A stretch of DNA of 64,000 nt from Leadbetterella sp. GTDB taxonomy: Bacteria > Bacteroidota > Bacteroidia > Cytophagales > Spirosomataceae. The stretch covers positions 35,130 through 99,129 of the forward strand of contig JAHBUH010000017.1 of NCBI GenBank assembly GCA_019638185.1, written 5' to 3'. The position numbers and the translations under genes are program-made. The notes beneath the pieces were generated by a model, which ran no database searches, was not told the origin of the DNA, and saw nothing but the letters and a program-made list of their open reading frames with translations. This document shows positions 1 through 64,000 of this stretch, one piece after another. Every line of letters starts with the position of its first letter. Position 1 is the first letter of the stretch.

Positions 1-2
1 AT

Positions 3-269
3 GGCAAGCTGGCTGAAAATGCCCTGATCAAGGCAGATATTACCGTGAATAAAAACATGGTGCCGTTTGATGATGCGCCGGCCATGACCACCTCGGGTAT
101 CCGGGTAGGAGCGGCCGCCATGACCACCCGCGGACTGGAAGAGAAAGATTTTGTGCGGATCGTGGAGCTCGTAGACCGGGTGCTGATGAATCACGATAAC
201 GAGAAAGTGCTGAACACTACCCGCACTGAAGTGAACGAATGGATGAAGTGGTTCCCGCTTTTTAAATAA
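3..269 (+). CDS. glyA: Serine hydroxymethyltransferase, C-terminal end (5' partial)
   Basis: This is the last 88 residues of a gene that begins before the window. The frame is open from base 3 and ends at TAA 267-269. The peptide has the typical SHMT C-terminus: an ITVNKN-V-F stretch, then TSGIRVG, then T-RG--E. SHMT is a PLP enzyme that interconverts serine and glycine and loads tetrahydrofolate with a one-carbon unit. The PLP lysine and the catalytic domain lie outside the window. A terminator-like hairpin follows the stop directly. The call is firm for the part that is visible. Confidence 0.93.
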   Translation, partial: GKLAENALIKADITVNKNMVPFDDAPAMTTSGIRVGAAAMTTRGLEEKDFVRIVELVDRVLMNHDNEKVLNTTRTEVNEWMKWFPLFK

Positions 270-274
270 TTAAC

Positions 275-303
275 GAAGGCCCCTGCGGCCTTCTCCCTTT
301 TTT
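275..303 (+). terminator. Rho-independent terminator after glyA
   Basis: Arms GAAGGCC (275-281) and GGCCTTC (287-293) enclose a 5-nt loop and are followed by a T-rich tract ending at 303. It separates glyA from tatC, whose start is only 11 bp further on, so tatC would need a promoter overlapping this site or read-through. Confidence 0.75.
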
Positions 304-314
304 AGCAGAAGATT

Positions 315-1169
315 ATGCCTTTAGACCAAGCCCACGTAGAAGAAGAGTTTGACGGAGAGAAAGAAATGACCTTCCTGGAGCACCTGGAAGAGCTCAGGTG
401 GCACCTGATCCGGTCCATAGCGGCGATATTTATATTTATGATAGTGGCCTGGTTTATCAAAGAGTGGGTGTACGGTACTATCATCATGGGGCCGTCAAAG
501 ATAGACTTCTGGACCTATCGGAAAATGTGTGAAATAGGCCGGCTTTTACATATTGACAGCCTTTGTTTGCAGGAGTTGAAATTTGATGTGCAAAACAGGG
601 AAATTTCCGGCCAGTTTATGCTGGCTATCACCTCTTCTGCCATTATCGGTCTGCTGATTGCGTTTCCCTATGTTATTTGGGAGATATGGTCGTTTATAAA
701 ACCCGGCTTACGGCCGGCAGAAAGAAGAGCCGCCCGGGGAGCCGTATTTATCATTTCCCTTTTGTTTTTCTCCGGAGTGCTTTTCGGGTACTACGTGGTG
801 ACTCCTTTTGCCGTTCACTTTATGGTAAACTTCCAGCTGGATCCGACCATCGTGAACCAGTATGACATAAAGAACTATCTCTCCATCCTGACCACCCTTA
901 CCCTGGCCTGCGGACTCATGTTCCAGCTGCCCGTGGTGATCATGGTGCTGACTAAAATAGGCATTGTTACCCCCGATTTCTTAAAGGAATATCGCCGGCA
1001 TGCTTTTGTGGTGATCCTGATCGTGGCCGCGGTGATTACGCCTTCGCCGGATATGATCAGCCAAATTTTAGTGGCCATTCCGCTTTATTTTCTGTTTGAA
1101 GTAAGTATCTTAGTGTCCAATAGGATTTACAAGGATAATCTCAAACAGCTGGAAGATGAACACATTTAA
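315..1169 (+). CDS. tatC: Sec-independent protein translocase subunit TatC
   Basis: TatC is the six-helix core of the twin-arginine translocase; it binds the RR signal peptide of folded substrates in the inner membrane. The 284-residue protein has the conserved cytoplasmic N-terminus (MTFLEHLEELR), several long hydrophobic segments, the F-KPGL-P-E--- loop and the late ITPSPD motif before the last helix. The first periplasmic loop (about residues 55-95) is longer than in E. coli TatC, which is common in Bacteroidota. ATG 315 is chosen because it gives the expected N-terminus. No tatA or tatB gene is seen nearby. The gene overlaps the next one by 14 bp, so the two are probably translated together. 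Confidence 0.96.
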   Translation: MPLDQAHVEEEFDGEKEMTFLEHLEELRWHLIRSIAAIFIFMIVAWFIKEWVYGTIIMGPSKIDFWTYRKMCEIGRLLHIDSLCLQELKFDVQNREISGQFMLAITSSAIIGLLIAFPYVIWEIWSFIKPGLRPAERRAARGAVFIISLLFFSGVLFGYYVVTPFAVHFMVNFQLDPTIVNQYDIKNYLSILTTLTLACGLMFQLPVVIMVLTKIGIVTPDFLKEYRRHAFVVILIVAAVITPSPDMISQILVAIPLYFLFEVSILVSNRIYKDNLKQLEDEHI

Positions 1170-2277
1170 AAAAATAGCCCCTCCACGGAGCCTGGCAGGT
1201 ACGCTGGTTTCTATTGTTATCCTGGTATACATTGCCTACATCCTGCAGGATGTGATCGTGCCGTTTGTGGTGGCTGCCCTCTTTTCCTTCCTCCTGTACC
1301 CGGTATGCAACTACCTGGAAATGAAGGGTGTTCCGCGGGTAATATCCATCATTGTAGGCATTATTCTCATCACGGCCGTAGTGGCGGGCCTGGTCTATGT
1401 GGTTTATACGCAGGTGATAGGCCTGGATGACCTCTTTCCACAGGTGGAAACCCGGTTTAACCAGTGGGTGGGTGACCTGGCGGGTTTCCTGGGAAATTTC
1501 GGGATCAATAAAGAGCAGCTCATTACCGAAGGCCAGAAGCACATTTCCGAAGCCGTGAAGAGCGGGTCTAAATTCCTGGGGGCCACCATAGGCGGTACCT
1601 CTAACTTCCTGATGAGCATGGCCCTTCTGCCGCTTTATATTTTCCTGATGCTGATGTACCGTGATTTCCTGAAGACGTTCGTCTTTAAGTGGCTGAAAGA
1701 TACCAGTAAGCACAAGATCGTGGCTACCATGAATAAAGTGAAAACCGTGGTGCGGGGCTATATCCTGGGCCTGATGCTGGTGATCCTGATCATCGGTACA
1801 CTGAACTCCGCCGCCCTGTACTTCATCGGTATTGAACACGCCCTCTTCTTCGGGTTCTTTGCGGCTTTCCTGGCTATTCTGCCCTACATCGGAGTGGCTA
1901 TCGGCTCGGCGCTGCCTATCCTGGTGGCCCTGATCACCAAAGACTCCTACCTGGCGGCCCTGGCGGTGGCGGCGTCTTTTGCCGTGGTGCAATTCCTGGA
2001 AGGTAATTTTATCACGCCTTATGTGGTAGGAAACCAGGTGAGCATCAATGCCCTGGTGGCCATCACGGCCTTACTGCTCTTCGGCAAGCTCTGGGGCATA
2101 GGCGGCATGATCCTGGCCCTGCCGGTAACGGCTATCCTGAAAGTGATCTTTGACGCCAGTCCGAGGCTGGAAGCCTGGGGATTCCTGCTCGGTGATGCCG
2201 AGAATGAAGATGTAAAGCACGTTAAAAAGAACTTTAAATTCCGCGATTTTTACGACACCGTCACGAAGAAAATCTGA
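1156..2277 (+). CDS. AI-2E family transporter (PerM/YhhT-type membrane protein)
   Basis: A 373-residue integral membrane protein with about eight hydrophobic segments: a pair near residues 17-50, two near 60-85, and a block from about 150 to 330 with the family's glycine/proline-rich helices (PLYIFLMLMYRD, then LAILPYIGV-IGS-LP, then FITPYVVGNQVSINAL). These match the AI-2E exporter family, whose members include autoinducer-2 exporters and Na+/H+ antiporters, so the substrate cannot be named. The start ATG 1156 lies inside tatC. The 3' end overlaps the opposite-strand RluA gene by 17 bp. No luxS is visible in the window. Confidence 0.9.
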   Translation: MNTFKKIAPPRSLAGTLVSIVILVYIAYILQDVIVPFVVAALFSFLLYPVCNYLEMKGVPRVISIIVGIILITAVVAGLVYVVYTQVIGLDDLFPQVETRFNQWVGDLAGFLGNFGINKEQLITEGQKHISEAVKSGSKFLGATIGGTSNFLMSMALLPLYIFLMLMYRDFLKTFVFKWLKDTSKHKIVATMNKVKTVVRGYILGLMLVILIIGTLNSAALYFIGIEHALFFGFFAAFLAILPYIGVAIGSALPILVALITKDSYLAALAVAASFAVVQFLEGNFITPYVVGNQVSINALVAITALLLFGKLWGIGGMILALPVTAILKVIFDASPRLEAWGFLLGDAENEDVKHVKKNFKFRDFYDTVTKKI

Positions 2278-3013
2278 CCAGCTGGTTCACCAGTACCTCG
2301 AAATCATTGGGGTAAGGCGCCGTAATGTGCAGCAGGTTTTCATCCAGGTCCCGGAAGTGGATGGAATGCGCATGCAGAGCCACCCGCTTAATCAGGGGTA
2401 GTTCTTCCGTTTCCTCCTTTAAATTGAACTTCCGTTTGATCTGGGAAAGAAAGATGTAATCCCCGTTATACGTAGGATCACACACTATGGGCGCATTCAG
2501 GCACTGAAGGTGAACCCGGATCTGGTGCATGCGGCCGGTAATGGGAATACAGCGGACCAGGGTATGCCGGGAGAATTTCTGCAGGGTGAAGAAAACGGTT
2601 TCGGCCAGTTTCCCACGCTGCCGGTCTATCCGCACCGCCGTGCCGTCTTTCACGATGGCAATGGGCAGAAACACCGATACGCTGTCAAAATCATGCACGC
2701 CGTTTACCACCGCATGGTACTCTTTCTGCACTTCGCGGTGTTCAAACTGCATAGACAGGTGGCGGTAGGCCTCAGAATTTTTAGCCAGCACCAGGGCGCC
2801 GGAAGTTTCCTTGTCCAGGCGGTGGCAGAGCTGGATATCTTCATAATGCTCCCGGGCCAGCCTCAGGATGCTCAGGCTGCGGTCTGCCGTGCGCTCATCC
2901 AGGGAGGGCACAAAGGGCGGCTTATTGATCACCACGTAATTCTCATTCTCAAAAATGATGAGGTCCTGGAAATCAAGATTCCGGGGTGCTTTTTTAAATC
3001 GGGTTAAATCCAA
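2261..3013 (-). CDS. RluA-family pseudouridine synthase
   Basis: The enzyme isomerises uridine to pseudouridine in rRNA or tRNA. The catalytic motif HRLDKETSG, with its aspartate, lies near residue 90, and the family's GR-HQIRVHL motif near residue 160. The 250-residue protein has no N-terminal S4 domain, so it is a short, RluA/RluC-like form; the target uridine cannot be told from sequence. The only plausible start is TTG at 3013, since no in-frame ATG occurs for a long way. A -7 promoter box TAACTTTG about 20 bp upstream supports that start. It is convergent with the AI-2E gene. Confidence 0.92.
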   Translation of the reverse strand: MDLTRFKKAPRNLDFQDLIIFENENYVVINKPPFVPSLDERTADRSLSILRLAREHYEDIQLCHRLDKETSGALVLAKNSEAYRHLSMQFEHREVQKEYHAVVNGVHDFDSVSVFLPIAIVKDGTAVRIDRQRGKLAETVFFTLQKFSRHTLVRCIPITGRMHQIRVHLQCLNAPIVCDPTYNGDYIFLSQIKRKFNLKEETEELPLIKRVALHAHSIHFRDLDENLLHITAPYPNDFEVLVNQLVRFSS

Positions 3014-3030
3014 ATCGGTAAACGTTTGGG

Positions 3031-3038
3031 CAAAGTTA
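3031..3038 (-). promoter_or_regulatory. -7 box of a Bacteroidota promoter for the RluA gene
   Basis: TAACTTTG on the minus strand matches the Bacteroidota -7 consensus TAnnTTTG. It overlaps the stop codon of the upstream histidine kinase gene. No clear -33 TTTG is seen at 19-21 bp, so this is a partial match. Confidence 0.4.
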
Positions 3039-4085
3039 CGAAGAAAAATCTTCTGCCGCCTGGGGCAGGGTAAAACTAAACGTGGTACCGTGATCCGGTT
3101 TGGAGGTCACGTCTATGCTGGTGTTATGGGCATTCAGGATGTGCTTTACAATGGCCAGGCCCAGGCCGGTACCACCCACCGCCCGGGATCGGCTTTTATC
3201 TACCCGGTAAAAGCGCTCAAAAATCCGCGGCAGGTGTTCCGGGGCTATACCTATGCCGTTATCGCTGACCCGAATCCGCACTTTCCGGCTCTCCAGGCTG
3301 AGCTCTACGGTTACTTTCCCTTCATTTTTGCCGTAAATGATGCCGTTCGTGATCAGGTTGGTAAGCACCTGGCTGATCCGTGTGCGGTCTGCCCTGACCT
3401 TCATGCTTTTGATGGCTTTGGGCTTCAGGACCAGGGCAATGTGTCGCTTGCCGGCCTTGTCTTCCAGTTGATCAAAAATGTCACGGATCACCTCCACGAT
3501 ATTCACTTTTTCGATCTGCATCCGGATATCGCCTGATTCCACCTGGGTCAGGATCAGGATGTCTTTCACCAGCATTTCCAGGCCATCCAGGGAGCGGGCC
3601 GCCTTGTGAAGGAACTTATGGGAAACCTCCGGGTCTTCAATGGCGCCGTCCAGCAGGGTATGGATAAAGCCCTGGGCCGCAAAAATGGGGGTTTTCAGGT
3701 CATGCGAGACATCCGCAATAAACTCCCGCCGGAATGTTTCCATGCGCCGGAGGGTGTCTATTTCCTCTTCCTTTTTCGATACATAATTGGAGATCTCGCG
3801 ATTCAGCTTTTTCAGGGGGTTAACGCTTTTGATCAGGGATTTCCGCGGTATGTCAAAATCCTTGATCTTCAGTTTGCGCAGGGAAAGATAGATGCTGTTT
3901 ACCTCCTGGAAAACCAGCAGGTCAATGATATAATAGATCAGGAGGAAAGAAGAAATGAAGGCGCTGATCCCCACCACAAAAAGCATGGGCTGCGATACAT
4001 CCGGTACAAAGTTCAGGAAGGCCACCGTAATGAAGGTGATCAGTACGGCTATCAGGAAGGAGATCCACCGGGGAGAGAGCAGCAT
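3036..4085 (-). CDS. PhoR-like sensor histidine kinase
   Basis: An inner-membrane histidine kinase of 349 residues. Two transmembrane helices (about 8-26 and 34-56) are joined by a very short loop, so there is almost no periplasmic sensor domain. A linker follows, then the HisKA domain with VSHDLKTPI (phospho-acceptor His about 128), and the HATPase domain with an N box (NLITN), DNGIGI and GGTGLGLAI. It lies 38 bp downstream of an OmpR/PhoB-type regulator gene on the same strand and is almost certainly its partner. The domain arrangement resembles the PhoR and PorY-type kinases of Bacteroidota; the signal is unknown. Confidence 0.93.
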   Translation of the reverse strand: MLLSPRWISFLIAVLITFITVAFLNFVPDVSQPMLFVVGISAFISSFLLIYYIIDLLVFQEVNSIYLSLRKLKIKDFDIPRKSLIKSVNPLKKLNREISNYVSKKEEEIDTLRRMETFRREFIADVSHDLKTPIFAAQGFIHTLLDGAIEDPEVSHKFLHKAARSLDGLEMLVKDILILTQVESGDIRMQIEKVNIVEVIRDIFDQLEDKAGKRHIALVLKPKAIKSMKVRADRTRISQVLTNLITNGIIYGKNEGKVTVELSLESRKVRIRVSDNGIGIAPEHLPRIFERFYRVDKSRSRAVGGTGLGLAIVKHILNAHNTSIDVTSKPDHGTTFSFTLPQAAEDFSS

Positions 4086-4123
4086 ACATTCTGAACGTTA
4101 GAGCCTGTACCCAAAGTTCCGCA

Positions 4124-4798
4124 TTATTCGGCAGTAAACATATAGCCTACGCCCTTTAATGTGCCGATGTACCTTTCCCCGATCTTTTCCCGTACCTTCC
4201 GGATGTGCACGTCAATGGTGCGTTCCACCACGAAAATGTCGGTTCCCCAGATCTTCTGAAGCAGTGACTCCCGGCTCTGTACCTTATTAGGGTGGGAGGC
4301 CAGGTAGTAAAGGATCTCAAATTCTTTCCTGGGCAGGATCTTCACGCTGCCGTCTTCTTTGGTTACCGAATAATTCTCCTTGTTAATGGTCAGCCCGCCG
4401 ATCTCCAGGATCTGGCTGTCGGTGTTTTTCCCGGTTTCCTTCCGGAAATACGCCTGGATGCGGCTGAGGAGTGCCCTGGGTTTGATGGGCTTGGTGATGT
4501 AATCATCGGCGCCGGCTTCAAAAGCCGCCACTTCGGAATATTCCTCCGCCCGGGCGGTAAGATAGATCAGGTGGGTGTTTTTCAGCTCATTCTTGATGAC
4601 CTTGCCCGCCTGTATGCCGTCCATCACCGGCATCATGATATCAATCAGGATGATATCCGGCTGAAACTGGCGGGCCACTTCCAGCCCTCTCAGCCCGTTT
4701 TCCGCCGATCTGACCTCATAATTTTCTTTTTCCAGATTATAGATGAGAAGTTCCCGGATATCTTCATCATCATCAATGACCAGGATTTTACCGTTCAT
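4124..4798 (-). CDS. OmpR/PhoB-family response regulator
   Basis: A DNA-binding response regulator of 224 residues. The receiver domain (1-120) has the acidic pair at 9-10, phospho-acceptor Asp53 in LIDIMMP, a conserved Thr (LTA) and Lys (TKPI). The winged-helix domain (about 130-222) ends in the usual GVGYMF. It is the first gene of a two-gene unit with the histidine kinase. Phosphate control is possible by family resemblance, but no pst or pho genes are nearby, so the regulon is not known. Confidence 0.94.
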   Translation of the reverse strand: MNGKILVIDDDEDIRELLIYNLEKENYEVRSAENGLRGLEVARQFQPDIILIDIMMPVMDGIQAGKVIKNELKNTHLIYLTARAEEYSEVAAFEAGADDYITKPIKPRALLSRIQAYFRKETGKNTDSQILEIGGLTINKENYSVTKEDGSVKILPRKEFEILYYLASHPNKVQSRESLLQKIWGTDIFVVERTIDVHIRKVREKIGERYIGTLKGVGYMFTAE

Positions 4799-4820
4799 AC
4801 GTATTGGGACGTTTCCGCTG

Positions 4821-4828
4821 CAAAATTA
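4821..4828 (-). promoter_or_regulatory. -7 promoter box for the two-component operon
   Basis: TAATTTTG on the minus strand, 22 bp upstream of the regulator start codon, is an exact TAnnTTTG match. The -33 box is not convincing. Confidence 0.4.
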
Positions 4829-4877
4829 GGAAGTTTAATGTTAAGACAGTATTAAATTTCAGGGAGGAAGGGGTATT

Positions 4878-5768
4878 TCACTTTATCCGGAACATTCCCC
4901 GCTGCTCATTCGTAAACAGAAGTTGATCTGTCCCCTCAAACATAATGGCTTCCGTTTGCTTCCGGGCTATTTTGATGCAGGCGTGGGGGGAACGGAAGCC
5001 GATCTGTTCACCGGGGATATTGAACAGGAAGATCTTGCCGTAGGAGATGAGGGCAAATTGCTTTTTGTCGGGGCGGAGGGCGGCGCCGGTGATCTGGGCT
5101 TTCAGCAGTACTTCGTCGCGCGCGCTTACTTCATAGTCTCCGGGGCGATCAGGGAGTACGTACATCCGGCACGTTTTGGCGCCTTTTTCCCAGCTTTTGG
5201 TGAAAAGGTAGAGGGAGTCATTGGCCCAGAAGAAGGCTTCGCAGTCAAATTCCCTTTTTTCTCCGCCGGCAAAAGTCTGGCCTGCGTAGCGGAAAGTGAT
5301 CTTTTGGGTGATATCGGGGAAAGCCTGGCCGGCTGTACTCCCCGCGCTGGAAGCATCGGGAGCTGAAGCATCCCCCGAACCCCTCTTCGTGTATTTATAA
5401 ATGGTCAGGTCTTTCCGGGTATTGCTGTTATTGCCGAAGTCGCCGATGTACACATTTCCGGCGTCATCGGTGGTGATTTCCTCCCAGTCGCGGTTTACGG
5501 CGCCGGGAACCGGGTGGGTGTTCACCAGTTTCCCTTCCCGGGTGATCTCGTAAATTTCCGCTTTGCCGCCGGAATCGTTCAGGGCCAGCAGGTGGTCTGA
5601 CCAGGGCGAGGGGCATATCCCGGAACACTCGTCCAGTGTGCGGTCCAGTGTTCCGGCGCGCTCTACCTTCATCTTTTGCTTTTCCAGGCCGGCGTGGCCG
5701 GCTTCATAATGACAGGTGACCAGCGCTACCTTGGCGGCAAAGAAGAACATCAGCGCTTTTTCCAGCAT
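4878..5768 (-). CDS. Hypothetical secreted protein, probable beta-propeller
   Basis: A 296-residue protein that I do not recognise as a named family. The N-terminus is hydrophobic with a cysteine at residue 19 (ALVTCHYE), which could be a lipoprotein signal with a poor lipobox. The body has repeated short strands of the form N--Y--D-GNN-----IYKY, VLLKAQITGAA and LL-FTNEQRGMF, in the manner of propeller or SMP-30-like folds. A serine/alanine/glycine-rich insert lies near residues 130-150. Its ATG overlaps the TGA of the maltokinase gene by one base, so the two are likely translationally coupled. Function unknown. Confidence 0.75.
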   Translation of the reverse strand: MLEKALMFFFAAKVALVTCHYEAGHAGLEKQKMKVERAGTLDRTLDECSGICPSPWSDHLLALNDSGGKAEIYEITREGKLVNTHPVPGAVNRDWEEITTDDAGNVYIGDFGNNSNTRKDLTIYKYTKRGSGDASAPDASSAGSTAGQAFPDITQKITFRYAGQTFAGGEKREFDCEAFFWANDSLYLFTKSWEKGAKTCRMYVLPDRPGDYEVSARDEVLLKAQITGAALRPDKKQFALISYGKIFLFNIPGEQIGFRSPHACIKIARKQTEAIMFEGTDQLLFTNEQRGMFRIK

Positions 5769-7327
5769 CAGACCGTTCTTAGTTTTTCTATTTCCCGCAC
5801 CACATCCAGGATGCCCTTCAGCGGGATTTTGATCCAGGAAGGCCGGTTCCTAATCTCGAAGCCCAGCTCATGAATGGCCTTTTCCAGGAGGTGAAACTGC
5901 AGCAGGTAGTTTACCTCGCCGTTATTCTTCAGCAGGGTATGATGCGGCCCGAAATACGTCAGGTACTCCTCCAGGAAGGTGTCCCGCATGAGCTTATACC
6001 AGCGGTCGGAAGCCCGAAGCAGGTCTTTTTCCGGGATCATCTGGGTCTGCTCACTGTTATACAGCTTGGCCGATACCGCGTAGTGATACGACCGGATCAT
6101 GGAAGCCACGTCTTTCAGCGGGCTGTGCTTGGTGATGCGGCTGCTGATGGGCGAGTTCGGTTCGCCCTCAAAGTCGATCACATGAATGCCGTTTGCATTC
6201 ACCAGGATCTGCCGCAGGTGAAAATCACCGTGAATGCGTATCCGGAGCGAGTTAAACACCCGGGTAAGGATCTGGTCTATAAAATTCAGGATCTTGTCTT
6301 TGGCTTCCATGAACTGCCAGGCCAGCGACTGCGTCTGCTCGTCCAGGTTCATGTAGATTTCAATCAGCGAGTCGTACTGCTTATCCAGGTCATCTTCCAG
6401 CCTGCGGTGCACCTCGGTGCGGTAAGAGCGGTTAATCTGCTCGGGCCGGAAGGCTTCTTCGGAATTAAGATCAAACAGGGCATCGTGCATGATGGCCGTG
6501 CGTTTTCCCAGCTGGGCCACTTTCACAAAAACCTGCTCCCTCACCTGGAAATTGCCGTCTACGAGGCCGGTAATGAAGTCGTTCAGGTAATCACCCGTCA
6601 GCGACCAGTTGTCTTTAGATTCGGCAATGTACTCCGTCATCACCCCAAACGTATACAGCGGGTTGCCGTCTTCGGTCAGGTTAATACTGCCGCAATATTT
6701 GGGATAGCTTTTAAACTTCTCGGTCCGGGAGAAGAACCGCAGCGACTGGATCTCGGGGTTAATGCCCTGGTAGAGGTTCCGGTAGAGCTTAAAGAAATAT
6801 TTCTGGTTATAAACAAAGGCCGTATTATTGCTGTCGATCTCGATAAAGCTGCTCTCCAGGTCGGATTCCTCCTCCAGCCCTTTGCCTCTCTCAAACTCCA
6901 GTACCCGGTCATTCTTCTGGGGGGTGCTGGCCGAGCTCAGCAGGTTTCTGAAAATGGCCAGGCGAAACGCCGGGTCATATACGGCTTCTACCAGGAAACC
7001 TTCCTTTTCATCCAGTGTGGCCCGCGAGATAAACGCTCCTTCCGGTATATCCGTGACTTCTTCTCCCACAAATGACACCGGGAAAAGATACGATTCCGTT
7101 TCCCCTGTGGAATACCGGATCTGGAGGTAGGTGAAGAAAAATTCTGCCTCCTCAGACTTCATCCGTACGGCACCGGTGATCTTGATCCGCCAGTTCCTGC
7201 GGTTTCTCCCCGCAAACCAGCTGCACTTCTCCAGGTAATTCGGGAGAAGGTTATCTTCAAGTACCGTGTGAACGTATTTGTCTTTTTCAAATCCTTCCCA
7301 ATCCAGCAATAAAACAAAAGGTGACAT
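5768..7327 (-). CDS. Maltokinase-like protein (phosphotransferase, APH fold)
   Basis: Maltokinases phosphorylate maltose to maltose-1-phosphate, which GlgE then adds to alpha-glucan. The 519-residue protein has an N-terminal cystatin-like region with a W-AGR-R motif (about residues 35-50) and a C-terminal kinase lobe with RIHGDFHLRQIL (catalytic Asp) and DFEGEP (metal site), then KD-ASMIRS-HY, all typical of Mak/Pep2. It is unusual that treS, glgE and glgB, the normal partners, are absent from the 64 kb; the only coupled gene is the propeller-like protein. The substrate could therefore be another sugar. Confidence 0.85.
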   Translation of the reverse strand: MSPFVLLLDWEGFEKDKYVHTVLEDNLLPNYLEKCSWFAGRNRRNWRIKITGAVRMKSEEAEFFFTYLQIRYSTGETESYLFPVSFVGEEVTDIPEGAFISRATLDEKEGFLVEAVYDPAFRLAIFRNLLSSASTPQKNDRVLEFERGKGLEEESDLESSFIEIDSNNTAFVYNQKYFFKLYRNLYQGINPEIQSLRFFSRTEKFKSYPKYCGSINLTEDGNPLYTFGVMTEYIAESKDNWSLTGDYLNDFITGLVDGNFQVREQVFVKVAQLGKRTAIMHDALFDLNSEEAFRPEQINRSYRTEVHRRLEDDLDKQYDSLIEIYMNLDEQTQSLAWQFMEAKDKILNFIDQILTRVFNSLRIRIHGDFHLRQILVNANGIHVIDFEGEPNSPISSRITKHSPLKDVASMIRSYHYAVSAKLYNSEQTQMIPEKDLLRASDRWYKLMRDTFLEEYLTYFGPHHTLLKNNGEVNYLLQFHLLEKAIHELGFEIRNRPSWIKIPLKGILDVVREIEKLRTV

Positions 7328-7421
7328 GCTTACAATTCTTTTTTTGAGTTTTAAAAATAGGGGGTAATTCTTAAATAAACCTCCAAAAGTATATATTTTT
7401 TATATCCGGCAGGCGAAATGC

Positions 7422-9059
7422 TCAGTCGGCTCCGATCACGGTTTTGGAATAAAACCGGCGGTTCTGACCGGTTCCGAACACATCTGCCGCAAAAACGTAG
7501 TAACCGGGAGGCAGCCGGCGGCCACTGTCGTCGGTACCGTCCCACGCTATTTTTCCGCGGGTTCCCAGCAGGTGGTTCCGGGCCAGGATCTTCACAGGGC
7601 GCCCGTGCCGGTCCAGCACGGTGATGGCGGCGTAGAGCTCCCCGCCACTCAGCTGATAGGTCAGCCAGGTAACCTCCCTGTCCGGGTGAAACACCAGGGG
7701 CTCCGCTGAAAAATAAGATCCGGTGAGGTAATTCTCCCCGCGGGAATTGGGCCCGCCGGGAGTGGCAAAACCTCCATCGGAAGAAGCAGAGGCCCACTCC
7801 TCACGCCCCGGCTGAAAGGAGACCCGCTCCAGGGAAACGCCTTTGGGATTCCGGATCAGGGCCGCATGCATTTTCTCAGAATAGGTGAAGCGGTCGGCCA
7901 CCGTGCTGTCAGGTTTCAGAAGCAGCACCGTACCGGCGTCATTATTATAGGCCGGCAGGGCGGGCACTTCCAGGATATTCCCCGAAAGCGGGTAATGCGC
8001 CCTGAGAAAAGCCGGGTCAGGGCTGAAAGCCAGGTAACCATTCCCGGGAAGTACGGTCTGCATAGTGGAAATAACCGTGTGGCCGGTGATGGCACCGGCG
8101 GCGTTCAGCCGGGCCAGTTGCCAGTTTTTCAGGTTAAAGCGCCGGGGCGTGGTATTATAAATCTCCACGAAATCTTCCCCGCCCGGCAGGGGATTAAACA
8201 GGATCTCCGACAGCCGGATGTCTCCGGGAAGCGGCTCAGGCAGGCTTTCAAAAACCACAGTGGTATCCGGTGCCGCATTTCCCGAGCAGTCTTCCGCGCC
8301 GTAGATCTTCAGCTCCAGGCTACCCTGCGGGCTCCGGTCCAGGGTAAGGGCCACCGCCTCGTGGCTGTCGTCAGGGAAAGCGGCGCCGGTCAGGGAAGTA
8401 TTGCCGCTGAGCACCTCAAAGCTGCCCGTACTTTCGGCAAAAGCAGGGCTCAGCACTTCATCAAAAACCAGCATTACCCGGTTTTCCTGCAGGTCGGTAC
8501 GGAGCAGCCGGGGCGGAGAGAGGTCGGGATGAGCCCGTGCAGCCGCATTGGGTCTGCCGGGAGTGCCGCCGGCAGGGGCCGGTGACGACTGCCAGTTAGC
8601 CCGCCCGCGGCAGGGCCAGGCCGTATCTATCATTTCCAGGCTGTAGCCTTCTGAACGGCCTGCCGTGTACCAAAGAGAAGAATAGGCTACGGTATGGGTC
8701 TCCTTTCCACCCGGGCCCGAGAGCTTTAAGGTGGTGCCGGTGTTATTCAGCGAGAGGTTAGACAGGCCGATGACCTTCCCCAGGGTGCTGAACTCCGGAA
8801 CGTAGGCATTCCGGCAGACAATCACATACTGGCCGGGTTCCATGACTCCCGCCGGAAACGGGGTTTTCACCATACCGTAGGTCAGGCTGTACCCGGAAAG
8901 GGAAACCGGCCCGGCAGAGCGGTTAAAGATTTCGAGGTACTCTCTTTCGGGCAGTCCGTGAGAGGGAGTAGGATCGGCAAAAATTTCAGTGATGATGACC
9001 GCCTGCGCGTACAGGAAACGACTGGTAATGAACAGGCATAAAAAAAGGTATAACTTCAT
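7422..9059 (-). CDS. Secreted lamin-tail domain protein with FlgD-like C-terminus
   Basis: A 545-residue exported protein. A signal peptide (1 to about 18, ending LYAQA) is followed by a lamin-tail (LTD) domain with IITEIFADP and EYLEIFNRS (about 22-160), an Ig-like middle region starting PRLLRTDLQENRVMLVF, a second LTD (DIRLSEILFNPLPGGEDFVEIYN, about 280-400), and a C-terminal FlgD-type Ig repeat (WDGTDDSGR-LPPGYY). LTD modules are found in bacterial surface proteins and membrane-linked nucleases; no nuclease domain is visible here. The first six codons after ATG form one arm of a long inverted repeat. Confidence 0.88.
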   Translation of the reverse strand: MKLYLFLCLFITSRFLYAQAVIITEIFADPTPSHGLPEREYLEIFNRSAGPVSLSGYSLTYGMVKTPFPAGVMEPGQYVIVCRNAYVPEFSTLGKVIGLSNLSLNNTGTTLKLSGPGGKETHTVAYSSLWYTAGRSEGYSLEMIDTAWPCRGRANWQSSPAPAGGTPGRPNAAARAHPDLSPPRLLRTDLQENRVMLVFDEVLSPAFAESTGSFEVLSGNTSLTGAAFPDDSHEAVALTLDRSPQGSLELKIYGAEDCSGNAAPDTTVVFESLPEPLPGDIRLSEILFNPLPGGEDFVEIYNTTPRRFNLKNWQLARLNAAGAITGHTVISTMQTVLPGNGYLAFSPDPAFLRAHYPLSGNILEVPALPAYNNDAGTVLLLKPDSTVADRFTYSEKMHAALIRNPKGVSLERVSFQPGREEWASASSDGGFATPGGPNSRGENYLTGSYFSAEPLVFHPDREVTWLTYQLSGGELYAAITVLDRHGRPVKILARNHLLGTRGKIAWDGTDDSGRRLPPGYYVFAADVFGTGQNRRFYSKTVIGAD

Positions 9060-9099
9060 GTGCGGACCGGTTTTGATCCACTAAGTTATACCTTTTTTT
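9040..9099 (-). repeat. 17-bp perfect inverted repeat around the lamin-tail gene start codon
   Basis: Arms at 9040-9056 and 9083-9099 are exact reverse complements, with a 26-nt spacer. Read on the minus strand, the upstream arm lies in the 5' leader; the start codon is at the end of the loop; and the downstream arm is codons 2-7 of the gene. The downstream arm ends in a run of seven T, so the same structure could also act as a terminator for the upstream lysine-rich gene. Confidence 0.8.
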
Positions 9100-9106
9100 T
9101 GAAAAA

Positions 9107-9541
9107 CTACTCTTCAGGAGAGGCTTTCCATACTTCGGCTTTCAGGTTTGTGGCCGGTTCTGCCGGGGTGTCAGCCGGTTTCGGAGCCTTTACGGCACGG
9201 GGCTGGGCTTTTTTGGGGGAGCGGGCGGCCGTTTTTCCCGACTGCGGTTTCGCTTCTTTCGGAGGAGCCGATGCCACTACCGGTTTAGATTCCGGTTTCG
9301 CTTTCTTTTCGGGCTTGGCTTTCTTTTCCGGCTTTTTTTTTGCCTTTTCCTGCTTTTTCTCCGCTTTGGCGGCTTCTTTTTCTTTTTTCTTCGCGTCTTT
9401 CTTTAAGAGCTTCCGAAGGTCATCCGCCAGCGCAGCGATCTTTTTACGGATTGATTTTTTTTCAACCAGGCCGCCAATTTCCGCTACAGCGCCCAGGCCT
9501 TTGCTTATTTCAGCCTTAAGTTGTTTTGTTTTCTCTTTCAT
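9107..9541 (-). CDS. Lysine/alanine/proline-rich basic protein
   Basis: A 144-residue protein with a short predicted helical head (about 1-45) and a tail composed almost wholly of Lys, Ala, Pro and Glu, with KPEKKAK-type repeats (about 45-130). The tail resembles histone H1-like and other disordered nucleic-acid-binding tails, but no named family is recognised, so a nucleoid role is only a guess. ATG 9541 is preferred because an A/T-rich promoter-like stretch lies just upstream; an in-frame GTG at 9640 would add 33 residues. Confidence 0.65.
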   Translation of the reverse strand: MKEKTKQLKAEISKGLGAVAEIGGLVEKKSIRKKIAALADDLRKLLKKDAKKKEKEAAKAEKKQEKAKKKPEKKAKPEKKAKPESKPVVASAPPKEAKPQSGKTAARSPKKAQPRAVKAPKPADTPAEPATNLKAEVWKASPEE

Positions 9542-9700
9542 ACCGGTAGGAATGTTATCCTGCAAAGGATTATTTTTTTTGCGGAATTTCCAAAAAATCC
9601 GTGTTAAGTTTTCAGACACTTCTTTAATGGCGTTTTTCACCGGAACCGGGGTCGCTGTTAATTTTTACCTTCACTGCGCGGTGTCTTGCAGAAGGTTTCC

Positions 9701-9708
9701 TAATTTTG
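9701..9708 (+). promoter_or_regulatory. -7 promoter box for the DUF4271-hemD unit
   Basis: TAATTTTG is an exact TAnnTTTG match, 20 bp upstream of the TTG start at 9728. The -33 box is not convincing. Confidence 0.42.
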
Positions 9709-9727
9709 CGAAAAAATTACGTTTGGG

Positions 9728-10897
9728 TTGAAGCCATCTTTTTTTCTCCTGATATTTAGCCTGATCTGGACCGGGGCGCAGGCCAATGTGCCGGTGCGGT
9801 ATGAAAATTACCGGCCGGTTCAGGACCTCACGCACCAATGGCTGATGTATGATCACGAAGAAAAAGTGTATGTACCTTACCGGTATGATGCCGATAAGGA
9901 ATTCCAGATCTTCACCCTCTCCCTGGACCTGTTACGCTACCCGCATGCCTTCCTGCTGGTCAGAACCCCGCTTAAAGGAGGGAATATCTTCATGGACCGG
10001 GCCCTGGTGCGGGAGTCGAAAAAGCAGGAGTGGCTGGTGTACAGCCTGGACAGCCTGCGGCGGGAACATCGCAAAGACCAGGTGTATTTCAGTTTTTTTG
10101 CGGCTTCGTCTCCTTCAGACGTAATAGCTTATATAGGTTATCCTTCCGGTAATGCGGCGGGCTCATCCGTGCGGGAGGAAAGTTCGGTGCGGGATGTGGT
10201 CCGGCTGACGCCCCGGTCGGTCTCCCGTTTTAACAGCGGTGTGGCCATAGCCTTTCTGCTCAGCCTGGTGGTGATGAGCTTTGTTTCCAGTAACTATTTC
10301 CGGGTTTACGCTAAATATTACTCCCTGCGTGACGTGCTTTCCTCCCGCGTGAAAGAAGATCTTTTCATGATCGGAAAGCCGCTGGACCGCCCCAGCCTGC
10401 TCTTTGTGATCCTGCTGAGCGTGGTGCTGGGCTTCCTGATCCTCATGCTGCAGTTTGGCGGGCTCCCCATCACGGAAGGCAGCTTCTTTTTCCAGTCGGG
10501 AAACACCTTTGCCGTGCATGCCGTAAACTTTCTGAAGCTTTGCCTGCTGGTATTTATCGTGTATGTGGTGAAGTTTTTTTACCTGAATATTATGGGTAAG
10601 CTGTTTAACCTGGGGAAGGTCACCGACCTGCATTATTTCAAGGTGATCCAGTGCAGCCTGTTCTTTTATTCAGGGGTTCTGCTGGTCGTGCTGATCATGT
10701 ACAATACCTATATTTCGTTTCCGGAAGACATTGAAAACTACCTGTTTGTGCTGCTGCTGGTTTTCTATTTATGGAGAGGTCTGCTAATATATTTTACGAT
10801 AAACCGGGAGAGTAATGTGAAGTTTTTGTACTTGTTTTCGTATCTTTGCATCGCAGAAGCACTTCCTATCATTTTAGGTATGAGAATTTTTTTCTAA
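9728..10897 (+). CDS. DUF4271 membrane protein
   Basis: A 389-residue membrane protein. A signal peptide (1 to about 19, ending GAQA) leads a soluble N-terminal part of about 150 residues, then seven or so hydrophobic helices (first at about 172-190; the rest between 225 and 389). The helical half matches DUF4271, a Bacteroidota-restricted family that usually sits next to hemD, as it does here. No function is known. The start is TTG 9728, the only one that gives a complete signal peptide. Confidence 0.85.
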   Translation: MKPSFFLLIFSLIWTGAQANVPVRYENYRPVQDLTHQWLMYDHEEKVYVPYRYDADKEFQIFTLSLDLLRYPHAFLLVRTPLKGGNIFMDRALVRESKKQEWLVYSLDSLRREHRKDQVYFSFFAASSPSDVIAYIGYPSGNAAGSSVREESSVRDVVRLTPRSVSRFNSGVAIAFLLSLVVMSFVSSNYFRVYAKYYSLRDVLSSRVKEDLFMIGKPLDRPSLLFVILLSVVLGFLILMLQFGGLPITEGSFFFQSGNTFAVHAVNFLKLCLLVFIVYVVKFFYLNIMGKLFNLGKVTDLHYFKVIQCSLFFYSGVLLVVLIMYNTYISFPEDIENYLFVLLLVFYLWRGLLIYFTINRESNVKFLYLFSYLCIAEALPIILGMRIFF

Positions 10898-10934
10898 AAG
10901 TGCTAAGAAATTTCAGGTATTTGTTTTGAGCGAG

Positions 10935-11708
10935 ATGACAGAAAATGACGAACGTTTGAGGAAGGTAGAAAGTATCTTAATCACTCTTGATAATCCGGGC
11001 GAAAAATCTCTTACTTATTCTGACCTGATTGACCGCTATAAGATCAAAGTGGACTTCAGGAACTTTATAGACGTCAGGAAAGTAGATCACAGGGAATTCA
11101 GAAAACAGAAAATCGATATTTTAGCGCATACCGCTATCATATTTACCAGCCGGCACGCCATAGATCACTTCTTCAGAATATGCGAAGAGCTGCGGGTGGA
11201 AATTCCGATCGATATGAAGTACCTGTGTATTACGGAGCAAACCGCTAATTACCTCCAGAAATACATCACCATCCGGAAACGGAAGATATTTTCAGGCAAT
11301 AAGACCGCCGCAGACCTGGAGCCGTTTATTCTAAAAAACAAGAACGAGAAATTCCTGTTTCCCTGCTCCAATATCCGGAACAATGCCATCCCTGACCTGA
11401 TGCGTAAGCACGGCATACCGCTTACGGAGGCTATTATCTACGAGACCGTTCCGGCAGACCTTTCGGATCTTACCGAAGTCTTTTACGATATTATCTGTTT
11501 CTTCAGTCCTTCGGGAGTGCACTCACTGATGCATAATTTCCCTCACTGGGAACAGAAAAATACCCGCCTGGCGGCTTTCGGCCCTACCACGGCCAAGGCC
11601 ATCCGTGACCTCGGGCTCATCCTGGATATTGAAGCCCCCCTGCCCAATGCACCGTCTATGGTGGGGGCCTTGGAGCTTTACATTAAAAAAGCCAATAACA
11701 TCGCGTAA
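10935..11708 (+). CDS. hemD: Uroporphyrinogen-III synthase
   Basis: HemD closes hydroxymethylbilane to uroporphyrinogen III, a step shared by haem and sirohaem synthesis. The 257-residue protein shows the two-lobe fold: VESILIT at the N-terminus, a FTSRHAIDHFF motif (about 75), a Y-T-P region (IIYETVP), FFSPSGV and FGPTTAKAI. HemD sequences are poorly conserved, and this is the Bacteroidota type. ATG 10935 is chosen; TTG 10926 would add three residues. It follows DUF4271 by 37 bp and precedes the porP/sprF-gld cluster, a recurrent order in this phylum. Confidence 0.88.
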   Translation: MTENDERLRKVESILITLDNPGEKSLTYSDLIDRYKIKVDFRNFIDVRKVDHREFRKQKIDILAHTAIIFTSRHAIDHFFRICEELRVEIPIDMKYLCITEQTANYLQKYITIRKRKIFSGNKTAADLEPFILKNKNEKFLFPCSNIRNNAIPDLMRKHGIPLTEAIIYETVPADLSDLTEVFYDIICFFSPSGVHSLMHNFPHWEQKNTRLAAFGPTTAKAIRDLGLILDIEAPLPNAPSMVGALELYIKKANNIA

Positions 11709-11713
11709 ATTTT

Positions 11714-11750
11714 CAATAAGACTCATAATATTGTGGGTCTTATTGTGTTT
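11714..11750 (+). terminator. Terminator after hemD
   Basis: Arms CAATAAGAC (11714-11722) and GTCTTATTG (11737-11745), extended inward by G-T pairs, are followed by a T-rich stretch. It separates hemD from porP/sprF. Confidence 0.7.
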
Positions 11751-11778
11751 ATTTGTATATAGCTTTAAAATCTACCGT

Positions 11779-12729
11779 ATGGCCAGAAAGTATTTACTTG
11801 CTTTACTTTTTTCCTTTTCCGGGTTAATAAGCTTTGGCCAGAACTTACCGCAGTTCACGCATTACGTCTTTAACCAGTTTTACCTTAATCCCGGTGCCGC
11901 GGGCCAGTTTAACCGCGTGCAGATCCAGTCTACCGTGAGGTCACAGTACCTGGGTTATACGGCCACCGAATTCAGCGGCGGAGGTAACCTTTCCACGGCC
12001 TTTGCCCTGGATATGCCCATAGCCAAACTGAAGGGCGGGGCAGGGATGTATTTCGCCAACCAGAATATCGGTAAGGCCCAGAGCATGACCGAAATGGTGC
12101 TTAGTTACTCCTATCATAAACGCCTGGGCAGTAACGTGGTGGGCTTTGGTGTGGGGGCCGGCTTTAATAACCTGACCCTCCGGGGAGATGAGTTCATTCC
12201 GCGTGACCCGGATGACCCCCAGGTTCCCTCCAGCCGCATCACCAGCATGGTTCCGCGCCTGAACGCCGGGATCTACCTGGTGAATCCCAGCTACCAGGTG
12301 GGGCTGTCTGCTAAAAACCTGCTGGAACCGGCCTACAGCGTAGGTACGGGCAGCGCCGCTTTTAAAGAGAAAAGAGAATATTTCCTGACCGGGAAATACG
12401 ATTTCGCGGTTTCCTACACGCTGGATGTAAGCCCCATGCTGATGGTCCGGTATGACCTGGTCAGCTCTTCGGTAGAGGCCGGTGTTATGGTGACCTATAA
12501 CCAGAAACTCTGGATAGGCGGAAACTACCGGAACCAGGATGCCGGATCCGTACTGCTGGGCACTAACCTCCTGGATAATAAGCTTAAGCTGGGCTATGCC
12601 CTGGACATCGTTACCACGGGGGCAGATGCCAAGGCAGGTACCTCCCATGAAGTATTTCTGCGGTATGTCCTCACCCCGGTAAAAATGGGCAGAAAGTCGG
12701 TAGTGAAAACTCCGCGCTACAGTTTGTAA
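11779..12729 (+). CDS. PorP/SprF-family type IX secretion outer-membrane protein
   Basis: A 316-residue outer-membrane beta-barrel of the PorP/SprF family. It has a signal peptide (1 to about 20, ending SFGQ), then the signature NLPQFTHYVFNQFYLNPGAAG, amphipathic strands throughout, and a final segment HEVFLRYVL. SprF and PorP work with the gliding/type IX machinery, and SprF helps SprB to the surface. The open frame extends upstream to 11605, but ATG 11779 gives the signal peptide. It lies 200 bp before gldK. Several paralogues are normal in Bacteroidota, so the exact orthologue cannot be named. Confidence 0.92.
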   Translation: MARKYLLALLFSFSGLISFGQNLPQFTHYVFNQFYLNPGAAGQFNRVQIQSTVRSQYLGYTATEFSGGGNLSTAFALDMPIAKLKGGAGMYFANQNIGKAQSMTEMVLSYSYHKRLGSNVVGFGVGAGFNNLTLRGDEFIPRDPDDPQVPSSRITSMVPRLNAGIYLVNPSYQVGLSAKNLLEPAYSVGTGSAAFKEKREYFLTGKYDFAVSYTLDVSPMLMVRYDLVSSSVEAGVMVTYNQKLWIGGNYRNQDAGSVLLGTNLLDNKLKLGYALDIVTTGADAKAGTSHEVFLRYVLTPVKMGRKSVVKTPRYSL

Positions 12730-12929
12730 TAAAAAGATACGACCTAATTTATGAAACTCGGATAGTTTTTCGGATTTTTGCGAAACCTAAAAAAACAGAA
12801 TTGGCATGGTTTATGAACTGGTAGTAGAAAAGCATTCGTTTTTTATTATGGCCATTGACAATATAATATTAGGAATTAACGTTCTGACAAAGTAAAAAAT
12901 AGAAGATTAAAAATTCTTGCTTTCAAAAA

Positions 12930-14015
12930 ATGAATAAACGCATTTCAAAAAAGATCTTAACTGTTGCAGTTATTTTATCCTCCGCGTTCTTATTTCAAAG
13001 TTGTGGCAAAACCGGGATTAAGATTTTCGGCAAGGGAGACAAAAAAGGGGGTGGGAGTGTTGAAGATCCGCTTGCAGGAATTAAAGACGGCCAGCTGGTA
13101 GCTAAAGCCCGTAAGGGGAATAAGCAGGTGGCGCCGGAGGGAATGGTGCTGATTCCTTCAGGGTCTTTTATGATGGGTCAGGCCGATGAAGACGTGATGT
13201 CTACCCGGGTAGCCCTCAATAAACGGGTATCCATTCCGGCCTTCTACATGGATGACACCGAAATCTCTAACCAGGAATACCGGATGTTTGTTAACTCTAT
13301 TATGGCAGATTCCCTGGAAGTGCTGGGTGAAGAGTTTATCATGACCCGGCTTTACCCGGATACCACCGTATGGAAAAAAGACTTTACCTACCATAATGGT
13401 GACCAGCTGACAGAAAATTATTACGGTAACCCGGCTTTTGATAACTACCCCGTGGTGGGTGTAAGCTGGGATGCTGCCCAGTACTTCTGCCGGTGGCGGT
13501 CAGATCTTTACAATAACTACCGGGCGGAAAATAACGAGTTCCGTTCTCCCCGCTTCCGTCTGCCTTCCGAGGCCGAATGGGAATGGGCAGCCCGGGGCGG
13601 CAGCGAAGGCGCCAAATACCCGTGGGGTAACCCTTACGTAGCGAACGCCAAAGGCTGCTACCTGGCTAACTTCAAGCCTAACCGGGGTAACTACCAGAAA
13701 GACGGCTTCCAGTACACGGCACCGGTGAATATGTATGAAAAAAATGCTTTCGGTTTATATAACATGGCCGGGAACGTGGCAGAATGGACACAGGATGCCT
13801 ACTCCGAATCGTACATGCCCATCACCTGGGACTTAAATCCTAACTACGACAACGCCGATGAGCCCCGGAAAGTGATCAAAGGCGGATCATGGAAAGATGT
13901 GGCCCATTACCTGGAATCAGGAACCACCACGTACGAATACAGGACAGCCACCAAATCTTATATCGGGTTCCGCTGTGTGATGGACCGGATGGGATCTGTA
14001 CCGGGCAGAGAATAA
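12930..14015 (+). CDS. gldK: Gliding motility lipoprotein GldK (PorK)
   Basis: GldK/PorK forms, with GldN, the periplasmic ring of the type IX secretion machine on the inside of the outer membrane. The 361-residue protein has a lipoprotein signal (FLFQSCGK, Cys about 25) and a formylglycine-generating-enzyme (SUMF1) fold from about residue 70: PEGMVLIPSGSFMMG, FYMDDTEISNQEYR, RLPSEAEWEWAARGG, YPWG, NMAGNVAEW and GFRC. It begins a run of four gld genes with gaps of 30-90 bp, in the canonical order. Confidence 0.96.
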   Translation: MNKRISKKILTVAVILSSAFLFQSCGKTGIKIFGKGDKKGGGSVEDPLAGIKDGQLVAKARKGNKQVAPEGMVLIPSGSFMMGQADEDVMSTRVALNKRVSIPAFYMDDTEISNQEYRMFVNSIMADSLEVLGEEFIMTRLYPDTTVWKKDFTYHNGDQLTENYYGNPAFDNYPVVGVSWDAAQYFCRWRSDLYNNYRAENNEFRSPRFRLPSEAEWEWAARGGSEGAKYPWGNPYVANAKGCYLANFKPNRGNYQKDGFQYTAPVNMYEKNAFGLYNMAGNVAEWTQDAYSESYMPITWDLNPNYDNADEPRKVIKGGSWKDVAHYLESGTTTYEYRTATKSYIGFRCVMDRMGSVPGRE

Positions 14016-14051
14016 TTACAAAACACGTTTATTAAAAAATCATTATAAAAT

Positions 14052-14870
14052 ATGGCAGCAAATAATGGTCCCAGCGTTTTTTGGGACAGATTCATTCCTT
14101 TTGTTTACAGTGCCGGTGCGGCAGTGGTAATTGTAGGGGCTATGGGAAAGATCATGCACTACGACTGGGCTTCCTGGATGCTTCCGGTAGGTCTTAGCGT
14201 GGAGGCCGTTATCTTCCTGATCTATGCCGCCCAGTCATTGCTCCGGCCCGTAACCGAATACCAATGGGAAAAAGTATATCCCGAGCTGGCAGAAAACTAT
14301 AAAGGAGAAGTACGGTCGTATGCCGCTCAGCCGCAATCTGCCGGCCTGGGACTGACCGCCAAAATGGACGATATGCTGGCCAATGCCAACATTACCCCCG
14401 ATATTTTCGATAACCTGAAGGCCAGCTTTAAAAACCTGAGCGCATCCGTGTCCAGCCTGGGCGAGATCAGCAGCTCCGGGGTGGCTACCAGCGAATTTAA
14501 CGGGAAGATCCGGGAAGCCTCCGCTAAAATCGGCGATATGAACGCTTCCCTGGGCAATGTGGTGAACTCTATGGTAAGCCTGGGTGACGCCACCCGTGAC
14601 GCACAGGAATACCGCTCACAGTTCCATAAGATCTCCCAGAATATGAGTGCATTAAACGCAGTGTATGAAATAGAGCTCCAGGATACAAACCGTCACCTGA
14701 AAGCCATGAACTCTTTCTACGGTAACTTCTCGAACGTCCTGAGTGATATGTCAGATGTTTCCAGAGACAGCCAGCAGTTCAAGACTGAGCTGAATAAACT
14801 GACCACTAACCTGGCCTCGCTGAATAACGTGTACGGCAGTATGCTTTCAGCCATGAAAGGAACCGTTTAA
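14052..14870 (+). CDS. gldL: Gliding motility protein GldL (PorL)
   Basis: GldL is the inner-membrane stator-like part of the proton-powered motor for type IX secretion and gliding. The 272-residue protein has two N-terminal helices (about 15-32 and 40-58), with a conserved glutamate in the second (SVEAVIFLIYA), and a long cytoplasmic coiled-coil-rich tail (about 95-272) with repeated SLG/NMSAL/LASLN heptads. It follows gldK by 36 bp. Confidence 0.96.
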   Translation: MAANNGPSVFWDRFIPFVYSAGAAVVIVGAMGKIMHYDWASWMLPVGLSVEAVIFLIYAAQSLLRPVTEYQWEKVYPELAENYKGEVRSYAAQPQSAGLGLTAKMDDMLANANITPDIFDNLKASFKNLSASVSSLGEISSSGVATSEFNGKIREASAKIGDMNASLGNVVNSMVSLGDATRDAQEYRSQFHKISQNMSALNAVYEIELQDTNRHLKAMNSFYGNFSNVLSDMSDVSRDSQQFKTELNKLTTNLASLNNVYGSMLSAMKGTV

Positions 14871-14900
14871 TATTTCTTACCACCCCAAAAGAACTAAAAT

Positions 14901-16499
14901 ATGGCAGGAGTTAAGGAAAGTCCACGGCAGAAGATGATCAACATGATGTATCTTGTGTTGACGGCTATGCTTGCCTTACAGATCAGTAATGCTATTCTGG
15001 AGAAATTTTTACTTTTGGATAATTCCTTAGATCAGGCGAATAAAGCGGCTGATACAAGTAACAAAAGAACTTTGGATGCAATGAACGAAGCCGTGGATAA
15101 ATCCGGGAATAAGCCGGAATACCGGGCTTTGTATAACAATGCTGTAGAGGTAAGAAAGAAGACCAGTGAGATCATCACCTATATAGAAGGTTTAAAAGAA
15201 ACCATCCGGAACGAAGCCGGCGGCGGAATTGATCCCGAAACGAACCAGATCAAAAACCTGGCGGAAGAAGAAAAAGTGGCTAATATCTTTGTGAAAAACA
15301 AGAAAGGGTATGAGCTGAAGCAAAAGCTGGATGAGTACGTGGCCTATATTCAGAAACACGCACCCGGCCTTAAGTTCCATCCCCTGGCCCTGGATGCCAA
15401 AGATGACCCGGCCATGGCTAACGCGGATCCCATGACCAAAAGGAAGGATTTTGCCGAGCTGCTCTTTGCACAGACACCCGTTCCGGCGGCCCTGGCGGGC
15501 CTCAGCCAGAAGGAGTCAGTGATCCGGAGATACGAAGCCGAAGTGCTGGATCACCTGGCACAGCAGGTGGGCGCCAAAGAAATTAAATTTGATAAGCTGT
15601 TTGCCGTAGTGATCCCGGATTCCCGGACCGTAGTGGCCGGGCAGACCTACCGGGCGGAAATCGCGATCGGAGCCTATTCCAGCTCTATCTCGCCCAGCAT
15701 CAGCATTAACGGTGCAGCCGTACCGGTGAAAGACGGTAAGGGTCTTTATGAGCTGAGAGCCAGTGGTGGAAACTTTGATAATAACGGTCAGCTGAAGCGT
15801 ACTTATACCGCTACGCTCTCTTACCCGAAGCCTGACGGTACCCGCGAAGTAGTGACCAAAGACGAAGAATATACGGTACTGAGACCATCCGTGCAGATCG
15901 CCACTTCTTCCATGCCTGCCTTGTACTTTAAATGTGCTAACCGCCTGCAGACCACCAGCCCGGGGCTGGGGGCACAGTATAGCCCTACTTTCTCCGGCTC
16001 AGGTGCGGAGTTTATCCCGGGTGGAAGCGGTAAAGTGACTGTAGTGCCGAATTCCAATAAGGTGAGCCTGGAAGTGAAAAACGACGGGATTCTGCTTCAG
16101 ACCTTCCCGTTCAATGTACGCCTGGTGCCTAAGCCTACCATTAAGGTGATGGTAAACGGTTCTGCAGCTTCCGTGGATAACCTCAGGAAGGGTTTCCCGG
16201 CCTCGCAGGTGAGAAACCTGACCATTGTGGCAGAGGCTGATCAGAGCTTTAAAGATACTAACCCGGAAGATGCGGCTTACCGCGTAAATGGTTTTACAGT
16301 AGTGCTGGCGGGAGGATCCCGCTCAAAAGGCAAGATGGATAGCCAGGGAAATTCTGTTAATGTGTCCGGACTGGCGGGTGAGGCTTCATCCGGAGACCGT
16401 TACGTGATCACCATAAATTCAGTGCAAAGAAAAAATTTCCAGGGTAACGTGGAAAATGTGAACATAGGTGACGGCGTTTTTACCATACCGCTTAATTAA
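14901..16499 (+). CDS. gldM: Gliding motility protein GldM (PorM)
   Basis: GldM pairs with GldL in the motor and spans the periplasm to reach the GldK/GldN ring. The 532-residue protein begins with a conserved motif (ESPRQKMINMMYLVLTAMLAL), a single helix at about 12-30, a helical D1 region to about 220, and then three beta domains to the end. GldM is usually a little over 500 residues, so this is full length. The 30-bp gap from gldL supports one transcript. Confidence 0.96.
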   Translation: MAGVKESPRQKMINMMYLVLTAMLALQISNAILEKFLLLDNSLDQANKAADTSNKRTLDAMNEAVDKSGNKPEYRALYNNAVEVRKKTSEIITYIEGLKETIRNEAGGGIDPETNQIKNLAEEEKVANIFVKNKKGYELKQKLDEYVAYIQKHAPGLKFHPLALDAKDDPAMANADPMTKRKDFAELLFAQTPVPAALAGLSQKESVIRRYEAEVLDHLAQQVGAKEIKFDKLFAVVIPDSRTVVAGQTYRAEIAIGAYSSSISPSISINGAAVPVKDGKGLYELRASGGNFDNNGQLKRTYTATLSYPKPDGTREVVTKDEEYTVLRPSVQIATSSMPALYFKCANRLQTTSPGLGAQYSPTFSGSGAEFIPGGSGKVTVVPNSNKVSLEVKNDGILLQTFPFNVRLVPKPTIKVMVNGSAASVDNLRKGFPASQVRNLTIVAEADQSFKDTNPEDAAYRVNGFTVVLAGGSRSKGKMDSQGNSVNVSGLAGEASSGDRYVITINSVQRKNFQGNVENVNIGDGVFTIPLN

Positions 16500-16541
16500 T
16501 ACAAGAGTCATAAGCAATTAGACAAGGAGTAAAAAGCGAAT

Positions 16542-16576
16542 GGCGGTTCGCCGCACGGCTAAAGGCTGACCGCTGA
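16542..16576 (+). repeat. Hairpin and three degenerate heptamer repeats in the gldM-gldN gap
   Basis: A small hairpin (GGCG-gtt-CGCC, 16542-16552) is followed by three consecutive heptamers of the form NGGCTGA with one change each (16556-16562, 16563-16569, 16570-16576). The gap is 89 bp, the longest in the gldKLMN run. Confidence 0.5.
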
Positions 16577-16588
16577 AACTTAATAAAT

Positions 16589-17488
16589 ATGAAAAGAATA
16601 GCGATTTATCTGGTATGTGCTTTCATGGGTCTGCAGACAGACCTTCTGGCACAGGAGCGCTCTGACAACGGGGTAAACCCTCTTTCTTTACGACCGATCA
16701 ATACGCTTAACCAGGCGAAAAAATATACGCTGTGGAGAAGGATAGATCTGAAAGAAAAAGCAAACCTGCCCTTCTTCTCCAAAGGAAGTGAGATCACCAA
16801 ACACATCATTGACGGTGTACGTGCCGGTGTGCTGGAACCTTTTAGCAATGATTCACTGAGCACCAAGATCACCCTGGAGGAGTTTACCAGGCGCCTTCAC
16901 CGCGATTTTGAAGGCGGTGGACTATCGCAGGATGAAATTGATGCCGGTTTTGGTAGCGCAGCTAAAGAAGATGATGGCTGGGGCGATGGCGGAAGCACGG
17001 ATACCACCGCTAAAAAAATATCCAGCTCACAGGATGGCTGGGGCGATTCCCAGGTGACCAGCCTGGCCACCGGCTACGAGCTGCTGCCCAGCGAACTGTA
17101 CGTACTGGAAATAAAAGAAGACTGGATTTTTGACTCTCAGCGTTCACGGGCTTATTTTGACGTGCTGGTGGTGACCATCAAGATCCCAGCCGAGCTTTCG
17201 CCGGAGGGAATTGAAAAAGATTTGGCCTCCTTTAAATACAAAGAGCTGGAGTCTTATTTCCGCCTGAACCCGAACTGCCTGTGGTTTAACGAAGAAAACA
17301 CCGCAAAACACATGAATTATGCGGATGCCATAGAGCAGCGGTTCTTCAGCGGGCGGATCGTACGGACGTCTGATCCGCGTAACCGTTACCTGGACCAGAT
17401 TTACAAAAATCCGCGTGAGGCCCTGTTAAAGTCGCAGGAGTGGGAATACAGGATTATGGAAGAGGAGAGTAACCTGTGGGAATATTAA
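16589..17488 (+). CDS. gldN: Gliding motility protein GldN (PorN)
   Basis: GldN binds GldK to build the periplasmic ring of the type IX system. The 299-residue protein has a signal peptide (1 to about 22, ending LLAQ), the family core with YTLWRRIDLKEK-N-PF (about 46-63) and the C-terminal DWIFD--RS---VRI-GI-type region (here DWIFDSQRSRAYFDVLVV), ending in EWEYRIMEEESNLWEY. It carries a low-complexity insert at about 123-155 with two copies of DGWGD (129-133 and 149-153). It ends the gld cluster. Confidence 0.95.
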   Translation: MKRIAIYLVCAFMGLQTDLLAQERSDNGVNPLSLRPINTLNQAKKYTLWRRIDLKEKANLPFFSKGSEITKHIIDGVRAGVLEPFSNDSLSTKITLEEFTRRLHRDFEGGGLSQDEIDAGFGSAAKEDDGWGDGGSTDTTAKKISSSQDGWGDSQVTSLATGYELLPSELYVLEIKEDWIFDSQRSRAYFDVLVVTIKIPAELSPEGIEKDLASFKYKELESYFRLNPNCLWFNEENTAKHMNYADAIEQRFFSGRIVRTSDPRNRYLDQIYKNPREALLKSQEWEYRIMEEESNLWEY

Positions 17489-17509
17489 TTTCTGACATCA
17501 AATATTGAC

Positions 17510-17543
17510 AGAGCCGGCTGAATTGGTCGGCTCTTTTGTTTTT
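17510..17543 (+). terminator. Terminator after gldN
   Basis: Arms AGAGCCG (17510-17516) and CGGCTCT (17528-17534) are followed by TTTGTTTTT. It closes the gld unit and overlaps the promoter region of gatB. Confidence 0.85.
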
Positions 17544-17569
17544 AATAGCGGCGAAAGGCCGTATTTTTG
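17539..17569 (+). promoter_or_regulatory. Predicted promoter of gatB
   Basis: A -7 box TATTTTTG (17562-17569, exact TAnnTTTG) lies 19 bp after TTTT (17539-17542), a 3 of 4 match to the -33 TTTG. The gatB start is 19 bp further on. Confidence 0.5.
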
Positions 17570-17588
17570 TAGAATAAAATGAGGTTTA

Positions 17589-19019
17589 ATGGAGTTTGAT
17601 GTGGTGATCGGTCTGGAAGTACACTGCCAGCTAAATACCAGGAGCAAGATATTTGCCAGGGATCATAACAGTTTCGGGGCGGAAGCCAATACGAATATCG
17701 GGGTGCTGACCCTGGCCCACCCGGGTGTGCTTCCGCGTACTAACCGGGAGGTGGTAGACAGTGCCGTAAAACTGGGCCTGGCTTTTGGGAGTGAGATCAA
17801 CCGCTTCAATTATTTCGACAGGAAAAATTATTTTTACCCCGATCTGCCCAAAGGCTACCAGGTAACCCAGGACAGCCGGCCGGTGTGTGTGGGCGGTAGC
17901 GTGCGTTTTGTGCTGAAAGAAGGCCGCTCGTATGTAGATCATGAGGTGAAGGTGCATCATATTCACATGGAAGAAGATGCGGGGAAATCCATTCACGCCG
18001 CTGACGGCACCCTGCTGGACTATAACCGGGCCGGGGCACCGCTGCTGGAGATCGTGTCTTACCCCTGCATTACATCACCGGAAGAGGCGGCGGGCTACCT
18101 GGCGGAGATCCGGCGGATAGTGCGCTTCCTGGGCATCAGTGACGGTAACATGGAAGAAGGATCACTCCGCGCTGACCTGAACGTATCCCTGAAGCCCAAA
18201 GGCAGCGAAATCCTGGGTACCAAGGTGGAGATCAAGAACATGAACTCCATCCGGTTTTTACAGCGTGCGGCCGAATACGAGATCCGGCGGCAGGCGGAAC
18301 TGCTGCAGGCCGGCGGGCAGGTGCTCCAGGAAACCCGTACCTTTATCCCGGAAACCGGGGAAACGGAAGGTATGCGGGTGAAGGAAACCGCTAACGACTA
18401 CCGGTATTTCCCGGAACCTGACCTGGCCCCCATCCATATCCCGGAAGAAAAGTTAGCGGAAATAAAGCTCCCGGAACTGCCGTATGCGCTTTTTCATACC
18501 TTTGTTTCAGAGTATGGCCTGCCCGAGGATAACGCCTACGTGATCTCGGAAGAAAAGGAGCTGAGTGATTATTTCCGGGAGACAGTAAGCCTGACGCCGC
18601 ATTACAAGGCGGTTTCCAACTGGATGGTTTCCTATATGCGGGGCGATATGAATGAGCGGGGCCTGGGCATCCATGAATACCCTGTCCGGCCGGCCCAGCT
18701 GGCTGAACTGGTGAACGCCATTGAAGAAGGAAAATTCAGCCATACCGCCGGCCAAAAGTTAATGGCCCTGTTAACGGAGACACCGCGGGCTAACCTGATG
18801 GCTCTGGCCGAGTCAAACGGACTGGTGCTGACCCAGGATACGTCCAGCATCAGCGCGTGGGCAGATGAAGTGCTCACACGCAATAAAACCAAGGTGGAAG
18901 AGTTTAAGAAGGGAAAGAAAGGGCTTCTGGGCCTGTTTGTGGGAGAAGTAATGAAGCTCTCCGGCGGTTCGGCAGACCCGCGGGAAGTAAATAAGGTGTT
19001 AATGGAAAAACTTCAATAA
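17589..19019 (+). CDS. gatB: Asp-tRNA(Asn)/Glu-tRNA(Gln) amidotransferase subunit B
   Basis: GatB phosphorylates the misacylated Glu-tRNA(Gln) or Asp-tRNA(Asn) so that GatA-supplied ammonia can amidate it. The 476-residue protein has the catalytic core signature VIGLEVHCQL, FDRKNYFYPDLPKGYQ, HHIHMEEDAGK, DYNRAGAPLLEIVS and GSLRADLNVSL, then the helical and YqeY-like tRNA-binding tail from about 330. gatA and gatC are not in the window, as is common outside the gatCAB operons of Firmicutes. Confidence 0.97.
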   Translation: MEFDVVIGLEVHCQLNTRSKIFARDHNSFGAEANTNIGVLTLAHPGVLPRTNREVVDSAVKLGLAFGSEINRFNYFDRKNYFYPDLPKGYQVTQDSRPVCVGGSVRFVLKEGRSYVDHEVKVHHIHMEEDAGKSIHAADGTLLDYNRAGAPLLEIVSYPCITSPEEAAGYLAEIRRIVRFLGISDGNMEEGSLRADLNVSLKPKGSEILGTKVEIKNMNSIRFLQRAAEYEIRRQAELLQAGGQVLQETRTFIPETGETEGMRVKETANDYRYFPEPDLAPIHIPEEKLAEIKLPELPYALFHTFVSEYGLPEDNAYVISEEKELSDYFRETVSLTPHYKAVSNWMVSYMRGDMNERGLGIHEYPVRPAQLAELVNAIEEGKFSHTAGQKLMALLTETPRANLMALAESNGLVLTQDTSSISAWADEVLTRNKTKVEEFKKGKKGLLGLFVGEVMKLSGGSADPREVNKVLMEKLQ

Positions 19020-19020
19020 G

Positions 19021-20148
19021 ATGAGAACATTGATTTTCGGTTTACTGATTTCATTAAACGGTATGGCCCAGAGCCTGCCCGTGGAAATTAATATGACCCT
19101 GCTGAATAAGGAGGTGAAAGGGAAGGTATACCTGGAGCAGCTGAATGACCGGGGCTTTGGTGAAAAAATAGACAGCGTTAAGATAGAAGGTGCGTCTTTT
19201 GTGTTCCGGGCCACTATTCCTGAACCCGGAATTTACCAGCTGAACATCGCCAATGACCAGCAGATCGGGCTGCTGCTGGACGGGGGCGAAAAGCTGAACA
19301 TCAAAGCAGAGGGCATCACGCCGGAAGATAAGGCCCCGGAGGCTTCAGTGGAGGGATCCTCCCCTATGACCACCTACAGTGAGCTGCTGAATGCGCATTT
19401 CGGCTTTATGGGCAAGGTAAAAGATATTGATACCAAATTCAAATCATCCGCTAATGAGGCCACCCGGCTGAAGCTGAGAGAACAGTACCTGGACCTGCTG
19501 AAAGAACATAATACAACCATCCTGGACAAGGTAAAATCACTGGGAACCACTTCTGCGGGCATCCTGGCCACGAATAATTTCCTGAATAATGAGGTGTCCG
19601 GAGAGTATTTCGATGAACTGGCCCAAAAGCTGCAGCAGGAGGGGAAGAAATCCCGCCTGGCGCTGCTGTTCATTCAGCGCGTGAACAAGGAGAAGATAGG
19701 CCAACCCGGCGTGGAGGCCCCTGATTTTGAGCTGAAAAACCTGAAAGGAGAAGTGGTGAAGTTGTCGGATCTGAAGGGGAAGACGGTGATCCTGGATTTC
19801 TGGGCTACCTGGTGCGGTCCCTGCCTCATGTCTTTTCCCGGTATGAAAATGGCCATGGAAAAATATGCCGGCCGCCAGGATGTGGTCTTTGTTTATATCA
19901 ATACCTTTGAGCGGGTGCCCCCGGAAACCACGAAAAGCCATGTGGACACCTTCGTGAACCGGCGGGGACTGGAGTACCTGAACACCGTTCTGGATGAAGC
20001 GCACCAGGTGGCATTTTTATACGGTGTGGAGTCTATTCCCACTAAATTTATTATTGATAAGGAAGGAAAATTCCTGCACATGAGCCGGGGTTTTGCCGGC
20101 TCGGATGAGGCGGTGGTGAATGAGATCAGCGAGTGGCTGGATAAATAA
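19021..20148 (+). CDS. TlpA-like thioredoxin-fold protein with DUF4369-like N-terminus
   Basis: A 375-residue exported thiol-disulfide protein. The signal peptide (1 to about 17, ending GMAQ) is followed by a beta-rich N-terminal domain (about 20-105) of the DUF4369 kind, a helical linker, and an AhpC/TSA thioredoxin domain (about 230-375) with FWATWCGPCLMSF, the redox Cys-x-x-Cys, and a cis-proline segment VESIPTKFIID. Such proteins act in the periplasm in cytochrome maturation or reduction of exported proteins. It lies 1 bp after gatB, so the two may share a transcript. Confidence 0.9.
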   Translation: MRTLIFGLLISLNGMAQSLPVEINMTLLNKEVKGKVYLEQLNDRGFGEKIDSVKIEGASFVFRATIPEPGIYQLNIANDQQIGLLLDGGEKLNIKAEGITPEDKAPEASVEGSSPMTTYSELLNAHFGFMGKVKDIDTKFKSSANEATRLKLREQYLDLLKEHNTTILDKVKSLGTTSAGILATNNFLNNEVSGEYFDELAQKLQQEGKKSRLALLFIQRVNKEKIGQPGVEAPDFELKNLKGEVVKLSDLKGKTVILDFWATWCGPCLMSFPGMKMAMEKYAGRQDVVFVYINTFERVPPETTKSHVDTFVNRRGLEYLNTVLDEAHQVAFLYGVESIPTKFIIDKEGKFLHMSRGFAGSDEAVVNEISEWLDK

Positions 20149-20170
20149 GGGACCTGAACTAATTTTATAT

Positions 20171-20971
20171 ATGAAAATCGCAATCGTAGGCTGCGGAAAT
20201 ATGGGAATGGCCTTTGCGCGTTCCTTTGTGCAGTATGACCTGGTCAAAAAAGAAGACCTCCTGCTGATCGAAAAGAGCAGGGAACGGTCTGAAATGCTCC
20301 GTTCCCAGAAGGAGGGAGTGGTGGTGGATACCATAAACCACTCGGTCGGGGAATATGACCTGGTGATCCTTTCCGTGAAACCCCAGGACTTCCTGTCGGT
20401 TACGGCGGAACTCCGCGGTTTTCTCCAGCCTGACCAGGTGGTACTTTCCATCATGGCGGGTATCCCCATGGCCCGGATACAGGCAGAGCTGGCCCACCGG
20501 CAGGTGGTGCGGGCCATGCCCAATACCCCGGCTATGCTGGGCCAGGGCATCACCGGCTACTATGCCGCTGAAGGCATCAGCTTTCAGAAGTTGCAACGTA
20601 TAGATAACCTGATCAACGCCACCGGCCGCTCGGTTTACCTGGAAAACGAGGAGCTGATCGATGCCGTTACGGCGCTGAGCGGAAGCGGCCCGGCTTATTT
20701 TTACTACCTGGTAAAGCACATGGTGGAAGCCGGGGTGAAGATGGGCTTTGACGAAGGGCTGGCCCGCTTACTGGTGAAGCAGACCATGCTGGGGTCTTAT
20801 CACCTCATCAATAATGCCGAGCAAAGCCTGGATGAGCTCATTGCCGCGGTGGCTTCCAAAGGCGGAACCACGGAAGCGGCGCTGAAGACTTTCGGGGAAA
20901 AGAACCTGGGCCCGTCACTGATAGAGGGCATCCTGAAGGCGGAAGAGCGGGCTAAGGAGCTGTCAAAATAG
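20171..20971 (+). CDS. proC: Pyrroline-5-carboxylate reductase
   Basis: ProC makes proline from pyrroline-5-carboxylate with NAD(P)H. The 266-residue protein has the N-terminal dinucleotide site IAIVGCGNMGMAFA, the MPNTPAMLG-G motif (about 115-125) and the C-terminal ALSGSGPAYFYYLVKHMVEAGVKMG and SKGGTTEAAL signatures. ATG 20171 is chosen although the frame runs open from 20120, since it begins the Rossmann strand exactly. It follows the TlpA-like gene by 22 bp. Confidence 0.96.
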   Translation: MKIAIVGCGNMGMAFARSFVQYDLVKKEDLLLIEKSRERSEMLRSQKEGVVVDTINHSVGEYDLVILSVKPQDFLSVTAELRGFLQPDQVVLSIMAGIPMARIQAELAHRQVVRAMPNTPAMLGQGITGYYAAEGISFQKLQRIDNLINATGRSVYLENEELIDAVTALSGSGPAYFYYLVKHMVEAGVKMGFDEGLARLLVKQTMLGSYHLINNAEQSLDELIAAVASKGGTTEAALKTFGEKNLGPSLIEGILKAEERAKELSK

Positions 20972-20998
20972 GAGACTAAAATTCTGTTTTTTGGAATA

Positions 20999-21045
20999 AA
21001 ATGCCTTTCGGGTAGAAAAAAAATCTACCGGGAGGCATTTCTTTT
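20999..21045 (+). terminator. Terminator after proC
   Basis: A long imperfect hairpin: outer arms AAATGCCT (20999-21006) and AGGCATTT (21033-21040), inner arms GGTAGA and TCTACC, followed by CTTTTAG. Confidence 0.8.
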
Positions 21046-21089
21046 AGTGGATGTGGGTAACTTTACGCTTTTGAAAGACATTGGCACCC

Positions 21090-21548
21090 ATGGATATTGA
21101 TCCGGTAGATCTCAGGATACTCAAGATATTAAAGAAAGACGGTATGATGACCAACCGCCAGATTGCGTATGAGCTGAATCTGACCACTACACCCGTGCAT
21201 GAGCGGATCAAGCGCCTGCGCCGTGACGGCCTCATCCGGAATTATACCATAGAGCTGGACCTGAAAAAGCTGAATAAAAACCTGATGGTGTTTGTGAAAG
21301 TATCCCTCAAAGAGCACAGCCAGGAATACCTCAAACGTTTTGAAGAAGACGTACAGGGGATCCCGGAGATCGTGGAGTGCTTCTGCATATCGGGGGAATC
21401 TGACTTTCTCCTGAAGGTGATCGTCAGTGACATGGAAGAATATAAACACTTTATCCTCAATAAGCTGGCTGCCCTACCCAATATCGGTGAGGCCCAGTCG
21501 AACTTCGTCATCACCGAAGCCAAGATGTCATCCGTTCTGGGCGAGTAA
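21090..21548 (+). CDS. Lrp/AsnC-family transcriptional regulator
   Basis: A 152-residue DNA-binding protein. The N-terminal HTH (DPVDLRILKILKKDGMMTNRQIAYELNLTTTPVHERIKRL) occupies about 1-60 and the ligand-binding RAM domain about 65-150. Lrp/AsnC proteins bind amino acids and form octamers. ATG 21090 is chosen over TTG 21081. It lies downstream of proC but after a terminator, and it is convergent with the two-component genes. The ligand is unknown. A second Lrp gene of the same length lies at 35.9 kb. Confidence 0.94.
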   Translation: MDIDPVDLRILKILKKDGMMTNRQIAYELNLTTTPVHERIKRLRRDGLIRNYTIELDLKKLNKNLMVFVKVSLKEHSQEYLKRFEEDVQGIPEIVECFCISGESDFLLKVIVSDMEEYKHFILNKLAALPNIGEAQSNFVITEAKMSSVLGE

Positions 21549-21549
21549 C

Positions 21550-22215
21550 TCAGCCTTCAAAATTATTGGGATCAAAATACCTGTGCTTTACAGCAAAAAG
21601 TACCAGTCCCACGCGGGAATTGGTGCCTACTTTGGTAAAGAGGGAGTCGCGGTAGCCGTCTACCGTGCGGTGGCTCAGGGCCATTTTTTCGGCAATTTCC
21701 TTATAGGTCAGGTCCATACACACGTATTTGAGGAACTCCTCCTCCCGGGCGGTGATGTTGTAAGGGTTGATCAGCTGGGCGGCCTGCGGATTATGGATGT
21801 TGGAATAGAGTTTTTCCGTAGCCCAGCCCGGGAAATAGATTTTTTCCCGCAGCAGGATCTGGAGGGCGATCTCCAGGTCGCGCGGGTGGATGTTTTTGTG
21901 CATGAAGCCTCGGGCGCCGTTATTGATCATCCGGAAAAGCGACTGCTCGTCGTCCTGCATAGACAGGGCCATGACCAGGATGTTAGGGTAGTTCCGGGTA
22001 AGCCACCGGGCCGTCTCAAAGCCATCCATTACGGGCATGGAAATGTCCAGGAGGATGATATCAGGCCTGTTTCTGGAATATTTGAATTTATCGATCAGCT
22101 CTGCGCCGTTTCCTACATCATACAGGACCTCAAAATCATTGAAGTCGTTTACGATAGAACCGATAGCGGTAGCGATCAGTTTGTGATCATCAACAATAAC
22201 AACTTTAGTCTTCAT
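21550..22215 (-). CDS. NarL/FixJ-family response regulator
   Basis: A 221-residue regulator. The receiver domain has DD at 9-10, phospho-acceptor Asp57 (LLDISMP), a conserved Ser/Thr and a Lys. The C-terminal LuxR-type HTH (about 150-215) reads ITAREEEFLKYVCMDLTYKEIAEKM, then S-RTVDGYRDSLF-K. It is the last gene of the four-gene minus-strand module and is the likely output of the adjacent kinase, 66 bp upstream. Confidence 0.94.
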   Translation of the reverse strand: MKTKVVIVDDHKLIATAIGSIVNDFNDFEVLYDVGNGAELIDKFKYSRNRPDIILLDISMPVMDGFETARWLTRNYPNILVMALSMQDDEQSLFRMINNGARGFMHKNIHPRDLEIALQILLREKIYFPGWATEKLYSNIHNPQAAQLINPYNITAREEEFLKYVCMDLTYKEIAEKMALSHRTVDGYRDSLFTKVGTNSRVGLVLFAVKHRYFDPNNFEG

Positions 22216-22281
22216 TCAGCTAAAACTCATGCATAGTGCATGTTTTCCGCTGCGAACATACAATAAAATTTTACAAAAATA

Positions 22282-23055
22282 TTAATATGGTACGGAAAAA
22301 GTAAGTTCGGTTCCCTCGCCTTTGCGGGAGTGGATTTCAGCGCGGCCTTTCATTTCGAGGACCCGTTTTTTCATATTGGATATCCCTACACCGGGGCCGG
22401 TATTTTTCTGAATGTCAAAGCCCACGCCATCGTCTGAACATTTCACCCGCAGCTGGCTGTCGGTAAAATCCAGGTTAATCCGGATCTGCGAACACCGGGC
22501 GTGTTTCACGCTGTTCTGGAGAAATTCCTGGATGATACGGTGGATGTTGTGTTTGGCTTCCTCCCGGAGGTCAAATTCGCCTTCCTGTTCCACCACCACC
22601 CGGATGCCGTTCATGTTCTGGATGCGGTTTGTTTCCAGCAGGATAAGGTCCTGGAGACGGGTCTGGTACCTTTCGGGGTTTACCAGGGTGCGGGAGAGCT
22701 GGCGCAGCTCAGTTAGTGATTCATCGATCAGCTCACTGATTTCGCCGAGGTTGCTATATGAATTCTTCACGGAGGAAACCCCGTTCTTTTTAAGATAAAT
22801 AGAAGCAAGGGTGAGCTTCTGGCCCACGCTGTCATGGATCTCCTTACCTATTTTTTTCATGGTTTCCTTCTGCGCGTCAACCTCTATCTGAAGTTTTGCC
22901 TTTTCGTATTCCATTTTGATTTGTGTTAATTCCTTTTCGTAGAGTACCTTGCGTTTTCTGAACTGGGAGACAAAGTAGACCATCCCGATAATAAACACAA
23001 AGAGGATCAGGTTGATCAGGATAATAAAAGTGACTATTTCTCTCTCACCGCCCAT
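22282..23055 (-). CDS. NarX/LiaS-type (HisKA_3) histidine kinase with one helix
   Basis: A 257-residue kinase: one transmembrane helix (about 8-30), a coiled-coil linker to about residue 65, HisKA_3 with KKIGKEIHDSVGQKL (His about 74), and a HATPase domain with FLQNSVKHA (N box), CSDDGVGFD and GVGISNMKKRV. There is no periplasmic sensor domain of its own. Its start overlaps by 22 bp the gene for a seven-helix membrane protein, which is probably the sensor. It pairs with the NarL-type regulator just downstream. Confidence 0.92.
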   Translation of the reverse strand: MGGEREIVTFIILINLILFVFIIGMVYFVSQFRKRKVLYEKELTQIKMEYEKAKLQIEVDAQKETMKKIGKEIHDSVGQKLTLASIYLKKNGVSSVKNSYSNLGEISELIDESLTELRQLSRTLVNPERYQTRLQDLILLETNRIQNMNGIRVVVEQEGEFDLREEAKHNIHRIIQEFLQNSVKHARCSQIRINLDFTDSQLRVKCSDDGVGFDIQKNTGPGVGISNMKKRVLEMKGRAEIHSRKGEGTELTFSVPY

Positions 23056-23693
23056 ACAAAACTGATCAGAAAACAGGTGTACATGATAAAGTTGAAAATA
23101 AGTATCACGTTAAAATAAATAGTAAATACTTTGGGGTAGTTCACTACCATGTAGTTAAATATCCCGAAGAGCGGCAAAGCGCCCAGCCAGAAGACTAACA
23201 GCCCCAGCGTGACCCAAAACATTCTTTCCCGGTAGAAAAACAATATCCTGTCGTTTTTACTTAACTGGTAAAAATAGCGCAAAATATGGGCCAACATCAG
23301 CAGGTTAGCTACCATATAGGAAAAGCTGTTGAAATAATAGCCTTCCAGGTCAATCAGCGTAAAGCATTCCACAATCACAGACAGGATGAATACCACCGTG
23401 CCCGTATAGTAAAACCGGTTACTGTTCACTATCCCCTTATTGATCAGCCAGAAGTAATAGATCACCTGGAAAGGGATCACAAAAAGCTGGTAATAAAAGA
23501 AACTTAACTGGGGATATTTACCCAAAAGATACCGGTTTATTAACAGCCCGCTTCCATCCAGGATCCCCACCACTATGATGAACCAGGGAAAAGTGGTCCA
23601 GTAAGTTTTGGGTTGCTTCCTGGTGGTCAGCAACCCAAAAACTCCTACAAAAAGAACATAGATGAAGAAATAACTTCTCAGAAATACTACCAC
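23034..23693 (-). CDS. Seven-helix membrane protein, probable sensor partner of the kinase
   Basis: A 219-residue protein made almost wholly of seven hydrophobic segments (about 2-22, 32-53, 61-84, 94-115, 122-145, 158-184 and 188-215), with short loops and no soluble domain. I do not recognise a named family. The gene overlaps the 5' end of the kinase gene by 22 bp, so the two proteins are made together. The layout suggests a split receptor in which this protein detects the signal and the one-helix kinase transmits it; this is inference. Confidence 0.8.
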   Translation of the reverse strand: MVVFLRSYFFIYVLFVGVFGLLTTRKQPKTYWTTFPWFIIVVGILDGSGLLINRYLLGKYPQLSFFYYQLFVIPFQVIYYFWLINKGIVNSNRFYYTGTVVFILSVIVECFTLIDLEGYYFNSFSYMVANLLMLAHILRYFYQLSKNDRILFFYRERMFWVTLGLLVFWLGALPLFGIFNYMVVNYPKVFTIYFNVILIFNFIMYTCFLISFVWAVREK

Positions 23694-23699
23694 TTCTTT

Positions 23700-24380
23700 T
23701 TAGTTAGTATAAGGCGGCGGTATCATGTTAGCGAAGTCCGGGATGGGTGAATCTTCCTCGTAGTCGATCAGTTTGAAAGTCGACAGGTCATTTTTATAAT
23801 GCTCTGTAAGCGACTTGATCTTCTTAGACCGGCCCGTGGAGATCTCCAGGTAATTTTTCTTCGGGTTAAACTCGAAAGTCTTGCCGTTCTGCCGGATGGT
23901 AGGCACAAAGAAGATGGTGGTCCGGCCGGCTTTATTCGCTTCCCCGCCCAGCTTTTCCAGTTGCGGGAATTGCCGCAGCAGGTCGGAGGTAGGGTATTGT
24001 CCGAAGTGAATATTTACACCCAGGTCTTCCGATTTAACATTCTGTCCGGAAGCTTTGGCGTAATATTCAATGTACCACACCAGGTTCTTTAAATCATCCA
24101 GGCTATAATACAGGTACTCCGTATCTTCAATGTTTAAAGATTTTTTGATAGCGGGAAGATGATTAGCCATATAATTCTTTTTCAGGATCATGGCCTGGGG
24201 AATAGACATGGATTTAAAGCTTTCGTAGTTCGAATAATCTAGCACTACCTGGGTGCCTTTCAGCTGGGCTGAGTTACCGTTGGCCTCATCCGGTTTGTCG
24301 GGTTGGGCGCAACCTTTCATGACTAACATTCCAAGAACGCCAAGGGTGACGAGGTTGGAAAAAATAAGAACTTTTTTCAT
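23700..24380 (-). CDS. Hypothetical lipoprotein of the signalling module
   Basis: A 226-residue protein with a lipoprotein signal (GMLVMKGCAQPD, Cys about 24) and a soluble body of no recognised family. It has tyrosine- and aspartate-rich segments (YLYYSLDDLKNLVWYIEYYAK) and a proline-rich tail (IPDFANMIPPPYTN). It is 6 bp upstream of the seven-helix gene and seems to be the first gene of the module. It may be a periplasmic or outer-membrane partner of the sensor. A hairpin lies in its leader. Confidence 0.75.
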   Translation of the reverse strand: MKKVLIFSNLVTLGVLGMLVMKGCAQPDKPDEANGNSAQLKGTQVVLDYSNYESFKSMSIPQAMILKKNYMANHLPAIKKSLNIEDTEYLYYSLDDLKNLVWYIEYYAKASGQNVKSEDLGVNIHFGQYPTSDLLRQFPQLEKLGGEANKAGRTTIFFVPTIRQNGKTFEFNPKKNYLEISTGRSKKIKSLTEHYKNDLSTFKLIDYEEDSPIPDFANMIPPPYTN

Positions 24381-24411
24381 GGGCTTACAAGATTTAAAAA
24401 ATGAGAATACA

Positions 24412-24438
24412 AACTGTGTGCAAGTTACACAGTTTTTT
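24412..24438. repeat. Hairpin in the leader of the lipoprotein gene
   Basis: Perfect 8-bp arms AACTGTGT (24412-24419) and ACACAGTT (24427-24434) with a run of T to 24438 on the plus strand. It looks like a plus-strand terminator, but no plus-strand gene ends here. On the minus strand it lies in the 5' leader of the lipoprotein gene. Confidence 0.55.
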
Positions 24439-24504
24439 GAGCTCTATCTATATTCGATACAATACCTCGGGGGTTGAAATTTATTAACCAGCTTATTATG
24501 AGCT

Positions 24505-24556
24505 TTTTGAAAAATAAAAAAGGGTGTTTTAACGGTATAAGTACCGTGTAAACACC
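24505..24556 (-). terminator. Terminator of the yicC-DUF4126 unit
   Basis: Arms at 24523-24537 and 24542-24556 pair at 13 of 15 positions. On the minus strand the hairpin is followed by TTTTTTATTTTT. A 15-bp copy of one arm (AGGGTGTTTTAACGG, 24521-24535) recurs at 24568-24582, so two alternative pairings with the single right arm are possible. Confidence 0.75.
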
Positions 24557-24595
24557 TGGTCAGGGGGAGGGTGTTTTAACGGGGGCAGAAATTTC

Positions 24596-25162
24596 TCAGG
24601 CCGGCTGTTTGGGGCGCCTCCGGAAGAGCTTTTTCAGGATCCAGAAGGCAAAAAGCAGCGTAAGTATCCCCATGATCACGGGTAGCCAGACGGCCAGCAG
24701 GGAAACCAGTGATGAAAGTACGTTTTCAAAGGTACTGAAAATGCTGTTCCCGGTACCTGCTGTAAATTTAGAAGAGCCTAAGCGCAGCAGGGAGGTGCCG
24801 GCCTGCACGGTTCCGGCCACGCCGCCGCCGGCCACCAGGGCCAGGCCCCATTGGATCACCGGGTCATGAATAGCCAGGAACTGGGAGGTCAGCAGGGTGC
24901 CGGCCAGTACCGATGCCGGCATGGCCAGGGTATCCAGCAGGTTATCAATAAAAGGAATATAATAGGCGCCGATTTCGGCTATCGTGGCGGCCACCAACAG
25001 CACCGTGGCGGAATCCGAGGCCATCCAGGCGAAATTATCGGCCAGGTCTACCCAGCCCGTTTTGGCAGCCAGGTTAGAAATAAGCAGGGGAATGAAAATC
25101 CGGAACCCCGATCCGGCACTGAGCGCTACACCCAAAAGCAGTCCGGGGATCCAGCTTTCCAT
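24596..25162 (-). CDS. DUF4126 membrane protein
   Basis: A 188-residue inner-membrane protein with the DUF4126 opening LGVALSAGSGFRIFIPLL (about 10-27), four or five hydrophobic helices and a basic C-terminal tail (KKLFRRRPKQ). The family is widespread and its function is unknown. It begins 2 bp after the yicC stop and is probably cotranscribed with it. Confidence 0.85.
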   Translation of the reverse strand: MESWIPGLLLGVALSAGSGFRIFIPLLISNLAAKTGWVDLADNFAWMASDSATVLLVAATIAEIGAYYIPFIDNLLDTLAMPASVLAGTLLTSQFLAIHDPVIQWGLALVAGGGVAGTVQAGTSLLRLGSSKFTAGTGNSIFSTFENVLSSLVSLLAVWLPVIMGILTLLFAFWILKKLFRRRPKQPA

Positions 25163-25164
25163 CT

Positions 25165-26049
25165 TTACAGGATATTAGAAGTTTGTTCCTTGATTTTTTC
25201 CAGCTCGTCTTTCATCTGCACCACCAGGCGCTGGATCTCGGCATCGTTTGCTTTGGAGCCGATGGTATTGATCTCCCGGCCGATCTCCTGGGCAATGAAA
25301 TTTAACTTTTTGCCGTTGGAGTTTCCGTCCAGTTCCTTCACAAAATACTCCAGGTGGGCTCTTAAGCGTACCTTTTCTTCCGAAATATCAAATTTCTCAA
25401 TGTAATAAATGAGCTCCTGCTCAAAACGGTTCTTATCGAAATTCTCGGAATTCACGAAATCGCCGATGGCCTTCGTGATCTTTTCGCGGGTATTGATGAT
25501 CCGGCCGGCATCCTGGGCGTTTACCTTTTCCAGCAGCCCGCTGATGATCTCAATGTATTCGGTAAATTTAATTTTTGTGCCCTGACCCTCCCGGATCCGG
25601 AATTCTTTGCACCGGGCTATACCGGCTTTGATCACGTCCAGTACCTCGTTCCAGGCTTCCTCAGCCTCTTCGGCGTCCTGGATGCCGTTATTAAAGGCAT
25701 TGGGCATCATGGTGGCCATGCGGAGCACCTCGGTAGGGGAGGCCTCAAACTGCAGCTCGGCCGCCGTTTGCATCAGGTCACGGAAATAGGCCTTCACCAG
25801 GGGGCGGTTCACTAGCGTGGAGATCATGGCGTCTTCCCGGGGGATCAGGTTCAGGGTAATATCAATCTTCCCCCTTTCCAGCTCCTTCTGCAGGAGATTA
25901 CGGATGTCGATCTCCCGCGAAGAAAGACTCTTGGGAATCCGGCAATAGATATCGGTGAACTTCGAATTCAGGGTTTTGATCTCAACGGATATGGTCTGCT
26001 TGCCGGTTTCTTTTTGTACAGAACCGAAGCCGGTCATGGATTGCAACAT
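25165..26049 (-). CDS. YicC/YloC-family endoribonuclease
   Basis: A 294-residue protein of the YicC family. It opens with the signature LQSMTGFGS, followed by EIKTLNSKF-DIY-R-P; the C-terminal domain has ERVRLRAHLEYF-type (here EKVRLRAHLEYFVKEL), GKKLNFIAQEIGREINTIGSKA and the final VQMKDELEKIKEQ. E. coli YicC is an RNase active on small RNAs, and the family is a hexamer. In many bacteria it lies next to gmk; here gmk is 28 kb away. Confidence 0.93.
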   Translation of the reverse strand: MLQSMTGFGSVQKETGKQTISVEIKTLNSKFTDIYCRIPKSLSSREIDIRNLLQKELERGKIDITLNLIPREDAMISTLVNRPLVKAYFRDLMQTAAELQFEASPTEVLRMATMMPNAFNNGIQDAEEAEEAWNEVLDVIKAGIARCKEFRIREGQGTKIKFTEYIEIISGLLEKVNAQDAGRIINTREKITKAIGDFVNSENFDKNRFEQELIYYIEKFDISEEKVRLRAHLEYFVKELDGNSNGKKLNFIAQEIGREINTIGSKANDAEIQRLVVQMKDELEKIKEQTSNIL

Positions 26050-26121
26050 AAAAAGTTAATATAGTTTTGCGTAAAACTAACGATAAAAAAACTTGCTGCC
26101 GCCTCACAAGGCAAAAATGTG

Positions 26122-26129
26122 TAATTTTG
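26122..26129 (+). promoter_or_regulatory. -7 promoter box for argS
   Basis: TAATTTTG is an exact TAnnTTTG match 20 bp before the argS start. A second candidate lies further up (TTG at 26041-26043, 18 bp, TAGTTTTG at 26062-26069). Confidence 0.42.
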
Positions 26130-26148
26130 CAGCCTAACAGAATTTTGC

Positions 26149-27909
26149 ATGAATATAGAAAATATACTGGCGGAAGAAGTAAAGGCGGCGGTGAGCAGCC
26201 TGTTCGGTACGGAAGAGAATGTGATTTTGCAACCCACCCGCCGGGAATTTGAAGGAAATTATACCTATGTTTTTTTTGGACTGGTAAAAAGCCTGAAACG
26301 TGCTCCGGCGGAGATCGGCGCGGCGCTGGGGGACTACCTGGTCAGTCGCTCCACCCTGGTCAGCGGCTATAACGTGGTGCAGGGCTTCCTGAACCTGAAG
26401 CTGGCTGACCGCGTGTGGCTGGACGTATTCCGGGCACTGAAGGCCGGCCCTCAGCCCGCTGCAAAGAACCGGAAAGTGCTGGTGGAATATTCTTCCCCCA
26501 ATACCAATAAACCCCTCCACCTGGGTCACCTGAGGAATAATTTCCTGGGCTACTCTGTGTCGGAGATCCTGAAAGCGGCCGGTTATGACGTGACCCGGGC
26601 CTGCCTGGTGAACGATCGCGGTATCCACATCTGCAAGTCGATGGTGGCCTACCGCCATTTTGGTAACGGCGAAACGCCCGGATCATCCGGCCTGAAAGGT
26701 GACCACCTGGTGGGAAAATACTACGTGGAATTTGACAAAGCCTATAAAACCCAGATCCATGAGCTTATGGCCGGGGGAATGGCCGAAGAGGAAGCTAAAA
26801 AAGCAGCCCCGTTTATGGTGGAAGCCCAGGAAATGCTGGTGCAGTGGGAGCAAAATGACCCCGCGGTGATTCAGCTATGGCAGAAACTGAACGGCTGGGT
26901 GTACGAAGGCTTTAACGCTACCTATAAGAAGATAGGGGTGGACTTTGACAAAACCTATTACGAGTCAGATACCTACCTGCTGGGCAAGGATATCGTGGAA
27001 GAAGGCCTGCAAAAGGGTGTATTTTATAAGAAGGATGATAACAGCGTATGGATAGACCTCACAGACAAGGGGCTGGATCATAAGCTGGTGCTGCGCGGTG
27101 ACGGCACTTCGGTGTATATCACCCAGGACCTGGGCACCACAGATCTGAAGTTCCGGGATTTTCATTGTGATAAGTCGATCTGGGTGGTGGGCAATGAGCA
27201 GGATTACCATTTCAAAGTGCTCTTTGCCATCCTGGAAAAGCTGGGCCGGAGCTATGCCGCCGGCTGCTATCATTTATCGTACGGCATGGTAGACCTGCCG
27301 TCGGGTAAAATGAAGTCACGCGAGGGCACCGTGGTAGACGCAGATGAACTGGTGGAAGAGATGATAGCCACCTCCAAAGCCATCACGGAAGAGAAAGGCA
27401 AGACCGAAGGGTTTTCCGATGAGCAGCTGGAAGCGCTCTACCGCATGGTGGCCCTGGGCGCCCTGAAATATTACCTGCTGAAAGTAGAGCCTAAGAAGCG
27501 TATGCTGTTTAACCCGGCGGAGTCCATTGACTTCCAGGGAAATACGGGTCCGTTTATCCAGTATACCCACGCCCGTATTCGCTCTATCCTGCGGAAATCA
27601 GGCTTCGGCAGCTTCCCGGTTCCGGCAGAAATGGAGGTGCTGAACCCCGAAGAAGTGGACCTGATCTTCCTGCTGAAAGATTACGACAAAGTGGTGGAAG
27701 CGGCCGCCGCCGAGTATTCACCGGCGCTGATAGCGAACTATGTCTATGACCTGGCCAAGACCTTTAACAGTTTCTACACCCAGCATTCGGTGCTGAATGA
27801 AGCCTCCGAAACCCTCCGCTTCTTCCGTCTCTCGCTGATCGAAGAGGTATCTGACGTTATCCGGAAAGGCATGGGCCTCCTGGGCATCGAAGTCCCGGAA
27901 AAAATGTAA
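26149..27909 (+). CDS. argS: Arginyl-tRNA synthetase
   Basis: This class I synthetase charges tRNA(Arg). The 586-residue protein has the N-terminal Add1 domain (about 1-100), the HIGH motif as HLGHLRN after SSPNTNKPL, the VND-G region, a KMSKS equivalent as GKMKSREG, and the C-terminal DALR anticodon-binding domain (from about 465), including TGPFIQYTHARI-SI. The KMSKS deviation is normal for ArgRS. It is transcribed divergently from yicC. Confidence 0.97.
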   Translation: MNIENILAEEVKAAVSSLFGTEENVILQPTRREFEGNYTYVFFGLVKSLKRAPAEIGAALGDYLVSRSTLVSGYNVVQGFLNLKLADRVWLDVFRALKAGPQPAAKNRKVLVEYSSPNTNKPLHLGHLRNNFLGYSVSEILKAAGYDVTRACLVNDRGIHICKSMVAYRHFGNGETPGSSGLKGDHLVGKYYVEFDKAYKTQIHELMAGGMAEEEAKKAAPFMVEAQEMLVQWEQNDPAVIQLWQKLNGWVYEGFNATYKKIGVDFDKTYYESDTYLLGKDIVEEGLQKGVFYKKDDNSVWIDLTDKGLDHKLVLRGDGTSVYITQDLGTTDLKFRDFHCDKSIWVVGNEQDYHFKVLFAILEKLGRSYAAGCYHLSYGMVDLPSGKMKSREGTVVDADELVEEMIATSKAITEEKGKTEGFSDEQLEALYRMVALGALKYYLLKVEPKKRMLFNPAESIDFQGNTGPFIQYTHARIRSILRKSGFGSFPVPAEMEVLNPEEVDLIFLLKDYDKVVEAAAAEYSPALIANYVYDLAKTFNSFYTQHSVLNEASETLRFFRLSLIEEVSDVIRKGMGLLGIEVPEKM

Positions 27910-27915
27910 TTTTAC

Positions 27916-28041
27916 CAGGCCCCGGCCGTAACCCCGTAGGGCCTGTACCTCCATGACCGCTGGAGTTTACTCTGCTGATCAGGGCAGCACCCCGCATCAC
28001 CCGGTGGGTGGTACCTGGCGATACTCCACGGCTGCCCATGG
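27916..28041. other. Structured, GC-rich intergenic element with four helices
   Basis: Between the convergent genes argS and spmAB. Helices seen: a 5' hairpin, CAGGCCC (27916-27922) with GGGCCTG (27939-27945); a long outer helix, CCATG-CCG-TGGAGT (27951-27966) with ACTCCA-CGG-CATGG (28023-28041); and, inside it, hairpins CTGC/GCAG (27972-27987) and ATCACCC/GGGTGGT (27996-28012). The outer helix and the two inner hairpins form a three-way junction. No family is recognised and the functional strand is unknown. Confidence 0.5.
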
Positions 28042-28056
28042 CCCCCTCACTATGAG

Positions 28057-29292
28057 CTAGTAAAAGAACATATAAGACACCACGATAGCCGTTACTACCC
28101 CCATAAAATCCGCCATCAGTCCCGCCCACAGCGTATACCGGGTGTTCTTAATGCTGACGCTGCCGAAATACAGGGCCAGGATATACAGGATGGTGTCAGA
28201 ACAGGCCTGGAACACACAGGAGAGCCTACCCACAAACGAGTCCACGCCATATTCCTTCATGGCTTCGATCATCATGGCCCGGGAGCCGCTCCCGCTCAGC
28301 GGGTGCATCAGGGCGGTGGGAAGGGCATGGGTAAACTCGGTATTCAGCCCGGTAAAGCTGAAGAGCCATTTGAAGAGGTCTACGATATAATCCAGCGTAC
28401 CCGAGGCCCGGAAAACGCTGATGGCCACCAGCATCCCCACCAGGTAGGGCATGACTTTTACGGAGGTTTCAAAACCGGCCTTGGCGCCTTCCACGAACTT
28501 GGAGAAGACATCTACTTTTTTATAGAAGGCGGCACCCACAAAACCCGCCACAAACAGGAAGAGGATCAGGTTACTGATGATGCCCGAAGTGGTCTCGATT
28601 TCTTCTTTACTGAGCCGCGAAAAATACCAGAGCACCAGCCCGATAAAGCCGGTAAGCCCCACCAGCCAGGAAAACAGCACACGGTCAAAGAAATTAATGC
28701 GCTGCTTTATGCCCACAAATAGCAGGCCCGTAAGCGTGGCCATGTATACGGAAATCAGGGCCGGGATAAAGATATCGGAAGGGTCAGCGGCATGGTAAAT
28801 GGCCCGCTGCGCCATAATGGAGATGGGGATCAGTACCGGCCCGGCGCTGTGCAGCACCATAAACATGATCTGGGCATTGCTGGCGGTATCGGGTTTGGTA
28901 TTCAGCTCCTGGAGGCTTTGCATGGCTTTCAGGCCAAAAGGCGTGGCGGCATTGTCCAGTCCCAGCATATTGGCAGAAAAGTTCATGATCATCTGTCCGT
29001 TAGCGGGGTGATCTTTAGGTACTTCCGGGAACAGCCGGCTGAAAAAGGGGGAGATGACCTTAGCCAGCACCCGGATCACCCCGGCCTCTTCGCCCAGCTT
29101 CAGGATGCCCATGAAGAAGGTCATCACGCCGGCCAGGGGCAGCGCAATATTCATCACTGCGCTCTCGGCGGAAGAAAACATGCCGTCAATGATCTGCTTG
29201 AAAATCAGCGTATCTCCAAAAAAGATCCACTTCACCAGTGCTACCACCAGCGCCACCAGGAAAAAACCTACCCAAATGTAATTTAAGGCCAT
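28057..29292 (-). CDS. SpmA-SpmB fused nucleoside-recognition membrane protein
   Basis: A 411-residue membrane protein. Two Gate (nucleoside-recognition) units are fused in one chain: the SpmA-like half (about 1-200) has NFSANMLGLDNAATPFGLKAM, and the SpmB-like half (about 215-411) has MPYLVGMLVAISVFRASG, ALMHPLSGSGSRAMMIEAM and QACSDTILYILALYFGSV. In Bacillus, spmA and spmB are separate genes needed for spore core dehydration; this organism is not expected to sporulate, so the role must differ (perhaps transport). It is divergent from the VanX gene. Confidence 0.9.
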   Translation of the reverse strand: MALNYIWVGFFLVALVVALVKWIFFGDTLIFKQIIDGMFSSAESAVMNIALPLAGVMTFFMGILKLGEEAGVIRVLAKVISPFFSRLFPEVPKDHPANGQMIMNFSANMLGLDNAATPFGLKAMQSLQELNTKPDTASNAQIMFMVLHSAGPVLIPISIMAQRAIYHAADPSDIFIPALISVYMATLTGLLFVGIKQRINFFDRVLFSWLVGLTGFIGLVLWYFSRLSKEEIETTSGIISNLILFLFVAGFVGAAFYKKVDVFSKFVEGAKAGFETSVKVMPYLVGMLVAISVFRASGTLDYIVDLFKWLFSFTGLNTEFTHALPTALMHPLSGSGSRAMMIEAMKEYGVDSFVGRLSCVFQACSDTILYILALYFGSVSIKNTRYTLWAGLMADFMGVVTAIVVSYMFFY

Positions 29293-29371
29293 CGAAAAAT
29301 AAATTTTCGTAAATATATAAACAGAAAGACATCCTATCTGCTATTTTTAAACTTTCATTTTTCAGCTTTTA

Positions 29372-30130
29372 ATGACCCCAGCCCTCCGCTACATACTTTT
29401 CTGTGCTGCCCTGGTGGTGGTGTCCTGCAGAGAGGAAAAGCGGTTTGATCTGCCCCGTTCGCTCACCCTTGAGGAGGTGAATGCGTATTTCCCCTGGAGT
29501 GAACCCCTCGTCATCAGCCCGTATGAGGCGGCCATGCAGGAGCAGGGGCTGCTGGACCTCCAGGCGCTGGATGAAGAGATACGGGTGGAGCTGAAGTACA
29601 GCTCGGCCGATAATTTTTTAGGGGAAGATCTCTACGGCACCCTGGAGCTGGCCTACCTGCAGCCGGAACCGGCCCGGGCGCTGACCCATGCTAACCGCCT
29701 GCTGCGAAAAGATAACCCTTCCCTGCGCCTCCTGGTCTATGATGCTGCCCGGCCGCTAAGCGTGCAGCATCTCATGTGGAACCGCCTGGACAGCCTTTCG
29801 GAAAAAGAGCGCAAAAAATACGTGGCTGACCCGGAAGAAGCTTCCATTCATAATTACGGCTGTGCCGTAGACCTGACCATCCTGGACCTGGAAACGGGCC
29901 GCCCCCTGGATATGGGTACGCCATTTGATTACTTCGGCGAGCTGGCTTACCCCCGCCTGGAGCGCCGGATGCTGAATGAAGGGCGGCTGGGCCTGAGGCA
30001 GTTAAATAACCGTATCCTCCTGCGGACCATCATGCATGACGCCGGCTTCACGCCCATCACCACCGAGTGGTGGCATTTTAATTTCTGTTCCCGCAAAACC
30101 GCGGAATTAAAATACAGGATCATTGAATAA
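29372..30130 (+). CDS. D-Ala-D-Ala dipeptidase, VanX/DdpX type (peptidase M15D), lipoprotein
   Basis: A 252-residue zinc dipeptidase that cleaves D-Ala-D-Ala. The signal ends VVVSCRE (lipid Cys19). Zinc and catalytic motifs are visible: SIHNYGCAVD (His160, Asp167) and TEWWH (Glu232, His235), plus the Arg in YDAARPLS. In VanX the enzyme confers vancomycin resistance in the cytoplasm, but exported homologues such as this one salvage peptidoglycan dipeptides. No vanH or vanA is near, so resistance is not implied. Confidence 0.92.
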   Translation: MTPALRYILFCAALVVVSCREEKRFDLPRSLTLEEVNAYFPWSEPLVISPYEAAMQEQGLLDLQALDEEIRVELKYSSADNFLGEDLYGTLELAYLQPEPARALTHANRLLRKDNPSLRLLVYDAARPLSVQHLMWNRLDSLSEKERKKYVADPEEASIHNYGCAVDLTILDLETGRPLDMGTPFDYFGELAYPRLERRMLNEGRLGLRQLNNRILLRTIMHDAGFTPITTEWWHFNFCSRKTAELKYRIIE

Positions 30131-30177
30131 ACCCCTCCCATAATTCCGTTATTAAGTCACAAACTTAAAGGCGATTA

Positions 30178-30207
30178 TTGAGAAATTTCAAGTATATACT
30201 ATATTTG
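30178..30207 (+). promoter_or_regulatory. Bacteroidota-type promoter of pheS
   Basis: A -33 TTG (30178-30180), a 19-bp spacer and an exact -7 TATATTTG (30200-30207). The GTG start of pheS is 20 bp downstream. This is one of the two best promoter matches in the window. Confidence 0.7.
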
Positions 30208-30227
30208 CGGACTGAAAAAATCCAGGG

Positions 30228-31256
30228 GTGTTAGACAGCATAGAGAAAATACGGAAAGAAGCAGATGAATTTTTAAAGTCGGCAGGAGGAACTGCCGAAC
30301 AATTCCGCCTCACTTACCTGAGTAAAAAAGGGATACTGAGCGGACTTTTTGAAGACTTTAAAAAAGTGAGTGCAGAGCAGAAAAGAGCAGTAGGACAGCA
30401 GCTTAACGTGCTGAAAACCGCCCTGGAAGAGATTCATGCGTACCTGCAGCAGGACAGCGCCGCCGATACCGGAAAAGCACCTTCAGAAGACCTTACCCTG
30501 CCCGTTATCCCTGACAGCCAGGGCAGCCTGCACCCGCTGAGCATCGTGCGGCGGCGGATCGTGGAGATCTTCTCCCGCATGGGCTTTAACGCCGAAGACG
30601 GCCCCGAAGTAGAATACGACTGGTATAATTTTTCGGCCCTTAATTTTGCAGAAAACCACCCTGCACGCGAGATGCAGGATACGTTCTTTGTAGAGAAAGC
30701 GGATGAAACCCGCGATGACCTCCTGCTGAGAACCCATACTTCTAACGTACAGATCCGGCTCATGGACCGGAAAAAGCCGCCGCTGCGCTCCATTATGGTA
30801 GGCCGGGTGTACCGGAACGAAGCCATTTCGGCGCGGGCGCATTGCCAGTTCCACCAGGTAGAAGGCCTCTACGTGGATAAAAATGTTTCCTTCAAAGACC
30901 TGAAAGATACGCTGCTGCACTTTTCCAGGGAGATGTTCGGTAAAGACACGCAGATCAGGCTGCGCCCTTCTTATTTTCCTTTTACCGAACCCAGTGCCGA
31001 GATAGACGTGACCTGCTTTATCTGTGGCGGCACGGGCTGTAACATCTGTAAGCACTCGGGCTGGGTGGAGATCGCGGGATCAGGTATGGTGGATCCTAAC
31101 GTACTTTCTAACTGCGGCATTGACCCGGAAGAATACACCGGCTTTGCTTTTGGAATGGGAATTGAACGTATTACCATGCTGAAATACGGCATCAATGACC
31201 TGAGATTATTTTTTGAAAATGACCAGAGATTTTTAAAACAGTTTACAGGGATATAA
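30228..31256 (+). CDS. pheS: Phenylalanyl-tRNA synthetase alpha subunit
   Basis: The catalytic alpha subunit of the heterotetrameric PheRS. The 342-residue protein has an N-terminal coiled coil (about 1-90) and the class II motifs: motif 2 in GRVYRNEAISARAHCQFHQVEG; motif 3 in GFAFGMGIERI-ML-YGI. RPSYFPFTEPSAEID marks the Phe pocket. An insert with CFICGGTGCNICKHSGW (Cys-rich) is typical of some alpha subunits. Translation starts at GTG 30228. pheT is not in the window. Confidence 0.97.
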   Translation: MLDSIEKIRKEADEFLKSAGGTAEQFRLTYLSKKGILSGLFEDFKKVSAEQKRAVGQQLNVLKTALEEIHAYLQQDSAADTGKAPSEDLTLPVIPDSQGSLHPLSIVRRRIVEIFSRMGFNAEDGPEVEYDWYNFSALNFAENHPAREMQDTFFVEKADETRDDLLLRTHTSNVQIRLMDRKKPPLRSIMVGRVYRNEAISARAHCQFHQVEGLYVDKNVSFKDLKDTLLHFSREMFGKDTQIRLRPSYFPFTEPSAEIDVTCFICGGTGCNICKHSGWVEIAGSGMVDPNVLSNCGIDPEEYTGFAFGMGIERITMLKYGINDLRLFFENDQRFLKQFTGI

Positions 31257-31268
31257 TCACGGAACTTC

Positions 31269-33644
31269 ATGACTTATAAGAGAGTTTTATCCATTATCTT
31301 TTTTGTAGGAATGCACACGTTAGCCGCGGGACAGATCACCATCGGGTTTCCTGTGCAGCGAATCGTTTTTCAGCGGAATAACGCTAACCTGGGCTACGTG
31401 AATGTATATGGAAACGTGGCGCAGGACTGTGACCGGGTGGAGGCGCGCCTGGTGGCCCGGAACTCCGGGCAGGGTGTAACTACTTCCTGGGTGGTTATTG
31501 ATTCAAAAGTAGATGGCCAGGCGTATTCCGGCAAGATCCAGAGTGCCGGCGGCTGGTATAACCTGGAAGTCCGGGGGATCAAAAACGAGATCGTGCTATT
31601 TACCACTTCCCTGGAGCGGGTGGGGATAGGCGAGGTATTCCTGATAGCCGGGCAGTCTAACGCCCAGGGCTACGGCAGGTCACCTAATGCCCGCGGGGCC
31701 AATGATGACCGGGTGAATGCCTATGCGCCTAACTATTTTAATGCGTATAACACGGACCAATATAATAACTTACCCGGCTATCTGGATGATCTTTCCTTCC
31801 GGAAAGTGGAAGTTAACCAGAGTATAGGCCCTACGGGTTATACGCCTTACTGTTACGGTGAACTGGGCGATATGCTGGTGAACCGGCTGAATGTACCGGT
31901 ACTTTTCTTTAATACGGGATTTACCGGAACCTCCAGTACGAACTGGGTGCAGTCGGCCCGGAACATTCCCACGTATAATGAAACGTATGGTGACCTTCTA
32001 CAAAACGGCGGGCCTTACCGCGCGTTCCAGGTCACCCTGCAAAGCATGAATGCCCTCACAGGCTTCCGGACGGTTTTATGGCACCAGGGGGAATACGACC
32101 GTTTTACGAATGGGAATAACGGCCTTTCTGCACAGGAATACGCTTTTAATCTCGATTTCCTGATAAAGCAATCCCGCAACGATATCGGGGCACAGATTCC
32201 CTGGATGGTGGCACGGGCTTCGTATTATTATGATTTGCGCTGGGCGGCATTACGGGGTGTGGATCAGCGGGTTATTGACGGTCAGAATATGGTCATCGGG
32301 AGTACTCCGAACGTATGGGCCGGGCCCTCCACAGATCAGATACAGGTTCCCCGTTATGACGGCGGGCACTTTCAGAATGTGACGGGAAGTATGGGGCTGA
32401 CCCAGCTGGCTACGGCCTGGAATAACGCATTGAATGATTCTTTTTTCTCATCGGCTAACCCGGTTTTGCCGAAAGATATCCTGAAGATCAATCATTACTG
32501 CCAGGGCACAAACAATGTGCGGCTTACCTTAAATAATTTTTACAACGAATACTACTGGAATAACGGCCACCGGGGCAATGACATCACGGCGGGGTCAGGC
32601 CAGTACCAGGTGACCGTGCGCGATGCCACCGGGAATATTTACCGTTCCAACAGCGTCAGGATTGACGACGTATACATCCGTACCGTACCTACCGTAACCA
32701 CGCCTGGCGGCCTGGTGGGCTGCGAGGGAAACACCCTGCCCCTGGTGGTGCCGCAGTCGAAATACAATGTACTGTGGAATAACTCAGTGACGGGAAATAC
32801 CCTCAATGTGAACAGCCCGGGTACCTACTCCGCCCAGTACCGGTCAGAGCAGAACTGTTATTCCAACAGCAGCCAGGGCTATAACATCAGCTTTAAAGCG
32901 CGACCGTCCAAACCCCAGCTGACCTTCCTGAACGGCGGCGGGTACAAGTGTGACGGCGAGACCGTGACCGTAGCCGTTACCAATGTGCAGGGGGCCGAGA
33001 TCCTGTGGAGCACCGGCGCTACTTCTAACCAGGTTACGCTCACTAATAACGCCCAGGCTTATGTAACGGCCACGCTGTCCAGCCTGCCCAATAACGCCTG
33101 CCCCAGCCCGGTTTCCGATCAGATGGCTTACCGGTTCTACGATAAGCCGGGCAAGCCTACGGTGAATTATAACGGACCTTTTTACCTTCAGGCCACGTCG
33201 CCGGATCCGAATGTGAGCTTCGACTGGACCGTGGGCGGTACCCGTATTGACGGTGAAACCACCGGCATCCTGCACCTTAAGCAGGCAGGAGACTACCGGG
33301 TAAAAGGTATCCATAACTATACCACCCCCACGGGTGCGCTGGCCTGTGTGTCTGCCGTATCGGATGCATTCCCGGTGGCTGAAAATGAGAACCTGTCCGG
33401 CTTCAGTATTTATCCTAACCCGGTATCTACCGGCGTGATCCGGATCACTTCTAACGGGGAGCGGCAAAACGTGGTGATTAACATTGTGGACCAGCTGGGC
33501 CGGGTAGTGTATACCACCACCCTGGATAAGATCTCCTATCCGCGCACCCTGGACCTGACTTCCCGGAATTTTGAAGGGAAGTACTTTGTGCAGCTGAAAT
33601 ACGAGGCTCAGTCCAAAACGTTCCCGATTGTCTTTGTGAAATAA
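31269..33644 (+). CDS. Secreted SGNH carbohydrate esterase-like protein with type IX sorting domain
   Basis: A 791-residue exported protein. The signal peptide (1 to about 21, ending AAGQ) is followed by a beta domain, then a SASA/DUF303-type SGNH esterase core with GEVFLIAGQSNAQG (Ser about 130), TGFTGTSS, WHQGEYD and a late GGH motif (catalytic His). Ig-like repeats follow from about 400. The last 75 residues form a type A T9SS sorting domain: FSIYPNPVSTG, then VDQLGRVV and the final YFVQLKYE. It would be carried out by the gldKLMN machine encoded 14 kb upstream. It begins 12 bp after pheS. Confidence 0.9.
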   Translation: MTYKRVLSIIFFVGMHTLAAGQITIGFPVQRIVFQRNNANLGYVNVYGNVAQDCDRVEARLVARNSGQGVTTSWVVIDSKVDGQAYSGKIQSAGGWYNLEVRGIKNEIVLFTTSLERVGIGEVFLIAGQSNAQGYGRSPNARGANDDRVNAYAPNYFNAYNTDQYNNLPGYLDDLSFRKVEVNQSIGPTGYTPYCYGELGDMLVNRLNVPVLFFNTGFTGTSSTNWVQSARNIPTYNETYGDLLQNGGPYRAFQVTLQSMNALTGFRTVLWHQGEYDRFTNGNNGLSAQEYAFNLDFLIKQSRNDIGAQIPWMVARASYYYDLRWAALRGVDQRVIDGQNMVIGSTPNVWAGPSTDQIQVPRYDGGHFQNVTGSMGLTQLATAWNNALNDSFFSSANPVLPKDILKINHYCQGTNNVRLTLNNFYNEYYWNNGHRGNDITAGSGQYQVTVRDATGNIYRSNSVRIDDVYIRTVPTVTTPGGLVGCEGNTLPLVVPQSKYNVLWNNSVTGNTLNVNSPGTYSAQYRSEQNCYSNSSQGYNISFKARPSKPQLTFLNGGGYKCDGETVTVAVTNVQGAEILWSTGATSNQVTLTNNAQAYVTATLSSLPNNACPSPVSDQMAYRFYDKPGKPTVNYNGPFYLQATSPDPNVSFDWTVGGTRIDGETTGILHLKQAGDYRVKGIHNYTTPTGALACVSAVSDAFPVAENENLSGFSIYPNPVSTGVIRITSNGERQNVVINIVDQLGRVVYTTTLDKISYPRTLDLTSRNFEGKYFVQLKYEAQSKTFPIVFVK

Positions 33645-34150
33645 TCCCAGAGAAAGATCCCGGCAGAAACGCTCACATTAAATGAATGTTTGGTGCCGAA
33701 CTGCGGGATCTCGATCACCGCATCGGCGTGGCGCAGGAGCGTATCATTCACGCCGAATACCTCGTTTCCCAGGATCAATGCGTAGCGCACGTCTGCTTCC
33801 GGGCGGAAACGGGTCAGGGAAACGCTGCCCTCGGCCTGCTCCAGGGCCAGGATCCGGTAGCTTTCCGCCTTTAGGGCCAGCACCAGGCTCTCCGCATTTT
33901 CATGGTACTGCCAGTCTACAGACTCCGTGGCGCCCAGGGCGGTCTTCTCAATCTCCCGGTGGGGAGGGCGCGAGGTAATGCCGCACAGGTGAATTTTCTC
34001 TATCCGGAAAGCGTCTGCCGTACGGAAAACAGAGCCCACATTAGCCATGCTGCGGATATCATCCAGGATCAGGCTGAGCGGTAATTTCTGCTTTTCTTTA
34101 AACTCCTGAACCGAGATCCGGTTCAGCTCTTCCATGGCTAATTTTTTCAT
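33608..34150 (-). CDS. SpoU/TrmH-family RNA 2'-O-methyltransferase
   Basis: A 180-residue SPOUT methyltransferase that uses SAM to methylate a ribose 2'-OH in tRNA or rRNA. It has motif 1 (DDIRSMANVGSVFRTADAF), motif 2 (ALILGNEVFGV) and motif 3 (IPQFGTKHSFNVSVSAGI) that together make the trefoil knot. No N-terminal RNA-binding domain is present, so the target is uncertain. Its 3' end overlaps the opposite-strand SGNH gene by 37 bp. Confidence 0.92.
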   Translation of the reverse strand: MKKLAMEELNRISVQEFKEKQKLPLSLILDDIRSMANVGSVFRTADAFRIEKIHLCGITSRPPHREIEKTALGATESVDWQYHENAESLVLALKAESYRILALEQAEGSVSLTRFRPEADVRYALILGNEVFGVNDTLLRHADAVIEIPQFGTKHSFNVSVSAGIFLWDYFTKTIGNVLD

Positions 34151-34301
34151 TGTTCAAATGCACTATCCGGGTTAAACTTTTATTTTGTTTTAAAGGTTTT
34201 ATAGTTAAAACAAATTAACACACAAAGGTCGCAAACTTTTGGCAGGAATAAAGCGGAAACCAGCCGGATTGCGGGTAACTTTGTGGTAATTAATCAGCAA
34301 T

Positions 34302-35504
34302 ATGAAACTCGACAGGATAGAAGAGGCCATTGAAGATATCCGAAACGGCCGGATCATTATAGTAGTGGATGATGAGGACAGGGAAAATGAAGGTGACTTT
34401 ATCTGTGCGGCTGAAAAAATAACGCCGGAGATGGTTAACTTTATGATCCGTGAAGGGCGGGGGCTCATGTGCGCCCCGCTGACCGCAGAGCGCTGCCGCG
34501 AGCTGGAACTGGCCCCTATGGTACACCGGAATACCGCTGAATACGAAACGGCCTTTACAGTGTCTGTAGACCTCCTGGGAAACGGCTGTACCACCGGTAT
34601 CTCGGCTTCTGACCGGGCCAAGACCCTCCAGGCCCTGGTGAATAAAAATACCCTTCCTACTGACCTGGGCCGGCCGGGGCATATCTTCCCGCTGATGGCG
34701 AGGGCCGGCGGCGTGCTTCGCCGGGCCGGGCATACCGAGGCGGCCGTGGATTTTGCACGGCTGGCCGGGCTGGAGCCCGCCGGTGTGCTGATCGAGATCC
34801 TGAATGAAGACGGCACCATGGCCCGCCTGCCCGAATGCCGGGTAATGGCTGACCGCCTGGGGCTGAGGCTGGTGTCTATCAAAGACCTCATCGCCTACCG
34901 GCTCCGGAATGAGAGCCTGATCACCCGGGAGATCGGCGTGGAAATGCCTACGGAATGGGGAAACTTTGAGATGATCGCCTTCCGCCAGAAAGACAATAAC
35001 CAGCTTCACCTGGCCCTCGTCAAAGGCTCATGGGAAAAAGATGAGCCGGTGCTGGTGCGGGTGCACTCCTCCTGCGTGACCGGGGACATCTTCGGCTCCT
35101 GCCGCTGCGACTGCGGCCCTCAGCTGCACGCCGCCATGCAGATGGTGGAAAAAGAAGGCAAAGGGGTGATCGTATACATGAACCAGGAGGGCCGGGGAAT
35201 AGGCCTGCTGAATAAACTCAAAGCCTATAAACTGCAGGAGCAGGGAAAAGACACCGTAGAGGCTAACCTGGAGCTGGGCTTCCAGGCCGATCAGCGCGAT
35301 TACGGCGTAGGGGCGCAAATCCTCCGTAACCTGGGTATCACCCAGCTGAGGCTCATTTCCAATAACCCGAAAAAACGCGCAGGACTGGTCGGATACGGGC
35401 TGGAGATCGTGGAAAACGTGCCCATTGAGATTGCACCGAACCCCCACAATGAGTTTTATCTCTCTACCAAAAGGGATAAGCTGGGGCACACCATCATGTC
35501 ATAA
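34302..35504 (+). CDS. ribBA: Bifunctional 3,4-dihydroxy-2-butanone 4-phosphate synthase / GTP cyclohydrolase II
   Basis: The enzyme carries out the two entry steps of riboflavin synthesis. The 400-residue protein has an N-terminal RibB domain (about 1-205) with [24 protein letters not shown] and a [21 protein letters not shown] segment, and a C-terminal RibA domain (about 210-400) with the zinc site [12 protein letters not shown] and NQEGRGIGL. No FMN riboswitch is apparent in the short leader (34151-34301). A hairpin lies at its stop codon. Confidence 0.97.
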
Positions 35505-35538
35505 AAAAACACACAATCTGCAAAATGAGATTGTGTGT
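35503..35538 (-). terminator. Minus-strand terminator at the ribBA 3' end
   Basis: Perfect 11-bp arms, ACACACAATCT (35509-35519) and AGATTGTGTGT (35528-35538). The A run at 35503-35509 becomes a T run after the hairpin on the minus strand, so it works best against minus-strand transcription coming from the tRNA-like RNA. It may also end ribBA. Confidence 0.75.
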
Positions 35539-35580
35539 ATGACTATACTTCATCAACAAACTAAAAAACAATGATATATA

Positions 35581-35612
35581 AAAATAGCATGAAATGACCT
35601 TCATGCTATTTT
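35581..35612 (-). terminator. Terminator of the tRNA-like RNA
   Basis: Perfect 13-bp arms (35581-35593 and 35600-35612) with a 6-nt loop. On the minus strand the hairpin is followed by an A/T-rich tail; its stem begins 4 nt after the acceptor-like 3' end of the RNA. Confidence 0.85.
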
Positions 35613-35616
35613 TGTG

Positions 35617-35779
35617 CTGTAGGAGGGGGAGTCGAACCGCCCACGATGCAGTTAGCCTTAGTGCAAATTTTGGTGGTCAACCCCAGTCGAGACTAAACCG
35701 TTCGGCTTACACTATGTTTATCCTGTGATCATCACCCCCGAGACAGGAGGGCACGGCTGCCAGTTTCGTCATCCTACAG
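35617..35779 (-). ncRNA. tRNA-like stand-alone RNA of about 163 nt
   Basis: The gap 35505-35953 has no gene but holds this element. On the minus strand: an 8-bp end helix, CTGTAGGA (35779-35772) with TCCTACAG (35624-35617); a D-arm-like hairpin with the conserved TGG in its loop (35769-35753); a hairpin CCCTC/GGGGG with a 7-nt loop (35751-35735); and a T-arm-like hairpin with loop TTCGACT (35636-35630) and one mismatch. About 90 nt replace the variable arm, including a helix of 35707-35714 with 35659-35666. No CCA is encoded. A promoter box and two terminators bracket it. It is too short for tmRNA and has no tag frame. It may be a degenerate tRNA or a separate RNA class. Confidence 0.55.
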
Positions 35780-35815
35780 TATCGTTTTCGTTAACCCGCC
35801 GTTCGAATTACAGTG

Positions 35816-35847
35816 CAAAGATAAGCGCTTTATTTGAATTTTTAAAA
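35816..35847 (-). promoter_or_regulatory. Predicted promoter of the tRNA-like RNA
   Basis: On the minus strand, TTTT (35847-35844), a 20-bp spacer and an exact -7 TATCTTTG (35823-35816). The expected transcript start is near 35809, giving a leader of about 30 nt before the end helix. Confidence 0.55.
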
Positions 35848-35889
35848 ACTGTATCAAAAAAAAATTATAATTTAAGATTATGTATAGAA

Positions 35890-35897
35890 TATATTTG
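35890..35897 (+). promoter_or_regulatory. -7 promoter box for the second Lrp gene
   Basis: TATATTTG is an exact TAnnTTTG match about 57 bp before the start codon. The surrounding 100 bp is very A/T-rich, so chance matches are likely here. Confidence 0.35.
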
Positions 35898-35953
35898 TAT
35901 TTGCAGAATATTATTTAATTTCGGGCATTGGTAAAAACTAATAACTAAATAAC

Positions 35954-36412
35954 ATGAAAGAAAATATTGATGAAACCGACTATAAGATATTGAGAATACT
36001 CCTGGACGATGCGAAATTGTCGTACCAGGAGATCGGTGAGAAGGTGAACCTGTCTCAGGGAGCCGTACATGCCCGGGTGAAAAAAATGGAGAATTCCGGG
36101 ATTATTGTGGGAAGCAGCATAAAGATAGATGTAAAACGACTGGGCTGGGATATTTCAGCGTTTTTAGGTATATTTCTGGAAAAACCGGAGCTGTATGACC
36201 ATGCTAAGAATGAACTCATGGAAATCCCTGAAGTGGTAAGCATTAACTATACTACCGGAAATTACAGTATGTTTGTAAAACTGGTTTGCCGCGATACCAC
36301 CCATCTGCGCGATGTGCTGGCCGAGCGGATCCAGAAGCTGCCCGGCATTCAGCGTACAGAGACCATCATTTCCCTGGACGAGTCGCTAAACCGGTCGGCC
36401 CCCTTAATTTAA
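35954..36412 (+). CDS. Lrp/AsnC-family transcriptional regulator (second copy)
   Basis: A 152-residue regulator: HTH at about 5-60 (DETDYKILRILLDDAKLSYQEIGEKVNLSQGAVHARVKKM) and a RAM domain after it. It differs from the copy at 21.1 kb in recognition-helix residues (LSQGAVHARVKKM against LTTTPVHERIKRL), so the two should bind different sites. It lies 5 bp before the DUF1460 gene and may regulate or be cotranscribed with that operon. Confidence 0.93.
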   Translation: MKENIDETDYKILRILLDDAKLSYQEIGEKVNLSQGAVHARVKKMENSGIIVGSSIKIDVKRLGWDISAFLGIFLEKPELYDHAKNELMEIPEVVSINYTTGNYSMFVKLVCRDTTHLRDVLAERIQKLPGIQRTETIISLDESLNRSAPLI

Positions 36413-36417
36413 CAGTT

Positions 36418-37212
36418 ATGAGAATCTTTTTTTTGAGTTTACTGATCTGCTTTTCCGCATCGGCCCAGGAGTCGGCCCTGAAAATACTGCAGACCCCTCC
36501 TAAGGAAAAGCTGAACAAGACCATCCTGGATGTGGCCGGGCAGTTCCTGGGCAAGCCTTACGTACCGGCCACACTGGAAAAAATACCGGAGGCGCTGGTG
36601 GTGAACCTGGAGGAGTTTGACTGCTTCACCCTGGTAGAAAATGTACTGGCGCTGTCTTTGGCCAAGCATAACGCCGAAGCAGGCCTGGACGTGTACCGCG
36701 AGTACCTGCAGCTGCTGCGGTATCGTGACGGGGTGATTGACGGGTATCCCTCCCGCATGCATTATTTTACCGACTGGGCCCGGCAGGCCACGGATAACGG
36801 TATCCTGGTGAATATCACGGAAGAAGTGGGGGAGGTGCAGGAGAAGCCCATCGACTTCATGTCGGCTAACCGCCGGCTTTACCCCGCCCTGGCTACCGAT
36901 GACAAAGCCCTGGCGGCGATCGTAAGCACGGAGAAAGCCCTGAATGAGCATCCTTTTTACTATGTCCCGAAAAGTAAATTCAGTGCGGTGGAAGACCAGA
37001 TCGAAGACGGAGACATTATAGCCTTTACTTCGGTGGTGAAAGGACTGGATGTGAACCACGAAGGTTTTGCTATCCGGAAAGGCGGGAAGCTGTACCTGCT
37101 GCATGCCTCCCTGGACGAGAAAAAGGTGATTATTTCAAAAGAAACCCTGCAGCAGTACCTGGAGCGGATCAAGAAACACTCCGGGATCCTGATCTTCAGA
37201 CCTACCCGATAA
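36418..37212 (+). CDS. DUF1460 protein, predicted N-acetylmuramoyl-L-alanine amidase
   Basis: A 264-residue exported protein of the DUF1460 family (NlpC/P60-like fold), structural members of which are proposed cell-wall amidases. The signal peptide (1 to about 16, SASAQ) is followed by EEFDCFTLVENVLAL with the candidate catalytic Cys, YPSRMHYFTDW, and a late NHEGFAIRK-G-LYLLHAS segment with the candidate His. The frame is open from 36286, but ATG 36418 gives the signal. It directly abuts pepP. Confidence 0.88.
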   Translation: MRIFFLSLLICFSASAQESALKILQTPPKEKLNKTILDVAGQFLGKPYVPATLEKIPEALVVNLEEFDCFTLVENVLALSLAKHNAEAGLDVYREYLQLLRYRDGVIDGYPSRMHYFTDWARQATDNGILVNITEEVGEVQEKPIDFMSANRRLYPALATDDKALAAIVSTEKALNEHPFYYVPKSKFSAVEDQIEDGDIIAFTSVVKGLDVNHEGFAIRKGGKLYLLHASLDEKKVIISKETLQQYLERIKKHSGILIFRPTR

Positions 37213-38484
37213 ATGAATACGCGATATCACCGGATGAGCAGCGAGGTATTCGCGCTGAACCGTAAAAAATACCTGGACCAGATGCCTGACGGCTCCGTTT
37301 CGGTTTTTGCCGGTAATGACCCCCTGCCCGCTAATGCAGACGGCACCTACGGCTTCATTCAGAACAGCACTTTCTTTTACCTCAGCGGTATAGACCAGGA
37401 AGACGGCTACCTGGTACTGGTCAAGGGAGGGGGCGAGTGGCTTTTTATCCCGGAGACCTCCGAGCTGATCCGGATCTGGGACGGCGACAAGCTGGATAAA
37501 GAAGAAGCCCGTGCGGTATCCGGTATTGAGAATGTGCATTGGCTGGAAGATTTCTGGGAAATACTGGATAAGCAGGTAACGGGGAAACCCGAGGCCTGGC
37601 TCCACTGCGATACCACGCAGCTGAGTAAATTCAGATCATTCCGGTCCAAAGAAAAATGGCTGACGGATCAGTTCCGGGATAAGTACCCCCAGACCGAGGT
37701 GAGAAACCCGGAGAAGATCATTAACCAGCTGCGGCTTTTCAAGGCGGAAAGTGAGCAGACCGCCCTGAAAAAGGCCATAGATATCACGCATAAAGGCCTG
37801 CTGCGGGTCGCCCGCTTCACTGAGCCGGGGAAATATGAGTTTGAGATAGCGGCCGAGATCACGCACGAGTTTATGATTAACCGCTCCCGTTTTCATTCCT
37901 TTATGCCTATTGTGGCTTCGGGCGCTAACAGCTGCGTGCTGCATTATGTGGATAATAACCGGCGCTGCGAAGACGGGGAGCTGGTGCTGATCGACTTTGG
38001 CGCGGAATACGGAAATTACAAGGCCGATATGACCCGCACCCTGCCCGTGAACGGGAAGTTTAGCGGCCGGCAGGCAGAAGTGTACGCCTCGGTGCTACAC
38101 GTGATGAAAAGCCTGAAAAAGCTGATGGTAAACGGTAATACCGTCATTAACCTGAAACAGGAAGCCCTGGACCTGACGGGAAAGGAACTGGTAAAACTGG
38201 GGCTGGTCAGCGCCTCTGAGCTGAAAAACAGCCCGGAGGTGATCACGAAATACCTGCCGCACGGGGTGTCGCATTCGCTGGGCATTGATGTGCATGACGT
38301 GGGTGACCGCAGCACGCTCTTTGCTCCGGGCATGGTGCTGACCCTGGAACCCGGCATTTATATCCGGGAAGAAGGCATAGGCATCCGCCTGGAAAATGAC
38401 ATCCTGATCACGGAATCAGGTAATACGGACCTGATGGCGCAGGTGCCGCTGGAGATGGAAGAGATAGAACAGATGATGAGTTAA
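37213..38484 (+). CDS. pepP: Xaa-Pro aminopeptidase (aminopeptidase P)
   Basis: A 423-residue metallopeptidase that removes the N-terminal residue before proline. The N-terminal AMP_N domain (about 1-165) has FAGND--PAN-D-TY-F-QNS-F-YLSG; the pita-bread catalytic domain (about 185-423) carries the dinuclear metal ligands in LIDFGAEYGNYKADMTR (two Asp), HGVSHSLGIDVHDVG (His), LEPGIY (Glu) and IRLEND (Glu). It begins at the base after the DUF1460 stop, so the two are likely coupled. Confidence 0.95.
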   Translation: MNTRYHRMSSEVFALNRKKYLDQMPDGSVSVFAGNDPLPANADGTYGFIQNSTFFYLSGIDQEDGYLVLVKGGGEWLFIPETSELIRIWDGDKLDKEEARAVSGIENVHWLEDFWEILDKQVTGKPEAWLHCDTTQLSKFRSFRSKEKWLTDQFRDKYPQTEVRNPEKIINQLRLFKAESEQTALKKAIDITHKGLLRVARFTEPGKYEFEIAAEITHEFMINRSRFHSFMPIVASGANSCVLHYVDNNRRCEDGELVLIDFGAEYGNYKADMTRTLPVNGKFSGRQAEVYASVLHVMKSLKKLMVNGNTVINLKQEALDLTGKELVKLGLVSASELKNSPEVITKYLPHGVSHSLGIDVHDVGDRSTLFAPGMVLTLEPGIYIREEGIGIRLENDILITESGNTDLMAQVPLEMEEIEQMMS

Positions 38485-38503
38485 AAACCTTACACGTATA
38501 AAC

Positions 38504-38920
38504 ATGAGTACTTCAAAAATCAACTACCTCGGCGGCCTGAGCACCGAGGCTACGCATTTAAAATCAGGAAAGACCATTGAAACCGATGCACCGGTAGACA
38601 ATAACGGCAAAGGCGAAGCCTTTTCCCCCACGGACCTGGCGGCCACCTCTCTGGGCGCCTGCGCCATCACCGTGATGAGCATTGCGGCCGAAAAGGCCGG
38701 GCATGAGTTTCGCGGCAGCGAGGTCAGCATCACCAAGGTTATGAGTGCCGATGCACCCCGCCGGATCAGTAAAGTGGTGGCTGAATTTACCCTCCGGAGC
38801 GAGCCCACCCTTAGCGCCGAAGAAAAGGAAAGGTACGAGCGGGTAGGACGGAACTGCCCCGTGGCCCTGAGCCTGCACCCGGATATCGAGCAGGAAATGA
38901 TCTTTAACTGGCAAAACTAA
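38504..38920 (+). CDS. OsmC-family protein
   Basis: A 138-residue protein of the OsmC/Ohr family, thiol peroxidases for organic hydroperoxides. The central motif SPTDLAATSLGACAITVMSIAAEKAG contains one of the two redox Cys; the second is in RNCPVALSL. A loop near residue 30 (DNNGKGEAFSPTD) is typical of the YhfA-like branch. Its stop overlaps the xer start by one base (TAATG), so expression is coupled. Confidence 0.93.
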   Translation: MSTSKINYLGGLSTEATHLKSGKTIETDAPVDNNGKGEAFSPTDLAATSLGACAITVMSIAAEKAGHEFRGSEVSITKVMSADAPRRISKVVAEFTLRSEPTLSAEEKERYERVGRNCPVALSLHPDIEQEMIFNWQN

Positions 38921-39810
38921 TGCTCTGGCCGGAAGCCCTGCCTGCTTTTAAGAATTTTCTCAAGCTGGAAAGGGGCCTGGCGGAAAACTCGGTGGAGTCT
39001 TACCTCCGGGATATCGCCAAGCTGGCCTCTTTCCTGCAGGAGGGCGTGGCGCCGGAGGCGGTTTCGGAAGAAGATATTCACCGCTTCCTGGCCTTCCTGA
39101 CCGATATAGGCATGTCTTCCACTTCCCAGGCCCGGATCCTCAGCGGGCTGAAGGCTTTTTTTGAGTTTCTGCGGATAGAGCGTCGCCGGGATACCGATCC
39201 CACTTACCTGATCGCCGCGCCACGGCTGACCCGGAAGCTGCCTGAGGTGCTGCAGGTATCGGAGATCGAAGACATGCTGGGCTGTATAGACCATTCCACG
39301 CCGGAAGGTACCCGGAACCGGGCCATCCTGGAGGTGATGTACAGTTCCGGCCTGCGGGTTTCGGAGCTCACCGAGCTGAAGATCACGCAGTGTCACTTTG
39401 AGGAAGGCTATCTGCTGGTGGTGGGCAAGGGCAGTAAAGCCCGGCTGGTGCCTGTAGGCAGCGCCGCCATTAAGTACTCGGAGATCTACCTGGAAGAGGT
39501 CCGGAAACGGATGGACGTGAAGAAGGGTTTTGAGGACCACCTCTTCCTGAACCGGCGGGGCGCGGCCCTGAGCCGGGTCATGGTTTTTTATGTGGTCAGG
39601 GACCTGGCTGAAAAAGCAGGTATTCAAAAGAGCATTTCACCCCACACCCTGCGGCACAGTTTTGCCACGCACCTGGTGGAGGGCGGTGCTGACCTCCGGG
39701 CCGTACAGGAAATGCTGGGGCATGAATCCATCACCACTACCGAGATTTATACGCACCTGGACCGGGCTTACCTACAGCAGACCCTGAAGGAATTTCACCC
39801 CCGGGCGTAG
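38920..39810 (+). CDS. Tyrosine recombinase XerC/XerD
   Basis: A 296-residue recombinase that resolves chromosome dimers at dif with its partner. The N-terminal SAM-like core-binding domain (about 1-90) has FLKLERGLAENSVESYLRD; the catalytic domain (about 110-296) has SGLRVSEL (Arg), a Lys in VVGKGSKAR, HTLRHSFATHL (His, Arg), LGHESITTTEIYTHL (His, Tyr). The sequence fits the chromosomal XerD type better than an integrase. A second Xer is not in the window. Confidence 0.9.
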   Translation: MLWPEALPAFKNFLKLERGLAENSVESYLRDIAKLASFLQEGVAPEAVSEEDIHRFLAFLTDIGMSSTSQARILSGLKAFFEFLRIERRRDTDPTYLIAAPRLTRKLPEVLQVSEIEDMLGCIDHSTPEGTRNRAILEVMYSSGLRVSELTELKITQCHFEEGYLLVVGKGSKARLVPVGSAAIKYSEIYLEEVRKRMDVKKGFEDHLFLNRRGAALSRVMVFYVVRDLAEKAGIQKSISPHTLRHSFATHLVEGGADLRAVQEMLGHESITTTEIYTHLDRAYLQQTLKEFHPRA

Positions 39811-39862
39811 GTAGCTGCGAAATTTCATTGTAATTTTAGGCGTCAATTAACCTCATCATTAT

Positions 39863-41200
39863 ATGAAAATTACATTCTTTACCATACTTATCCTTCTCTC
39901 ATTCGGGTTCAGTGTCCATGCCCAGCAGACGGCCTCAGACTATTTTGATTCAGGAGTCAGTAAAAGCCGGTCAGGCGATTACCTGGGTTCCATAGCGGCT
40001 TTCAGCTCGGCTATCTCCATGAATCCCGAGAATCCCCGGAGCTATTTTAACCGCGGGCTGGCTAAACAGGCCCTGAAAGATCACCGGGGCGCCATATCTG
40101 ATTTTGATAAAGCCATCCAGCTGGCACCGAAAGACGCCCTGAGTTTTCACTACCGCGCCATCAGCCGGAGCAGCCAGGACGATAACCGCGGTGCCGTGCA
40201 GGATTTTAATACGTCTATTGAGCTGTCGCCCAATGACCCCCTGTCTTACCTGCAGCGCGGGGTGCTTTTTGCGAAGCTGAATGACCTCAGCCTGGCTATC
40301 CGTGATTTTAATAAGGTGATTGACCTGGGGCCCGGCACTACCGAAAAGTTCCAGGCATATTACTCCCGCGGGCTTTGCAAGGCCAAGCTGGGTGATTTCA
40401 AGGGGGCCATTACTGATTATTCTTCCGCCATTGAGACAAACGCCAAGCACCCACAGCCTTTCCTGGAAAGGGGCCGGAACGCCATCCGGGTGGAAGATTA
40501 CGAGCGGGCCGTAGCTGACCTGACGGAGTCCCTGAAGATGGATGCCCAGAATGCCGATCCCTATTACCTGCGCGGGTTTGCGAAATCCCGCCTGAAAGAC
40601 TATAACGGCGCCCGAACTGATTTTGACAATGCCCTGCGGATAGACCCGGCCCTGAAAGAAGCCTATTACGGCAGGGGTTTTGTCCTGGCCATGCTCTCTA
40701 ACACCAAGGGGGCCGTGACGGATCTGGATCGTATCCTGGACTCCAAAACCTCTAATAAGGAACAGAAAACCCAGTATGTGACCATTCCCAAGAGCCAGCT
40801 GGACAGGCTGCGGGATGCGGTAGTCACCCGGGTGATCATTCCCGATCTTTCGGAAGACCTTTCAGAAGGCTATTTTGTGCGGGGCTATGCGCAGATGAAA
40901 TCGGGCAGCATGAAAGAGGCTCTGACCGACCTGAATAAATCCATTGAGATCAATCCCATCTACCCTGAGGCGTATTTTGTGCGGGGGCTGGTGCGGTCTT
41001 CCATGGGGCTGCAGCCGGAGTCGGTGATCGACTTTGGAAATGCCATCAAGCTGAAGCCTGACTATGCCGAAGCATTTTATGTAAGGGGCCTGATCAAGAC
41101 CTCTACCGGCGATACAAACGCCGGGTGTATAGACCTGAGCAGGGCAGGCGAGCTGGGCTATGCCAACGCCTACACCCTGATCAAGGATTACTGTAACTGA
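39863..41200 (+). CDS. Secreted tetratricopeptide-repeat protein
   Basis: A 445-residue protein with a signal peptide (1 to about 20, ending VHAQQ) and about ten TPR units of 34 residues that fill the chain: repeated PYY-RG-AK--LKDY-GA--DF--A--IDP patterns. A non-TPR insert lies near residues 290-330. The last unit ends with a Sel1-like LSRAGELGYANAYTLIKDYC. TPR scaffolds mediate protein contacts in the periplasm; the partner is unknown. Convergent and abutting with amn. Confidence 0.9.
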   Translation: MKITFFTILILLSFGFSVHAQQTASDYFDSGVSKSRSGDYLGSIAAFSSAISMNPENPRSYFNRGLAKQALKDHRGAISDFDKAIQLAPKDALSFHYRAISRSSQDDNRGAVQDFNTSIELSPNDPLSYLQRGVLFAKLNDLSLAIRDFNKVIDLGPGTTEKFQAYYSRGLCKAKLGDFKGAITDYSSAIETNAKHPQPFLERGRNAIRVEDYERAVADLTESLKMDAQNADPYYLRGFAKSRLKDYNGARTDFDNALRIDPALKEAYYGRGFVLAMLSNTKGAVTDLDRILDSKTSNKEQKTQYVTIPKSQLDRLRDAVVTRVIIPDLSEDLSEGYFVRGYAQMKSGSMKEALTDLNKSIEINPIYPEAYFVRGLVRSSMGLQPESVIDFGNAIKLKPDYAEAFYVRGLIKTSTGDTNAGCIDLSRAGELGYANAYTLIKDYCN

Positions 41201-41974
41201 TCAGTTTTCGTACCGCAGGTGTTTCACAGATTCACCTGAGTTAGCCAGCTCATCCAGGGCATCTATCCCGATCTGGAGATGTTTCTCCACGAAAGACGAA
41301 GTGATCTTTTTGTCGCTGGCTTCGGTTTTTACGCCCTCAGGGGTCATGGGGTTATCGGATACCAGCAGCAGCGCTCCGTGGGGAATGGAATTCATGAAGC
41401 CTACGATGAAGATGGTGGCTGTTTCCATGTCAATGCCCATGGCGCGGATCTCCAGCAGGTAATTTTTGAACTCCTCATCGTGCTCCCAGACGCGGCGGTT
41501 AGTAGTGTACACGGTGCCGGTCCAGTAGTCCATCTTGTGCTTAATGATCATTTCCGATACCGAGCGCTGAAGACGGAAAGAAGGCAGGGCCGGGATCTCC
41601 GGTTTGGCGTAGTCGTTACTGGTACCCTCACCGCGGATGGCGGCTATAGGCAGGATGAAGTCGCCCAGGGCGGTCTTTTTCAGCCCTCCGCATTTGCCCA
41701 GGAACAGCACCGCTTTAGGCTCTATGGCGGTCAGGAGGTCCATTACGGTAGCGGCCATGGGGCTGCCCATCCCGAAGTTAATGATGGTGATGTTCCCGGC
41801 GGATGCCGTCTGCATGGCGTTATTCTTTCCGCGGATCTCTACCTTGTATTTTTGGGCAAAAATCTCCACGTAATTGGAAAAGTTAGTCAGCAGGATATAG
41901 GGCCGAAATTCCTCTAAAGGGGTACCGGTGTAGCGGGGTAACCAGTTTTGTACGATCTGTTCTTTTGTCTGCAT
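41201..41974 (-). CDS. amn: AMP nucleosidase
   Basis: A 257-residue enzyme that splits AMP to adenine and ribose-5-phosphate. It is the short form found in Bacteroidota (E. coli Amn is nearly twice as long, with an extra N-terminal domain). The phosphorylase-fold motifs are present: INFGMGSPMAATVMDLL, VLFLGKCGGLK, GDFILPIAAIRGEGTSNDY and AMGIDMETATIF (with the nucleoside-binding Met-Glu), then SDNPMTPEG. Confidence 0.92.
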   Translation of the reverse strand: MQTKEQIVQNWLPRYTGTPLEEFRPYILLTNFSNYVEIFAQKYKVEIRGKNNAMQTASAGNITIINFGMGSPMAATVMDLLTAIEPKAVLFLGKCGGLKKTALGDFILPIAAIRGEGTSNDYAKPEIPALPSFRLQRSVSEMIIKHKMDYWTGTVYTTNRRVWEHDEEFKNYLLEIRAMGIDMETATIFIVGFMNSIPHGALLLVSDNPMTPEGVKTEASDKKITSSFVEKHLQIGIDALDELANSGESVKHLRYEN

Positions 41975-41981
41975 ATATTTG
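41974..41981 (+). promoter_or_regulatory. -7 promoter box for the HsdR-N-like gene
   Basis: TATATTTG is an exact TAnnTTTG match. A TTTG lies at 41947-41950 with a 23-bp spacer, which is longer than usual. It sits at the start of the amn gene on the other strand. Confidence 0.35.
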
Positions 41982-42034
41982 TGTTATAATCTGAATATTG
42001 AAGAGTACAACCAAGATCTGAGTAAAATAGTTCA

Positions 42035-42460
42035 GTGAAAAGTCTTAAAACAAAAACCGAGGACGGTATCACCTACGTATATGATATCATCCGGAAGAAA
42101 TACCTGGTGCTGACCCCGGAAGAAAAAGTGCGTCAGACCTTCCTGCATTTCCTGGTTTCAGAGCTGGGATTCCCGGCCAGCCTGATCCGTACGGAGCTGG
42201 GTACCCGTTACCATGCCCTGGCTAAAAGAACGGATATCCTGGTGTTTGATAAAACAGGACAGCCTTACATGCTGGTAGAATGTAAGGCTGCCGATGTAAA
42301 AATATCCGCTAAGGTCATTGAGCAGGCCAGCCGGTATAACCGGACACTGAAGGCCCCGTATTTATGCGTCACAAACGGCCGGAACACGTATTGCTTCCGG
42401 ATTGATTTTGAAAGCGGGGATACTACGCAGCTGGAATCGTTGCCGAATCCGGGCCTTTAA
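42035..42460 (+). CDS. HsdR N-terminal-like (HSDR_N_2) small protein
   Basis: A 141-residue protein that corresponds to the N-terminal nuclease-like domain of type I restriction HsdR but stands alone. It carries a PD-(D/E)xK pattern: Asp in RTDILVFD and the ECKA pair in MLVECKAADV. The rest of HsdR (helicase, HsdS, HsdM) is absent here. Such solitary forms are widespread in Bacteroidota with unknown role, so it should not be read as a restriction system. Start is GTG 42035. Confidence 0.87.
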   Translation: MKSLKTKTEDGITYVYDIIRKKYLVLTPEEKVRQTFLHFLVSELGFPASLIRTELGTRYHALAKRTDILVFDKTGQPYMLVECKAADVKISAKVIEQASRYNRTLKAPYLCVTNGRNTYCFRIDFESGDTTQLESLPNPGL

Positions 42461-42478
42461 TAATTAACCATTGAAAAA

Positions 42479-44242
42479 TTATCCCAAATCCAATTCCTTC
42501 CCGATTGCCGCCACTTTCTCCTTCAGGGATTCCAGGGTGGAATTAAATTCCGCTTTGCTTTTCAGCTTGCCTTTTACGCCGATATAGAACTTGATCTTGG
42601 GCTCGGTTCCTGATGGCCGGCAGGTGAATTTCGTGCCGTCTGCGGTAAAGAACTGCAGTACGTTAGAAGACTCGATGCCCAGCTTTCCGGAAGGGATATC
42701 AGTCACTTCACCGGTCTTCAGGTCGGTTCTTTTCAGAGCCTTGAAGTCGTCCATCCGGATTACGCGTGAGCCGCCGATGGTCTTGGGTGGAGTGCTTCTG
42801 AAATCAGCCATCATCTGCTGGATCTCTTCCGCACCGGTTTTTCCTTTCTTGGTCACGGAGATCAGGCCTTCGTAGTAGAAGCCGAACTGCTTATACATTT
42901 CAGCCAGGAAGTCAAAGAGGGAAATGCCTTTTTGTTTGGCAAAGGCCGTCAGCTCGGCTATCATGGCGCAGCTGGCTATGGCGTCTTTATCCCGCACTTT
43001 ATCACCGATCAGGTAGCCGTAGCTCTCCTCGCCACCACCAATGAAGATTTCGCGGCCCTCGGTTTCCCGGATCACCTGGGCTATGTACTTGAAGCCGGTG
43101 AGTGTATTGTAGCACTTAACGCCGGCTTTTTCCGCCATGGCGTCTATGAGGTCAGTGGTCACAATGGTCTTGCAGACAAACTCCTTGCCCGTCAGCCGGC
43201 CGGCCTTTTTCCAGGCTTTCAGCAGGTAATAGATGATCAGACTGGCGGCCTGGTTACCGTTCAGCAGCTGCCATTCGCCTTCGGGGTTTTTGATGCCCAT
43301 ACCCACGCGGTCAGAGTCCGGGTCAGTAGCAATCACCAGGTCGGCATCAATCTCCCGTGCCAGGTCCAGGGCTTTGCTCATGGCCTCTTTTTCTTCGGGG
43401 TTCGGGTACACCACGGTAGGGAAGTTTCCGTCCGGCGTAGCCTGGGATTCCACCACGGTCACGTTCTCAAAGCCCAGCTGGGCCAGGGCCGGCGGCACCA
43501 TGGTGATGCCGGTTCCGTGAATGGGGCTGTAGACGATCTTCAGGTCTTTCTGCTTCCGTACCATCCGCGGTGACACGGTGATGCTTTTTACCGCCTTCAG
43601 GTATTTTTTATCCAGGACCTCACCGATCATCTTGATCCGTTTCTTCACGCCCCTGAATTTGATGTCCTTCACGTTCGTGATGGCGTTTACTTCCGCCACG
43701 ATGTTCTTATCGTGCGGGGCTACCACCTGTGAGCCGTCCGTCCAGTACACCTTGTAACCGTTATACTCGCGCGGGTTATGAGACGCGGTGATCACGATGC
43801 CCGACTGGCAGCCCAGTTCGCGCACGGTAAAAGACAACTGGGGCGTAGGCCGCAGTGCCTTGTAAAGGTAGACGGTGATGCCGTTAGCCGAAAGAATATC
43901 GGCAGCGATCTGTCCGAATTCAGGCGAGAAATTCCGGCTGTCGTAAGCAATGGCCACTTTGATCTCCTGGTCTGTAAATACCTTATTCAGATAATTGGCT
44001 AAACCCTGTGTAGCAGCTCCTACGGTGTATTTATTCATTCGGTTACTGCCTACACCCAATTCGCCTCGCATCCCTCCGGTACCAAACTCCAGGTTTTTGT
44101 AAAAGGAGTCTGTCAGCTGGGTAACATTCCCCGAATCAATGAGCGCATTGATCTTGTCTTTGGTTTCCTGGTCGTATTTACCTCTGAGCCAGGTTTTGAT
44201 GTTCTTTTCCGTAGTAGAATCTAATCTAAGGTTTTTTAACAT
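42479..44242 (-). CDS. Phosphosugar mutase (phosphoglucomutase/phosphomannomutase)
   Basis: A 587-residue alpha-D-phosphohexomutase. The four domains are visible: the active serine in GIVITASHNPREYNGYKVYW, the metal-binding loop DPDSDRVG, the sugar-binding loop GGGEESYGYL and the phosphate-binding CRPSGTEPKIKFY. It interconverts hexose-1-phosphate and hexose-6-phosphate (glucose or mannose; the PgcA type is favoured by length). It is preceded by a small membrane-protein gene on the same strand, from which a terminator separates it. Confidence 0.94.
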   Translation of the reverse strand: MLKNLRLDSTTEKNIKTWLRGKYDQETKDKINALIDSGNVTQLTDSFYKNLEFGTGGMRGELGVGSNRMNKYTVGAATQGLANYLNKVFTDQEIKVAIAYDSRNFSPEFGQIAADILSANGITVYLYKALRPTPQLSFTVRELGCQSGIVITASHNPREYNGYKVYWTDGSQVVAPHDKNIVAEVNAITNVKDIKFRGVKKRIKMIGEVLDKKYLKAVKSITVSPRMVRKQKDLKIVYSPIHGTGITMVPPALAQLGFENVTVVESQATPDGNFPTVVYPNPEEKEAMSKALDLAREIDADLVIATDPDSDRVGMGIKNPEGEWQLLNGNQAASLIIYYLLKAWKKAGRLTGKEFVCKTIVTTDLIDAMAEKAGVKCYNTLTGFKYIAQVIRETEGREIFIGGGEESYGYLIGDKVRDKDAIASCAMIAELTAFAKQKGISLFDFLAEMYKQFGFYYEGLISVTKKGKTGAEEIQQMMADFRSTPPKTIGGSRVIRMDDFKALKRTDLKTGEVTDIPSGKLGIESSNVLQFFTADGTKFTCRPSGTEPKIKFYIGVKGKLKSKAEFNSTLESLKEKVAAIGKELDLG

Positions 44243-44318
44243 TTCACAGAATTTTTAGGAGTATAACTATTGGTTTCGGTTAGAGAAATAACCCATATTC
44301 CTGTAAATATAAAAGAAA

Positions 44319-44340
44319 GCCCGTGGTTTTAGCCACGGGC
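44319..44340 (-). terminator. Terminator of the small membrane-protein gene
   Basis: Perfect 8-bp arms GCCCGTGG (44319-44326) and CCACGGGC (44333-44340), followed on the minus strand by TTTCTTTTATATTT. Confidence 0.85.
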
Positions 44341-44394
44341 ATTAAAAAAAAATCAAATACTTAAAACTTAGAAACGCAGCGAAGGCGTTCTTAA

Positions 44395-44565
44395 TCAATG
44401 ATCCTCCAGATGGGTGCGGTTATATCCGCCCGAAAATATGATAGCCATAATGAGGGTGCCCACGATAAACGTGAAGAGGTCACCGAACACAGCCAGTATA
44501 ACAAGAATGAATATAAACAGGGTGAGCATGACCCATGCAGGCAGTTTTGACGAAATATTACTCAT
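44395..44565 (-). CDS. Small membrane protein of 56 residues
   Basis: ATG at 44565 and TGA at 44395-44397. The 56-residue peptide has a polar N-terminus (MSNISSKLPAW), two hydrophobic segments (about 12-27 and 30-46) and a polar end (YNRTHLEDH). It is followed by a good terminator on the same strand, which supports a real gene. No family is recognised. Confidence 0.7.
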   Translation of the reverse strand: MSNISSKLPAWVMLTLFIFILVILAVFGDLFTFIVGTLIMAIIFSGGYNRTHLEDH

Positions 44566-44620
44566 TGGATATCATTTTTTTACAAAAATAAACGTATTTT
44601 TAAATAAAACAAAAGAAAAC

Positions 44621-45454
44621 ATGCGCAGGTGTATACTCTTATTTTCTTTCCTGGTGGCGGTAATAGAGACCTATGCACAGGAGGAAGAATACTATAAGAT
44701 ACCTGAAAGCCGCAGGAAAAGCCATGAGGTGGAAAACCTGCCCCACCTGGAGTCGCGTTTCTCCAGCTTTTATGTGGGGCTGAGCGGCGGAATGCGCAAA
44801 CCCTATAACGGCAGTACGGGCGACTTCAGCAGCTTTGGCGAGAATAAGTCTTCCATGAACGAGTGGGCCGAGCTGAACCTGGGCCTGAACATGAATAACC
44901 GTTTCTTTGTGGAAACCGGGGTGGCCCGCTTAAAAAACCGTTTTTCCACATATGTTTACGGTACCCGGTCTTACCCGGCCTTTGTGATGGGCGTGGATAA
45001 CCGGCAGTGGTACATCCCGGTGGTGCTGAAAAAGCGGGTACTGAGCCTTAACCGGGTTACTAAAAACGCCTATATTAACCTGGGGCTGGGCGGCGGAGTG
45101 CTGGTAGCTACCCGCCCTGAACCGCCGCACCGGTTTACGATGGATGTGCAGAAAGCACTGCAAAGCCGCGATCTTGAATATTTTAATGTTACTTTATCGC
45201 AATCCCGGAGTCTTATGTATGGAGAGTTAAGTGTTGAGCTGAAAGGAAATATCACAGACCGGCTGGAGATCCTGGTTTTTTTCAAAGGAATCTTCCGGAG
45301 GCCTGAGTATATCTCTACCACCTTTGATATAGAATATGCAGGTGGCGGGCCATCCGTTCAGTATGGGGTTTTTGAGAAGGCCGGATCCCTGGTGTTTGGT
45401 TTACAGGGCCGCTTTAACTCCCGTAAATTTTACCGTTACACCAGCCGTATCTGA
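44621..45454 (+). CDS. Hypothetical outer-membrane beta-barrel protein
   Basis: A 277-residue protein with a signal peptide (1 to about 20, ending ETYAQ) and alternating hydrophobic/polar strands with aromatic ends (SSFYVGLSGGMRK, RFFVETGVARLK, LVFGLQGRFNSRKFYRY). This fits an 8- to 12-strand outer-membrane barrel with an opa-like PorV/OmpW flavour, but no named family is recognised. The frame is open from 44414, but ATG 44621 begins the signal peptide. Confidence 0.78.
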   Translation: MRRCILLFSFLVAVIETYAQEEEYYKIPESRRKSHEVENLPHLESRFSSFYVGLSGGMRKPYNGSTGDFSSFGENKSSMNEWAELNLGLNMNNRFFVETGVARLKNRFSTYVYGTRSYPAFVMGVDNRQWYIPVVLKKRVLSLNRVTKNAYINLGLGGGVLVATRPEPPHRFTMDVQKALQSRDLEYFNVTLSQSRSLMYGELSVELKGNITDRLEILVFFKGIFRRPEYISTTFDIEYAGGGPSVQYGVFEKAGSLVFGLQGRFNSRKFYRYTSRI

Positions 45455-45503
45455 TGTATTTTTTCTAACTTAGTATGCATTTTTCACCTTTAACTATTAA
45501 AAA

Positions 45504-45842
45504 ATGAGCAAATTTGATGACAATGTTGAGCTCTACAAAGCTCAAAACGCTGAATTAGGCCTTGGCCTGAGTGAAGCCCTGATCGCCGGGGTAGCCAAAG
45601 CTTTGGGTCCCTCTATCTATAACGCCGACTCTTCCAAAGTGTCCGGCACAGACCAAAAGGAAAGAGATACCGTTAAAAACAATTTTCTGATCAAGAAGCT
45701 GGGCTTAAAAGACGGCCCGGAATTAGACGCTGCCATTTCGGAAGTTCTTGAAAAAATGGGAACCGGAAATAAGAGTAAGTACCGTGCCAACGTATATGCG
45801 CTACTGGCAAAGAAATTCGGTAAGGAGAGTATGTTTGTGTAA
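45504..45842 (+). CDS. DUF2853 family protein
   Basis: A 112-residue cytosolic protein. It has the DUF2853 pattern: SKFDDNVELYKA, LIAGVAKALGPSIYNADSSKVSG, then NNFLIKKLGLKD and a C-terminal KYRANVYALLAKKFGKE. The family is common in Bacteroidota and Proteobacteria; its function is unknown. It is followed by a strong bidirectional terminator. Confidence 0.88.
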   Translation: MSKFDDNVELYKAQNAELGLGLSEALIAGVAKALGPSIYNADSSKVSGTDQKERDTVKNNFLIKKLGLKDGPELDAAISEVLEKMGTGNKSKYRANVYALLAKKFGKESMFV

Positions 45843-45855
45843 GAGCAGATGATAT

Positions 45856-45888
45856 AAAAAAAGGTCCGGCGCAGCCGGACCTTTTTTT
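45856..45888. terminator. Bidirectional terminator between DUF2853 and accC
   Basis: Arms GGTCCGGC (45863-45870) and GCCGGACC (45874-45881) with an A run before (45856-45862) and a T run after (45882-45888), so it can end transcripts on both strands. Confidence 0.9.
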
Positions 45889-45891
45889 ATA

Positions 45892-47235
45892 TCACAAATC
45901 TGAAAAATCAAAATTATCCAGGAAACCGGTGTTGAAGATGCCCGACTGGAAGGTGGGGTTATCCATCATTTTCAGGTGGAATGGTATGGTGGTCTTCACG
46001 CCGTCAATAAAGAACTCCTGCAGGGCGCGTTTCATCCGCACGATCACTTCTTCGCGGCTGGGGGCAGAAACGATGAGCTTCGCTATCATGGAGTCGTAAT
46101 TAGGCGGGATCACATAACCGGCATACACGTGTGAGTCTACCCGTACACCGTGGCCACCGGGGAGGTTAATCTGGCGGATCACACCGGGACTGGGCCGGAA
46201 GCCGTTTTTCGGGTCTTCCGCGTTGATACGGCACTCCATAGCAAACTGGGTAGGGTAGTAGTTCCTTCCGGAAACCTTTTCACCTGCGGCCACTTTGATC
46301 TGCTCTTTGATGAGGTCAAAACCGGTTACTTCTTCGGTGATGGGGTGTTCTACCTGGATACGGGTATTCATTTCCATGAAATAGAATTTCCCGTATTTGT
46401 CTACCAGGAATTCAATGGTTCCGGCACCTTCGTAACGGATGGCTTTGGCGCCGGCTACGGCCGCCTGGCCCATTTGCTCGCGCAGCTCGTCAGAAACGAT
46501 AGGCGAAGGGGTCTCTTCAATCAGCTTCTGGTGTCTCCGCTGGATAGAGCAGTCACGCTCTGACAGGTGGGAAACGTTACCGTACTGATCACCCACGATC
46601 TGGATCTCGATATGGCGGGGCTCTTCGATGAATTTTTCCAGGTAAAGGCCGTCGTTTCCGAAGGCAGCGCCTGACTCCATCTTGGCATCATCCCAAAGCT
46701 TCTGAAATTCGGAAGGATTCCGGATGATCCGCATGCCGCGTCCGCCACCACCTGCAGTAGCTTTGATGATGACCGGATAGCCTATTTTTTCCGAGAGTTC
46801 GATGCCCTCTTCCACCGAAGAAAGCAGGCCGTCTGATCCGGGGATTACCGGTACACCGGCTTTTTTCATGGTATCTTTCGCGGTGGCCTTATCTCCCATC
46901 TGGTTGATCTGGTCGGCCGAGGCACCGATGAATTTTATTTTGTAAGCTTCACAGATCCGGGAGAACTCCGCATTTTCAGAAAGAAAGCCGTAGCCGGGAT
47001 GGATGGCGTCGGCATTGGTGATCTCGGCGGCGGAGATGATGCTCTGCATGTTCAGGTAGGACTGCTTGCTGGGCGGCGGGCCTATGCATACCGCCTCATC
47101 CGCGAACCGTACGTGCAGGCTGTCTTTGTCGGCAGTAGAATATACAGCCACCGTCTTGATGCCCATTTCCTTACAGGTCCGGATGATCCGCAGGGCGATC
47201 TCCCCTCTGTTAGCTATAAGTATTTTTTTAAACAT
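45892..47235 (-). CDS. accC: Acetyl-CoA carboxylase biotin carboxylase subunit
   Basis: AccC carboxylates biotin on AccB using bicarbonate and ATP, the first half of malonyl-CoA synthesis. The 447-residue protein opens with [20 protein letters not shown], then has [10 protein letters not shown], the ATP-grasp loop [42 protein letters not shown] and GVRVDSH. It is the last gene of a long minus-strand operon, 26 bp after accB. Confidence 0.97.
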
Positions 47236-47261
47236 AAACTCAGACTTTAGAGGAAGTATAC

Positions 47262-47735
47262 TTAAGCAGGTTCAACTAAAAACAGCGGCTGATCGTATTC
47301 TACCGGGGTAGCGTCATCTACCAGGATTTTAACGATTTTACCGGAGATCTCAGATTCGATCTCGTTAAACAGCTTCATGGCTTCCAGGATGCAGATGACT
47401 TTTCCGCTGCTGATCTCGTCGCCCACTTCTACGAAAGCCGGTTTGTCCGGTCCGCCTGAGCGGTAAAACGTACCTATCATGGGAGCTTTTATTTCCACCA
47501 GGTTACTGCCTAATGCGGCAGGGGCTTCGGCCTTAACTTCCGGCGCTTTAGGGGCTGCTACCTGCAGGGGTGCTGGCTCCGCATAAACCACCTGAGGGGC
47601 TGCCGCGATCACTTTGGGGGCTTCAGCGCCGCCTCTTCTGACCTGGATCTTCAGATCGGAAGTTTCAATTTTTACTTCACTGAGATCGGTCTTGGAAATA
47701 AACTCTATGAGCTTTTGAATTTCTTTGGTATCCAT
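47262..47735 (-). CDS. accB: Biotin carboxyl carrier protein of acetyl-CoA carboxylase
   Basis: A 157-residue carrier. The N-terminal part (1-35, [25 protein letters not shown]) is the usual helical cap; an Ala/Pro-rich linker (about 40-78) follows; and the biotinyl domain (about 80-157) carries the biotin lysine in [10 protein letters not shown], with AMKL in place of the common AMKM. This change is seen in other lineages and should not block biotinylation. Confidence 0.96.
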
Positions 47736-47799
47736 AACAGGTTTGGTTTCGAGTTTTATTTGGACAAATGTACTATTTTATTGTACGTTTCAAAAGTAA

Positions 47800-48369
47800 T
47801 TATTTTTCCTTTACCCGGGAATCGTACTCATAGGTGGAAGTGTTCACCTTAATGAGCTCGTCGTTATCGATGAACAGCGGCACTTTAATGGTGGCACCGG
47901 TCTCTACGGTAGCCGGTTTGCCGGCGTTTGTGGCGGTATCGCCTTTGATGCCGGGCTCGGTATAAGTTACCCGAAGTTCCACGTAGGCAGGCATTTCCAC
48001 GGACAGGGGCGTCTCGGTTTCCGCATGAATAAGGATATCTACGTTAGAGCCTTCTTTCATGAGGTCAGCCTGGGAAACCATGTGCTCTTCCAGGGAGATC
48101 TGCTCGAAAGTCTCGTTATCCATGAAATTGTAGCCCAGCTCGTCTTTGTAGAGGTACTGGAAAGTTCTTCTTTCGATCCGTGCGGTGGTTACTTTCTCAC
48201 CGGCGGTGAAGGTATTTTCAAAGATCCGGCCTGTTTTGATGTTTTTGAGCTTGGTACGTACAAAAGCCCCGCCTTTTCCCGGCTTAACATGCTGAAATTC
48301 TACTATTGTAAAAAGGTCGTTATTCCAATCCAGGGCTAAACCGTTTCTGAAATCTGCTGTAGTTGCCAT
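47800..48369 (-). CDS. efp: Translation elongation factor P
   Basis: EF-P relieves ribosome stalling at polyproline stretches. The 189-residue protein has the KOW-like domain with the acceptor loop HVKPGKGGAF (Lys32 at the tip), and two OB domains with the C-terminal ATVETGATIKVPLFI and STYEYDSRV. The usual modification genes (epmA/epmB or earP) are not in the window. Confidence 0.96.
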   Translation of the reverse strand: MATTADFRNGLALDWNNDLFTIVEFQHVKPGKGGAFVRTKLKNIKTGRIFENTFTAGEKVTTARIERRTFQYLYKDELGYNFMDNETFEQISLEEHMVSQADLMKEGSNVDILIHAETETPLSVEMPAYVELRVTYTEPGIKGDTATNAGKPATVETGATIKVPLFIDNDELIKVNTSTYEYDSRVKEK

Positions 48370-48371
48370 TT

Positions 48372-49007
48372 TTATTTTTCAATATTTAATCGTAATCCTA
48401 CCGTAAAGGTGTCGTCATTTAAACGGGCATAACCCAGTTCTTTGCCGGCCTTTGATTTTGTAAAAGTGGATGAGATCCGGTTATACCCGGCTTTCAGCGA
48501 GAAAGAATCACTGAACGTATAGACCACGTAAATACCGCCGGTCAGGTTTTGTTTTTTGCCGAAGACATGACTGAATCCCTGGGTTCTCAGGGTTTCTTCT
48601 TCGCGCAGGGGCGTGTAGGCATCGCCGTAGCTTTTCTTACCGCTGAACGAGACCGCCTCCTGGAAAACGCCTATTCCTATCGCCTTGTAAAACAGCTCCA
48701 GGCCCAGCGGTACGGCAAATGTACTGTACCAGGGCTTTTTATCAAAGGAGAGCGTATCTAATTTTACACCTTCATTAGCCAGATAATGCCCGCTGGTCTT
48801 GCTATTTAACGAGAACCTCAGCCCGGTGGTGAACCGGAACGGCACGGGAGATGTTATCTGCAGGGATTCCCCCCAGAACAGCGAATACTGCTGGGTATTC
48901 CGGGAAACAGAAGTGGAAAGCTCCAGGTTATTGAATGTACGGACGTTTTGCGCCTGTATAGCGAAGCCGGCAAATGTTAGTAAAGTTGCTAATCCGAGTG
49001 TTCTCAT
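48372..49007 (-). CDS. Hypothetical outer-membrane protein inside the lipid operon
   Basis: A 211-residue protein with a signal peptide (1 to about 19, ending AIQAQ) and barrel-like strands: VRTFNNLELSTSVS, FRFTTGLRFSLNS, STFAVPLGLELFY, TGGIYVVYTFSDSFSLKAGYN, and a final FTVGLRLNIEK. No family is recognised. It lies 9 bp after fabH and 2 bp before efp, so it is within the fatty-acid/translation operon rather than a separate unit. Confidence 0.78.
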   Translation of the reverse strand: MRTLGLATLLTFAGFAIQAQNVRTFNNLELSTSVSRNTQQYSLFWGESLQITSPVPFRFTTGLRFSLNSKTSGHYLANEGVKLDTLSFDKKPWYSTFAVPLGLELFYKAIGIGVFQEAVSFSGKKSYGDAYTPLREEETLRTQGFSHVFGKKQNLTGGIYVVYTFSDSFSLKAGYNRISSTFTKSKAGKELGYARLNDDTFTVGLRLNIEK

Positions 49008-49016
49008 GCTTGTGTT

Positions 49017-50003
49017 TTAAATGGCCCATCTTACGTACATTGCACCCCACGTGAAGCCACCGCCAAAAGCGGCTAACACCAGGTCATCCCCCTTTTTAAG
49101 TTGTTTTTCATAGTCAAATAGACACAGAGGTATGGTTCCTGCGGTTGTGTTTCCGTATTTCTGGATGTTTAACATAACTTTCTCCTCACCGATGCCCATG
49201 CGTTTGGCGGTGGCATCAATTATCCTTTTGTTGGCCTGGTGCGGAACCAGCCACTCCACATCATCCCCGGTCAGGTTATTCCGCTCCATGATGGCAGCGG
49301 CCGCATCGGCCATATTGGTTACTGCGAATTTAAACACCTGTGGGCCTTCCTGTTTGATGAAGTGCATCCGCTTATCCACGGTTTCGTGGGAAGCCGGGTA
49401 AACACTGCCGCCGCCTTTCATCATCAGGTAGTCTCCGCCGCTTCCGTCAGAATGCAGCATGAAGTCGATCACCCCGAGGTTTTCCGTGGTAGGCTCCAGT
49501 AAAACTGCGCCTGCACCGTCGCCGAAAAGAACACAGGTAGTACGGTCTTCGTAATCTATAATGGACGACATCTTGTCGGCTCCGATCACGATCACCTTCT
49601 TATAACGTCCGGATTCGATAAATTGTGCACCGGTGGTCAGTGCATAAATAAATCCGGAGCAGGCGGCCAGCAGGTCAAAGCTGCAGATGCTGGGAATTCC
49701 CAGGTTAGTGCAGACCAGGTTAGCCGTAGACGGGAACATATAATCCGGGGTAACGGTAGCACAGATGACCAGGTCAATGTCTTTAGGGGAGGTGCCGGTT
49801 TTTTCCAGCAATCCCCTTACCGCTTCCGTGGCCAGTACAGAGGTACCCTGTGATTCACCTTTCAGGATTCTTCTTTCTTTGATGCCGGTGCGGGTGGTGA
49901 TCCACTCGTCATTAGTTTCCACCATTCTCTCCAGCTCGGCATTCGTCAGGACATAATCAGGAACATAACCGTGTACTCCTGTTATTGCAGCTCTTAAACT
50001 CAT
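49017..50003 (-). CDS. fabH: Beta-ketoacyl-ACP synthase III
   Basis: FabH starts fatty-acid chains by condensing acyl-CoA with malonyl-ACP. The 328-residue protein has the active-site Cys115 in AACSGF, the His in VPHQANKRI and Asn in [10 protein letters not shown], with the N-terminal motif [15 protein letters not shown]. It follows plsX by 26 bp in the common plsX-fabH order. Confidence 0.97.
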
Positions 50004-50029
50004 CAGATGAACCAGGTTTTAAGATTAAC

Positions 50030-50977
50030 TCAGGCAAAAGCCTCTTTGATTTTTTCTACCACGTTGGATTCGATTTGTCTTTGTGCCAGCCGGATCATGT
50101 TTTTGATGGCCAGGGGGCTGGAAATACCGTGACCTACAATCACGTTTCCGTTAATCCCGATGATCGGGCTGCCACCTACCACTTCATAGTTCATGCGGTT
50201 AATAAGGTCATCGTTAATGCCTACAGAGGCCGCATGTTCGTAAAGGGATTCGCCCATCTTAAAGATGATATTGCCGGTAAAGCCGTCGGAAACGATCACG
50301 TCTGCCTTGGCATCAAAAATATCGCGGCCTTCAATGTTTCCAACAAAGTTAATTTTTTTGTTGTTCTTCAGCAACTGATACGTAGCCTGGGCCACCGTAT
50401 TGCCTTTTTCTTCCTCCTCGCCAATGTTCAGCAGGCCTACCTTGGGGTTATCCAGGTTAAGGGTGTATTTGGCGTGAATGCTTCCCAGCTCGGCAAACTG
50501 GTTCAGCACCTCCGGCTTGCAGTCGGCATTAGCGCCGATATCCAGCATAATACCATAACGGCCGCCTTTAAAAGGCAGGTAGCCGGCTATGGGAGGGCGC
50601 TGAATGTTTCCTACGGTTTTAAGCGTGAACAGCGAGCCCACCATCATGGCGCCCGTATTCCCCGCACTGCAGAAAGCAGATACCGTACCTTCTTTTAAAA
50701 GTTTAAACCCAACCCCTATAGAGGAATTGGGTTTCTGACTGAAAGCTCTTGTAGGGTGCTCGCCCATTTCTATTACCTCCGCGGCCTCCACCATTTCTAT
50801 GGAACCGGCACGGTAGGTCATGGTGCGGAGCTCACTTAACATAGCATCCTTTTTGCCGATTAAAACGATCTGATAGTCTTCTGGAAGTTCGGAAGTGGCC
50901 ATTACGGCACCTTCTACCACTGCTTTAGGAGCATAGTCCCCTCCCATTGCATCTACTGCAATTTTTTTCATCGACAA
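50030..50977 (-). CDS. plsX: Phosphate acyltransferase PlsX
   Basis: PlsX turns acyl-ACP into acyl-phosphate for phospholipid synthesis. The 315-residue protein opens with IAVDAMGGDYAP and contains FCSAGNTGAMM, MLDIGANADCKPE, GLLNIGEEEEKGN, DVIVSDGFTGN and a C-terminal PIIGINGNVIVGHG. It is typical in length. It lies 26 bp after rpmF. Confidence 0.96.
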   Translation of the reverse strand: MSMKKIAVDAMGGDYAPKAVVEGAVMATSELPEDYQIVLIGKKDAMLSELRTMTYRAGSIEMVEAAEVIEMGEHPTRAFSQKPNSSIGVGFKLLKEGTVSAFCSAGNTGAMMVGSLFTLKTVGNIQRPPIAGYLPFKGGRYGIMLDIGANADCKPEVLNQFAELGSIHAKYTLNLDNPKVGLLNIGEEEEKGNTVAQATYQLLKNNKKINFVGNIEGRDIFDAKADVIVSDGFTGNIIFKMGESLYEHAASVGINDDLINRMNYEVVGGSPIIGINGNVIVGHGISSPLAIKNMIRLAQRQIESNVVEKIKEAFA

Positions 50978-51003
50978 TTTTTTATTAAGGTATGCTAAAA
51001 ATC

Positions 51004-51189
51004 TTATTGATAGTTTTCTACTACCAGCCTGCCTCTGTAGTACAGGTTTCCTTCACTTACGTGAGCCGTATGTCTGCGATGCACCTCACCGGTGGTAGCG
51101 TCTACGGATAATTGCTTTAAAGTAAGTGTATCATGCGTTCTACGCTTGTCTCTTCTGGTTTTGGATATCTTTCGCTTAGGATGTGCCAT
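51004..51189 (-). CDS. rpmF: Large ribosomal subunit protein bL32
   Basis: A 61-residue protein with the L32 N-terminus [17 protein letters not shown] and the downstream [17 protein letters not shown]. The zinc-binding Cys of many L32 proteins are absent, which marks the Cys-minus form. The first bases overlap the 3' end of the DUF177 gene by 14 bp. Confidence 0.95.
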
Positions 51190-51724
51190 TGCTTTCTGAT
51201 ATTTGTTTTAAATTTATTAATGCTGCCCACCGTGGGTCTTGTATTTCTTCTTTCTCTTCCGTAAAGTTCGGGTCTTTGTACACCAGGGTGCCTTCTTCAG
51301 GGCCGTCTTCCGTACGGAAACGCGGATGAAGCTTTTTCATGGGTACCTGCAGCAGGATATAGTCAAACAGGAGATTGGCTATATTGATCTTGTGGGTTCC
51401 GAAAGGGATGACCTCCATCTCGTCACTCATTTCCGCTGCTGAGCCGCCAAACTTAAAAATGTGCATTTCCCGGGAGCTGAAGTCCTCTTCAAAAATATCC
51501 AGGCTCCTGTCACACTGCAGCCGGAGCCGCGAAGTGATCTCCAGGTTCAGCCGGATGAAGGTGGCATTTTTCTCTAAAAGCACATGGGCTTTAAAGCTGC
51601 CTCCTTCTACAATATCCTGTTCAAACTCCTGAAAGAAACTGTCATTCCCCTCAAAATCATATTCATGGTTCTTGTCTTCCAGCCCATGAATAAGAATATC
51701 ATATTTAGATAGCTCCCTTTTCAC
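51176..51724 (-). CDS. DUF177 (YceD-like) protein
   Basis: A 182-residue protein of the DUF177/YceD family, which precedes rpmF in most bacteria and is linked to 23S rRNA accumulation in plants and E. coli. Segments [13 protein letters not shown] and a [13 protein letters not shown]-like C-terminal stretch are seen. The zinc-type CxxC of some members is missing. Start is GTG 51724; a -7 promoter box lies 20 bp upstream, so this is the first gene of the operon. Confidence 0.88.
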
Positions 51725-51743
51725 ACATTTTACAGAAAGGATG

Positions 51744-51774
51744 CAAATTTACTTCCTTTTTTTTACATGAAAAA
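51744..51774 (-). promoter_or_regulatory. Predicted promoter of the yceD-rpmF-plsX-fabH-efp-accBC operon
   Basis: On the minus strand: TTTT (51774-51771), a 19-bp spacer and an exact -7 TAAATTTG (51751-51744). The rest of the gap up to 51951 has a GCGG/CCGC hairpin but no further gene. Confidence 0.5.
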
Positions 51775-51951
51775 GTTTTGAGCGGATAAAATGCGGCGGA
51801 GTAGGCTGAAAGCGGGTTATTTGCGGGAAGAGAAGCGGAGAAGCCGCGTGGTTCCGGCATTTCCGGTCAGCAGTTTTTTTCGGCGGATGATTATACTTAG
51901 GAATTTCTATTTTATATTGGCGGCGGATTCGAAAGACAGAAATGTGAGTAT

Positions 51952-52704
51952 ATGATAGTTTTTGACGTAGGTAATACCGATACAGTGGTGGGTTTCTTCA
52001 GGGGCGATGAGCTTTATCAGAAGTTCAGGATCAGGTCTTTGAAGAGTGAGAATTCTGTCTTTTTTGAGTACAGGATATTGAATTTTATGTTGGAAAACAA
52101 CATCGAAAAGACCGCCCTGGAGGTAGCGGTGATCAGCAGTGTGGTGCCGAAACTCACTCCTTTTTTCGTGAATTTTTGTAAGAAATTCCTGACGCTGGAT
52201 GCCCGGGTGGTGGAACCGGCCAGAAGCAGTTTATTGAAATTAAATATAGATGATCCCGAGCAGCTGGGTTCTGACCTCTTCCTGAATGCCCTGGCGGCGC
52301 ACCGGATTTACGGGGGAGACTGCGTGGTGGCGGACTTCGGAACGGCGCTTACGTTTACCGTGGTGACCCAAGACGGGACCGTGGAAGGTGTAAACATTGT
52401 ACCGGGTCTGAATACGGCCATCAAAGCGCTGTTCCTGGAGACTTCTCTGCTGCCCGAAGTGCCCCTGGAGCGGCCGGCCACTGCGGTGGGCAAGGACACC
52501 ATCTCTTCCATACAGGCGGGCATCTACTTCGGTTATGAAAGCATGATCCGGGGGCTGATCAGCCGGATAAAGGAGGAACTGGCCGTACCGGTGAAGGTGA
52601 TTGCCACGGGCGGGCTGTCTTCTGCCATCACGGAGCTGAAGGAGCTCTTTGACGATACAGACCCGGATCTTACCCTGAAAGGAATGTATTATTACGGGCA
52701 GTAA
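51952..52704 (+). CDS. coaX: Type III pantothenate kinase
   Basis: CoaX phosphorylates pantothenate, the first step of coenzyme A synthesis. The 250-residue protein has the ASKHA fold: MIVFDVGNTDTVVGFF at the N-terminus, ISSVVPKLT, LGSDLFLNALAA, VVADFGTALTFTVV (Asp, metal) and VIATGGLS. It is convergent with nadD, with adjacent stops. Confidence 0.95.
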   Translation: MIVFDVGNTDTVVGFFRGDELYQKFRIRSLKSENSVFFEYRILNFMLENNIEKTALEVAVISSVVPKLTPFFVNFCKKFLTLDARVVEPARSSLLKLNIDDPEQLGSDLFLNALAAHRIYGGDCVVADFGTALTFTVVTQDGTVEGVNIVPGLNTAIKALFLETSLLPEVPLERPATAVGKDTISSIQAGIYFGYESMIRGLISRIKEELAVPVKVIATGGLSSAITELKELFDDTDPDLTLKGMYYYGQ

Positions 52705-53277
52705 CTACAGGTAATATTTCTTTAGCCGGATCAGGGCTTCCACCGGTTCCGTGACCAGGTACCGGATCTCGCGGTGCTCCTGTATTCTTTTGCGGATATA
52801 GGTGGCCGAGATGTCCAGGAGGGGAGCCTGTATAAAGGTGATGCCGGGATGATCGGAGAAATCATGAGGCGGGGTATCAGGCCGGGGGTACACATAGATA
52901 GGAAAGAACTCCAGGATCTTTTCGTAGTTCTTCCAGTTTTTGAACTGCACCAGGTTATCTTCACCCATGATAAGCACAAACTCATGTTCAGGATACTTAT
53001 CAGATAACACGGTAAGCGTATCAATGGTATAGCTGGGCCGGGGCAGGCTGAATTCCACGTCAGAGGCCTGCAAGCGGTAGTTTTCCGCAATGGCGCGCTC
53101 CACCATAGTCAGCCGGTCAAACTCATGCAGCAGGGAATTATTCTTCTTAAACGGGTTCTGTGGCGACACCACAAACCACACCCGGTCTATGTCCGTATCG
53201 GTGGCCATGGTATCCGCAATGATCAGGTGGCCGATATGGATGGGGTTAAAGGAACCGAAAAAGAGGCCGATTTTCAT
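52705..53277 (-). CDS. nadD: Nicotinate-nucleotide adenylyltransferase
   Basis: NadD makes deamido-NAD from nicotinate mononucleotide and ATP. The 190-residue protein opens with KIGLFFGSFNPIHIGHL (nucleotidyltransferase HxGH) and has VWFVVSPQNPFK, LIMGEDNL and the C-terminal ISATYIRKRI. ATG 53277 is preferred over an upstream start that would add nine residues. It lies 1 bp after gmk. Confidence 0.96.
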   Translation of the reverse strand: MKIGLFFGSFNPIHIGHLIIADTMATDTDIDRVWFVVSPQNPFKKNNSLLHEFDRLTMVERAIAENYRLQASDVEFSLPRPSYTIDTLTVLSDKYPEHEFVLIMGEDNLVQFKNWKNYEKILEFFPIYVYPRPDTPPHDFSDHPGITFIQAPLLDISATYIRKRIQEHREIRYLVTEPVEALIRLKKYYL

Positions 53278-53278
53278 T

Positions 53279-53881
53279 TTACACCCGCAGCGGTTTTTGA
53301 TCAATCCTCAGCCGCCCTTCCGCAAAAGTCGTATAAAGCGTCTCGGCCTTGTCCAGTGATTCCTCCAGGTTATCGTTCAGTAAGACCACGTCAAAGCGGT
53401 CCTGGAATGACATTTCAAATTTCACCTTGTACAGGCGCTTGGAGAGGCTTTCTTCCGTTTCCGTGCCGCGGCTCCGGAGGCGGACCTCCAGTTCTTCCAG
53501 GGAAGGGACCTTCACAAAGATGGCCAGCGCGTTTTCACCGAAATATTCCTTCAGCTTCAGCCCGCCTTTTACATCCACGTCAAAAATGACGTTTTTGCCG
53601 GCGTCCCACAGTCGTTCCACCTCGCTTTTCAGGGTGCCGTAATAGCCGCCCGGGTACACCTCTTCCCACTCTACAAAGGCATTCTCTTTGATCTTTGCCT
53701 GGAATTCCTCAATGGAAAGGAAGTAGTAGTCTTTGCCGTGCACCTCGTTCCGGCCACGCTTATCACGTGTGCAGGCCGATATGGAAAAGCCCAGATTTTC
53801 ATGCACAGAGAGCAAATGCCTGACTAAAGTGGTTTTTCCTGAGCCCGAAGGAGCGCAGAAAATAATAGCTTTTCCGTTCAT
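53279..53881 (-). CDS. gmk: Guanylate kinase
   Basis: Gmk phosphorylates GMP to GDP. The 200-residue protein has the P-loop [14 protein letters not shown], the [22 protein letters not shown]-binding region, [28 protein letters not shown], and [15 protein letters not shown]. Length is typical. It is the first gene of the gmk-nadD pair. Confidence 0.97.
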
Positions 53882-53896
53882 AGTGTATATAATTAT

Positions 53897-53923
53897 AAAG
53901 AACCACCGGTGGGGTGGTTCTTT
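53897..53923. terminator. Perfect inverted repeat between the anti-sigma and gmk genes
   Basis: Arms AAAGAACCACC (53897-53907) and GGTGGTTCTTT (53913-53923) with a 5-nt loop. It lies between the stop of the anti-sigma gene and the start of gmk. It lacks a clear T run, so terminator strength is uncertain. Confidence 0.6.
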
Positions 53924-53940
53924 ATGTAGTTACTTCCTGT

Positions 53941-54252
53941 TTAAACCGTAAATATCTCCTGTATAACTTTGATGTTAATGACCAGACCCAGGGCTACCAG
54001 TACTCCGATTCCGATTTTAAGCCTTACTTCGTTCACAATTTTCTCCGGGCAGCATTTGCGTTCCACTCTGTTTTTGAGGCAGTCTCTGATGATCTTTTCC
54101 AGTTCATCGGTGGTTTCGGGCAGCTCGTCGCTTGCTTCCAAGCGGGCTTTAAGTTCTTCAATCGTCTGGGAGCCGTTTAACACCGACTGCACCATCTTCT
54201 CTACGCACTTGTCGTGCTCATTCGCCTGATTCATATGCGAGCTAGAAGCCAT
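53941..54252 (-). CDS. Candidate anti-sigma factor, small Cys-containing protein
   Basis: A 103-residue protein directly after the sigma gene (18 bp). The N-terminal part has NEHDKC, a further Cys at IIRDC and a KCC pair, and it ends with one hydrophobic helix (about 82-100, IGIGVLVALGLVINIKVI). The position, size and a membrane end suggest an anti-sigma factor, but the standard H-x3-C-x2-C zinc motif is not present. TTG 54258 would add two residues, and an ATG 54234 would shorten it. Confidence 0.65.
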   Translation of the reverse strand: MASSSHMNQANEHDKCVEKMVQSVLNGSQTIEELKARLEASDELPETTDELEKIIRDCLKNRVERKCCPEKIVNEVRLKIGIGVLVALGLVINIKVIQEIFTV

Positions 54253-54270
54253 TTCCAAAAAAGTTTATTA

Positions 54271-54873
54271 TCATCTCAATTCCTTATATCCCATGGACTT
54301 TGCATAAGAACGTAATTTCTCCTTCAATAAGTTCCGTGCCCGGTGTAATCTTGACCGCACGGTACCGATGGGAATATCCAGGATTTTGGCCATTTCCTCG
54401 TAGGTAAAACCTTCGATATCGCAGAGGATGATGACGGTCCGGAAATCTACGGGCAGGCTGTTCAGTGCAGTGGCCACTTCATCCCCGATCAGGTCCTGAA
54501 CGGCCTCAATACGCAGATCCGTAGTACTTTCCACCTCGGCGTCCTCGTTGGAATTGTAAACGGTCTCTACTTCCTGGTAATCTATTTTAGACGGCTCCTT
54601 GCTCTTTTTCCGGTAGTCGTTAATAAAGCTGTTTTTAAGGATTCTAAATAACCAGGCCTTGGCGTTAGTCCCCTGCTGGAAGGAATTAATAAAGCGGAAC
54701 GCCTTCATGTAAGTGTCCTGGAGCAGGTCATTGGCATCGTCTTCGTCGTTTGTCAGACGATAGGCAAAGTTATACATGGAGTCTATCTGAGGCATAAACT
54801 CTTGGTTAAATATCCGATGCTTCTCCTCATCGGTATATCTCGGTTTGCTCACTTCTATTTCTTCTTCCTCCAT
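54271..54873 (-). CDS. ECF-family RNA polymerase sigma factor
   Basis: A 200-residue ECF sigma factor. Region 2 (about 30-100) has MYNFAYRLTNDEDDANDLLQDTYMKAFRFINSF and NAKAWLFRILKNSFINDYRKKSKE; region 4 (about 135-195) has DIEGFTYEEMAKILDIPIGTVRSRLHRARNLLKEKL. This group is broadly conserved in Bacteroidota; a link to type IX control (as for SigP of Porphyromonas) is possible but unsupported here. A -7 box lies 19 bp upstream. Confidence 0.95.
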   Translation of the reverse strand: MEEEEIEVSKPRYTDEEKHRIFNQEFMPQIDSMYNFAYRLTNDEDDANDLLQDTYMKAFRFINSFQQGTNAKAWLFRILKNSFINDYRKKSKEPSKIDYQEVETVYNSNEDAEVESTTDLRIEAVQDLIGDEVATALNSLPVDFRTVIILCDIEGFTYEEMAKILDIPIGTVRSRLHRARNLLKEKLRSYAKSMGYKELR

Positions 54874-54891
54874 GTGATTTTATGGTTTGTG

Positions 54892-54899
54892 CAAAATTA
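54892..54899 (-). promoter_or_regulatory. -7 promoter box for the sigma factor gene
   Basis: TAATTTTG on the minus strand, an exact TAnnTTTG match, 18 bp before the sigma start. No clear -33 box. Confidence 0.42.
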
Positions 54900-54976
54900 C
54901 CTTATTTTTTTGATCCTATTTGTTTAGTTTAGGATAAAATTGAACTTTTCAGGGGTGAATGGAGAATTTGGGTATG

Positions 54977-54984
54977 TATCTTTG
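54977..54984 (+). promoter_or_regulatory. -7 promoter box for the helicase gene
   Basis: TATCTTTG is an exact TAnnTTTG match 23 bp before the GTG start. The region 19-21 bp upstream has no TTTG. Confidence 0.42.
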
Positions 54985-55007
54985 CATAAACTTTTTTATT
55001 TTGTTTG

Positions 55008-57290
55008 GTGAGAGATTATTTATCGCAGTTAAATGAGCCGCAGCGTGAGGCGGTTACACACACACAGGGCCCCCTGATGATCATTGCCGGAGCCGGTTCC
55101 GGGAAGACGCGGGTACTGACCTACCGGATCGCCTACCTGATAGACCAGGGCGTGGATCCCTTTAATATCCTGGCCCTGACGTTTACCAATAAGGCCGCGG
55201 AGGAAATGCGCCACCGGATCGAGCGGATCATCGGGCCGGAAGCCCGTAACCTCTGGATGGGTACGTTTCACTCGGTTTTTGCCAAAATATTGCGGATCGA
55301 CGGCTTTAAGCTGGGCTATACATCGAATTTCACGATTTACGATACGGACGACAGCAAATCACTGCTGCGCTCCATCATCAAGGAGATGCAGCTGGACGAT
55401 AAGACCTACAAGGCTAATTACGTGCTGAACCGCATCTCCGGGGCCAAGAATAACCTGATCTCCTGGCAGATGTATAACGATAATCCCATTTTCCAGGCCG
55501 AAGATACTGCCGCCCAGATGCCGGAGCTGGGGCGTATTTACCGCACCTATGCTATGCGCTGCTTCTCGGCCAATGCCATGGATTTTGACGACCTTCTGTT
55601 TAATACGAACGTACTTTTCCGGGATCACCTGGATGTGCTGAATAAGTACCAGCACAAGTTCCGGCACGTGATGGTAGACGAGTTCCAGGATACGAACATC
55701 AGCCAGTACCTGATCACGCGCAAGCTGGCCGCTGTAACCCAGAACATCTGCGTGGTGGGCGATGACGCCCAGAGTATTTATGCCTTCCGGGGGGCTAACA
55801 TCCAGAATATCCTGAATTTCCGTAAGGACTATCCCGATCTGCGGGTAGTAAAGCTGGAGCAGAATTACCGCTCCACGAAGAATATTGTGAATGCGGCGAA
55901 TTCCCTGATATCGAGGAATAAAGGCCAGCTGGAGAAAAATATTTTTTCCGATAACGAGGAAGGGGCGAAGATCGAGGTGATCCGGGCCATGTCGGATAAT
56001 GAAGAGGGGCGGATCATATCGCACGAGATCTTTGAGGGCAAGCTGACCGGGCTGAAAAACAGTGATTTCGCTATTCTTTACCGGACTAACGCGCAGTCAA
56101 GGGCCTTTGAAGAGGCCCTCCGGAAGATCAATATCCCGTACCGCATCATCGGCGGGCTTTCTTTCTACCAGCGCAAGGAGATCAAAGACATTCTGGCTTA
56201 CCTGCGTTATACCGCTAACCAGAAAGACGAAGAGGCTTTCAAGCGCATCATTAACCAGCCCAAAAGGGGGATCGGCGATACCACGGTGGCGAAGATCGTG
56301 GTGACGGCCTCTGACCAGGGCGTGAGCGTATGGGATGTGGTTAGTCGTATCCGGAATTTTTTTGAGGGCCGTGCGGCCAATGCCATTGAGGGTTTTGCCG
56401 ACCTGATCCGCAGCTATATCCTGATGCTGGAAGAGGGCAAAGACGCGCACGCCATAGCCATGCACGTGGCCAAAACCAGCGGCCTGCTGCACGAGCTGTA
56501 CATGGATAAGACGGTGGAGGGCGTGGCCCGGCATGAGAACGTGCAGGAATTGCTGAACTCCATCCGGAGTTTTGTGGATAACGATGAGAACGAGGATAAA
56601 TCACTGGGGGCTTTCCTCCAGACGGTTTCCCTGCTGACCACGGCTGATGAGGAAGATGACGGTGATAACGACAAGGTGACGATGATGACCATCCACGGGG
56701 CCAAAGGGCTGGAATTCCGCCATGTTTTTGTGGTGGGGCTGGAAGAAAACCTCTTCCCTTCGCAGATGATGCTGAAAAGCCGCGACGACCTCGAAGAGGA
56801 GCGGCGTCTGTTTTATGTGGCCATCACCCGGGCGGAAAAGCAGCTGACGCTCAGCTATGCCCAGCAGCGCTACACCTGGGGCAAAATGACGTTTTGCGAG
56901 CCCAGCCGCTTCCTGGAGGAAATAGATAGTAAGTACCTTCGCCTGGGCGACAAGGGCATTCCCCAGGGTTTTGAAACGGCCGGCCGGAACCCGGTGAGCC
57001 CGCAGCGGCCGGCCATAGTGGGTGAGCCCGTGAAGCGGCCCTCACCGGCCAGTAACCTGAAGCCGGTGCAGGCGGCGAAGCCCGTGGAAACCCACGTACC
57101 CAGCCCTGATTTTGTGCCCTCCGATACCAAAGACCTGAAGGCCGGCGACCAGGTGGAGCACCCGAAATTTGGTTTCGGGGAAGTGAAGAAGATAGAAAAG
57201 ATGGGCGCTACGGCTAAGGCGGTGATCTTTTTTCACAATGAAGGCGAGAAAACGCTGCTCCTGAGCTTTGCCAAACTCAGGATACTCTAG
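55008..57290 (+). CDS. UvrD/PcrA-family ATP-dependent 3'-5' DNA helicase
   Basis: A 760-residue superfamily 1A helicase. Motifs: LNEPQREAV, Walker A AGAGSGKT, TFTNKAAEEM, VDEFQDTN (Walker B), VGDDAQSIYAFRGA, LEQNYRST, MTIHGAKGLEF and VAITRAEK. The tail (about 710-760) has the tudor-like DQVEHPKFGFGEVKKIE seen in PcrA. A GTG at 55008 (or TTG 55005) must be the start. Repair and replication roles follow from the family. Confidence 0.96.
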   Translation: MRDYLSQLNEPQREAVTHTQGPLMIIAGAGSGKTRVLTYRIAYLIDQGVDPFNILALTFTNKAAEEMRHRIERIIGPEARNLWMGTFHSVFAKILRIDGFKLGYTSNFTIYDTDDSKSLLRSIIKEMQLDDKTYKANYVLNRISGAKNNLISWQMYNDNPIFQAEDTAAQMPELGRIYRTYAMRCFSANAMDFDDLLFNTNVLFRDHLDVLNKYQHKFRHVMVDEFQDTNISQYLITRKLAAVTQNICVVGDDAQSIYAFRGANIQNILNFRKDYPDLRVVKLEQNYRSTKNIVNAANSLISRNKGQLEKNIFSDNEEGAKIEVIRAMSDNEEGRIISHEIFEGKLTGLKNSDFAILYRTNAQSRAFEEALRKINIPYRIIGGLSFYQRKEIKDILAYLRYTANQKDEEAFKRIINQPKRGIGDTTVAKIVVTASDQGVSVWDVVSRIRNFFEGRAANAIEGFADLIRSYILMLEEGKDAHAIAMHVAKTSGLLHELYMDKTVEGVARHENVQELLNSIRSFVDNDENEDKSLGAFLQTVSLLTTADEEDDGDNDKVTMMTIHGAKGLEFRHVFVVGLEENLFPSQMMLKSRDDLEEERRLFYVAITRAEKQLTLSYAQQRYTWGKMTFCEPSRFLEEIDSKYLRLGDKGIPQGFETAGRNPVSPQRPAIVGEPVKRPSPASNLKPVQAAKPVETHVPSPDFVPSDTKDLKAGDQVEHPKFGFGEVKKIEKMGATAKAVIFFHNEGEKTLLLSFAKLRIL

Positions 57291-57296
57291 GTTCTG

Positions 57297-57328
57297 TTTG
57301 CAGTTTTGAGGACTGAATTGTAGGTTTG
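57297..57328 (+). promoter_or_regulatory. Bacteroidota-type promoter of the endonuclease/phosphatase gene
   Basis: A -33 TTTG (57297-57300), a 20-bp spacer and a -7 TAGGTTTG (57321-57328). Both boxes match the phylum consensus. It begins at the pcrA stop. The gene start is 18 bp downstream. Confidence 0.72.
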
Positions 57329-57346
57329 TCAGTTAAAATAGGGATA

Positions 57347-58180
57347 ATGATGAAGAAATTTCTTGTACTATTAGGTATAATTTTCTGCGGCATGAACGGT
57401 TTTGCCCAGAATATCCGCGTGGCCACGTATAATATCCGCATGGGCCGGGCTAATGACGGGGTGAATAACTGGGTGAACCGGAAAGATAAGGTAAATGAGC
57501 TGATCCAATACCATGATTTTGATATCATGGGTACCCAGGAAGGGTTTAAAGACCAGCTGGATGACATCCTCCGGCTGAAAGACTATGCCTATACGGGTGG
57601 GGGGCGTGACGACGGTAAGGATGCAGGCGAGCATTCGGCTATATTTTACAAAAAGAGCCGGTTTAAACTCCTGAAATCCGGTAATTTCTGGTACCGGGAA
57701 ACACCCGATACGCCCGGCAAAGGCTGGGATGCCACCTGCTGTAACCGCATCTGCTCCTGGGCCAGGTTCCGGGACAATACCACGAAGAAGGAGTTCTTTG
57801 TGTTCAACTCCCACTTTGACCATCAGGGCGTGGAAGCCCGGAAGAACTCGGGTATCCTGCTGGTGAATAAAATGAAGGAGATAGCCGGGAAGCTGCCCGT
57901 GATCAGCATGGGGGATTTTAATTCCACCCCGGAAACAGAGCAGATCCGCCACCTGAGTAACCATTACAATGACGCCTTCAGTGCTTCCGTGCAGAAGCCT
58001 TACGGGCCGGTGGGCACGTTTAATGCCTTTAAATATGACGCTCCGCTGAATGACCGTATCGATTACATCTTTGTGTCAGATAACATCACAGTGCTTAAAT
58101 ACGGGGCGCTGACAGACAGCTATCATCAGAAATTCCCGTCGGATCACCTGCCGGTGGTGGCTGATGTGGTGGTGAGATAG
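57347..58180 (+). CDS. Secreted endonuclease/exonuclease/phosphatase-family protein
   Basis: A 277-residue exported metal-dependent hydrolase. The signal peptide (1 to about 22, ending GFAQN) precedes the EEP fold: VATYNIRMG, DIMGTQEG (catalytic Glu), FNSHFDHQG (Asp), SMGDFNSTPE (Asp, Asn), and the closing SDHLPVVADV (Asp, His). The family includes nucleases, sphingomyelinases and sugar or lipid phosphatases, so the substrate cannot be assigned. An earlier TTG at 57326 lies in the promoter and is unlikely as a start. Confidence 0.9.
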   Translation: MMKKFLVLLGIIFCGMNGFAQNIRVATYNIRMGRANDGVNNWVNRKDKVNELIQYHDFDIMGTQEGFKDQLDDILRLKDYAYTGGGRDDGKDAGEHSAIFYKKSRFKLLKSGNFWYRETPDTPGKGWDATCCNRICSWARFRDNTTKKEFFVFNSHFDHQGVEARKNSGILLVNKMKEIAGKLPVISMGDFNSTPETEQIRHLSNHYNDAFSASVQKPYGPVGTFNAFKYDAPLNDRIDYIFVSDNITVLKYGALTDSYHQKFPSDHLPVVADVVVR

Positions 58181-58196
58181 CTGAAATTTTATACAG

Positions 58197-59597
58197 ATGA
58201 AAAAATATTTCTTTGGCCTCCTGGCATTTATTTATGCGGCCCTGTCCCTGTATGACCTGCTTCGCGGTAACGCGGATGGCGTGATCAGCGGGATCTATTT
58301 CCACCGCCTGTTTATCAGGATTTTCGTGGTGACGGGCGTATTAGCGTTATTGTCTTTTTTCACCAAAAGCAAGACGGAATGGGTGAAGACGCTATCCATG
58401 AATGTGCTGATTTTCGGGGGGCTGGCCCTGGTTCTGGAATTCGTGGCCTATATCTATGGTGGTGTGCTGAAAAAGTCGGAGCTGCTGCCCAGCCATATCT
58501 TATGGTACGATAACCCGAAATATAAGCCTTTTGTCACGGAAGACCGTCGTTTCTGGGGAGATATTGACCCGGTCATAGGCCGGTGGCGGCCCGCTAACAA
58601 GACTTTTACGGAGATCAGCTGCGACGACAGCTCCCGGGTAACGTACCGGACCAACCGCTTCGGCGCCCGGGACCAGGAATGGGCCGAGGATGATTCTCCG
58701 AAAATTGCTTTCCTGGGTGATTCTTTCACGGAAGGGATGCTGATCAGCGAGGAAAGCCGGCTGAGTGAACTCCTGGAACAGGCCTCGGGTATTACCCACA
58801 TGAACCTGGGTGTGCTGGGGGCTAATCCGCTGGCCTATTACCTGGCTTACCATAAAATCATTCAGCCCCGCTTCCGGCATAACGGCATTATAGTGGGGAT
58901 CTACCAGGGAAATGATTTTGACTCTTTCGGCTTCCCGGCTAACGGGGCCTTTGAGAACCAGCCTATTTACCGCGCTTACTGGGATACAGACAGTACGAAA
59001 AACGCCATAAAATACTCGCTGGCCCGCTCCAATGACTCTTACGAGTCGTTTTACGTGCAGGATCACCCGGATCACCTCCGGGCCGTACGTGATTCGGTTT
59101 TCCGGGCCCAGCCCTGGGGAAGAAAGGCCCGGATAGAGCTGGAGACGAACTCCTACCTGCTGAACCTGATCTATACCCTCGGGAAGAAGATGGCGGTGAA
59201 GAAAAAAGAAAACCATTTCATCGGCCTGTACGAGAATCCGGAATGGGGCTCTGCCCAGACGTACGACTTCCTGAAAAGCCTGGATGCCCTGACCCGGGAG
59301 ACGGGTGACCTGCCGGTGCTGTTTGTGATCATCCCGGATCTGCATGACGTGAAAAGCTTTAAAGAGTCCGGGCGGGAGAACCGGTTTACGCCGTACGTGA
59401 CCCGGCGCTATGGTTCAGACCGGGTGAAGGTGGTGGATCTTCTGCCGGCTTTTGTCCAGTCCAAAAGCGCCCCTGAAAACTGGTATATCCCCTGTGATGG
59501 CCACTGGAATGTAGCCGGAAACCGCTTTGCGTTTGAATACCTGGTGCAGCAGCCGGAGTACAAGGCCTTTATGGAAAAAGTAAACGCGCGTCCGTAA
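58197..59597 (+). CDS. SGNH hydrolase-like membrane protein
   Basis: A 466-residue protein with three N-terminal helices (about 5-25, 35-55 and 66-90) and a periplasmic SGNH/GDSL-type domain from about 150. Blocks visible: AFLGDSFTEGM (catalytic Ser), MNLGVLGANP, GIYQGNDFDSFG and the late PCDGHWNVAGNRF (Asp, His). Related proteins are linked to O-acyl modification of sugars. It runs towards the MBOAT pair at 59.6-62.0 kb, which is consistent with a shared role. Confidence 0.82.
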   Translation: MKKYFFGLLAFIYAALSLYDLLRGNADGVISGIYFHRLFIRIFVVTGVLALLSFFTKSKTEWVKTLSMNVLIFGGLALVLEFVAYIYGGVLKKSELLPSHILWYDNPKYKPFVTEDRRFWGDIDPVIGRWRPANKTFTEISCDDSSRVTYRTNRFGARDQEWAEDDSPKIAFLGDSFTEGMLISEESRLSELLEQASGITHMNLGVLGANPLAYYLAYHKIIQPRFRHNGIIVGIYQGNDFDSFGFPANGAFENQPIYRAYWDTDSTKNAIKYSLARSNDSYESFYVQDHPDHLRAVRDSVFRAQPWGRKARIELETNSYLLNLIYTLGKKMAVKKKENHFIGLYENPEWGSAQTYDFLKSLDALTRETGDLPVLFVIIPDLHDVKSFKESGRENRFTPYVTRRYGSDRVKVVDLLPAFVQSKSAPENWYIPCDGHWNVAGNRFAFEYLVQQPEYKAFMEKVNARP

Positions 59598-59603
59598 CGC
59601 CGG

Positions 59604-60623
59604 TTACGGGGTGCGGTTTTCGGGAGAATTATAAATCTCTTCCAGTATACGGCGACCGACCACCGGCTTGTAGTGCGACATCTCGTAGTAATTCGTGATG
59701 TCGTTTGTATACTTATTCTTACCGGTATAATTGTAAATATTCTTCTTCCCGAAATAGATGCCCAGGATATCCAGGTCAATGGGGTGGTATTCCCGCTGGT
59801 CAAACGCCGGCCCGATAATGATCTTGTAATTGGTTTTGTGCACCTTAAACAGGGAATCTATGGTCTTCAGATCCGCCAGGTGGTGCTTTTTGATCTGCCG
59901 GTCCAGCATAGCCGGATGGGCTGCCCGCTCATGAAACTCCGGGTTACTGTAGTACTTCACCGAGTCTTTCCGGATATTTTCAATATTCTCCGGGAAAAGG
60001 TAATCGTTCAGCGGGGTGGTGTAATAATATTTGAACCTGAAAAACTCGTCCATGTAAAACGGCCGGTAGGTATTAAAGAGCTTCAGATCCAGGTAGGAAA
60101 CAAAATACTTCTTCTTGAAATAGGCCTTGAAAAAGCGGGTATGATAAGACAGGAGGCCTTCGTCTGTCCAGCGGTAATCTTTATGGTGAACTATGGATTC
60201 CGACTCATCGTACTGCTCTGAAAACGTATCGGAGTCCACGATGATCAGGGCGTTTTTAATCTTTGAACCGGTTTTGTCTATAAATTCCAGCTTACCCCGC
60301 ATCCCGGAGATATTATCATTAAACGCGTCAAAATGAAAGGGGGCGGGTTCACCGATCAGCTTGCCCCAGTCCAGGGTATGGAAGGCGCTGGCCCGCGAAC
60401 TTCCCAGGATAAAGGAATTAAACTGATGCTCATCCTTGTAATTAAGGTAGGTCTCGGTGCTCAGCCGGTTCCGGTTATAGGTTTTCAGGTAATTACTTCC
60501 GTAATGTTTGTAATTTCTTAAAACATGGAAAGGATCAAAGACAAAATAGCTCAGTGCCAGCAGGATAAACGGGCTGCCGAACAGGAGGACTTTGGGGATG
60601 AATTTAAAGAATTTCTTATACAT
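59604..60623 (-). CDS. SGNH-like partner of MBOAT acyltransferase
   Basis: A 339-residue single-pass protein: an N-terminal helix (about 10-27), then a region with FILGSSRASAF (block I with Ser), VDSDTF and a C-terminal MSHYKPVVGRRIL with the His. The pattern resembles the DltD/AlgJ-type proteins that act with an MBOAT. The gene starts 3 bp after the MBOAT gene ends, so it is cotranscribed with it. Confidence 0.8.
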   Translation of the reverse strand: MYKKFFKFIPKVLLFGSPFILLALSYFVFDPFHVLRNYKHYGSNYLKTYNRNRLSTETYLNYKDEHQFNSFILGSSRASAFHTLDWGKLIGEPAPFHFDAFNDNISGMRGKLEFIDKTGSKIKNALIIVDSDTFSEQYDESESIVHHKDYRWTDEGLLSYHTRFFKAYFKKKYFVSYLDLKLFNTYRPFYMDEFFRFKYYYTTPLNDYLFPENIENIRKDSVKYYSNPEFHERAAHPAMLDRQIKKHHLADLKTIDSLFKVHKTNYKIIIGPAFDQREYHPIDLDILGIYFGKKNIYNYTGKNKYTNDITNYYEMSHYKPVVGRRILEEIYNSPENRTP

Positions 60624-60626
60624 GTT

Positions 60627-62054
60627 TTAAAACTGAAAATAGATAAACTGCATGGCACCGAAATAACCGAAAACCAGGATAAAAAAGGTAAAGAAATAGT
60701 AAATGCCCCAGCGCTGCCATTGGGGCCTGGCATCTACCCAGGTGCCCACATTCCCTTTTTCCTGCATTTTTTCAATGAAATACAGGATGATGAAGCCGGT
60801 AGCCAGCGTAAAAAGGGTCTGGGGTGTGATCAGGTCTATCACTTCTTTCAGGGAATGGCTGCTTTTCGAGAAAAGATGGCTGGCAAAATACCGGGCATCC
60901 TTAAAGTTTTCGGCCCGGAAGAATATCCAGGCAAAAACCGCCAGGGCCACGGTGATCCAGTTCTGAAGGAGGTCACCCAGGCGGCCCAGTGAAGTAAACA
61001 CCGTTTTCTGCACGTTCCGGGTAATATGCCCGAAAATCTGGTAAATGCCGTGAAGGCCGCCCCAGATCACAAAATTCCAGCTGGCCCCGTGCCACAGCCC
61101 GCTGACCAGGAATACGATCAGGATATTCAGGTACCAGCGCGGAATGGCCACCCGGTTACCGCCCAGGGGGATATACAGGTAGTCGCGAAACCACGTGGAA
61201 AGTGAAATATGCCACCTTTTCCAGAATTCAGCAATGCTTTTAGCCAGGTAGGGCCTTTTAAAGTTAGTCATGAGCTTAAAGCCCATCACCCGGGCGGAGC
61301 CGATGGCGATATCGGAATACCCCGAAAAATCACAATAAATCTGGACGCTGTAAAACAGGATGGCTACGATCAGCGGAAGCCCCTGGTAATGGTGCACATC
61401 ATCAAACACTACATCGGCGTAGGTAGCGAAATTATCAGCGATCACCATTTTTTTAAAAAAACCCCAGAGCATCAGGCGCAGGCCGGACACCACCCGGGCC
61501 TCATCAAAATCAAACTTCTCATAAAACTGGTGCAGGATATTCTGAGGCCTTTCAATAGGCCCGGCCACCAGCTGCGGGTAAAACATCACGTAAAGCGCAT
61601 AAATCCCAAAATTCCGTTCCACTTTCTGGTGGCCGCGGTAGACCTCGATGGTGTAGCTCATGGCCTGGAAGGTGTGAAAGCTCAGACCAATGGGCAGGAT
61701 GATGTCCCAGCGGGGTTCATACGTGGTGCCGTTCAGCCGGAAGGTGAGGCTGTTTACGTTATCAATCAGGAAGTAATAGTATTTAAACATGGCCAGCACT
61801 CCGATGTTCGCCACCAGGCTGACGGCCAGGGCCAGTTTTCGCTCCCGCCCCTGCGACTTGTCGATCCAGAATGCCGCGTAATAATCCACGATGATGGTGA
61901 AAAACAGGATGAGGATGTACTCCCACTTAAAGAAGGCGTAGAAGATGCAACTGGAGATCAGCAACAGTATCCATCGGAATCTGTAGGGGATTGTAAAATA
62001 GAGAAATGTTACAATCGGGAAGAACAGAAAAAATTCGAAAGAACTGAATACCAT
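60627..62054 (-). CDS. MBOAT-family O-acyltransferase (AlgI/DltB-like)
   Basis: A 475-residue membrane acyltransferase with about ten helices. It has the MBOAT signature: LPIGLSFHTFQAMSYTIEVYRG, PQLVAGPIERP, GFFKKMVIADN, FSGYSDIAIGSARVMGF, FWKRWHISLSTWFRDYLYIPLGGNR and the catalytic His in LWHGASWNFVIWGGLHG. AlgI-like members move acetyl groups across the membrane onto polysaccharides. No alginate biosynthetic genes are present, so the glycan is unknown. Confidence 0.93.
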   Translation of the reverse strand: MVFSSFEFFLFFPIVTFLYFTIPYRFRWILLLISSCIFYAFFKWEYILILFFTIIVDYYAAFWIDKSQGRERKLALAVSLVANIGVLAMFKYYYFLIDNVNSLTFRLNGTTYEPRWDIILPIGLSFHTFQAMSYTIEVYRGHQKVERNFGIYALYVMFYPQLVAGPIERPQNILHQFYEKFDFDEARVVSGLRLMLWGFFKKMVIADNFATYADVVFDDVHHYQGLPLIVAILFYSVQIYCDFSGYSDIAIGSARVMGFKLMTNFKRPYLAKSIAEFWKRWHISLSTWFRDYLYIPLGGNRVAIPRWYLNILIVFLVSGLWHGASWNFVIWGGLHGIYQIFGHITRNVQKTVFTSLGRLGDLLQNWITVALAVFAWIFFRAENFKDARYFASHLFSKSSHSLKEVIDLITPQTLFTLATGFIILYFIEKMQEKGNVGTWVDARPQWQRWGIYYFFTFFILVFGYFGAMQFIYFQF

Positions 62055-62150
62055 ATTTACGCTAAGGTGAAAAGAACTCCACTTATTTTAAGAATGCAAA
62101 ATAAGGATAGAAATCTTACAATTGAAAACAATTCACAACAGGTTGTAAAT

Positions 62151-62172
62151 CCGGGATGGAAATTCCACCCGG
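62151..62172. repeat. Hairpin in the leader of the MBOAT operon
   Basis: CCGGG-TGGAA (62151-62161, with one bulged A) pairs with TTCCACCCGG (62163-62172). It lies in the 165-bp gap between the XRE gene and the MBOAT gene, both on the minus strand, and may end the XRE transcript. Confidence 0.5.
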
Positions 62173-62219
62173 ATATAAACGAGATAAATGGCCTTCGGAA
62201 ACCCTGCAGCCTGTTTTCA

Positions 62220-62717
62220 TTATTTAAGAAACCGGATGGAAAACCGGTATCTGTAAGGTTTATTAGCGGCTACACGTATCGTGTTAAGCAAAATAACGAC
62301 CTGGCTATAAACGGCCACCAGCAGCGCAACCGGATATACGGAAAAAAGAAGCAGAGGCAGCAGGTATAAGCTTATGCTCAACTGGTAGTTGATCACATCC
62401 ATTCCCTGCCGGTTTACCTCAGGAACTTTGTCCTTTTTAGACATCCAGATAATGATGGGCGGCACAATAAGCACTAACAGCCCGCTAAGGTGTAACCATG
62501 AAACCCACCGGGAAGAGCTTTCGTCCGTCTCCGAAAAAACACCAAAATCAACCTCCAGAGCCTGGGCGATAGCCTGAAGCGTATAAGCACGCGGATCTAC
62601 CTCACCATTTTCAATCCGCTGTATTGTCCTCACGCTGATCTCTGTTTTTTCCGAAAGCTCTTCCTGGGTCAGACCTTTCTTCAGCCTCAGGGTTTTTACT
62701 AATTTTCCGATCTCCAT
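62220..62717 (-). CDS. XRE-family regulator with membrane helices (DUF4870-like)
   Basis: A 165-residue protein. The N-terminal HTH (about 1-60) reads KLVKTLRLKKGLTQEELSEKTEISVRTIQRIENG-V-P. Three hydrophobic helices follow (about 72-92, 112-130 and 133-150), as in HTH-DUF4870 fusions of Bacteroidota. Such proteins are membrane-tethered transcription factors. ATG 62717 is chosen; a TTG at 62729 would add four residues. A palindrome lies between the promoter region and the start. Confidence 0.88.
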   Translation of the reverse strand: MEIGKLVKTLRLKKGLTQEELSEKTEISVRTIQRIENGEVDPRAYTLQAIAQALEVDFGVFSETDESSSRWVSWLHLSGLLVLIVPPIIIWMSKKDKVPEVNRQGMDVINYQLSISLYLLPLLLFSVYPVALLVAVYSQVVILLNTIRVAANKPYRYRFSIRFLK

Positions 62718-62732
62718 ATCTTGTTCCAAATT

Positions 62733-62747
62733 ACATAAATTTTATGT
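62733..62747. promoter_or_regulatory. Candidate operator palindrome of the XRE gene
   Basis: ACATAAA-T-TTTATGT (62733-62747) has perfect 7-bp arms around one central base. It is 16 bp upstream of the XRE start codon and next to a near-consensus -7 box on the minus strand, so it could be the autoregulatory site. Confidence 0.5.
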
Positions 62748-62898
62748 CGCAAAGTAAGGGCGGATCGGCTGGGCTGCACCACTACATTCACCTGACATTT
62801 ACACGACATTACACCCGGGTTCAGGGAAAATGGCCTCAACGAATGCAATTTAGCAAAAAGAAGGCGGTCATTTGTAAAAAGGCATAACCGGTATTTAT

Positions 62899-62923
62899 AA
62901 GCGGTTTTTATAATCCGCTTTTT
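62899..62923 (+). terminator. Terminator-like hairpin upstream of gpmI
   Basis: Arms AAGCGG (62899-62904) and CCGCTT (62915-62920) followed by TTTT. No gene is seen on the plus strand before it (62748-62898 holds nothing I can support). Confidence 0.5.
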
Positions 62924-62968
62924 GCAGCAAAAGCGCTGTGGAAACTACAGAGATAGCAGGCTTTTTTG

Positions 62969-62976
62969 TAAATTTG
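62969..62976 (+). promoter_or_regulatory. -7 promoter box for gpmI
   Basis: TAAATTTG is an exact TAnnTTTG match 21 bp before the gpmI start. No clear -33 box. Confidence 0.42.
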
Positions 62977-62997
62977 TGCATTAAACAAAGGTTAAAA

Positions 62998-64000
62998 TTG
63001 AACAAGAAAGCAATATTGGCCATCCTGGATGGCTGGGGAATCCCGAAAGAAGGCGAAGAATGGCGGTCAGCCATTGAAAAAGCCGATGTACCCTATTTCC
63101 GGTACCTGATGAATGCCTACCCGCACAGCCTGCTGGAAGCCAGCGGCCGGGCCGTGGGTCTTCCGGCCGGGCAGATGGGTAATTCGGAGGTAGGACATAC
63201 TAACCTGGGCGCGGGGCGCATTGTATACCAGGAACTGGAGAAGATCAATGTGGCCGTGGAAGAAGGTCTGCTGGCCCAAGAACCCGTGGTAACGGCTGCC
63301 ATAGAATACGCTAAGACGCACGGTAAGGCCGTACACCTGATCGGGCTTTGCTCTGACGGGGGCGTGCACTCCCATATTTTTCACCTGAAAGGGTTGGTGG
63401 ATATTTTTAACCAGGCCGGGGTGCAGGATACCTATATTCATGCTTTTATGGATGGCCGGGATACCGATCCCAAATCCGGGAAAGGCTTTATCCAGGATCT
63501 GCAGGCGCACCTGGAGGGGAAAAATGCCCGGATCGCCTCGCTGATAGGCCGGTATTATGCCATGGACCGTGATAAGCGCTGGGACCGGGTGAGCCTGGCC
63601 TACCAGGCTATGGTCAAAGGCCAGGGCGAAGTTTACGTGACCGCAGCCGGGATACCGGGGGCCCTGGAGGCATCCTACCAGGCTGACGTGACGGATGAGT
63701 TTGTGAAGCCGGTGGTAGTGGTGCAGGATAACGGTGAGCCGGTGGCTACTATCCAGGCGGGCGACGTGGTGCTGTGCTTTAATTTCCGGACCGACCGCGG
63801 CCGGGAGATCACTGAAGTACTGACCCAGCATGACTTCCCGGAATATAATATGACCACCCTGGACCTGTATTATATCACGATGACGAACTACGACGAGTCG
63901 TTCCGGAACGTAAAAGTGATCTATGAAAAGGATAACCTGACCAATACCCTGGGCGAGGTGCTGGCGAAAGCCGGTAAAACCCAGATCCGTACGGCCGAGA
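62998..64000 (+). CDS. gpmI: 2,3-bisphosphoglycerate-independent phosphoglycerate mutase (3' partial)
   Basis: The gene starts at TTG 62998 and is open to the window end (334 residues visible of about 510). GpmI converts 3- and 2-phosphoglycerate with two metal ions in glycolysis. The N-terminus LAILDGWG has the first metal Asp (Asp11), and the catalytic Ser63 lies in MGNSEVGHTNLGAG. DGRDTDP and FNFRTDRGREIT fit the family. The TTG start is consistent with the conserved N-terminus MNKKAIL. Confidence 0.95.
   Translation, partial: MNKKAILAILDGWGIPKEGEEWRSAIEKADVPYFRYLMNAYPHSLLEASGRAVGLPAGQMGNSEVGHTNLGAGRIVYQELEKINVAVEEGLLAQEPVVTAAIEYAKTHGKAVHLIGLCSDGGVHSHIFHLKGLVDIFNQAGVQDTYIHAFMDGRDTDPKSGKGFIQDLQAHLEGKNARIASLIGRYYAMDRDKRWDRVSLAYQAMVKGQGEVYVTAAGIPGALEASYQADVTDEFVKPVVVVQDNGEPVATIQAGDVVLCFNFRTDRGREITEVLTQHDFPEYNMTTLDLYYITMTNYDESFRNVKVIYEKDNLTNTLGEVLAKAGKTQIRTAE

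Follow-up and report, generated by a model that had tools for sequence, protein, structure and literature searches.

A large tRNA-like RNA of Bacteroidota and viral contigs, a candidate non-decoding carrier for tRNA-dependent asparagine synthesis

The window, a stretch of 64,000 nucleotides of Leadbetterella sp. DNA, carries on its minus strand the gene of a tRNA-like RNA with an enlarged variable arm (Table 1). A sequence-only reading of the window had described here a promoter box, a leader of about 30 nt and an RNA of about 163 nt, and all three were seen as claimed. The box is TATCTTTG, which we take to be a -7 box of the Bacteroidota type; the -33 box of the putative promoter is weakly matched, and about 30 nt lie between the TATCTTTG box and the RNA. 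The D-arm-like hairpin with TGG, the hairpin in the anticodon position and the T-arm with the loop TTCGACT are also present. The end helix, described before as 8 bp, does close the molecule; since base -1 is variable (C in 131, U in 104, A in 51 and G in 1 of 287 copies), a reading of 7 bp followed by G73 suits it best. About 90 nt with an internal helix do stand in the place of the variable arm, and they form a class II-like arm closed at its base by a 4-bp helix. The earlier suggestion of a tRNA with an insertion was right in part: the D-arm resembles that of tRNA-Leu, and the added length is an enlarged variable arm and no intron. Two hairpin-plus-T sites were found where tandem terminators had been proposed, the second of which belongs to a separate element, RNA2, and not to this gene. 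The T-stem bulge, unusual for a tRNA T-arm, is one base in the family of the window and two (UU) in two other loci (L046 and L047). Model R1 of the RNA matched 35615-35780 with 148.5 bits, spanning 2 nt 5′ of U1 and 1 nt 3′ of C74, and at E up to 1e-16 it found this sole copy in the genome of the window.

Table 1. Features of the tRNA-like RNA locus and of related genes in the window.
Feature	Position	Strand	Basis or remark
GatB, subunit of Asp-tRNA(Asn)/Glu-tRNA(Gln) amidotransferase	17589-19019	+	about 16.6 kb from the tRNA-like RNA
ribBA	34302-35504	+	flanks the tRNA-like RNA gene
RNA2: conserved 25-mer (35543-35567), then hairpin (35509-35538) and T run	35509-35570	-	
Hairpin and T run, probable terminator of the tRNA-like RNA	35578-35613	-	sequence
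tRNA-like RNA, U1 to encoded C74, 163 nt	35616-35778	-	R1 model match and covariation
G73 and encoded C74	35616-35617	-	3′ end shared with the ordinary tRNA genes at these loci
T-arm, one bulged base (C35639), loop UUCGACU at 35630-35636	35625-35642	-	alignment, sequence
Enlarged variable arm	35645-35733	-	alignment helices
Variable-arm base helix GATG/CATC, 4 bp	35730-35733 with 35645-35648	-	alignment
Variable-arm internal helix	35707-35714/35659-35667	-	alignment
Anticodon-position arm, hairpin CCCTC-CTGTCTC-GGGGG	35735-35751	-	covariation
Anticodon-position loop C32 U33 G34 U35 C36 U37 C38 (CUGUCUC)	35740-35746	-	covariation, position counts
D-arm, tRNA-Leu-like, single base from G19 to A21 (no 20a)	35753-35769	-	covariation
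Acceptor stem 5′ strand UGUAGGA, including U1	35772-35778, pairs with 35618-35624	-	covariation
TATCTTTG box	35816-35823	-	sequence
AsnC-like transcriptional regulator, divergent from the tRNA-like RNA	35954-36412	+	profile scores, solved relatives

RNA2 consists of a strictly conserved 20-25-mer, TTTTTAGTTTGTTGATGAAGTRTAR, and a terminator hairpin after it that looks covarying. The exact 20-mer with a terminator-like hairpin was found 0-141 nt downstream of the tRNA-like RNA in 57 loci (three duplicates were removed from this list and a few remain). When up to one mismatch was allowed, the 20-mer occurred in 62 of 99 relatives, and the reversed control gave two matches. A TAnnTTTG-like box precedes RNA2 in several relatives. 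RNA2 persists at loci where AsnC and the tRNA-like RNA are missing, so it is probably a small RNA or a terminator element in its own right; it has no part in the mechanism proposed below. Pairing between the two RNAs was considered for 19 loci and rejected, as the duplex energies scattered about the values for shuffled partners and no site recurred consistently (L013, with the best duplex, lay 1.7 sd below its shuffles).

Standard searches of the window did not recover the tRNA-like RNA. It was left uncalled in the tRNA search of ARAGORN; the tmRNA search of the same program found nothing in the window, and no tag frame was seen, in line with the earlier reading. Rfam release 15 produced no match in the window at gathering scores and, at E up to 10 on 35480-35960, four chance-level matches and nothing better. 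There was thus neither a match to a known family nor a tRNA call with a standard intron. Minimum-free-energy folding was no better than that of shuffles (z of +1.12 and -0.07). Since single-sequence folding is at chance level, the case for the RNA rests on comparison. A blastn search with a 213-nt query found matches in 71 of 99 genomes, that of the window among them. When a hand-written cloverleaf was applied to 36 diverse aligned copies, 93.8% of the cells were paired, as compared with 83.4% for shuffled and 50-58% for slid versions, and cells changed on both sides numbered 135 versus 40 in shuffles. Pairing in these copies was 97-100% for the helices of the acceptor, D, anticodon-position and T arms and for the base helix of the variable arm, with compensatory changes in each, and 77% for the internal helix of the variable arm. 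Pairing reached 94.2% of the cells in 122 distinct bacterial rows and 96.5% in 61 distinct viral rows, both sets being aligned to the model and hence biased toward it.

The conserved-core pattern had one match in the window and none in 100 shuffles. Family members score about 72-150 bits with R1 and are mostly 111-200 nt long; matches of ordinary tRNA size reach at most 62 bits, and the strongest two of these that could be compared with ARAGORN are tRNA-Leu (L213 and L221). ARAGORN was silent on nine of ten loci with copies of the tRNA-like RNA. The exception, L291, has a member of 80 nt whose variable loop is short (1137-1216, minus strand) and which ARAGORN calls tRNA-Asp(atc), in a bacterial family that otherwise shows the Hymenobacter-type form. 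The stem of the anticodon-position arm differs in distant members (CCGCC/GGCGG, CCGUC/GACGG and CUAGC/GCUAG), and because of these changes a resemblance of this arm to the 16S 3′ end, noticed by eye, was dropped. On this comparative evidence the tRNA-like RNA is a member of a separate family that has no match in Rfam, as the earlier reading had offered among its options together with a degenerate tRNA. Almost no credence can be given to a degenerate tRNA or a chance resemblance. An ordinary folding energy and the silence of ARAGORN and Rfam would fit it, but the helices are kept by compensatory change in three alignments, identity positions such as G73 and C74 are constant, and the RNA has a wide distribution across Bacteroidota and viral contigs.

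Among genomes sampled from the order, 236 of 292 had the RNA by R1 at E up to 1e-16; for those sampled from the phylum the figure was 43 of 392, three of the 43 belonging to another class. The core pattern matched at least 118 stretches from named genomes; Dyadobacter, Spirosoma, Hymenobacter, Algoriphagus, Pontibacter, Flammeovirga and Saprospiraceae are among the matches listed. Tandem copies are common, with up to seven R1 matches per genome. Arrays of five or six tandem copies were seen in L031, L140 and L162, for example in Flammeovirga and Phaeodactylibacter.

The core pattern was also present on 83 viral contigs of IMG/VR, and R1 aligned 82 of these 83 copies, the remaining one (L274) being cut by the contig end. 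The INPHARED phages had no match to a 111-nt query at E 1e-3 and three short weak matches to a 50-nt query, two of them within a tRNA-Leu gene; PLSDB plasmids had no match at E 1e-3. ARAGORN was run on 42 viral loci. It found a tmRNA in nine of them and made 25 tRNA calls in one (L242); in several loci a tRNA-Ser(UGA) adjoins the tRNA-like RNA, and five (L230, L236, L245, L252 and L271) contain no other tRNA. The segment that follows GACCAC holds a perfect palindrome of at least 6 nt in 53 of 57 distinct viral copies (26% in shuffles) and one of at least 8 nt in 40 of the 57, as compared with a palindrome in 25 of 103 bacterial copies (22% in shuffles). The viral palindromes vary in sequence (GCCGGCCGGC, TTGTGCACAA, GCGCGC and others, in L205-L287), and our guess is that such loops might let two viral RNA molecules pair. 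Extra D-loop sequence, often palindromic or hairpin-like, was observed on large viral contigs (L209, L210, L213, L221, L232, L233, L242, L246 and others).

Positions were counted in 288 distinct copies, and the 3′ end in the 285 that reach it. U35, C36 and C38, the last an Asp determinant, occur in 288 of 288 copies, and a single base separates G19 from A21 in all of them (GGCAG in 285, GGCAA in two, GGGAA in one); positions 35-38 and the D-loop (GGCAG) were preset in copies found with the pattern, and free in those found with blastn or R1. In eight tRNA-Asp genes examined, two or more bases lie between G19 and A21. Position 34 is G in 263 of the 288 copies; at position 37, 286 copies have a pyrimidine and two a purine, and position 33 is U in 251 and another base in 37. 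G73 and C74 are present in 285 of 285, and U1-A72 in 36 of 36, 58 of 60 and 120 of 121 copies of three overlapping sets. For comparison, 292 distinct ordinary tRNAs were taken from the same loci, mostly viral. They have C74 in 291 (read by taking the final C of the ARAGORN call as C74), U33 in 290 and a purine at 37 in 289, and all ten tRNAs found in the 1.46 Mb of the window's genome that were scanned have C74. The tRNA-Asp of these loci carries G73 and the loop CTGTCAC in 11 of 11. Two other identities were rejected: leucine, since the D-arm is Leu-like but G73 stands where tRNA-Leu has A73 (31 of 33 in the same loci), and glutamate, since tRNA-Glu in these loci has A73 (14 of 14) and not G73. 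The single host tRNA-Asn found in the window's genome carries U1-A72; distinct tRNA-Asn from the fetched loci, all from viral contigs, have G1-C72 in eight of eight.

According to PMC9976931, U1-A72 confers amidation of Asp-tRNA-Asn, G1-C72 and U20a block it, G1-C72 is crucial in bacterial tRNA-Asp, and the AspRS determinants include G34, U35 and C36 with G73; PMC4206432 gives U1-A72 as the recognition element of bacterial GatCAB. By these criteria the tRNA-like RNA has the four AspRS determinants and both GatCAB determinants (U1-A72 and no U20a), and it lacks the G1-C72 of bacterial tRNA-Asp, having U1-A72 instead. The molecule reads as Asp and GatCAB determinants on a tRNA-Leu-like body. The pyrimidine at 37 and the variable position 33 indicate that it probably does not decode. 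A role in translation, either as a special tRNA that inserts Asp or Asn or in ribosome rescue, would agree with the tRNA-like 3′ end and with the position of the RNA among tRNAs, and sometimes beside a tmRNA, on large viral contigs. We nevertheless regard it as very unlikely, given the state of positions 37 and 33, the missing tag frame, the viral loci without any other tRNA, and the fact that it is amidation genes that take the place of the RNA in some relatives.

These relatives provide the most direct evidence on function, namely amidation genes at the site of the tRNA-like RNA. In the window's family, five genomes (G028, G030, G053, G023 and G042) have the RNA2 20-mer and no blastn match to the tRNA-like RNA; R1 with filters off detected nothing at the 20-mer site of these relatives, nor did R1 genome-wide in G028 and G030. 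In G028, G030 and G053, a GatB-AspRS fusion lies between the 20-mer and a homologue of the gene at 36286-37212 of the window, and AsnC had no match within the 8 kb of these three loci. In G028 and G030, the two of these three that were examined for GatA, GatA-like genes (434-436 bits, cut-off 481) precede the fusion. The gene beyond the 20-mer in G028 is one found beside the tRNA-like RNA in many relatives that have it. G023 is truncated by the contig end, with the same AspRS end visible, and in G042 some 4.4 kb, containing other genes, separate the AspRS part from the 20-mer. A near-match to the 20-mer in G033 (L352), with neither the tRNA-like RNA nor AspRS beside it, was taken as chance. 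Natural GatB-AspRS fusions of 1101-1106 aa were noted at L305 (604-3924, plus strand), L353 (2953-6270, plus strand) and L354 (1754-5059, minus strand), in the last two directly after a GatA-like gene.

Gene content was compared in 66 genomes, 32 with the tRNA-like RNA (RNA+) and 34 without it (RNA-), which were picked by the author, not at random, from among the genomes searched above. GatCAB was scored by GatB alone, which was found in 32 of 32 RNA+ versus 12 of 34 RNA- genomes. AsnS was over the cut-off in all 66 and GlnS in 28 of 32 RNA+ versus 23 of 34 RNA- genomes. Where AsnS and GlnS are both present, neither Gln- nor Asn-tRNA requires GatCAB; in such genomes GatB was found in 28 of 28 RNA+ versus 1 of 23 RNA-. 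The lone RNA- exception, G109, has GatB fused to AspRS in a protein of 1106 aa, and the remaining 11 RNA- genomes with GatB are all without GlnS. All four RNA- members tested in families f56 and f61 (G172, G347, G240 and G137) are without GatB. Canonical AsnB (NF006949, E up to 1e-120) was found in 0 of 32 RNA+ versus 16 of 34 RNA- genomes, one of the 16 just below the cut-off, and AsnA in 2 of 32 versus 1 of 34. Fisher tests of the genome-content contrasts gave p values of 1.5e-13, 3.4e-9 and 3.3e-6, and these, like the counts, ignore shared ancestry. An asparagine-synthase-like protein of TIGR01536 was over the cut-off in 26 of 32 RNA+ and 32 of 34 RNA- genomes; two such proteins of RNA+ genomes that were classified fell below the canonical AsnB cut-off, and those of RNA+ genomes may have asparagine synthase activity. 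The window's genome has GatB, AsnS and GlnS, and neither AsnA nor a TIGR01536 protein over the cut-off was found in it.

We propose that the tRNA-like RNA is probably a dedicated, non-decoding carrier on which AspRS and GatCAB convert aspartate to asparagine, a reading drawn from its sequence features and the genomic context. The RNA would be transcribed from a promoter of its own and would mature, CCA included, as a tRNA does. Its Asp determinants (G34, U35 and C36, G73 and G2-C71) would lead AspRS to load it with aspartate, and GatCAB would then amidate Asp-RNA to Asn-RNA because U1-A72 is present and U20a is absent. Since position 37 is a pyrimidine and position 33 varies, the charged RNA would not decode, so the asparagine would be released in free form for AsnRS and other uses. 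Some observations count against the carrier: G34 and U33 vary, and the AsnC-like neighbour is missing at many copies. With U1-A72 in place of G1-C72, the RNA could be a poor substrate of AspRS. GatCAB could act on the host tRNA-Asn given a non-discriminating AspRS; as this tRNA has U1-A72, it does not tell the two routes apart. The presence of TIGR01536 proteins in 26 and of AsnA in 2 of the 32 RNA+ genomes means that many of them may make asparagine in another way.

The RNA might instead be a scaffold that tethers AspRS and GatCAB for the charging and amidation of tRNA-Asn, without being the main carrier itself. The co-occurrence with GatB and the exchange at the locus would be the same, the replacement being a covalent GatB-AspRS fusion; the host tRNA-Asn has U1-A72, and the large variable arm could bind protein. 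We consider the scaffold unlikely, as the conserved G73, C74 and U1-A72 and the Asp-type loop point to a substrate, and AsnS is present in all sampled RNA+ genomes.

The regulator beside the RNA fits the proposed carrier role. The sequence-only reading had placed the RNA between ribBA and an Lrp gene, of which ribBA was right; the other neighbour scores 149.6 bits with AsnC (model cut-off 227) versus 56.1 bits with Lrp, and among solved structures AsnC 2cg4 comes closest to it (E 9.5e-30; Lrp 2gqq, E 1.5e-11), so by profile scores and solved relatives it is AsnC-like rather than Lrp. An AsnC-like gene lies directly upstream and divergent, in the same orientation every time, at 129 of 225 bacterial copies and is lacking at 96 of the 225 and at 83 of 83 viral copies; copies at locus edges counted as misses, tandem copies were counted apart and some genome regions were fetched twice. 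In E. coli, AsnC regulates asnA by asparagine supply. By analogy, the AsnC-like protein probably tunes transcription of the tRNA-like RNA to the supply of asparagine. The same neighbour could suggest that the RNA mimics a tRNA for regulation, its charging state signalling Asp or Asn supply, perhaps to the AsnC-like protein itself. This is highly improbable in our judgement, since no viral copy has the neighbour and a regulator alone leaves the presence of GatB in every RNA+ genome unexplained.

Asparagine synthesis on tRNA is known from Deinococcus, Thermus and Bdellovibrio, where, according to PMC4206432, a non-discriminating AspRS and GatCAB act on tRNA-Asn. The proposed carrier route is alike in the pair AspRS and GatCAB (inferred here), in the U1-A72 signal and in its occurrence alongside AsnRS and GlnRS. 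It is unlike in that the carrier would come from an RNA family of its own, whose loop is of the Asp type and which lacks decoding features, and with such a carrier a non-discriminating AspRS would not be needed. Like tmRNA, the tRNA-like RNA appears to be non-decoding, is longer than a tRNA and also occurs in phage tRNA arrays; unlike tmRNA, it has no tag frame, keeps the D-stem and the anticodon-position arm and receives no ARAGORN or Rfam call. Staphylococcal tRNA-Gly isoacceptors serve peptidoglycan synthesis, a non-ribosomal use. They too are tRNA-type RNAs that work in metabolism and not in decoding, but they are ordinary-sized isoacceptors of another pathway and form no separate RNA family. 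With tRNA-Leu the tRNA-like RNA shares the D-arm, its variable arm being far larger; with tRNA-Asp it shares G73 and the loop (CUGUCAC in tRNA-Asp) except for base 37, and it has U1-A72, not G1-C72.

The titles and abstract openings searched, with the subscription literature largely outside them, held no earlier description of such an RNA. We know of no dedicated non-decoding RNA for tRNA-dependent asparagine synthesis, nor of phage carriage of one. The class of RNA is new, and the chemistry that it would serve is already known. PMC4206432 counts genera that have AsnRS, GlnRS and GatCAB and no canonical asparagine synthetase, and proposes for them tRNA-Asn with a non-discriminating AspRS. We lean slightly toward a wider view, in which the carrier makes free asparagine through AspRS and GatCAB in much of Cytophagales and relatives, replacing the canonical asparagine synthetase, and in which phages carry it as an auxiliary metabolic RNA that sustains asparagine during infection. 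If true, this would explain the presence of GatCAB without canonical asparagine synthetase in Bacteroidota that have AsnRS and GlnRS. A large bacterial group would then make an amino acid on a dedicated RNA and not on a translating tRNA, which would be a new role for a tRNA-like RNA, with a phage RNA gene acting as a metabolic aid.
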